IMG/VR virus record: IMGVR_UViG_3300009155_000239
Coordinates: 1 to 24,993 of that record
Strand: one strand, 5' to 3'
Source of the DNA: a virus
DNA length: 24,993 nucleotides
Part shown: positions 1 to 24,993 of the stretch, in pieces
How positions within the stretch are numbered: the stretch's first letter is position 1
Layout: every line of letters begins with the position of its first letter
Translations under genes and position numbers: made by a program
Notes under the pieces: model-generated
Databases searched by the model: none
Told to the model about the DNA's origin: nothing
Seen by the model: only the letters and a program-made list of their open reading frames with translations

Positions 1-186
1 CCGTGACCCAGCGATGGGCGCGGTGGTGTCGGAGTAGCCAGCCAGTTTGGCTGCCTCGGTACGTGTCACGTCCTCGGTGGCATAGATGCGGCAGAATTTC
101 TCCTGCTTTTCGGTCAACCCTTTTTCTTTCTTGGGGTTCACCACGATATCAAGCTTGGGCTTGTGCGTTTGTTTGGCTCGCGCCAT
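1..186 (-). CDS. terminase small subunit, N-terminal part (runs off window)
   Basis: The small terminase subunit recognises phage DNA and recruits the large-subunit packaging motor. Only the first 62 codons are present. The visible protein has a basic Lys-rich start, then LTEKQEKFCRIY (about residues 24-35) and EAAKLAGYS (about 45-53). This is the typical N-terminal helix-turn-helix pattern of the Terminase_2 family (usual form: LTxKQxxFxxxY...AAxxAGYS). The ATG at 186 follows a strong Shine-Dalgarno sequence, GGAGAGGAGA. The gene reads leftward, so the large terminase subunit probably lies beyond the left edge. It is divergent from the early operon and borders the repeat-rich control region. 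The family call rests on the motif alone. Confidence 0.8.
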   Translation of the reverse strand, partial: MARAKQTHKPKLDIVVNPKKEKGLTEKQEKFCRIYATEDVTRTEAAKLAGYSDTTAPIAGSR

Positions 187-255
187 GCGGAAAGTCTCCT
201 CTCCGATAAGAGTTTTGCTCTAAAGCAACCTAAAGGTTACGGGGTTGGGTGTAAA

Positions 256-321
256 GGTTAGGGGGTTGATATCAGCTAAGTCATTGAAGTTCTGTGGTTA
301 GGGGGTTGAACGCGATTTTAA
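256..321. repeat. left arm of 66-bp imperfect inverted repeat
   Basis: This arm aligns without gaps to the reverse complement of 430-495. I count 55 of 66 identical positions. The best block, 276-310 against 441-475, has 3 mismatches in 35. It contains two copies of GGTTAGGGGGTTGA, starting 40 bp apart at 256 and 296. Confidence 0.85.
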
Positions 322-402
322 GCATCGAGCAGTGAAAACTTCCCTGTATAGGGCTAAAACACATATATTTAGTTACATTATCACACTTACTATAAATACA
401 CA

Positions 403-425
403 CTTTCCGCGCGCGCGGCCGGAAA
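403..425. repeat. GC-rich palindrome with alternating CG tract
   Basis: CTTTCCG and CGGAAA flank CGCGCGCGGC. The perfect inner arms TTTCCG/CGGAAA enclose a self-complementary alternating purine-pyrimidine block. It could extrude as a cruciform or serve as a protein-binding site. It stands out sharply from the AT-rich sequence just before it. Confidence 0.6.
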
Positions 426-429
426 AGTA

Positions 430-495
430 TTAAAATCCACTTCAACCCCATAACCTCAGAACCTCAATGACTTAGGTCACTTCAACCCCATAACC
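430..495. repeat. right arm of 66-bp imperfect inverted repeat
   Basis: This is the inverted partner of 256-321 across a 108-bp spacer. It carries TCAACCCCATAACC at 442 and 482, again 40 bp apart. The outer 12-mer AAGGTTACGGGG (233-244) also recurs inverted at 497-508, so the symmetry extends beyond the 66-bp arms. Confidence 0.85.
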
Positions 496-563
496 ACCCC
501 GTAACCTTGCCCCTTCTTTAAGGAAAAACCCCTGCTCCAAGGTCCACGGACCAATCCCCACTG

Positions 564-592
564 TTGACACCCTTCTCTACCTGTGCCATGTT
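564..592 (+). promoter_or_regulatory. probable early promoter
   Basis: A perfect -35 hexamer TTGACA (564-569) is followed after 17 bp by CATGTT (587-592), a weak -10 with 3 of 6 matches. It lies 43 bp upstream of the first early gene. The small palindrome GGTCCACGGACC (541-552) just upstream could be an operator. A second weak candidate with -10 TATAAA (391-396) lies in the AT-rich core. Confidence 0.45.
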
Positions 593-634
593 GCTACCGC
601 TCACTCCAGAGCGACGTCAAAGAAAGGACGTGTC

Positions 635-841
635 ATGAAGCATTATCGCAAAACCCCTGTGCGTACCTCTGCTTACTCTGTGATCTGTCAGATCGACGAG
701 GCGTTCGAGCGCGACGACTTCTTGGAAGTCTGCCGCCTTGCCCACAGCATCGACGACGATGACGTTTACATCGCATTGCTGCGTTCCTACCCCAACCTCC
801 ACAACTACGATGCCAAGGGCAATTACACTGGCTTGGAGTGA
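635..841 (+). CDS. small acidic phage protein, first early gene, unknown function
   Basis: This is a 68-aa protein of a family I do not recognise. It has a basic N-terminus (residues 1-11), then an acidic middle including FERDDFLEV and a run of four Asp (residues 39-42), and no membrane segment. AAAGGA precedes the ATG at good spacing. It is the first gene after the early promoter, so it should be among the first proteins made on infection. That position fits a host-directed or regulatory role, but nothing in the sequence names one. The minus-strand reading frame opposite it (617-862) is treated as a shadow. Confidence 0.75.
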   Translation: MKHYRKTPVRTSAYSVICQIDEAFERDDFLEVCRLAHSIDDDDVYIALLRSYPNLHNYDAKGNYTGLE

Positions 842-847
842 CGAGAC

Positions 848-1036
848 ATGACCAAGGACCACGCTCAGACTATCGCAGAACTGATGTCCCTAGACCTTGC
901 GCTTGCCTTGATCATTGACCGTGATCGCCAGTTGGGTGTCCCTGACGCCGAAATCGTAGAGCGCATTCGCAAGGCCGTAGCCGACGAAACCAACCGCCGA
1001 CAAAAGCTCGATAGAAAGGAGCAATCACATGCCTAA
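848..1036 (+). CDS. small helical early protein, unknown function
   Basis: This is a 62-aa protein of unrecognised family. It is strongly helical and amphipathic, with two acidic/hydrophobic stretches (about residues 8-24 and 30-46) and a Lys/Arg-rich tail (about 49-57). It starts 7 bp after the previous stop with a modest ribosome-binding site (GACGAGAC). Its 3' end overlaps the next gene by 8 bp, which suggests coupled translation. It has no Cys and no membrane segment. Confidence 0.7.
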   Translation: MTKDHAQTIAELMSLDLALALIIDRDRQLGVPDAEIVERIRKAVADETNRRQKLDRKEQSHA

Positions 1037-1223
1037 GTACCGCATCGTTATGCGCGAGATCGTCTACAAGACCTACGAGATCGAAACGCCTTTGACCGAC
1101 GAAGAACAGGTCATGGACTACTTCTACACCCTGTCCCCGCAGGAGGAGATCGACGCACATCTGGGCGACGAGAGCGACGGCTGGGAACTGGACGAGATCA
1201 AGGAAGTGGAGGACAAGCCATGA
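1029..1223 (+). CDS. small early protein, unknown function
   Basis: This is a 64-aa protein. The N-terminus (MPKYRIVMREIVYKTYEIET) looks like two beta strands. An acidic helical C-terminal half includes DEEQVMDYF and WELDEIKEVED. The pattern resembles many small phage proteins with a strand-strand-helix layout, but I cannot assign a family. The start is supported by AAGGAG 9 bp upstream, inside the end of the previous gene. Its stop shares ATGA with the next start at 1220. Confidence 0.75.
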   Translation: MPKYRIVMREIVYKTYEIETPLTDEEQVMDYFYTLSPQEEIDAHLGDESDGWELDEIKEVEDKP

Positions 1224-1534
1224 GGTTTTATGACTACCACTTCGACGACATCCCAGTGACCGTGGACCACCGTCCGGCGTTCGCGAAGGGGTCCTTCTGT
1301 GTCCAATACATTCTAACCCGTCCTGACCCATCTGTGGGCTTCCGTGGAGGCCCTGAGATCGTGGACTACAGCGACCTGTCCGTTACCCTCTTCTTCGAGG
1401 ACGACGAGACATCGCGCGAGATCGCCTCTGGTGAGATGGACATCAAGACCACCGTCTTGCGCCAGCTCGCCGAGTATATCGATCAGGGACACATCTACGA
1501 CGAGTTGGAAGCTGAACACGGAGAGTTCTGGTGA
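1220..1534 (+). CDS. early protein, unknown function
   Basis: This is a 104-aa protein of unrecognised family. It has a mixed beta/alpha composition, an acidic stretch FFEDDETSREI (about 74-84) and an acidic C-terminal helix ending EAEHGEFW. It has a single Cys and no membrane segment. Its ATG overlaps the previous stop (ATGA) and its stop overlaps the next start (GTGA), so translation is probably coupled through three genes. Confidence 0.7.
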   Translation: MRFYDYHFDDIPVTVDHRPAFAKGSFCVQYILTRPDPSVGFRGGPEIVDYSDLSVTLFFEDDETSREIASGEMDIKTTVLRQLAEYIDQGHIYDELEAEHGEFW

Positions 1535-1725
1535 GCGTCTCCCTCAAACACATCTCGACCGAAAAGCTGATCGGTCTGTCGGAATACCTCGTCGAGCAAG
1601 ACTACGACGAGGGTCTGGACGTGCTGCTGGACGAGGTCTTGATCGTCCTTTTGTATCGCTTGCCTCTGGTGGCCTACCACCGTCAGGTGCATGAGATCGA
1701 AGCGCGTCGGAGGGCTCCGGCATGA
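1531..1725 (+). CDS. small early protein, GTG start, unknown function
   Basis: This is a 64-aa protein starting at GTG, which overlaps the previous TGA as GTGA. A hydrophobic helical centre (LDVLLDEVLIVLLYRLPLV, about 29-47) is flanked by acidic and basic residues. It could be an amphipathic helix or a weak membrane segment; the internal Asp, Glu and Arg argue against a simple transmembrane helix. The C-terminus is Arg-rich (EARRRAPA). The family is not recognised. Confidence 0.65.
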   Translation: MSVSLKHISTEKLIGLSEYLVEQDYDEGLDVLLDEVLIVLLYRLPLVAYHRQVHEIEARRRAPA

Positions 1726-2120
1726 GCATCTGCACCGTCCTCTCCCTGTGTGCCGCGTTGCAAGGATCGCCGTCCGTAGTCGATGGCGACACCCTGCGGT
1801 TCGGCAAACAATCCGTTCGCCTGTTCGGCATCGACGCAGAAGAGCGCGACGAGCCACATGGTCCACAGGCCACGGAGGGTCTTCGCCGGATCGTGTCGGC
1901 CACCGCCCACATCACCTGTCAGCCAACAGGCGACACCACGTACAACCGCGTGGTCGCCACCTGTTACACGGCTGAAGGCTGGGATGTGGCACAGCTACTG
2001 GTCTACCAAGGCCTCGTTTTGGACTGCGCCCGCTATTCCGGTGGACGCTACCGCAAATACGAACCATCAACAGCCCGCGCTACGCTGGCCCAGAAACCTT
2101 ATTGCAGGAGCAAAGCATGA
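1722..2120 (+). CDS. staphylococcal-nuclease-like (SNase) protein
   Basis: The SNase family (thermonuclease fold) contains Ca2+-dependent phosphodiesterases acting on DNA and RNA. This 132-aa protein shows the family signature in order: VVDGDTLRF (19-27), RLFGIDAEE (33-41) and YNRVVATCY (74-82), then a helix and GRYRKYE (109-114). Residues matching S. aureus nuclease Asp21, Arg35, Asp40, Glu43 and Arg87 are present (Asp23, Arg33, Asp38, Glu41, Arg76), so activity is plausible. It has a short hydrophobic N-terminus (1-16) without a basic residue, so it is not a convincing signal peptide. Four Cys (66, 81, 102, 128) would allow disulfides if it were exported. It overlaps both neighbours by 4 bp (ATGA). 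The role is open: host DNA breakdown, exclusion or nucleotide scavenging. Confidence 0.85.
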   Translation: MSICTVLSLCAALQGSPSVVDGDTLRFGKQSVRLFGIDAEERDEPHGPQATEGLRRIVSATAHITCQPTGDTTYNRVVATCYTAEGWDVAQLLVYQGLVLDCARYSGGRYRKYEPSTARATLAQKPYCRSKA

Positions 2121-2389
2121 GCGACGATCTTGTGAAGCGGCTGCGCGATTTTGAACAATGGATACGAGAGCCAGCCAGCGAAAACTTTACTTTGAAGTCT
2201 GATTTGTTTGATGAGGCCGCCGAACGCATTGAGCAACTGGAAGCGGCGCTGCGGGAGATCAGTTACATTCACGATGGCAACCCTAGTCCAGCAATGGCTG
2301 GTATGCCTGATGTTGACTACGCCAGATTTGTTCTTGGTCAAGCAAGACAAGTTGCCCGCGCCGCACTAGGGGAGAAGAAAGATGCTTGA
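2117..2389 (+). CDS. conserved-type small phage protein with coiled-coil segment
   Basis: This is a 90-aa protein. The ATG at 2117 is chosen over the in-frame TTG at 2102 because GCAGGAG lies just upstream and the ATG overlaps the previous stop as ATGA. The pattern DDLVKRLRDFEQW, then DEAAERIEQLEAALREI (about 32-48), is common in small phage proteins of accessory regions; the second part is a predicted coiled coil. The C-terminus is Ala-rich and basic. No function is known to me. It overlaps the next gene by 8 bp. Confidence 0.7.
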   Translation: MSDDLVKRLRDFEQWIREPASENFTLKSDLFDEAAERIEQLEAALREISYIHDGNPSPAMAGMPDVDYARFVLGQARQVARAALGEKKDA

Positions 2390-2594
2390 AGAACACCACA
2401 AACTGATCCTCAAACTGATGGCCGAGAAGATCAAGGAACTCGAAGGGAACTACGAGCACGGAAAAACAAAGCTCGATTTTTATCTGCGCTACACCCAAGA
2501 ACTTGAGGAAAAAGTTCAAGAACTGAAACCGAAACTCGGTCGCCCTGTGAAGAAGCGTGGCCGTGGTCGCCCGAAAGGAAGCCGCAATGTCTGA
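2382..2594 (+). CDS. coiled-coil protein with C-terminal AT-hook
   Basis: This is a 70-aa protein. Residues 1-50 form a charged helix that is probably a coiled coil (LEEHHKLILKLMAEKIKEL; YTQELEEKVQEL). The tail, about residues 53-69, is a basic AT-hook, KKRGRGRPKGSRN, whose RGRP core inserts into the minor groove of AT-rich DNA in known AT-hook proteins. A helix for oligomerisation plus a minor-groove tail suggests a small DNA-bridging or silencing-type protein; that is inference. GGGGAGAAG precedes the ATG, and it overlaps genes on both sides by 8 bp. Confidence 0.75.
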   Translation: MLEEHHKLILKLMAEKIKELEGNYEHGKTKLDFYLRYTQELEEKVQELKPKLGRPVKKRGRGRPKGSRNV

Positions 2595-2841
2595 GGAAAA
2601 GAAGTTCTGCGTGAATTGCCGTTACCACTACCACAACAACGGAGCAGCACTCTTGATCCCGTCTGGCCATCGCTGCACCCACCCTGAACTGAAAGGATGG
2701 GACTTGGTCACCGGAGATCGGATCTATCCTCTCTGCCGAGACATGCGCCAGATGGATCTCTGGTGTGGTCCACAGGCCAAGGACTTCGAGCCAAAGGTCA
2801 CTGTGCTTCACCCAATCCACAAGGAGAAGATTGATGATTAA
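2587..2841 (+). CDS. Cys/His-rich probable zinc-binding phage protein
   Basis: This is an 84-aa protein. The ATG at 2587 is preferred over an upstream in-frame start at 2557 because AAAGGAAG lies just before it. Cys and His are regularly placed: CVNC (8-11), HRCTH (28-32), PLC (48-50) and WCG (59-61), with Arg51 and Arg54 between. The CxxC...HxC...C...CG pattern is typical of small conserved phage proteins and suggests one zinc site. The function is unknown. It overlaps its neighbours by 8 bp on each side. Confidence 0.75.
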   Translation: MSEEKKFCVNCRYHYHNNGAALLIPSGHRCTHPELKGWDLVTGDRIYPLCRDMRQMDLWCGPQAKDFEPKVTVLHPIHKEKIDD

Positions 2842-3112
2842 CATGGAAGACGTGGACCGCGATCCGTGGCCGACATATCCGATCCGCAAGGACGATCTGC
2901 GCAAAATCCTCAACGCCTTGCACAAATGCGTTGAGCGCGTGGAGTATCTTGAGGGTCTTGCGCTTGAGGTTCTCGAATATTTCGAGAACTACGAGGACTT
3001 CGAAGACGGCGACTACGGTGTTCAAGAACCAAACGAAGAAGCCTACTTCGCCAACCTGATCCGCGAGCGTTTGAAGCTCAAGCCGAATAGCTACAACGGG
3101 GGTTCACAATGA
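2834..3112 (+). CDS. acidic helical early protein, unknown function
   Basis: This is a 92-aa protein. The ATG at 2834 has AAGGAG 8 bp upstream; a longer in-frame reading from 2765 would run deep into the previous gene and is rejected. Residues 20-50 form a long helix with heptad-like hydrophobics (LRKILNALHKCVERVEYLEGL), followed by a very acidic stretch (EYFENYEDFEDGDYG, about 52-66) and a basic C-terminus. It may mimic nucleic acid in part, but that is speculative. Its stop overlaps the next start as ATGA. Confidence 0.7.
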   Translation: MINMEDVDRDPWPTYPIRKDDLRKILNALHKCVERVEYLEGLALEVLEYFENYEDFEDGDYGVQEPNEEAYFANLIRERLKLKPNSYNGGSQ

Positions 3113-3198
3113 GCGACGCCGAATCCCTGATCCTGTTCGGGTTGGTGTGTATCCTGATCTTTATTGGATGGATCGCGATAGAAGGTAAGTCAGGATGA
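3109..3198 (+). CDS. 29-aa single-span membrane microprotein
   Basis: This short gene encodes one hydrophobic segment (LILFGLVCILIFIGWIAI, about residues 7-24) between an acidic N-terminus (SDAE) and a short tail (EGKSG). The ATG overlaps the previous stop (ATGA) and the stop overlaps the next ATG (ATGA). It fills the space exactly between two coding genes in frame with the coupling pattern of the operon, which is the main support. It probably sits in the inner membrane. The function is unknown. Confidence 0.6.
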   Translation: MSDAESLILFGLVCILIFIGWIAIEGKSG

Positions 3199-3341
3199 GT
3201 GGGTGGCTGATTGTCCTGACGGGATTGATCTATGCCTACGTATCGGCAGAGCAAGCGTGGTTCGGAAACTACGGGCTATCGATTGCTTATGCCGGATACG
3301 CTTTCGCTAACGTCGGACTGTGGATGCTGGCTGGTAGATAA
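3195..3341 (+). CDS. 48-aa membrane protein of a common phage type
   Basis: This 48-aa protein has two hydrophobic stretches, WLIVLTGLIYAYVSAEQAW (4-22) and an Ala/Gly-rich second one (LSIAYAGYAFANVGLWML, 28-45). The YAGYAFANVGL pattern is familiar to me from small phage membrane proteins encoded near early or accessory genes. It starts at ATGA overlapping the 29-aa gene, so the two are probably made together. It likely forms a two-span inner-membrane hairpin. No function is established. Confidence 0.7.
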   Translation: MSGWLIVLTGLIYAYVSAEQAWFGNYGLSIAYAGYAFANVGLWMLAGR

Positions 3342-3353
3342 AGGAGAGAGAAG

Positions 3354-3605
3354 ATGACCAACGTCATTCAATTTGCAAAGAGCGGTGAGGTGCGAGAAAT
3401 GCCTGATATTTTTGTTGAACGGCTGCGTGCTGGTGACCACACGATAAAAATGCCGGACGGCTCGATTGAATACATCAACCACGCGGCCGCTGACCTGATC
3501 GAAAAACTGTACGAGTACATAAAGGTGTACCAAAACCAAACGAACATCATGCTCGACCGCATTAGAAAAGTAGAAGACGCACTACAGGAGAGACAAAATG
3601 GTTGA
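3354..3605 (+). CDS. small early protein, unknown function
   Basis: This is an 83-aa protein. AAAGGAGAGAG before the ATG is one of the best ribosome-binding sites in the operon. The N-terminal half is beta-like, with GDHTIKMPDGSIEYINHAAA (27-46). A long C-terminal helix (about 46-80, DLIEKLYEYIKV then IMLDRIRKVEDAL) could form a coiled coil. The family is not recognised. It overlaps the next gene by 8 bp. Confidence 0.7.
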   Translation: MTNVIQFAKSGEVREMPDIFVERLRAGDHTIKMPDGSIEYINHAAADLIEKLYEYIKVYQNQTNIMLDRIRKVEDALQERQNG

Positions 3606-3789
3606 AGATATCAAAATCGTGCAGCGGTACGATTGGAAAGTGAAGGACAACGGAGAGATGGTCTGGGACGCTGTGTCCTACATGATCATGGTCAAACGCG
3701 ATGGCCAATGGTCCGAGGTCGAAGTTCAGCACATCAATCCCTTCCCACCAGAGGAGGAGAACCGTGAAGAACCAGAAGGAAGTTCGTGA
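3598..3789 (+). CDS. small acidic early protein, unknown function
   Basis: This is a 63-aa protein. It appears to be mainly beta strands (IKIVQRYDWKV; MVWDAVSYMIMVKRDGQW; SEVEVQHI) followed by an acidic, Pro-containing tail (FPPEEENREEPEGSS). The start is supported by AGGAGAG 7 bp upstream inside the previous gene. It overlaps the next gene, in a different frame, by about 26 bp. No family is recognised. Confidence 0.7.
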   Translation: MVEDIKIVQRYDWKVKDNGEMVWDAVSYMIMVKRDGQWSEVEVQHINPFPPEEENREEPEGSS

Positions 3790-3970
3790 GTATGTGAAGA
3801 GCTTAGGAGGCGCGATGAAAACGATCCGGCATGGAAAGCACTGGGTCGTGACCGCAGATTTCGGGGGACAGTCTGTGTGGTTCACGGTCCCCAATACGCC
3901 TTCCGACAGACGCGCAATGCAAAACAATCGCAAGTGGATCTTAAACCAATTGAAGGGGATCAAGACGTGA
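3764..3970 (+). CDS. HicA-like small protein (tentative), GTG start
   Basis: This is a 68-aa protein starting at GTG 3764 after AGGAGGAGA. A second start is possible at ATG 3815, also preceded by TTAGGAGG, giving a 51-aa form. The C-terminal part reads KTIRHGKHWVV, then WFTVPNTPSDRRAMQNN and a final helix. The strand-strand-helix layout with GKHW and TPSDRRAxxN resembles short phage proteins with a HicA/dsRNA-binding-like fold. This is a weak assignment made by eye, and no HicB partner is seen next to it. The stop overlaps the next GTG start (GTGA). Confidence 0.6.
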   Translation: MKNQKEVREYVKSLGGAMKTIRHGKHWVVTADFGGQSVWFTVPNTPSDRRAMQNNRKWILNQLKGIKT

Positions 3971-4215
3971 CAGACGTACCAGTAATCGAGAGCGGGGTTT
4001 CGCCACCTAACAAAAGGTCGCGCCACATCCCGCTCTATCCGTGGCCGCAGATGAAGGCTGGCGACAGTTTCGTGGTCCACGGACGGGTGGCCGCAGCGGC
4101 CGCGCGGGGAAGCTTTGCCCGTTACCAGAAGATCGGAAAGATTCCCGCGCATTGGAAGTGCATCCAGAGCACCGAGGAAGGCGAAGGCGTCCGGTTCTGG
4201 GCGGTGGAGGGCTGA
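3967..4215 (+). CDS. conserved-type phage protein with YPW...GDSF motif
   Basis: This is an 82-aa protein starting at GTG 3967 (GTGA overlap with the previous stop; GAAGGGG upstream). A disordered N-terminus is followed by PLYPWPQMKAGDSFVV (23-38), an Ala-rich helix (about 41-56) and a final strand with GVRFWAV (75-81). The YPW-x-M-x-x-GDSF...VRxW pattern is one I know from small phage proteins in early regions. Its function is not established. An earlier in-frame start (3877) lies inside the upstream gene and lacks a ribosome-binding site. Confidence 0.7.
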   Translation: MTDVPVIESGVSPPNKRSRHIPLYPWPQMKAGDSFVVHGRVAAAAARGSFARYQKIGKIPAHWKCIQSTEEGEGVRFWAVEG

Positions 4216-4216
4216 C

Positions 4217-4540
4217 ATGTTGCCGACCACTGAGCCAGTAAACTCGAACAAGGTGAGACACATTTTCGATTTCTATACCACTGCGTGTCACGGTTGGGTG
4301 TTTGTCCCATGGTCCGTGTTGCACGCTCTGTCGATAGACGCCTCGATGTTCTCGACCCAAAGCAACGCTGATGACAAGGGTGTGTACCTCGAAGAGGATT
4401 TTGATTTCCCCTTGTTTGAAGGGCTTTTCTTTAAAGCTACGAACGAGCGCATAGTTCTTCACGACATCCACGATGATGAGGGTGACGTGAGTGTGAAGCC
4501 GTCTATCAAGACGTACCTAAAGAAAGAGGAGAATGAATAA
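4217..4540 (+). CDS. early protein, unknown function
   Basis: This is a 107-aa protein of unrecognised family, starting at ATG 4217 one base after the previous stop, with GGAGGG upstream. It is aromatic-rich in the first half (IFDFYTTACHGWVFVPWSVLH) and acidic in the second (YLEEDFDFPLFEGLFF; IHDDEGD), with a basic-acidic tail (KKEENE). It has one Cys and no membrane segment. The stop shares its last base with the next start (TAATG). Confidence 0.7.
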   Translation: MLPTTEPVNSNKVRHIFDFYTTACHGWVFVPWSVLHALSIDASMFSTQSNADDKGVYLEEDFDFPLFEGLFFKATNERIVLHDIHDDEGDVSVKPSIKTYLKKEENE

Positions 4541-4941
4541 TGCATATCGAAACAGTCATTGCTAACCGCGAACAGACACACGGTATCTATCGTGAACAGG
4601 CCAAGCTGACGCAGACACTGAAGCTGCTGCTGCGCGAGACCCGCAACTGGAACCGCCTCGACCACTACCAAGCGCAGTCTCTGGAAGAGTTCTGCACGAA
4701 GATTTCGCGCATTCTGAACGGCGACTTCAACGAAATCGATCACTGGCGCGACATCTCTGGCTACGCCAGCCTCGTCATCCATGAGCTGGAAGGTCAGACA
4801 GGCGGGGCAAAGGAGCCGGAGGTTCCGTTCGCCAAGCTTCCCGTCTCGATCCGTCCTCAGGAAAACGACGACCCGTTGAACGCGCCGGAGTTTTTGCTGA
4901 AGAAGATGGAAGACGACATCGAGCAGCTTCTGAAGAAGTGA
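4540..4941 (+). CDS. conserved-type phage protein resembling DUF6378
   Basis: This is a 133-aa helical protein. Residues 49-80 contain the block KISRILNGDFNEIDHWRDI followed by GYASLV. This arrangement (K-x-x-R-x-L-N-G-D...D-x-W-x-D-I-x-G-Y) is typical of phage proteins grouped around DUF6378, whose all-alpha fold recalls MazG-like NTP pyrophosphohydrolases. I see no clear ExxE/ExxD metal motif, so enzymatic activity is not claimed. A Pro-rich linker (about 88-110) leads to an acidic helix and KK at the end. GAGGAG precedes the start. It is the last gene before the 74-bp gap holding the hairpins. Confidence 0.65.
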   Translation: MHIETVIANREQTHGIYREQAKLTQTLKLLLRETRNWNRLDHYQAQSLEEFCTKISRILNGDFNEIDHWRDISGYASLVIHELEGQTGGAKEPEVPFAKLPVSIRPQENDDPLNAPEFLLKKMEDDIEQLLKK

Positions 4942-4946
4942 CCTGT

Positions 4947-4990
4947 CATTAAAGAGTAGTGGGGTTTCCCTTTAATGGGCAGCCCCACTA
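4947..4990 (+). promoter_or_regulatory. overlapping inverted repeats, alternative RNA hairpins
   Basis: In the largest gap inside the operon, CATTAAAG (4947-4954) pairs perfectly with CTTTAATG (4970-4977). TAGTGGGGTT (4957-4966) pairs with AGCCCCACTA (4981-4990), with one G-U pair. The second hairpin extends inward by CCC/GGG (4968-4970 with 4977-4979) to a 6-nt loop. The two stems interleave, so they are mutually exclusive or pseudoknotted. There is no T-run, so it is not a standard terminator. It lies 25 bp before the next gene's ATG, so it may be a leader structure or an RNase site. Confidence 0.6.
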
Positions 4991-5015
4991 GAAAGGTTTA
5001 CGTCAGGAGAAGGAC

Positions 5016-5249
5016 ATGTCCCACCTAGAGCGGCGTGAGGAGTCCCCAGTAGATATGCGTAAGCCCTTTCGTACCGTGCTCACTATCGGTCGATTGGAGT
5101 GCAGATGGGTGACAGATTATGTCACATTAGCGGGTCTCCACATCTTTTGTGGTCACCCTGTGGAGAGATCAGACAGGCCTTATTGTAAGGACCACTATGG
5201 CCTCGTCTACGTCAAGCGGAGCAGCAGAAGATATGACGAGCTTGTTTGA
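5016..5249 (+). CDS. GcrA C-terminal-like zinc protein
   Basis: This is a 77-aa protein. Residues 19-66 match the C-terminal zinc motif of GcrA, the alphaproteobacterial cell-cycle regulator: LECRW (28-32), FCGHP (44-48), RPYCKDHYGLVYV (54-66). Likely zinc ligands are Cys29, Cys45, Cys57 and His60. The GcrA N-terminal DNA-binding domain (about 45 residues) is missing; only about 18 residues with basic and acidic character precede the motif. In Caulobacter the GcrA C-terminal part contacts sigma70, so this could act on host RNA polymerase; that is inference. AGGAGAAGG precedes the ATG. It follows the hairpin region and overlaps the next gene by 17 bp. Confidence 0.7.
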   Translation: MSHLERREESPVDMRKPFRTVLTIGRLECRWVTDYVTLAGLHIFCGHPVERSDRPYCKDHYGLVYVKRSSRRYDELV

Positions 5250-5523
5250 TTTTATACACCTCGGAGAGGTTGAGTTCTCCGGCCCCAGCGTGTCCTTCTT
5301 TGGCGACGTCTACGTCTACTACAATACGGTGGACGAGTGGTCGATGAAGGAGTTCCAAGGTGTCCTGACCAACCACGGGGATCGGTATCGTGGGAGGTGG
5401 ACCCAAGGTCCGCAGTTCGAGGAACTCAAGCGCCTGTTCTTGGCCGATAAAACGCTGAGGGCAGCGGCCATAGACGCGATCCATAAACGACTGAACATCT
5501 ATGAGGAGAAGAAAGATGGTTGA
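5233..5523 (+). CDS. early protein, unknown function
   Basis: This is a 96-aa protein from ATG 5233 (GGAGCAGCAGAAG upstream); the in-frame start at 5149 would overlap the GcrA-like gene too far. It is beta-rich in the N-terminal half (EVEFSGPSVSFFGDVYVYYN), then helical, with FEELKRLFLADKTLRAAAID and a charged tail (EEKKDG). The family is not recognised. It overlaps the next gene by 8 bp. Confidence 0.7.
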   Translation: MTSLFDFIHLGEVEFSGPSVSFFGDVYVYYNTVDEWSMKEFQGVLTNHGDRYRGRWTQGPQFEELKRLFLADKTLRAAAIDAIHKRLNIYEEKKDG

Positions 5524-5746
5524 TGTTACCGACAATCTGATCAACGACATTCAAGATTATTTTCAAGACAAAGAGCCTCCCTACATGAAGAAGATGCCTC
5601 GTCTTCATCCGGACAATCTTTTGCACCGCGCGTTGTTGAAAATCGAAGACATGCAGTTGGAGATCGATGAACAACGCAGCGAAATCAAGGACTTGGAATA
5701 CGAGATCCTTGACTTGGAGGCCTTTCACATAGAGGAAAAAGATTGA
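5516..5746 (+). CDS. small coiled-coil protein, unknown function
   Basis: This is a 76-aa protein starting at ATG 5516 with GAGGAGAAG upstream. Residues 30-70 form a strongly acidic coiled coil (ALLKIEDMQLEIDEQ; SEIKDLEYEILDLEAFHIEE). The first 30 residues are more mixed, with MKKMPRLHPDN. It closes the coupled part of the operon; the following gene has its own promoter, which begins right at this gene's stop codon. Confidence 0.7.
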   Translation: MVDVTDNLINDIQDYFQDKEPPYMKKMPRLHPDNLLHRALLKIEDMQLEIDEQRSEIKDLEYEILDLEAFHIEEKD

Positions 5747-5767
5747 CAATCAAAAGTAATTGTCAAT
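5742..5767 (+). promoter_or_regulatory. operator: perfect inverted repeat over promoter
   Basis: ATTGACAAT (5742-5750) and ATTGTCAAT (5759-5767) are exact reverse complements separated by 8 bp. The half-site centres are 17 bp apart, fitting a dimer binding one face in adjacent turns. The repeat covers the -35 and abuts the -10 of the promoter for the winged-helix gene, so autorepression is the simplest reading. Confidence 0.75.
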
Positions 5768-5770
5768 AAT
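5743..5770 (+). promoter_or_regulatory. sigma70-type promoter for the regulator, probably leaderless
   Basis: TTGACA (5743-5748), a 16-bp spacer and AATAAT (5765-5770) match the consensus at 6 of 6 and 5 of 6 positions. Transcription would begin about 7 bp downstream, at or next to the A of the ATG at 5777. No Shine-Dalgarno sequence is present before that ATG, unlike nearly every other early gene. Confidence 0.7.
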
Positions 5771-5776
5771 GTCACC

Positions 5777-6073
5777 ATGACTGAGAGTGAGCAACTCATT
5801 GAGATCAAACGGGTTTTGGGTTTGCCGACGCAATTGGCCAAGCTTCTCCAACTTCTTTTGGCGAAGGGCATTGTGCGTAAGGATGACCTGTCTGATTTGA
5901 TCTCGACCTATTGCGGGACGCGGCAATACCACAATGCTGATCGCATGGTGGTCTATCGGCTGCGCTCCCGCTTGCTCAAGCAAGGCTACGTTGTGCACTC
6001 GCAATACGGCGAGGGCTATTACTTGGCTCCGTCAGACAAGGCTTTGATCACGGGTCGCCTGATTCCGAGATAA
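5777..6073 (+). CDS. winged-helix DNA-binding protein, likely autoregulator
   Basis: This is a 98-aa protein resembling the C-terminal DNA-binding domain of OmpR/PhoB-type regulators, without a receiver domain. It shows LPTQLAKLLQLLLAKGIVRK (16-35), a helix-turn-helix entry, then VVYRLRSRLLKQGYVV (58-73) as the recognition helix region and YGEGYYL (77-83) as the wing hairpin. The family binds direct or inverted DNA repeats. A perfect inverted repeat lies across its own promoter, and the mRNA appears leaderless. It ends the rightward operon; its last 26 bp overlap the convergent gene at 6048-6323. I infer that it controls the early operon or its own level. It could alternatively be an activator. 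Confidence 0.75.
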   Translation: MTESEQLIEIKRVLGLPTQLAKLLQLLLAKGIVRKDDLSDLISTYCGTRQYHNADRMVVYRLRSRLLKQGYVVHSQYGEGYYLAPSDKALITGRLIPR

Positions 6074-6323
6074 GGTGATACTTGAACCGCTCTAGCAGCC
6101 AGACGACTTCTGCGCTGTCTTCTATCGACGTGGCGAAGTATTCCATCTCGTCCTTCTCGTCCGTGTAGCCGAGCAGGATGACCCCAGACAGCTTTCCAAG
6201 GGCCTCTTGGAGGACTTCGTCAGCTCGGCCGCTTGTCTCATCCTCAGGCTGTGGTTTTTGAGGGAGTTTTAGCTTTACGACGTTTTGCTTTTGGTCCTGT
6301 GGAGGTTTGCTTTCGTCGGCCAT
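6048..6323 (-). CDS. conserved-type small phage protein downstream of polA
   Basis: This is a 91-aa protein. The ATG at 6323 (MADESKPP) is preferred to an upstream in-frame start at 6428, which lies well inside the HNH gene; the only ribosome-binding signal is GCGGGGTG. A disordered charged N-terminus (1-40) is followed by GVILLGYTDEKDEMEYFATS (46-65) and a helix AEVVWLLERFKYHLI. This LLGY...FATS...LLE arrangement is one I know from small phage proteins next to replication genes; its function is unknown. It overlaps the HNH gene by 80 bp at its 5' end and the regulator gene by 26 bp at its 3' end. Confidence 0.7.
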   Translation of the reverse strand: MADESKPPQDQKQNVVKLKLPQKPQPEDETSGRADEVLQEALGKLSGVILLGYTDEKDEMEYFATSIEDSAEVVWLLERFKYHLISESGDP

Positions 6324-6828
6324 ATCGAACACCCCGCTTCTTTGAGACAGCTCTACACAACTCGACAAAATCCTTTTCCGAGAGTTCCATTTTAGCCCTG
6401 TTGGCGGAGGCACACACAAGTTGAACATTATCTAGGTTGTAACCCAAGCTTGAATCTATCCGGTCAAGGGAGGCATTTGTCTGAACCCGCCCGTTGTTTC
6501 TACGAGTGGTCATTGGCCAACCCGTCAAAGCACATATGCCTTTCTGCTTAAGCCAAAGGTCTAGTAAGGCCTCCTTCAGAAAAGAAACCTTCTTTCGGTA
6601 AGTGGCTTTCAGATAGATGTGGTTGAGGTAAGAATTTAAAGGCGCATCAAAAGGCGTGCCTTTTTTGAGAGCCCAAGCATCTCGCCGAGACTTCTGGAAA
6701 CAGGGTCGGCACTTAGAGCTTAAACGGATGCCGCTTTTGAGGGAACGGTCAGAGTACAAATAAAAGTGACTGACAGGAAACACGCCCAAGCAGGTGGTGC
6801 ATTTTCTGTTTTTGCCACTGGATTGCAT
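6244..6828 (-). CDS. HNH endonuclease with N-terminal zinc finger (homing type)
   Basis: This is a 194-aa protein. Residues 10-43 form a CxxC...CxxC zinc ribbon (Cys10, 13, 40, 43). The HNH core lies at about 99-158: CALTGWPM (99-106), ASLDRIDSSLGYNLDNVQLV (119-138), then NRAKMELSEKDF. In this subfamily DR replaces the usual DH of the first motif, which is common among phage HNH enzymes. The C-terminal 35 residues are Lys/Arg-rich, probably for DNA contact. It sits directly after polA and runs into the next gene. Its DNA looks more AT-rich than its neighbours. All of this fits a mobile homing endonuclease inserted between replication genes. Confidence 0.85.
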   Translation of the reverse strand: MQSSGKNRKCTTCLGVFPVSHFYLYSDRSLKSGIRLSSKCRPCFQKSRRDAWALKKGTPFDAPLNSYLNHIYLKATYRKKVSFLKEALLDLWLKQKGICALTGWPMTTRRNNGRVQTNASLDRIDSSLGYNLDNVQLVCASANRAKMELSEKDFVELCRAVSKKRGVRYGRRKQTSTGPKAKRRKAKTPSKTTA

Positions 6829-6876
6829 TTATGCGACCTCATCCCAAAGGATAAGACCACAAACATGTTACCAAAT

Positions 6877-8766
6877 TTAGACGGTTGGAAAAACGTCATC
6901 CAGACTTTTGGTGGCCTCGCCCCAAGATGGGCCGAGCTCCGCATCGACCACGGACGGAACTTCCAAAGCCACGCAGTTCTGCATGACGTCCATGATCTTC
7001 TCGCCCTGTTCTTTTGTAGCTACAGACATGGCAAGTTCGTCATGGATTTGGATCATGGGCAGGATGCCAGCATCATAGAGATCGACCATCGCCTTCTTGG
7101 TTTGGTCCGCAGCCGAGCCTTGGATCAACCTGTTGAGTGCCTTGTACGTGTAGGCCCTCTTTAATAGGGTCATATCACCATAAATCTGACGCGCCTCGTC
7201 ATGGGAGTAGGCTTTATGAACACCGAAAGTACGCGGTTCCCATTTATCAAAACGGCACCGACGCCCAAGGAGAGTGCGGATGACACCCCTGTTGTCCGCG
7301 ATGGAGGAGACACGGGAAGTGAGCTCCTTAACGAACGGGACCTTGTCATGGTACACAGCGAAAAGCTCCTTCGCGCTCTCGAAATCGAGGCCGAGCTGCT
7401 CACCGAGCTTGTTTACGCCCATGCCATAGAACAGGCCCAGATTTATGGTCTTGGCCTGCTTTCTTGGAACACCGACGATATCCGCAGCCAGTTGGTGAAA
7501 GTCGGAGCGGGGGTCCGCTTGATACGCCTCGACGAATTTGTCAGCCCCACGCATCTTGAGGAGTGATGAGTAGTGGACCACGATCCGAGGTTCTTGGGAG
7601 GAGTAGTCGAAGCTCCCCCACATCTCGCCTTCTTCCGGCAGGAACAGGCCACGGATCAGCGGGCTGATGCCAGCGTCACGCGCAGGGATTTGCTGGAGGT
7701 TGGGCGAGGAGTACGAGAAGCGCCCTGTCACTGTACCGCCATCGTCTGACCGGAGTTGGTGAATTTCAGCGTGAATGCGGCCGTTGATTGTGTGTTTGGT
7801 GATGCTGTCGATGAAGGTCGTGCGAGCCTTGTTCAGTTCGCGAGCGCGGACGATGTCCTTGGAGATCGGATGGTCGTGGGTGGCAAGGAAGTTCTTGGTG
7901 AAGGAGGGGGCTTCCGACTTTGCCGTGCGCGGGTAGACAAGGTTTAGCGAATCAAAGACCTTTGCCACGGAGGCAGCGGCCCAGATGTTCACGTCCACAC
8001 CTGTATCCTTACGGATACGGCGGAGGATTTCCTCCTCCTCTTTCTGAAGACGGATTTTGACCTTGTCAGCCTTCTCCAGATCGACGCGGACCCCGCGCTC
8101 ACGCATGGCAAGGCAGACCTTCTGGACCCGCATTTCGAGATCGAAGATGGCAGACAGTTCGTCAGCAATGATCAGGCTGCTCATCTGCTTCCACAGGCGC
8201 AGCGTCAGGCCTGCGTCCTGTTCGGCGTAGCGGCCGACGAAGTGAGCGGGCAACTTCCACATCTCGCTCTTGGGGTCGAGGCCCATCTCTTTGGCAGCGT
8301 CGCGCAGCGCGCGCTCGTCCTTGCGCTCTTTGAGATAGTCAAAGCCAAGGTTGTTGAGCGAATAGCTGAAGCGGTTCTCATCGAGCAGCGGAGCGGCAAC
8401 CATTGTGTCGGCGATCTTGCCCTTGATCTCTACGCCCTCACGCTTCAGCCAGCCCACGTCATACATCGCATTGTGGAAGACGAACGTGCAGTCCTCCATC
8501 GAGCAGACTTCGCGCAGCCAGCCGAGCGTCATGCGCGCATCGAGGTTGCCCCCGTTGGCATGACGAATTGGGAAGTACCAAGCAGACCCTTCGACAGCAA
8601 CAGCGATCCCGATGATATGGCCTTTGCCTGTCGCCCAGCCAGCGCCCGTCTCTTTCAGATCGGGGTCACAGGTTTCCAAGTCGATTGCGATCAGGCTTTC
8701 TCCGGACAAATCCGGGTAGACTTCCGGCATCACCCATTCGGTCTCGTGCTGATACTGGAACGTCAT
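6877..8766 (-). CDS. polA: family A DNA polymerase with 3'-5' exonuclease
   Basis: This is the replicative DNA polymerase, 629 aa, of the Pol I/T7 type without a 5'-3' exonuclease. The DEDDy proofreading domain has DLE (29-31), FHNAMYDVGWL (97-107) and YAEQD (180-184). Polymerase motif A is FDYSSQEPR (386-394), motif B is RKQAKTINLGLFYG (435-448) and motif C is IHDE (574-577), so all catalytic residues are present. The residue equivalent to E. coli Phe762 is Leu443; Leu at this site is known from many environmental phages and lowers speed while raising fidelity in studied enzymes. GAAGGTG precedes the ATG at 8766. The primase and helicase genes are upstream in the same operon. Confidence 0.95.
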   Translation of the reverse strand: MTFQYQHETEWVMPEVYPDLSGESLIAIDLETCDPDLKETGAGWATGKGHIIGIAVAVEGSAWYFPIRHANGGNLDARMTLGWLREVCSMEDCTFVFHNAMYDVGWLKREGVEIKGKIADTMVAAPLLDENRFSYSLNNLGFDYLKERKDERALRDAAKEMGLDPKSEMWKLPAHFVGRYAEQDAGLTLRLWKQMSSLIIADELSAIFDLEMRVQKVCLAMRERGVRVDLEKADKVKIRLQKEEEEILRRIRKDTGVDVNIWAAASVAKVFDSLNLVYPRTAKSEAPSFTKNFLATHDHPISKDIVRARELNKARTTFIDSITKHTINGRIHAEIHQLRSDDGGTVTGRFSYSSPNLQQIPARDAGISPLIRGLFLPEEGEMWGSFDYSSQEPRIVVHYSSLLKMRGADKFVEAYQADPRSDFHQLAADIVGVPRKQAKTINLGLFYGMGVNKLGEQLGLDFESAKELFAVYHDKVPFVKELTSRVSSIADNRGVIRTLLGRRCRFDKWEPRTFGVHKAYSHDEARQIYGDMTLLKRAYTYKALNRLIQGSAADQTKKAMVDLYDAGILPMIQIHDELAMSVATKEQGEKIMDVMQNCVALEVPSVVDAELGPSWGEATKSLDDVFPTV

Positions 8767-8890
8767 TTGTCACCTTCATTGATTGCTTGCAGGAACAGAA
8801 AGGCCAAGCGTTCTTGACCTTTCGTAGGGTTACGATCATCTCGTCTTTGCCACAGGCACAGACGGCATAAACTTCTGTGTCCATGTTCAT
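8666..8890 (-). CDS. small Cys-rich protein overlapping polA start (possible)
   Basis: This 74-aa reading frame starts at ATG 8890 inside the end of the UvrD-like gene (ATGA overlap). Residues 8-35 have CAC (11-13) and CSC (32-34) separated by a basic stretch, a pattern suggesting a small zinc site. It fills the 120-bp gap between helicase and polymerase. However, its last 100 bp overlap the polymerase gene in another frame, which is unusual here. The C-terminal 30 residues (Arg/Asp/Gly-rich) may only reflect the other frame. It is real as a gene probably, but less certain than its neighbours. Confidence 0.5.
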   Translation of the reverse strand: MNMDTEVYAVCACGKDEMIVTLRKVKNAWPFCSCKQSMKVTNDVPVSARDRMGDAGSLPGFVRRKPDRNRLGNL

Positions 8891-10398
8891 GTCAGCGGGA
8901 ATCCTTTAGATATCATTGGGTGTATTAGATGTAGTTCTTTCTTGGCTCTGGTGAGACCGACGTAGAAGACGCGCTTCTCGTCGTCAGCCTCATGGATATC
9001 CCTGACACTACTGGCCATCTTCTGCGGATAGTCTGTCACCAACATGACATTGGTTGCTTCAGCGCCCTTAGCGGAATGGATTGTCGAGATCCGAATCCGT
9101 GGCTTTTTTGTAAAGTCTTCGCCCCTTCTAAGGCACGCCTTGAAGTATACCACCTCGTTGTCTGGAATGGCACCCAGCGCATCGTCCCATGAAGCCGTGG
9201 TCAGTAGGCCATGGTTCGTGGTGAGATCACCAATCGTCAGGATGCAATCTTCTGGTACATCAGGCAGCGTCTTGTGGCCGCGCTGCACTTGCTTGTTGAG
9301 CAGCATCTGTCGGTAGACTGATCGGACATCCTTCGCCATTAGGCCCTCGCCTCTGCGCAGCGCCTCCCACATCTGGATAGCTTCCAGAGTTTTGTGGTCG
9401 AGTTCCTTCGACAGGCTGAACGTGTAAAGCAGACCTCGTTGACGCACCTCTTCTTCCAATTGCTTTGCAAGCTTGCGTGTGCGAGCGAGCAGCAGCCAAT
9501 CATCCTGATCTAGGTTTACTTCTTCGCTGTGCCTGTGCCACAGGATGCCGCCGTCTTCTGGTCGCGGGAGAAATTCCTTCTGCCTGCGGTGATGGACGGT
9601 GGAGATCAGCCTCTGGCTCATGGCGTGGTGGCTTGCAGGGATGCGATAGCTTTGGCCGAGGACCTCGGTTGTCCCATCGAGGCGAATGAAGTATTCGACG
9701 TCGGCTCCGGCCCAGCGATAGATTGCTTGGTCGTCGTCCCCTGCGATCACCACTTGCTTGCTGCGCTCCGCGATCTGGTGAACCATTTGCCATTGGATCG
9801 GCGACAGGTCTTGCACCTCGTCAATAAAGACGATGTCGAATGTCGGAGAGAGCTTCTGCTGGATAAATATTTCCAGCATGTCAGTGAAGTCGTAGAGGTC
9901 GTGCGCTTTTTTGTATGCACGTAAACCACGGTCCACGTACTCGACCATCGAGAAGTCGGTGGTCTGCGGTACGGTTGAATGGTTGTAGACGTGGCGCAGT
10001 GGGAGCATACAGATGCGGGACATATTGATCACTTCGAGGAAGCGATCTCCCATACCGTACTCCTGATACGGACCCTCATCAGCAGGGCGCACTTCTTTGA
10101 AAGGCGTAACTTTCAGCCATCTGGCGCAGTCCTCATAGTGTGCCCACTGCATGACACGCTTCTTGTTGATCCCTGCTCGTTGCATGGCAAGACTGTGCAG
10201 CGTCTTGAAATAGGGCAAGTCTTTGAACGTCAGTCCAAAGCGACGGGTGGCACGATGGATTGCTTCTTCCGCAGCGCGACGGGTGAAGGAGAAGTACCCA
10301 ATCTTTTCCGGAGGAGTGCCACGATCCATGGCCTCCTCGACCATCGTCAGGAGCTTTGTTGTCTTACCCGTTCCGGGTGGTCCAAGGATGATGTGCAT
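8887..10398 (-). CDS. UvrD/Rep-like superfamily 1A helicase
   Basis: This 503-aa ATP-dependent 3'-5'-type helicase resembles UvrD/PcrA but is shorter than those (about 720 aa). Motifs in order: Walker A GPPGTGKTT (6-14), Ia FSFTRRAAEEA (36-46), II FIDEVQD (191-197), III AGDDDQAIYRWAGA (219-232), IV LGQSYRIP (247-254), V ISTIHSAKGAEA (437-448), VI VFYVGLTRAKKEL (477-489). All catalytic motifs look intact. Its ATG overlaps the primase stop (TGATG), so the two are translationally coupled. No DnaB-like helicase is seen in the window, so this protein or the SNF2-like one may drive fork unwinding; that is inference. Confidence 0.93.
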   Translation of the reverse strand: MHIILGPPGTGKTTKLLTMVEEAMDRGTPPEKIGYFSFTRRAAEEAIHRATRRFGLTFKDLPYFKTLHSLAMQRAGINKKRVMQWAHYEDCARWLKVTPFKEVRPADEGPYQEYGMGDRFLEVINMSRICMLPLRHVYNHSTVPQTTDFSMVEYVDRGLRAYKKAHDLYDFTDMLEIFIQQKLSPTFDIVFIDEVQDLSPIQWQMVHQIAERSKQVVIAGDDDQAIYRWAGADVEYFIRLDGTTEVLGQSYRIPASHHAMSQRLISTVHHRRQKEFLPRPEDGGILWHRHSEEVNLDQDDWLLLARTRKLAKQLEEEVRQRGLLYTFSLSKELDHKTLEAIQMWEALRRGEGLMAKDVRSVYRQMLLNKQVQRGHKTLPDVPEDCILTIGDLTTNHGLLTTASWDDALGAIPDNEVVYFKACLRRGEDFTKKPRIRISTIHSAKGAEATNVMLVTDYPQKMASSVRDIHEADDEKRVFYVGLTRAKKELHLIHPMISKGFPLT

Positions 10399-11921
10399 CA
10401 GAGGATGTCCGGAATATCCATTGGCGGAAGGTCGATGCGAATGTCTTCAGACCCAGCGAAGTACGACTGTGGCATGAACCAGATGTGGACAGCTTTGCCC
10501 TTTATCTTCCAGTGCGCCTTCTCAGCCTTCATCTCCTTCAGCCGCAAGCCAAGCTGCACGTTGCTGTAGCGAGTGAAGTTGTTTGCCTTAAGATGCTTCT
10601 GGATATCGCGGAGCTGGAAGAACACGCAGTCTTCCACCCATACGGCAATGCCTTGCAGAATTTCTTCCTTCTCCACACCACGCGCTCTGTCGCAGCAGAA
10701 GGAGATGAAGAGTTCTTCAAACTCACCCTTTGTGGTAGCTTCCGGCGGGACATCAATGATCGTCAGCGCAGTGAGCAGACCCTGCATTCGGGATGCCCAC
10801 GCCTTCTCACTCATCGTCTTGGGATAGATGTTGATTTGGTTGAGGCAGTCCTTCTGGAATTGCTTCTGCGAGACAAGACTATCTGTTCCGAGTTCCACGC
10901 GCTTGCCGTCAACGTCCATGATCCAGATCGGAGGATCACCGTTGATCTTGGTCAGTGAGCCGAGGTCATTTGATTTCTGGCCCGGCCCAATGCCAAACTT
11001 GCGGCCGATGCAAACGTCCTTGTTGCAGTAGCTGGCGATGGGTTGGTCGTCGCACTTGTAGAAGTATTCTTTCTTCTGGAGCTGTCCGGTAATGAGTTCC
11101 ACTTCCTTGTCGGAAAGCGGGGGGATCATCAGCGTCTGGTTATAGTAACGGACACGCTCTTCCCATTTGTCGGGGGCAGCCATGCGAGCATAGACCCCGA
11201 GATTGAACAGGGAGTTGTTACGGCCACCTTCACCGAAACCTTGGGCAGCGAGCTGTTGAAGACAAGGGGGTCCCTTTGGTAGGATTTCCTCAGCCTTCTT
11301 ATGCTCTGTTTCAAGGTCGAGGAAGACGTCCGGATCAACGCAACGACCTTCTGCGAATGTGAGAAACTCTTCTGGTCCAAGGCTTTCCCCCTTGTCATTG
11401 TAGGCATAGCGGGTTGTTCGTACTCCAGCGAAGTACGGCATGTTGAGGAAGTTGCCTGTGTCGCCACGGTCAACGAGGATCTCCTGCTGTTTCGGAAACA
11501 CCTCTGATCCTGCGTAGCCAAGCAGGGCTGCGATGGAGACGAGCTTGGGCTGCAAGTCAGCCGCTGCAATCTCCTTCGTGAAGAAGAAGTACATGTGTGC
11601 GCCGCCGGATTTGGAACGGCAGACGATGCCGGGAAGCATGAACTTCTCGACTTGTTTAATCAATGCAGAGTGATCAAGATTATAAACGTCGATATCAACG
11701 GCACCCCAATGGCAGTGATTGTTTGCCTTGATGGGAATGATGCCTAGTCCATTGTCGCCCTTCAGATGCTTTTGCCAGTGTTCCACGGTCGGAGGTTGAC
11801 GGAGAATGCGGGCTTGTCCCTGCTTCTTTCCATCCCTCTGACGATCTCCCTGCACGTTGAACGTGCCATGCGCAATATTGCTGCCCGCAAGAAGCGCAAA
11901 AAACCTCGCAGCAAGGTCCAT
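10398..11921 (-). CDS. PrimPol-type primase (archaeo-eukaryotic primase, TOTE-like)
   Basis: This 507-aa protein makes primers for replication. The N-terminal AEP domain has the metal-binding DID (76-78, in WGAVDIDVY), RSKSGGAHMYFF (102-113) with the nucleotide-binding His109, and EVFPKQ (140-145). This set resembles AEP primases of the TOTE group. A helical PriCT-like domain follows (about 228-285, GEGGRNNSLFNLGVYAR). Then come Cys290, Cys299 and Cys304 in YKCDDQPIASYCNKDVC; with Cys220 they could hold a zinc or Fe-S site. The C-terminal ~180 residues have no motif I know. No helicase domain is fused; UvrD is encoded next. An intrinsic terminator lies immediately upstream, so expression may be reduced relative to the genes before it. 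Confidence 0.85.
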   Translation of the reverse strand: MDLAARFFALLAGSNIAHGTFNVQGDRQRDGKKQGQARILRQPPTVEHWQKHLKGDNGLGIIPIKANNHCHWGAVDIDVYNLDHSALIKQVEKFMLPGIVCRSKSGGAHMYFFFTKEIAAADLQPKLVSIAALLGYAGSEVFPKQQEILVDRGDTGNFLNMPYFAGVRTTRYAYNDKGESLGPEEFLTFAEGRCVDPDVFLDLETEHKKAEEILPKGPPCLQQLAAQGFGEGGRNNSLFNLGVYARMAAPDKWEERVRYYNQTLMIPPLSDKEVELITGQLQKKEYFYKCDDQPIASYCNKDVCIGRKFGIGPGQKSNDLGSLTKINGDPPIWIMDVDGKRVELGTDSLVSQKQFQKDCLNQINIYPKTMSEKAWASRMQGLLTALTIIDVPPEATTKGEFEELFISFCCDRARGVEKEEILQGIAVWVEDCVFFQLRDIQKHLKANNFTRYSNVQLGLRLKEMKAEKAHWKIKGKAVHIWFMPQSYFAGSEDIRIDLPPMDIPDIL

Positions 11922-11935
11922 TTCTGTGGCCTTTC

Positions 11936-11965
11936 AAAAAAGGGGGACCGCCGAAGCAGCCCCCC
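11936..11965 (-). terminator. intrinsic terminator with UUCG tetraloop
   Basis: Reading leftward: GGGGGGCTGC (11965-11956), loop TTCG, GCGGTCCCCC (11951-11942), then six T (11941-11936). All 10 positions pair, two of them as G-U, and the loop is the very stable C(UUCG)G. It stands in the 54-bp gap between the ssDNA-binding-like gene and the primase gene, so some readthrough must occur or the primase needs another promoter. Confidence 0.88.
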
Positions 11966-11975
11966 GGACCTTGCA

Positions 11976-12776
11976 TTAAAGGATGTCTGTTTCGTTGTCG
12001 GACGAACCAAAGCTTTCTGCGCCTTGATCTTCCTTCACCTTCACTTCACCAGCACGAACTGACTTCGAGAAAGAGACACCGAGATCAAACAAGGGCTTCT
12101 CATCAGCGAGATCGAGTGAACGCTCATGGCTGATCTCCCAACCAAACCATGATCCCTTATCATTGCGTTCTTCCACCGTGCGAAGACGGTACACTTGGGA
12201 CATCATGGGGAGAACAAACATTCCGTTCTTGCCCATCGCAGTGCGTGACTGCATCTGCGTGACCCACTTGCGAGCCTTCTTCAACTGGGTGCTCGTCATG
12301 GTGATCAAGCAGCGTTGCGGCATACCATCTTCTGACAACAGCAGCACAAAGAACTGTGCGGTGTTGGTGAGGAGGTTGCCATTCGGAAGCACGTCGTTGC
12401 CGCGATCATCACGGTACGTCGTGTTTACGATCTTGTCGTCCACGTCATAGGAATTGACGTAGCCGCCACCCTTTTCACGTGGCTTCCATTCGACATAGCG
12501 ACGGTTGTAGTAGCAAGGGATTACAAGCACCCCCTTCTCGCCATCGTATGCTTCGTTCACAACGGTGTTGTAAAGCATTCCTGCTTCAGCACCATCGACA
12601 TACGCACCGTCACGCTTGTTCACCTGAGGTGAAAGCTGCGCGAGGATACGCAGGAACGGGATCGACATGTCTTCAGAACGAACCTGATCCATGCCGAGTG
12701 CGGCAAACGCTTCAAACTCTTCCGCAACAACAACTGCGGTGGACTGCGCCTTAACGGCGACGGCATTCTTTGCCAT
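11976..12776 (-). CDS. conserved phage replication-associated protein, possible ssDNA-binding protein
   Basis: This is a 266-aa protein of a type often found beside phage primase and polymerase genes. It shows IPFLRILAQLSPQVNK (39-54), VLVIPCYYNRRYVEWKPREKGGGYV (about 83-107) and a beta-rich middle with FVLLLSED. It ends in a Ser/Asp/Glu-rich acidic tail (GAESFGSSDNETDIL), as many ssDNA-binding proteins do. I therefore propose ssDNA binding, with low certainty; a recombination or inhibitor role cannot be excluded. AAGAAGGG precedes the ATG. The strong terminator directly downstream fits a gene that is made in higher amount than the primase and helicase. Confidence 0.6.
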   Translation of the reverse strand: MAKNAVAVKAQSTAVVVAEEFEAFAALGMDQVRSEDMSIPFLRILAQLSPQVNKRDGAYVDGAEAGMLYNTVVNEAYDGEKGVLVIPCYYNRRYVEWKPREKGGGYVNSYDVDDKIVNTTYRDDRGNDVLPNGNLLTNTAQFFVLLLSEDGMPQRCLITMTSTQLKKARKWVTQMQSRTAMGKNGMFVLPMMSQVYRLRTVEERNDKGSWFGWEISHERSLDLADEKPLFDLGVSFSKSVRAGEVKVKEDQGAESFGSSDNETDIL

Positions 12777-12780
12777 GGTA

Positions 12781-13326
12781 TTAGCCCTTCTTGATGGTTG
12801 ATTTTTGACCGATGAAGATACCGAAGAGTTCTGAAGGAACTCCGGTGCCTTTCTCGATCTGTTCTTTGCAGAAAGCCTTCAGTGTACTTGGGTGCACTGC
12901 TTCTTTCTGATCGACGTTGTGACCCATCGCATCCAGTTCACGAACCAGATCGACAGCCTTATCGTCTTCTCCTTTGCCGAAACTGACAGCCACGGTGTTC
13001 TTGATGAGATCACCGAAACCGTTGTCCCGCAGCCACTGGTGGGCCGCTTCGGACCTTTCTTTGGAGATGTTCGCACTGATCACGGTCGCCACAGTGACCT
13101 TTGATCCGTCCGCCATCTTCAGTTCTGTGAGGCCATGCTCCGCCAATGCGGAAGGCAAAGCTTCACCAGACACGTGTGCGAGATCCAGTTGCGCCCGTTT
13201 GAGTTCGGCGGTCAGGTCTTCCACGCGCTGTTCGAGAACAAGCTGCTGACGCACAAGCGCAGCCACCTGTTTCAAATCATTGTTGTCCACGGAGGACAAC
13301 TGCATTGCTACGTCTTCGAGGTCCAC
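12781..13326 (-). CDS. replication-module protein, unknown function
   Basis: This is a 181-aa protein from a GTG start at 13326 (AGGAG 9 bp upstream; an internal ATG at codon 8 is possible). Residues 13-55 form a coiled coil (LVRQQLVLEQRVEDLTAELK). The C-terminal part has ADGSKVTV, SANISKERSEAAHQWLRDNG and HPSTLKAFCKEQIEKG. The latter blocks are familiar to me from phage replication regions but carry no assigned function. It lies between two conserved small genes and is co-transcribed with the ssDNA-binding-like gene, 4 bp apart. Confidence 0.75.
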   Translation of the reverse strand: MDLEDVAMQLSSVDNNDLKQVAALVRQQLVLEQRVEDLTAELKRAQLDLAHVSGEALPSALAEHGLTELKMADGSKVTVATVISANISKERSEAAHQWLRDNGFGDLIKNTVAVSFGKGEDDKAVDLVRELDAMGHNVDQKEAVHPSTLKAFCKEQIEKGTGVPSELFGIFIGQKSTIKKG

Positions 13327-13329
13327 TTT

Positions 13330-13650
13330 CTATCTCCTCGTGCTGTGATACAGATCAACCTCAATTGGGTAGTATCTCTCTTCGAGACGATCCCATTTGA
13401 GAACCTTGAAGCGCCCGTTGTTCGCTAGAGCAGCGAGCGCACATGCTATACCAATGCATACCGGATCACCGGACAACATCAGATAATCGTCGGATGTAAA
13501 CTTCACCAGCTTACGCTCCATCCGACGGAGCGTTGGTATAGCCGAAAGAGCAACCTGTTCCTTGGCAGGGATCAGGATATCGAGGTCGCCAAACTCCAAA
13601 GCATCGGAGAGATCACGACCACGAACTTCTTGTGTTATGTAAACCGTCAC
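13330..13650 (-). CDS. conserved-type phage protein, first gene of replication module
   Basis: This is a 106-aa protein with a GTG start at 13650 preceded by GGGAGAAA. The C-terminal half has YLMLSGDPVCIGIACALAA (56-74), then NNGRFKVLKWDRLEERYYPI (77-96), a combination I know from phage replication regions but without a known role. The central hydrophobic stretch with Gly and Cys could be a buried helix rather than a membrane segment. As the first gene after the divergent promoter region it is transcribed together with the replication genes. Confidence 0.75.
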   Translation of the reverse strand: MTVYITQEVRGRDLSDALEFGDLDILIPAKEQVALSAIPTLRRMERKLVKFTSDDYLMLSGDPVCIGIACALAALANNGRFKVLKWDRLEERYYPIEVDLYHSTRR

Positions 13651-13674
13651 GGCTTTCTCCCGTTCGACGCATGC

Positions 13675-13705
13675 ATGCTACTCCGAATCACCGGGGGTCT
13701 GTCAA
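13675..13705 (-). promoter_or_regulatory. possible leftward promoter for replication module
   Basis: Reading leftward, a perfect -35 TTGACA (13705-13700) is followed after 19 bp by TAGCAT (13680-13675), a long spacer with a weak -10. The -10 overlaps the palindrome GCATGCATGC (13669-13678). It lies 25 bp before the GTG start at 13650. Confidence 0.35.
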
Positions 13706-13711
13706 GCGTGC

Positions 13712-13740
13712 TTGCAAAAATCTTTTTGTTCCGGTAATGT
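13712..13740 (+). promoter_or_regulatory. probable promoter of SNF2-like gene
   Basis: TTGCAA (13712-13717), a 17-bp spacer and TAATGT (13735-13740) form a reasonable sigma70-type promoter 32 bp before the ATG at 13773. It is back to back with the leftward candidate, so both units could be controlled together. Confidence 0.45.
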
Positions 13741-13772
13741 CTACCCCCTGCCGCTAGAAAGGGCAATGGACC

Positions 13773-15221
13773 ATGGACATCGTTGATCGTTACAAATTCC
13801 GACTGCCGCCTTATAAGCATCAGTCTGACGCGCTTAGAAAATCTCTGGGGAAAAACGAATTTGCTTTGTTCGCAGAGATGGGAACAGGCAAATCAAAAAT
13901 TCTTATTGACACCGTGTCGATCCTCTATGATCGCGGTGACATTGACGGCTTCCTCGTCGTCGCACCTAAGGGTGTGTATAAGAACTGGGAAACCATCGAG
14001 CTTCCTAAACACTTGCCAGAACACATCATTCACGATGTGGTTGTCTGGAATCCAGCAACGTCCAAGAAGAACCTAGAACTTCTGAACGAAGCGTTCCGTG
14101 ACGATGACAATCTGAAGATTGTGGTCATGAATGTCGAGGCGTTTTCCACAGATAAAGGCGTGGCCTTTGCCTCCAAGTTCTTGAAATCACGCAAGGCTCT
14201 CATGGCGGTAGACGAAAGTACTACCATCAAGAATGGCAAAGCCAAGCGCACAAAGAACATCATCAAGGTCGGCAAGCTTGCCACCCATCGGCGCATCATG
14301 ACGGGTTCGCCCATCACAAAGACGCCTATGGATTTGTACACACAATGTGCCTTCCTTGATGAGTGGGCGCTCGGCTTCTCCAGTTTTTATTCGTTTCAGA
14401 ACAGGTACTGCCGACTGATGAAGCGCAGCGTAGGAACGCATTCCTTCAATCAGGTAGTGGGATACCAGAACCTTAACGAGCTATCGGACCGCCTCGACAA
14501 GTTTGCGTTTCGCATTCTGAAGAAGGACTGTCTCGACCTCCCCGAAAAGGTCTACACCAAGCGCGTGGTCCAGCTCACGGATGAACAGGCTGGCATCTAT
14601 AGCCGCGTCAAGAAGGCCGCGATTGCAGAGTTGGAGGGTAAGACGCTCACAGCGCAGAACGTGCTGACGCAAATCCTCCGGCTCCAGCAAATCTGCTCCG
14701 GTTATTTCAAGGCCGACGACGGTACGGTCATAGAGATGAAGTCGGACAAGTTTGACGAACTGCTCGCTGCTCTCGAAGAAGTGGACGGCAAGGTCATCAT
14801 CTGGGCGAGCTACACCTACGATATCAAGATGATCGAACGTGCGTTGGCCAAGGAGTACGGTGCGGAGACCGTTAGAACTTACTACGGAGACACGTCCCCC
14901 GAAGAACGGCAGCAAATGGTTAAAGACTTTCAGAACCCGGAACATGCACTTCGCTTCTTTGTTGGACAACCACGAACAGGTGGATACGGATTGACCCTCA
15001 CAGAGGCTCACACCGTGATTTACTTTTCCAACAACTACGATCTTGAAGTGCGTTTGCAAAGCGAGGATCGTGCTCACCGCATCGGTCAACGCAACAATGT
15101 GACCTACATCGACATCGTCACAGAGGGGACTGTGGACGAAAAGATCCTCCGTGCACTACGCGATAAGATCAACGTAGCCACGGAGGTTCTCAAAGAGGGC
15201 TATAAGGAGTGGCTGATTTAA
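13773..15221 (+). CDS. SNF2-type superfamily 2 helicase/translocase
   Basis: This 482-aa ATP-dependent DNA translocase of the SNF2/RapA type has two RecA-like lobes. Motif I is AEMGTGKSKI (34-43), motif II is VDEST (146-150), motif III is MTGSPI (176-181), motif V is RTGGYGLTLTEA (401-412) and motif VI is QSEDRAHRIGQR (429-440). DEST in place of DEAH/DEGH is seen in phage members. It has no extra DNA-binding or nuclease domain. Start: AGAAAGG precedes the ATG at 13773; the out-of-frame ATG at 13766 opens only a short frame. It is the only rightward gene between two leftward blocks. Its stop overlaps the endolysin stop by 3 bp. It probably works in replication or fork remodelling. Confidence 0.92.
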   Translation: MDIVDRYKFRLPPYKHQSDALRKSLGKNEFALFAEMGTGKSKILIDTVSILYDRGDIDGFLVVAPKGVYKNWETIELPKHLPEHIIHDVVVWNPATSKKNLELLNEAFRDDDNLKIVVMNVEAFSTDKGVAFASKFLKSRKALMAVDESTTIKNGKAKRTKNIIKVGKLATHRRIMTGSPITKTPMDLYTQCAFLDEWALGFSSFYSFQNRYCRLMKRSVGTHSFNQVVGYQNLNELSDRLDKFAFRILKKDCLDLPEKVYTKRVVQLTDEQAGIYSRVKKAAIAELEGKTLTAQNVLTQILRLQQICSGYFKADDGTVIEMKSDKFDELLAALEEVDGKVIIWASYTYDIKMIERALAKEYGAETVRTYYGDTSPEERQQMVKDFQNPEHALRFFVGQPRTGGYGLTLTEAHTVIYFSNNYDLEVRLQSEDRAHRIGQRNNVTYIDIVTEGTVDEKILRALRDKINVATEVLKEGYKEWLI

Positions 15222-15733
15222 CCTTCAGCCATATCCGTTGCGATCTTCGCAACGTCGTCAACGCGCTTTCCCCAGCCTTTGCCAAAGGTCCCCCATGTCG
15301 GGAGCCTCTGGAGGAAGTCGAGACGCATGTCGCAAAGGGCATCAACCGTTTCGGAAGCGTTACAAGATTTGATGGCTTCCAATGACTTTGGTCCAATGAC
15401 CCCGTCTGCCGGAACACCAGCAATCTGCTGGAGATATTTGGCAGCGCGACCCGTTCCGCTGTTCACGGCCAGATCATAGGCGGCGTAGTCAACGCCCGGC
15501 GGAAGCTCGTCGCCCTTGATCTTGTCCCAATAGTTCTTCTTGTAGAAAGGCTTGACCACATCAGGCGTCAGAGCGCGCATCTCTGCTTCGTCAACAGTGC
15601 GGCCGACATACTCTTCCCACGCCCGTTTGGTGACGCCGAGATTGGTCATGCCGCCCGGATCCTTTGGGTGGTTCACGTAGCCGCCCTCATGCTTGAGGAC
15701 GAGCTGAAACGCCTTTTCCCAATTCTCTTTCAT
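15218..15733 (-). CDS. endolysin, GH108 N-acetylmuramidase with peptidoglycan-binding domain
   Basis: This 171-aa lysozyme cleaves host peptidoglycan at the end of infection. The GH108 catalytic part has KHEGGYVNHPKDPGGMTNLG (14-33), in which Glu16 of HEGGY is the expected acid/base residue. A C-terminal PG_binding_3-type domain follows from about residue 100 (AGVPADGVIGPKSLEAI). There is no signal peptide or membrane anchor, so release should depend on the holin encoded just upstream. The ATG lies 1 bp after the holin stop, with AAGGAAAAG in front. It is the last gene of the late operon and ends tail-to-tail with the SNF2-like gene. Confidence 0.92.
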   Translation of the reverse strand: MKENWEKAFQLVLKHEGGYVNHPKDPGGMTNLGVTKRAWEEYVGRTVDEAEMRALTPDVVKPFYKKNYWDKIKGDELPPGVDYAAYDLAVNSGTGRAAKYLQQIAGVPADGVIGPKSLEAIKSCNASETVDALCDMRLDFLQRLPTWGTFGKGWGKRVDDVAKIATDMAEG

Positions 15734-15734
15734 C

Positions 15735-16256
15735 TTACTTTTCCTTGGTTGCCATCAGATCGGTCTTGGCCTTCGAGCCAGAGGACGATCCGAAATAATA
15801 GGCGATCACGCCAGTGAATGCGGTCTGCAATGCGCCAAGCATCAGCAGCAAGGCTTCGTTGCCATTCTTTGGAACACCGTAGACGAACATCCAGAACAGG
15901 CAGCCGAAGAAGCCAATAGTGATACCAACAGCTAGTATCTTAGGCATATGATCCTTGATCTCCATCTCCCGCTTGCGGGCGCTGTCGCGGTCCCCCGCAG
16001 AGATGCGTTCAAGATCAATCTCCAGTTCCTGCATGCGGACCTTGAAGTCAGCCTCGATCTTCTTGATGTCAGCGAGCTGCTGCGGCGTCGCGTTCTGAAG
16101 GGCTGTCGCCACATCAGCCGGAGAGGCGTCCTCTGTTCCAAGGAGCACGTTTGCCAGTGTCTTGGTAGCGAGTCCTGCCAGAGGACCGCCGAGAGCGGTG
16201 GCAAGTGTTGGTGCGAGTTGCCCGAGCAACGGGCCTGCGGCTTTTAGAAGATCCAT
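15735..16256 (-). CDS. holin, 3TM type of gene-transfer-agent family
   Basis: Holins form lesions in the inner membrane that let the endolysin out. This 173-aa protein starts at ATG 16256 (GGGGGGATAAA upstream); an in-frame start at 16301 inside the previous gene is rejected. It has an Ala/Gly/Leu-rich amphipathic N-terminus (1-40), a charged helix with SPADVATALQ and QLADIKKIEADFK (45-100), then two clear membrane spans (about 106-126 and 134-156). It ends in YYFGSSSGSKAKTDL, a tail typical of the 3TM holins named for gene-transfer-agent release. Position next to the endolysin supports the call. Confidence 0.87.
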   Translation of the reverse strand: MDLLKAAGPLLGQLAPTLATALGGPLAGLATKTLANVLLGTEDASPADVATALQNATPQQLADIKKIEADFKVRMQELEIDLERISAGDRDSARKREMEIKDHMPKILAVGITIGFFGCLFWMFVYGVPKNGNEALLLMLGALQTAFTGVIAYYFGSSSGSKAKTDLMATKEK

Positions 16257-16257
16257 T

Positions 16258-16467
16258 TTATCCCCCCACATTGGCAGGGAGACAGGCCCCCCGAATAACA
16301 AGATTGTATGCGTAGCCTCTCTTATGCGTCTCTTTCAAATTCTCCAGCGTCTTCTGGCACACGGCCTCGTCTGGGAGAACTGTGATCGGCATGAAGTACA
16401 GGACATTTGCTGCTTGGACGTCGAGCATCCAAGCAATAAGGACCACCTTTAAGGTGATCGGGTCCAT
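16258..16467 (-). CDS. small exported protein in lysis cassette
   Basis: This is a 69-aa protein. The N-terminal ~25 residues are hydrophobic (ITLKVVLIAWMLDVQAANVL) with one Lys, suggesting an export signal, perhaps cut after QAA, or a membrane anchor. The rest is polar with Cys37 and Cys62, which could form a disulfide in the periplasm. ATG 16467 overlaps the previous stop (TGATG); a GTG one codon upstream is possible. In this position, between a membrane coiled-coil protein and the holin, it may be a lysis accessory such as an antiholin or small spanin partner. That is inference only; no lipobox is seen. Confidence 0.7.
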   Translation of the reverse strand: MDPITLKVVLIAWMLDVQAANVLYFMPITVLPDEAVCQKTLENLKETHKRGYAYNLVIRGACLPANVGG

Positions 16468-16943
16468 CACTTCACCTTCTGTTCAAGGAGATGGATGCGC
16501 TTATCCAATTCGCCCCTGATTTTTTCTAGGTCAAACCGGATAGCAGCACGGGCTTGGGCCGCATCAGCAGCCATGTCCAAGCGGCTCTTATCAACCAGAG
16601 ACATAGACCGTTCACGGTCCAAGGTCATTGCTGCACGAGCCAGCGCCGCGTCACGTTCGACCTTGTCGATCTTATCGTTCAACTGCTCCCTAATCTGGGC
16701 CATATCAATCGTCGTGCCTTGCGGCGGGATTGCTTTGTTGTCAGCGTTCACCACCACAGCGATCTTGGATTTGAGTTGAATGATCTCGTTGTTTGCAGTG
16801 GACAAAGCGTTCATAAGATAAACGACGCAAGAAAACAGAATCGGAATACCCGCAAACGTGATCTTCTCAACCAGTGCGCCTTTGCTGGCGTTTGCCGCCA
16901 TTTCAAGTGCGATCTTTTCTTGCTTTTCTTCTGTCGTGCTCAT
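16467..16943 (-). CDS. membrane-anchored coiled-coil protein, lysis region
   Basis: This is a 158-aa protein. It has an acidic N-terminus, one membrane span (about 27-49, ITFAGIPILFSCVVYLMNAL), a linker and a long helical part (about 75-158) rich in Ala, Arg, Asp and Leu (EQLNDKIDKVERDAALARAA). The helical repeats suggest a periplasmic or cytoplasmic coiled coil. The layout, TM followed by coiled coil, recalls an i-spanin, but i-spanins are usually encoded after the endolysin and no o-spanin lipoprotein is seen here. It overlaps the end of the 1,772-aa gene by 4 bp and is co-transcribed with the holin and endolysin. Confidence 0.75.
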   Translation of the reverse strand: MSTTEEKQEKIALEMAANASKGALVEKITFAGIPILFSCVVYLMNALSTANNEIIQLKSKIAVVVNADNKAIPPQGTTIDMAQIREQLNDKIDKVERDAALARAAMTLDRERSMSLVDKSRLDMAADAAQARAAIRFDLEKIRGELDKRIHLLEQKVK

Positions 16944-19900
16944 CGTGTAACCCCAACTTTTTCAGCGGCCATAACCATTTGTTCGGACAGTCGGCCTTTG
17001 GCCAAGCGCAACTGTTCGAGAAGCTCCGTCTTCTTATCCGCATCAAAGCGTGGGCTGCTGCGGATGATTTCCATTTGACGGTTGATCTCCGACAGACGAG
17101 CGGCAGCAGCGTTGAACGCAGTATACAGACCTTTGGCCTGAGGGATTTCAGCCAGACGCTCACGAACGGTTTCCATGTCGTTTCGTTCTGCTGCGCGGTT
17201 CATCGAGTTGACGTTTTCCGTGAGCTTCTGCTTGATCTCGTAGAAGTCGCCAACGAACTTGTTGTTCAACTGGCTCTCTGTCTTCAAGATCGAGGTCAGA
17301 CCAGAGACGTTTCCGACAACACCAGCAAAGCTTGTCGGGTCGCCAAAGATACCTTGCGGACGTGTGCCACCTGTGCTGACGAGGGAGTCAACCGTTCCAA
17401 GGAACAAGGTAGCCGACGTGCCGAGATAGCCACGGATCAAGGTATCAACCTGTTTCGGGGACAGACCTGTGTACGGAGCCAACTGCCCGGCAAGTTTTGC
17501 CACGCTGCTGGTGTACTCATCAAAGCGTTCTTCCTTAGGGTTGTTTTTATCCGCCAAGGTTTCAATAGCTTGACCTGTGTAGGAGTTCTTGTTGGCGATG
17601 AGTTCAGCAAGAGGCTTAAATGCCTGCGGCACAGGCTCAAACAAGAACGTTTTCTTCATCATCTCCGCAGTACCCATGGCAATGTCGTTACCATTCTGCT
17701 TGCGGATCGAGTCAAGCATAAGCGTTGGCAGACCACCAAACAGCTCACCGACTTCATAAGCACGGGGGAGCATGACAACCGTGTCTCCGACTTTGAGATA
17801 CATGTTAGAGAGGCGTTCCTTCACGGACAGTCTCTTGTACCAATCCTCATCGCCATACATCGCGTTGATGCCAGCGTTGATGATCGTAACCATCAGGCCG
17901 CGCGTGACGATAGCTGCCGGAATACCAATGACGCCCTTACCAATGAGACTCTTGGGTGCGCCTTCAGTGCCATTCTCAACCAGACGATAAAGGCCTTGAA
18001 TACGGGCTGTAAGGAACGGGGTCAGAGGAATGAGGTTCGAGATGACGTTGCCAAGCACCCCGTTACCAGCACCATGACGGTGATAGTTGACGAGGTTGAC
18101 CGCTTCCCACGCAGCATCGGCATCCGACATGCCGCGACGCTTCAGATAATTGTAGTAAGCAATACGCGGAGCCATTTCCGTAATTTCGCCCATGCCTTCA
18201 AGCTTGTCGAAGGCGCGGAGGAAATTGTTCCAAGCATTCAATGGCTTTTCGCGGGACGTGTATACGCGCTTCATGTAGTCGGCTTGGTTCTTGTAACCAG
18301 AGCCAAAGCCGAAACCGCCGAAACCTGTCTGAGCAACAATGGTCCGATAAGCGTCGCCCTTGTTCCACGTATCAGTGACGCCACCCATAAACCCACGGAT
18401 GATTTCAAAGACAGGCATGCCTGTCTTAATCTTCAATTCCACCAGACCACGGATCGTGTTGCGAAGCTGGAAGGGAGGGGTCGCCGTCACACCTGTACGC
18501 AAGATGCCAGTGAAGTGAGAAGCCGCCCGCATGAATGCGCTCTTCTCCTGAGGAGACAGAGCAGCGATTGCTTGGAACATGGCCGGATCATGGATGACCA
18601 TGTGCTTGTCTTGGCCGTTCACACGGAACGAGATTGTCCCATCGGCAGGCTTGTTAACAATTTCCGCAATCGTCGTGTCGCCGCCGTTCTTCATTAGCTT
18701 GGTCAGCGTGTCAGCGGTCTCGCGGTACGCGACGTTGCGCACAGCAGCACTGACGATGGAGTTGTAGTTGCGCAGCATGTTCTCATAGAGATCAGCGTAG
18801 ACTGCGCCGCCACCACCAAGCGTCTTGTTGAAAGCGTTAATGCCTTCCGGGTTCTTGATGGCGTCGTAGATGTCACCACCAAGAGTGATGTTCGGATTGC
18901 GCTTCAGTTCTTCGTCCTGATAGCGGTACATCGGGGTGTACATCAGGGTCTTGAAGCGTTCGGCAAGATCACGTGGGATGAGGCCTGTCTGAACGGCCAT
19001 CTCCACCATCTTGTCGTTGAACTTCTGGAACTCTCTGCTTGCCTCAAGAACCTCTGGATCAGCGGCAGCAATAATCTGACGAAGCTTGTCATCGGTCAGA
19101 GGTTTGCCGTCCTTGTCCAAAACATTCAAGCCCTTCTGTCCCGCTGCGCGCAAAGCAAGTTCGCGCTGCGCAAGCATAACAAGCTGCGATTGATCCATCT
19201 TCTCAACGCCGATCTTTTCAAAGATCTTGAGGAGAGGCTTGTCGGACGGCGTGTTGTGATAGAAGAACGACTTGGTCGAGGGGTTGTAGCCCAGCGGACC
19301 CATGCTGACGATGCCCATCACGCGGCCAGTTGAGTTCTGATGGCTCTCCAAGAACTTGCCAAGATTGCGTGTTTCCGCTCGTTCAAGGAATGGGAGGTTG
19401 GACAAGACAGTATTGCGCAGCAGAGCGCGGCCGAGAGTTTCCCCTTGATTGGCACCAGCAAAGTTGCGGAACAGTCCGTTGAACCAGCCGCTAATAGAAT
19501 TGTCTTCGCGCTGGGTGATGCCTGCATACTCGCGCATACCGGGAGGAAGCTTCTCGATCCGTTCACGGACCTTGCGTTGCTCCGGTGTCTCCTTGGCAAT
19601 CGCCTCTTCTTTTGAGTCAAGGCCAATGATGCTGTTCTCGGACGTGCTGATGATATCACCAACGCTGTCGTTGATGATCTTGTTTGCACCCTGACGACCC
19701 TTTTCAATGTATCTTGGTGTCGGCGTAGTGATGCGGTTTCCGTAAATATCACGGAGAAGTTTTTCAAACGCGCCTTCGGTTGGCTGAAAACCAAGACGTG
19801 TTGCGATCTCGCGATAGAGTTTGCGCAGACCATCAAGAACGTCCTTCTGGAACTTCTCAAAGGTTGTCTTAGGAACAAGACCTTTAAGTTCTTTGGTGAG

Positions 19901-22258
19901 CCAACGCGCACCTTGCTCGGCGACCCATTCGCTAAACGAGCGTTGATAGTCCTTACCGACAACGGTTCTTCTGACACCTTCTCCTGCCGCTTTGGTGACA
20001 GTCTTTGTCGTGCTCTTCTTGAAGATTTCGTACTGCTCTCTAGTCAGACCAGCAGCCTTCAAAGTCGCGTCCGTGAAACCGGGGTCCTCCAGTTTCATGG
20101 GATTACGAATGGCATTAAGCATCATGAACCGCTCGACAGAAGCGGGGTTACGTTGCTTTACATACTGATCGATGACGGCATTAAAAGTGTCGTCGTTTGC
20201 TGACCTGATCCAAGTGAACTCCAGAGGATGGGAAAGCTCATGGAATAGGGTCTTCAGAAGATATTCACGTGCAGCGACCTGATCTCCGGCAACAGATTTA
20301 ATCTTGTTGAGATCGAGTTGCAGTGTGAACTGAGTGCCTCCACCGGAAGAAGATCCAATCCCTGTAATCATACGACCGTAGGCTCCGGGAATGGTCGTTG
20401 ACTCGATGGCAAACGAGGTTCCCGGATACAGTCCTTGGACCAAGGTCCGCGCAACATCGACCACGCCCGGCAGCGCCTTGTTCAGTTCCCGCTCGCTCAA
20501 AGGAGAGATGCTGATCTTAGCGGGTTCCGGGGTAACGCCAGCAGGAGTTGGTGTGATCGGTGCCGGAGGAGGCAACGGAGCAAGCGGAAGGATGGGCGGG
20601 GATTTGACCGGGGGCTTACCAGTAACCGGAGGTGCTTTAGGAGCGGTCGGCGTGGGGGTAAGAACACCTTTGGTGATGTTGCTGTAAGCGTCAGGATGGA
20701 CTGTCCGCATATAGTCAACGGGCAACGGACCACCGCTCTTCTCATTTTCGATCAGGGTCTTGGCCTGATCTTTCATGTAAGAACGAATGTCTTTTCCATA
20801 GGTGTTGATCTGCTGGTCAGTGAAACCAAGATCCTTCAAGAACCCACGGTACTGCGCATCCTTTGCTGACTTCTTAGCGCCAGCGGTAATGAACAGAGCC
20901 TTGTCCACCCCATTCGCGAACATAGGTTGGAATTGTGCCGTGCCAAAACCAAACATTGGCTTTGCCCCAGCCAAGTTTTTTGGAAGGCCAAAAGCAGGAA
21001 GTTCTGCAACAGGTGTCGGCGCAGGCGTGGGGGCCGGAGCAACAGGAGCTGGAGCTTCCGGAACGGTTGGTTCAACAGGAGCTGGGGTAGGAGCGGGCGC
21101 AGCCGGAGCTTCCGGAGCGGTAGGCTCAACAGGAGCCGGAGCGGCCGGAGCAGCGGGTTCCTCTGGAACCGTCGGAGCAAGCGGCTCACCTTCTGGAACC
21201 TGTGGCTCTTCGCCAACTGGAACGGGACCGGGTTCCGGTGTCGGAGCAGCTTCCGGGGCCGGAGGTGTTTCAACAACAGGCTCTTGTGCGGGAGCAGCGG
21301 CCGGAGTTTCTTGACGACCCAGCACAACATTGCTGACTCCGGTCACCGGACCGCCGACAATGGCCCCACGGATCGAGCTGTCGAGAATCTCTTTCCAGTT
21401 CTGCGACGTGAAGAACTCTTTGTTCTGATCGACAAAGGAAATGGCCGCTTGGTTAACGGCTTCCTGCATGCCTTCAGTGAGGCCTTCCTTTGCCGCGCCT
21501 TCCGCAAAGCCAAGACCAAGACGTTTCTTGATGGAGCCAACAAGAGCGTCCTTTGCCGGACCCGACATCTTTCCGATGACGGAGGCGGGCAGGATGGATT
21601 CGAGAGCGGCGTTGATACCGCCAGCAACAAGAGATGCGCCGATCTCTTCTTTGCCTGTCTCTTTCAAAATCGAGGCGTAGGCTTCCGGAACGGTCTGCGC
21701 AGCGGAGCCCGCGGCCGTGGCTAGAGTCGTAGCCGCAGCGCGACCAGCAAGAGACAACCCGCGAGAAGCAACAGCACCAGCACCACCTGTGAGAAGACCG
21801 GGGACAATGGATGGCAGACCTTCGCCAAACGCCTCTGCGCCATAACGCAAAGCGGAAACCGGACCAGTGATGTCCTCGTAAGACTGAAATTCGCGCGGAT
21901 ATTTCTTGGCAATATCCAGTTCACTTTGAGCGGCTTCGCGAAGCTGACGATCAGCAAACGACCCGGCTGCACCAGCCACGCCCTCAGCACCGAGAGATTC
22001 GGCAGCGCGTTGGACGCCACGCCCAGCAAGAGCCGGGAGGTAGTCGCCAAGCAAAACCTTCGTCTGTTCTACGCCACGCCCAAAGCCTTGCGTAAACAAC
22101 TGGCCAATGCCGCGTTCGGGCTTCGGCTTGTTTTCTTCAAGGAACTTTGGATAGAGGTCAGTCGCCACGTAAGAAATGGCCTGATCAACCGTCGCACCCT
22201 CTGGAGCGTCAACTCGGAAAACCTGACCATTTGGAGCGGTGACGTTAAAAGTAGGCAT
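16940..22258 (-). CDS. giant polyvalent virion/ejection protein with HExxH and LPD38-like region
   Basis: This 1,772-aa protein starts at ATG 22258 (GGGGTG upstream; TTG 22273 would add five residues). Regions: N-terminal small domain (1-45); Ala/Gly-rich amphipathic helices (about 55-315); Pro/Ala/Glu linker (about 317-420) with an 18-aa tandem repeat; a second Pro-rich linker (about 535-580). A zincin-like domain has HELSH (673-677; DNA 20228-20242) and a later SEWVAEQGARW (776-786) that may give the third ligand. A long C-terminal region includes YYNYLKRRGMSDADAAWEA and PFLTARIQGLYRL (about 1365-1430), matching the LPD38 type of large polyvalent proteins. Such proteins are thought to be packaged in the head and injected with the DNA. 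The function is inferred from architecture and position. Confidence 0.8.
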   Translation of the reverse strand: MPTFNVTAPNGQVFRVDAPEGATVDQAISYVATDLYPKFLEENKPKPERGIGQLFTQGFGRGVEQTKVLLGDYLPALAGRGVQRAAESLGAEGVAGAAGSFADRQLREAAQSELDIAKKYPREFQSYEDITGPVSALRYGAEAFGEGLPSIVPGLLTGGAGAVASRGLSLAGRAAATTLATAAGSAAQTVPEAYASILKETGKEEIGASLVAGGINAALESILPASVIGKMSGPAKDALVGSIKKRLGLGFAEGAAKEGLTEGMQEAVNQAAISFVDQNKEFFTSQNWKEILDSSIRGAIVGGPVTGVSNVVLGRQETPAAAPAQEPVVETPPAPEAAPTPEPGPVPVGEEPQVPEGEPLAPTVPEEPAAPAAPAPVEPTAPEAPAAPAPTPAPVEPTVPEAPAPVAPAPTPAPTPVAELPAFGLPKNLAGAKPMFGFGTAQFQPMFANGVDKALFITAGAKKSAKDAQYRGFLKDLGFTDQQINTYGKDIRSYMKDQAKTLIENEKSGGPLPVDYMRTVHPDAYSNITKGVLTPTPTAPKAPPVTGKPPVKSPPILPLAPLPPPAPITPTPAGVTPEPAKISISPLSERELNKALPGVVDVARTLVQGLYPGTSFAIESTTIPGAYGRMITGIGSSSGGGTQFTLQLDLNKIKSVAGDQVAAREYLLKTLFHELSHPLEFTWIRSANDDTFNAVIDQYVKQRNPASVERFMMLNAIRNPMKLEDPGFTDATLKAAGLTREQYEIFKKSTTKTVTKAAGEGVRRTVVGKDYQRSFSEWVAEQGARWLTKELKGLVPKTTFEKFQKDVLDGLRKLYREIATRLGFQPTEGAFEKLLRDIYGNRITTPTPRYIEKGRQGANKIINDSVGDIISTSENSIIGLDSKEEAIAKETPEQRKVRERIEKLPPGMREYAGITQREDNSISGWFNGLFRNFAGANQGETLGRALLRNTVLSNLPFLERAETRNLGKFLESHQNSTGRVMGIVSMGPLGYNPSTKSFFYHNTPSDKPLLKIFEKIGVEKMDQSQLVMLAQRELALRAAGQKGLNVLDKDGKPLTDDKLRQIIAAADPEVLEASREFQKFNDKMVEMAVQTGLIPRDLAERFKTLMYTPMYRYQDEELKRNPNITLGGDIYDAIKNPEGINAFNKTLGGGGAVYADLYENMLRNYNSIVSAAVRNVAYRETADTLTKLMKNGGDTTIAEIVNKPADGTISFRVNGQDKHMVIHDPAMFQAIAALSPQEKSAFMRAASHFTGILRTGVTATPPFQLRNTIRGLVELKIKTGMPVFEIIRGFMGGVTDTWNKGDAYRTIVAQTGFGGFGFGSGYKNQADYMKRVYTSREKPLNAWNNFLRAFDKLEGMGEITEMAPRIAYYNYLKRRGMSDADAAWEAVNLVNYHRHGAGNGVLGNVISNLIPLTPFLTARIQGLYRLVENGTEGAPKSLIGKGVIGIPAAIVTRGLMVTIINAGINAMYGDEDWYKRLSVKERLSNMYLKVGDTVVMLPRAYEVGELFGGLPTLMLDSIRKQNGNDIAMGTAEMMKKTFLFEPVPQAFKPLAELIANKNSYTGQAIETLADKNNPKEERFDEYTSSVAKLAGQLAPYTGLSPKQVDTLIRGYLGTSATLFLGTVDSLVSTGGTRPQGIFGDPTSFAGVVGNVSGLTSILKTESQLNNKFVGDFYEIKQKLTENVNSMNRAAERNDMETVRERLAEIPQAKGLYTAFNAAAARLSEINRQMEIIRSSPRFDADKKTELLEQLRLAKGRLSEQMVMAAEKVGVTR
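21051..21158. repeat. 54-bp tandem repeat in Pro-rich linker
   Basis: Two near-identical copies start with GGAGCTTCCGGA at 21051 and 21105, giving a 54-bp period. They encode an 18-residue unit beginning PVEPT(A/V)PEAPA. This is coding repeat DNA within the linker of the giant protein and a likely site of length variation. Confidence 0.7.
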
Positions 22259-22282
22259 TCTCTGACACCCCAAAGGAAAACA

Positions 22283-23773
22283 TTATTTTGCGGGAGGAGT
22301 CACTACTGTACCAGAGAAACCGGGAAAAGCTTCCTTCCCTGCTGCGCCCATACCAATAATTCCCCTTCTTGCATAATCTGCAAGGTCTTTGAGTTCTTGC
22401 TGGGAATAGAACTGCGCGGACATCGGGTTATTGATAATGGCCGCAGCGAGTTTCGGACCCTCTTTGGACTGAGTGGCGTTGAAGCCTTTGGAAACCGCAG
22501 CCGAATAGCTTTCTTTCGGATCGCCGGGCTTGTAGCCGCCGAGAATCGCATAGGTCCGGATTGCTTCCGGATCCCTGTCGTACTGCATCTTGGCAATGTC
22601 AAGTTGCAACTGCTCACGACGGCGCAGGGACTCGTCCTCGCGACGAGCGCGTTCCATTGAAGCAAAGGCTGCAATACCAGCTTGACCGCCAGCGCCGATG
22701 TTGCTGATAGCATTCGGACTGCGGCCCGCGGCCATAGCAAAGCCAGCCTGCATCAAAGCAAGCAACATGTTCTCGCGGCGCTCGGCAGAGGTTCGAGCAG
22801 CCTCCGTGGCCCTACGGTCAGCCTTGATGTCATCAAGGTTTGTTTTAACAGAGGTGTCTTCAAGCTTACGTTCAGCGGGAGACGTTGGCATACGGGGTTC
22901 TTGTGCACGGTCGTTTTCAAGCATCCGGGCAACATCAAGGGAAGCAACACCGCGACGAGGAGCCGCTACGGCATCCATGCTTCGGGTAAAGGTTGAGCCT
23001 ATTCTAGCGCCTTCGGCTTCGAGTTTCCTTTCAGCCGCCGCACGTTCTTCCGCTCGCGCCTTAAGTTGTTCTGGTGTCAGTGGACGGAAATAATCTCCGG
23101 CCGTAGATCCCGGAGATCCTTTGCGATAATCTTCAAGGGCGGTCTGTTGTTCCTGCAAGGCGTTTTGACGAGCTTCCCTTATGCGAGCAAAGTCCTCTGC
23201 GTTTTTCCGGACTCGTTCCTCTGTCGGAAGAGAAGGGAGGACAGATTCGACGTCTCTGCGGAATTGGCTTTTTGGAGCCGGATAACGGGCAAGAGCGTCC
23301 GCGTCATCAATAGCCTGACGACGCTGGGCGTTAAGCATACGATAACGGTCGGCCTCGGCCGCATAGCGAGCCTGTTCCGGAGCATAGCGAGCCCGCTGTT
23401 CTTCAAGACGGGCTTCCGCACGAAGACGTTCTGCTTCAGCGGCGGCTTCTCTCGCAGGACGATCCGCCTCAAACTGAGCGGGGTCTGTACGCTCCGCATA
23501 AGACGGGGGGTTTTGATACTGACGGTTGCGAAAATCGTATTGAGCAACAAGAGGTGTAGCAAAACCGCCTTCTTGGAACGACTGAACAGGCTGCTGTTCT
23601 TGCTGAAGCATCTGCGTCGGCATGCCGAGCGACACCGTCGGCTGGAACATGCTCTTCAGTGCTTTGGCGTTCTGATCCGGCGTGGTGACGGAATCGATAC
23701 CAAGACCGACAGACGGCGCGACAGACGTCTGCTTCTGGAACATCGAGCGTTGAAGGACGGGATCGTTGGCCAT
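22283..23773 (-). CDS. probable internal virion protein, coiled-coil rich
   Basis: This is a 496-aa protein. Residues 100-260 are a very charged helical stretch (Ala/Glu/Arg-rich), followed by a helical part to about 330. A hydrophobic, Gly/Ala-rich segment, LLALMQAGFAMAAGRSPNAI and GAGGQAGIAAF (about 345-380), leads into another charged helix (ERARREDESLRRREQLQL). A hydrophobic island between charged coiled coils is common in injected virion proteins of tailed phages. The position just upstream of the giant polyvalent protein supports that role. The ATG follows the previous stop by 3 bp with a weak ribosome-binding site. The Glu/Arg-rich composition limits what can be inferred. Confidence 0.65.
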   Translation of the reverse strand: MANDPVLQRSMFQKQTSVAPSVGLGIDSVTTPDQNAKALKSMFQPTVSLGMPTQMLQQEQQPVQSFQEGGFATPLVAQYDFRNRQYQNPPSYAERTDPAQFEADRPAREAAAEAERLRAEARLEEQRARYAPEQARYAAEADRYRMLNAQRRQAIDDADALARYPAPKSQFRRDVESVLPSLPTEERVRKNAEDFARIREARQNALQEQQTALEDYRKGSPGSTAGDYFRPLTPEQLKARAEERAAAERKLEAEGARIGSTFTRSMDAVAAPRRGVASLDVARMLENDRAQEPRMPTSPAERKLEDTSVKTNLDDIKADRRATEAARTSAERRENMLLALMQAGFAMAAGRSPNAISNIGAGGQAGIAAFASMERARREDESLRRREQLQLDIAKMQYDRDPEAIRTYAILGGYKPGDPKESYSAAVSKGFNATQSKEGPKLAAAIINNPMSAQFYSQQELKDLADYARRGIIGMGAAGKEAFPGFSGTVVTPPAK

Positions 23774-23776
23774 GTT

Positions 23777-24814
23777 TTACTTCGCAAGATTGTAGGCGGC
23801 GAGTCCGGCTGTGCCGAGACCAGCGACCTGTGAAACGAGAGACGGCGACGGAGCAGTTGTCTGGCTGATCGTCTGTTGCGACGACGGTGCGCCCTTGTAG
23901 ATGTCGGACACAAACGAGATGCGCTGGAACGGCTCGTAGGCCTGCTGGATAGCCGACTGCCGAGCAGCATCCAGTTCCTTCTGACGGTTGGCCTGTTGCT
24001 GCGCGCCAATGTTGTACAGGAACGAGACGTCGCCCTGCTGAAGACCTGATTGCAATTGACCAAGGGCCGCGGTCTGCTGACCAAGTGTGCCGATACCAGC
24101 AGCACTAGCCTGCTGCAATTGACCCGCCTGCGTTGCGCCCTGCAACCCAAGCTGTCCCGCACCAAGCGCAAGGTTACCCGCCGACTGAGCACGTGCCTGT
24201 TGGTTGGCAAAGGCGTTCATTGCAGCGTTCTGCGCTTGGCTGTAGTTGGCGAAGTAATCTTCCAAGATGCGCTTGGATTGGACGTCGGCAAGATTACGTC
24301 CGAGCTCGGCCCGTTGAACCCCTTCGCGACTGCCACCGAAAGCCCCGGCCTTTACAGCCTGCGCCGACAAAGCTTGCTGCTGGATTTGAGCCTGACGGCC
24401 CATCTCCTCAACAGCCCGTTGTGTGACCGCCTCTTGGTAGGGGTTCATATAGGAAATAGCAGCGAGTGGATTGTAGGCTTGCGCACCAGCCGCACCAAAA
24501 GAGGCAGCAAGGTTACCATACCCCCCAGCAGTCTGCATTCCGGCCATGCCGTATTGAGGAAGCCCGCCATAGCCTTCCGCTGCCTTGGTAAACGCCTGAC
24601 CCGCTGCCTGCATATAGGGGGCGTAAGAACCGATACCTGTGCCAGACAATTCAAGTGCACGAATCTGCTGAGGAGTCATCTCAGCCGCGCGCATAACTGG
24701 CAATTCAACAGGGATTTCAGCCCGCTCTTTGGCAAGCTTCAGAAGACCAAGCTTATAGGCTTCGATCTCTGGGGCTTCGCGGACTATCTGTTCTTGGACT
24801 GTAGTCTCGGCCAT
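23777..24814 (-). CDS. conserved Ala/Gln-rich virion-associated protein
   Basis: This is a 345-aa protein. A charged N-terminus (1-45, EQIVREAPEIEAYKLGLLKLA) is followed by a Gly/Ala/Tyr-rich part. Then comes the block SYMNPYQEAVTQRAVEEM (120-137) with a helix and KAGAFGGSREGVQRAEL (about 155-171). The rest is Ala/Gln/Gly-rich helical repeat. The YMNPY...AFGGSR combination occurs in many environmental tailed-phage structural genes. I infer a structural or ejected virion protein and cannot name its place in the particle. It starts 2 bp after the preceding stop (TAACCATG) with GGATGG as the only ribosome-binding signal. Confidence 0.7.
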   Translation of the reverse strand: MAETTVQEQIVREAPEIEAYKLGLLKLAKERAEIPVELPVMRAAEMTPQQIRALELSGTGIGSYAPYMQAAGQAFTKAAEGYGGLPQYGMAGMQTAGGYGNLAASFGAAGAQAYNPLAAISYMNPYQEAVTQRAVEEMGRQAQIQQQALSAQAVKAGAFGGSREGVQRAELGRNLADVQSKRILEDYFANYSQAQNAAMNAFANQQARAQSAGNLALGAGQLGLQGATQAGQLQQASAAGIGTLGQQTAALGQLQSGLQQGDVSFLYNIGAQQQANRQKELDAARQSAIQQAYEPFQRISFVSDIYKGAPSSQQTISQTTAPSPSLVSQVAGLGTAGLAAYNLAK

Positions 24815-24816
24815 GG

Positions 24817-24993
24817 TTACGCCATCCGTTCAAATTTATGCATGAGCTCGTACATCTTACGAGCACCCTTCATGCGGTCGCCTTTGCCCGCGCCGCGGAC
24901 GGCTTTGGCTGTCATCACAAACTCACCGTCGCTGAGACGGGCTGGGATCGAATCACTGGTCCCGGACCCCGGACCGTGGATCGCGCCACCAGC
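24817..24993 (-). CDS. C-terminal fragment of a phage virion-associated protein
   Basis: Only the last 58 codons are in the window; the gene continues beyond the right edge. The visible part reads GGAIHGPGSGTSDSIPARLS, then DGEFVMTAKAVRGAGKGDR, then MYELMHKFERMA. This GxGT-SDSIPA-L-DGEFV motif followed by a short helix is a well-known C-terminal module of phage virion-associated proteins, found on otherwise different proteins. It lies upstream of the 345-aa gene in the leftward late operon. The full product cannot be named from this end. Confidence 0.7.
   Translation of the reverse strand, partial: AGGAIHGPGSGTSDSIPARLSDGEFVMTAKAVRGAGKGDRMKGARKMYELMHKFERMA

Follow-up and report, generated by a model that had tools for sequence, protein, structure and literature searches.

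A conserved phage family of stand-alone GcrA-like sigma-interacting domains, candidate ligands of host sigma70 domain 2

Introduction

The helix-turn-helix (HTH) domain of GcrA reads N6-methyl-adenine GANTC sites, GANTC being the CcrM site. Phages carry whole GcrA, presumably pushing the host into S phase. Residues 108–173 of Caulobacter GcrA form a self-standing sigma-interacting domain (SID), which has been crystallized with its target, sigma domain 2; hence, a lone SID can bind (PMC7403470). What might a phage do with this half of GcrA alone? The question is raised by a virus record from IMG/VR (IMGVR_UViG_3300009155_000239, positions 1 to 24,993; this whole stretch of 24,993 nucleotides is referred to below as the window). 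A preliminary description of its open reading frame at 5016–5249 had noted a CRW...FCG...YCxxH pattern, assigned it to the C-terminal region of GcrA, and proposed that the protein is a stand-alone domain lacking the N-terminal DNA-binding part, which might compete with host GcrA or redirect sigma70-RNA polymerase and so hijack an alphaproteobacterial cell-cycle circuit. We examined whether this is a real gene, whether its product is a SID, how widely it is conserved, and what it may do to host transcription.

Results

The open reading frame is a real gene encoding an isolated GcrA-like domain

The gene and its translation signal are:

5016–5249, plus strand: SID gene, coding sequence of 77 aa for a stand-alone GcrA-like sigma-interacting domain; SID core at residues 19–72
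5005–5009, plus strand: Shine-Dalgarno sequence AGGAG, 6 bases 5' of the SID gene ATG, assigned from the sequence

The open reading frame is a real gene. It has a strong Shine-Dalgarno sequence, and its dN/dS against diverged relatives (loci L003, L004, L005, and L009) is 0.13–0.30; purifying selection is acting on it.

We compared the product with protein families and structures. It matched the Pfam GcrA family (PF07750) at the C-terminal end only (profile positions 91–152 of 155, E = 5.3e–5), with a score of 24.1 bits that falls a little short of the gathering cut-off of 26.9. Besides GcrA, the Pfam scan returned zf-primase alone, as a weak match (E up to 1). PF07750 was matched by 12 of the 12 sequences in the SID family alignment (best E = 5e–9). 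Searched against PDB with phmmer, the protein found GcrA chains only, 5YIX_B (E = 0.0015) and 7YE1_G (E = 0.006), aligned over the SID. Its AlphaFold model is of medium confidence (pLDDT 69). When this model was compared with 350,542 PDB chains by Foldseek, the top three were the GcrA-SID chains 5yix_B, 7ye2_G, and 7ye1_G (probabilities 0.94, 0.54, and 0.51, respectively), the best E-value being just 0.13. Judged by sequence and predicted fold, the Caulobacter GcrA SID is singled out in PDB and nothing else is credible. The assignment to GcrA made in the preliminary description is thus confirmed. A chance motif is ruled out by the Pfam and PDB matches, the conservation of the family, and dN/dS.

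A Cys-Cys-Cys-His set (C29, C45, C57, and H60), putatively metal-binding, is invariant in the 12 sequences and, together with the W and Y positions, is common to the stand-alone and most full-length forms of GcrA. The stand-alone clade retains an aromatic residue two places past the first Cys and a Tyr past the His, and most of it has a TV(L/M)T-like segment ahead of the first Cys. Outside the Cys/His core the family diverges fast, and its C-terminus is basic. The window protein and its close relatives carry CRWVTD where canonical GcrA has C[KR]WPIGDP, a substitution that might change the sigma contact or remove it altogether.

The DNA-binding half of GcrA is absent

The open reading frame begins just ahead of the SID and does not contain the N-terminal HTH, which occupies residues 1–45 of GcrA. 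In the close relatives L001 and L002, the frame is closed by a stop no more than 8 codons ahead of the SID start. A search for a second PF07750 match in the window and related records found none; this search was weak and missed the SID itself too. A frameshifted or truncated full-length gcrA is ruled out, because the DNA upstream is occupied by a leader RNA and by a conserved gene unrelated to gcrA. The absence of the DNA-binding domain is thus borne out by the in-frame stop and by the separate conserved open reading frame upstream. Since the window protein has no HTH, it is unlikely to activate m6A-GANTC promoters by itself.

A covarying leader RNA accompanies the SID gene

The leader comprises:

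4958–4996, plus strand: leader RNA element, a putative H-type pseudoknot between the DUF6378-like gene and the SID gene, 5' of the Shine-Dalgarno sequence
4958–4964 with 4983–4989, plus strand: leader helix 1, AGTGGGG/CCCCACT
4969–4975 with 4990–4996, plus strand: leader helix 2, in which the loop pairs with the stretch 5' of the Shine-Dalgarno sequence; 5 of 7 pairs are standard in the window

The element was noted in the window and in L001–L005 and L009–L011. Both helices show compensatory changes: helix 1 reads AGCGGGG/CCCCGCT in L004, and CG, UA, and GC are all seen at one pair of helix 2. Across 7 distinct leader sequences, 88.7% of cells pair, with both-sided changes in 7 cells. None of 500 shuffles reached the observed value, and slid registers gave 36–56%. 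An extended simple hairpin (z-score –4.4) competes with helix 2. Strong copies of the covariance model occur solely upstream of SID genes, and a pattern scan of viral contigs likewise found the complete element solely before the SID gene. A known riboswitch was rejected as its identity, as no Rfam family matches. We infer that the leader controls translation of the SID gene.

Stand-alone SIDs form a phage family

Scans of IMG/VR revealed eleven viral loci that encode evident homologues of the window SID, the most diverged being about 40% identical (L001–L005, L009–L013, and L051); all are stand-alone, 71–94 aa long. A genome collection supplied one further stand-alone relative, L045: the first genome scan for host chromosomal copies found none, and the second found this single phage-like contig in a Verrucomicrobia MAG (CAINWP010000097.1). 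A distant, solitary stand-alone SID is encoded at L017:4884-5114, on a 114 kb contig from another type of phage. The stand-alone phage domain proposed in the preliminary description therefore belongs to a conserved phage family and is not a broken gene. The SID-only form was not found among sequenced phage isolates, where the GcrA-like proteins examined are all 169–235 aa long. We found no report of a SID-only phage protein in the literature searched, most subscription journals lying outside its coverage. Full-length phage GcrA is already known.

One related locus, L053:4689-5192, encodes a full-length GcrA-like phage protein (43 bits, PF07750 profile positions 6–147 of 155) whose SID resembles those of the stand-alone clade. 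Its gene sits behind homologues of the clade neighbours, the DUF6378-like gene and gene X, which suggests that the stand-alone form probably derives from a phage full-length gcrA via loss of the HTH. A tree built on the short SID region places L053 next to L012, L013, L045, and L051 (98/96), inside the stand-alone clade and on a long branch; this tree does not fix the direction of change, nor does it imply a single HTH loss. Searches for relatives of the full-length L053 protein and of the distant L017 SID (the latter in IMG/VR) each found just the query itself.

The SID gene lies in an operon of small genes

The neighbours of the SID gene are:

4540–4941, plus strand: DUF6378-like/phrog_17775 protein, 133 aa, upstream of the SID gene; a conserved, separate open reading frame, also in L053
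5233–5523, plus strand: gene Y, 96 aa, start inferred; overlaps the SID stop; conserved downstream neighbour of unassigned function
5516–5746, plus strand: gene Z, small conserved protein, start inferred; function unassigned
5777–6073, plus strand: gene T, 98 aa, last gene of the operon; weakly, a possible OmpR/PhoB-type winged helix without receiver

In its motif YRLRSRL...QYGEGYYL, gene T bears a faint resemblance to OmpR/PhoB winged helices. Matches to Trans_reg_C were seen in 3 of 10 family members (E = 0.003–0.016, below the cut-off), and none in the window copy. The AF2 model of the proposed winged helix has a pLDDT of 60, and Foldseek found nothing. An hhalign comparison with OmpR-type domains, using a profile of two sequences only, scored no better than controls. 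With sub-threshold Trans_reg_C matches only and no support from AF2, Foldseek, or hhalign, a CtrA-like winged helix is at most a tentative reading of gene T.

Seven sister loci encode a protein consisting of DnaA domain IV only (PF08299, E about 1e–12 to 1e–18), two or three genes 5' of the SID gene in the same operon; the window phage gave no PF08299 match. The genes are:

L045:4214-4681, L051:408-866, L013:1199-1699, L009:3370-3987, and also in L010–L012: DnaA-domain-IV-only gene

Other genes were noted in passing. Gene Y seems tandemly duplicated in the L001 contig (G001; 30777–31067 and 31060–31386) compared with the window. The window gene at 6244–6828 (minus strand) is HNH/endonuclease VII-like and has weak PHROG matches named "Srd anti-sigma factor" and "decoy of host sigma70", names that probably reflect a shared endonuclease-like region. 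At 1722–2120 (plus strand), in a small-gene region, the window encodes a staphylococcal-nuclease-like protein (PF00565, E = 4e–6), also seen by eye in L045.

Phage type and host

The phage DNA polymerase shares 52–59% identity with those of HTVC023P-type phages, a group with two members that infect Pelagibacter; the SID is absent from these pelagiphages. GC content is 54%. GANTC, the CcrM site, is depleted two- to four-fold across the window, L004, L009, and L010 (observed versus Markov expectation: 32 versus 62 in the window, 6 versus 26 in L004, 9 versus 24 in L009). This is consistent with a CcrM-bearing host and is no proof of one. In annotated plasmids, every GcrA-SID match is alphaproteobacterial. 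Plasmid matches, polymerase likeness, and GANTC depletion are thus indirect pointers to an alphaproteobacterial host. L045 counts against such a host, as it is syntenic with window-type phages though binned in a Verrucomicrobia MAG, where no other match to the SID alignment was found; this phage-like contig may be mis-binned, or its binning may hint at the host.

A T7-type RNA polymerase was not found in the records by a search that did detect T7 itself as positive control, nor was an N6-adenine methylase found. Since no phage RNA polymerase was found, the phages probably rely on the host holoenzyme. The records are possibly incomplete and could therefore miss an RNA polymerase or a separate DNA-binding partner.

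Discussion

Proposed function

The phage lineage keeps an isolated SID in a small-gene operon, in the slot of a related phage's full-length GcrA-like protein. Like the Caulobacter SID, the phage protein most likely engages the RNA polymerase holoenzyme by contacting domain 2 of the host's housekeeping sigma factor. Because it cannot read N6-methyl-adenine GANTC, the sigma site would be uncoupled from methylation. Host GcrA would be displaced and GcrA-dependent S-phase genes shut down, and the polymerase may perhaps remain activated, as if by GcrA, and serve phage promoters in that state. Overall, we suggest that the window protein binds host sigma70 domain 2, thereby displacing GcrA and/or serving as a methylation-blind sigma cofactor, with a probability of roughly 55% by our analysis.

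The protein could act purely as a dominant-negative that does nothing except block the GcrA site on sigma70 and so stop host GcrA-dependent transcription. A docking domain kept while the DNA-binding domain is lost is the classical dominant-negative layout. However, phiCbK-like phages follow the opposite strategy and keep full-length GcrA (PMC3556154), and divergence at CxWPIGDP could weaken competition. We regard a purely blocking role as possible, though less likely than the reading above.

Somewhat doubtful is a methylation-independent sigma activator like Crl or RbpA, which would stabilize the holoenzyme or open complex and be steered to phage promoters by another protein of the operon that binds DNA (the gene T product or, in sister phages, DnaA domain IV). 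The failure to find a phage RNA polymerase fits this proposal, as do the DnaA-domain-IV proteins that seven sister loci encode within the SID operon and the place of GcrA among sigma2-binding activators (PMC7403470). Yet the window phage has no DnaA-domain-IV gene, support for DNA binding by the gene T product is weak, and any interaction with a partner is putative.

It is quite unlikely, in our estimate, that the protein is a SID-derived small zinc protein that no longer binds sigma and has taken on a different role, for example by binding its own leader RNA or some other protein of phage or host. The fast divergence outside the Cys/His core, the basic C-terminus, the lost PIGDP stretch, and the covarying leader beside the gene would all suit such repurposing, but the PDB matches are still to GcrA only and most of the clade retains the TV(L/M)T segment.

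A wider scheme is speculative, and we give it low odds: alphaproteobacterial cell-cycle regulators would be taken apart and encoded as separate small proteins of one operon, namely the half of GcrA that contacts sigma, domain IV of DnaA (in sister phages), and perhaps a winged helix of OmpR/CtrA type. Together these would make up a split transcription switch that is blind to methylation, with the new pseudoknot leader tuning the translation of its SID part.

Finally, a degenerate remnant of a phage gcrA gene, which the full-length relative in the same slot (L053) might bring to mind, is already contradicted by dN/dS and by the start, Shine-Dalgarno sequence, and leader conserved across diverged phages, and is extremely improbable.

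A conserved SID-only family would separate sigma contact from the reading of methylated DNA. The SID-only protein could therefore be a natural reagent for asking what each half of GcrA does.

Comparison with known systems

The window protein shares with Caulobacter vibrioides GcrA (PF07750; 5YIX, 7YE1, 7YE2) the SID pattern TVLT(I/L)G...C(R/K)W...FCG...PYC..H....Y. It differs in length (77 versus 173 aa), in lacking the m6A-GANTC-reading HTH and the linker, and in having CRWVTD in place of CxWPIGDP. GcrA is also known from phages: phiCbK encodes a homologue (gp222, Gill et al. 2012) proposed as a GcrA mimic (PMC3556154), GcrA is listed in Agrobacterium phage Atu_ph08 (PMC6630229), and phage GcrA has been discussed as a means of speeding the cell cycle (PMC9437464). 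Others occur in Rhizobium phage RHph_X2_24, Synechococcus phage Ssp-JY42, Brevundimonas phage Bajun, and Manatee Spring podovirus MW202485. The phiCbK homologue and these others are phage-encoded and of the same SID family; those examined have a long N-terminal region, whereas the window protein lacks the domain that recognizes methylated promoters. Closer in layout are gp049 of Caulobacter phage RW and its allies, which by eye have a SID-like Cys/His module and no evident GcrA HTH. In contrast to the window protein, gp049 (L008:459-1022, annotated as hypothetical) has 187 aa and another N-terminal region, and its tblastn E-value is 5.

Among small sigma ligands, AsiA, gp39, and P7 of phages target sigma domain 4, and the bacterial Crl and RbpA target sigma2. 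The window SID protein had no match to any of these in the Pfam scan; what it would share with them is the re-tuning of the host holoenzyme by a small sigma ligand (PMC7403470). If the sigma-ligand reading is true, a site on sigma domain 2 would be added to the phage takeover of host RNA polymerase, in which the well-known phage sigma ligands use domain 4.
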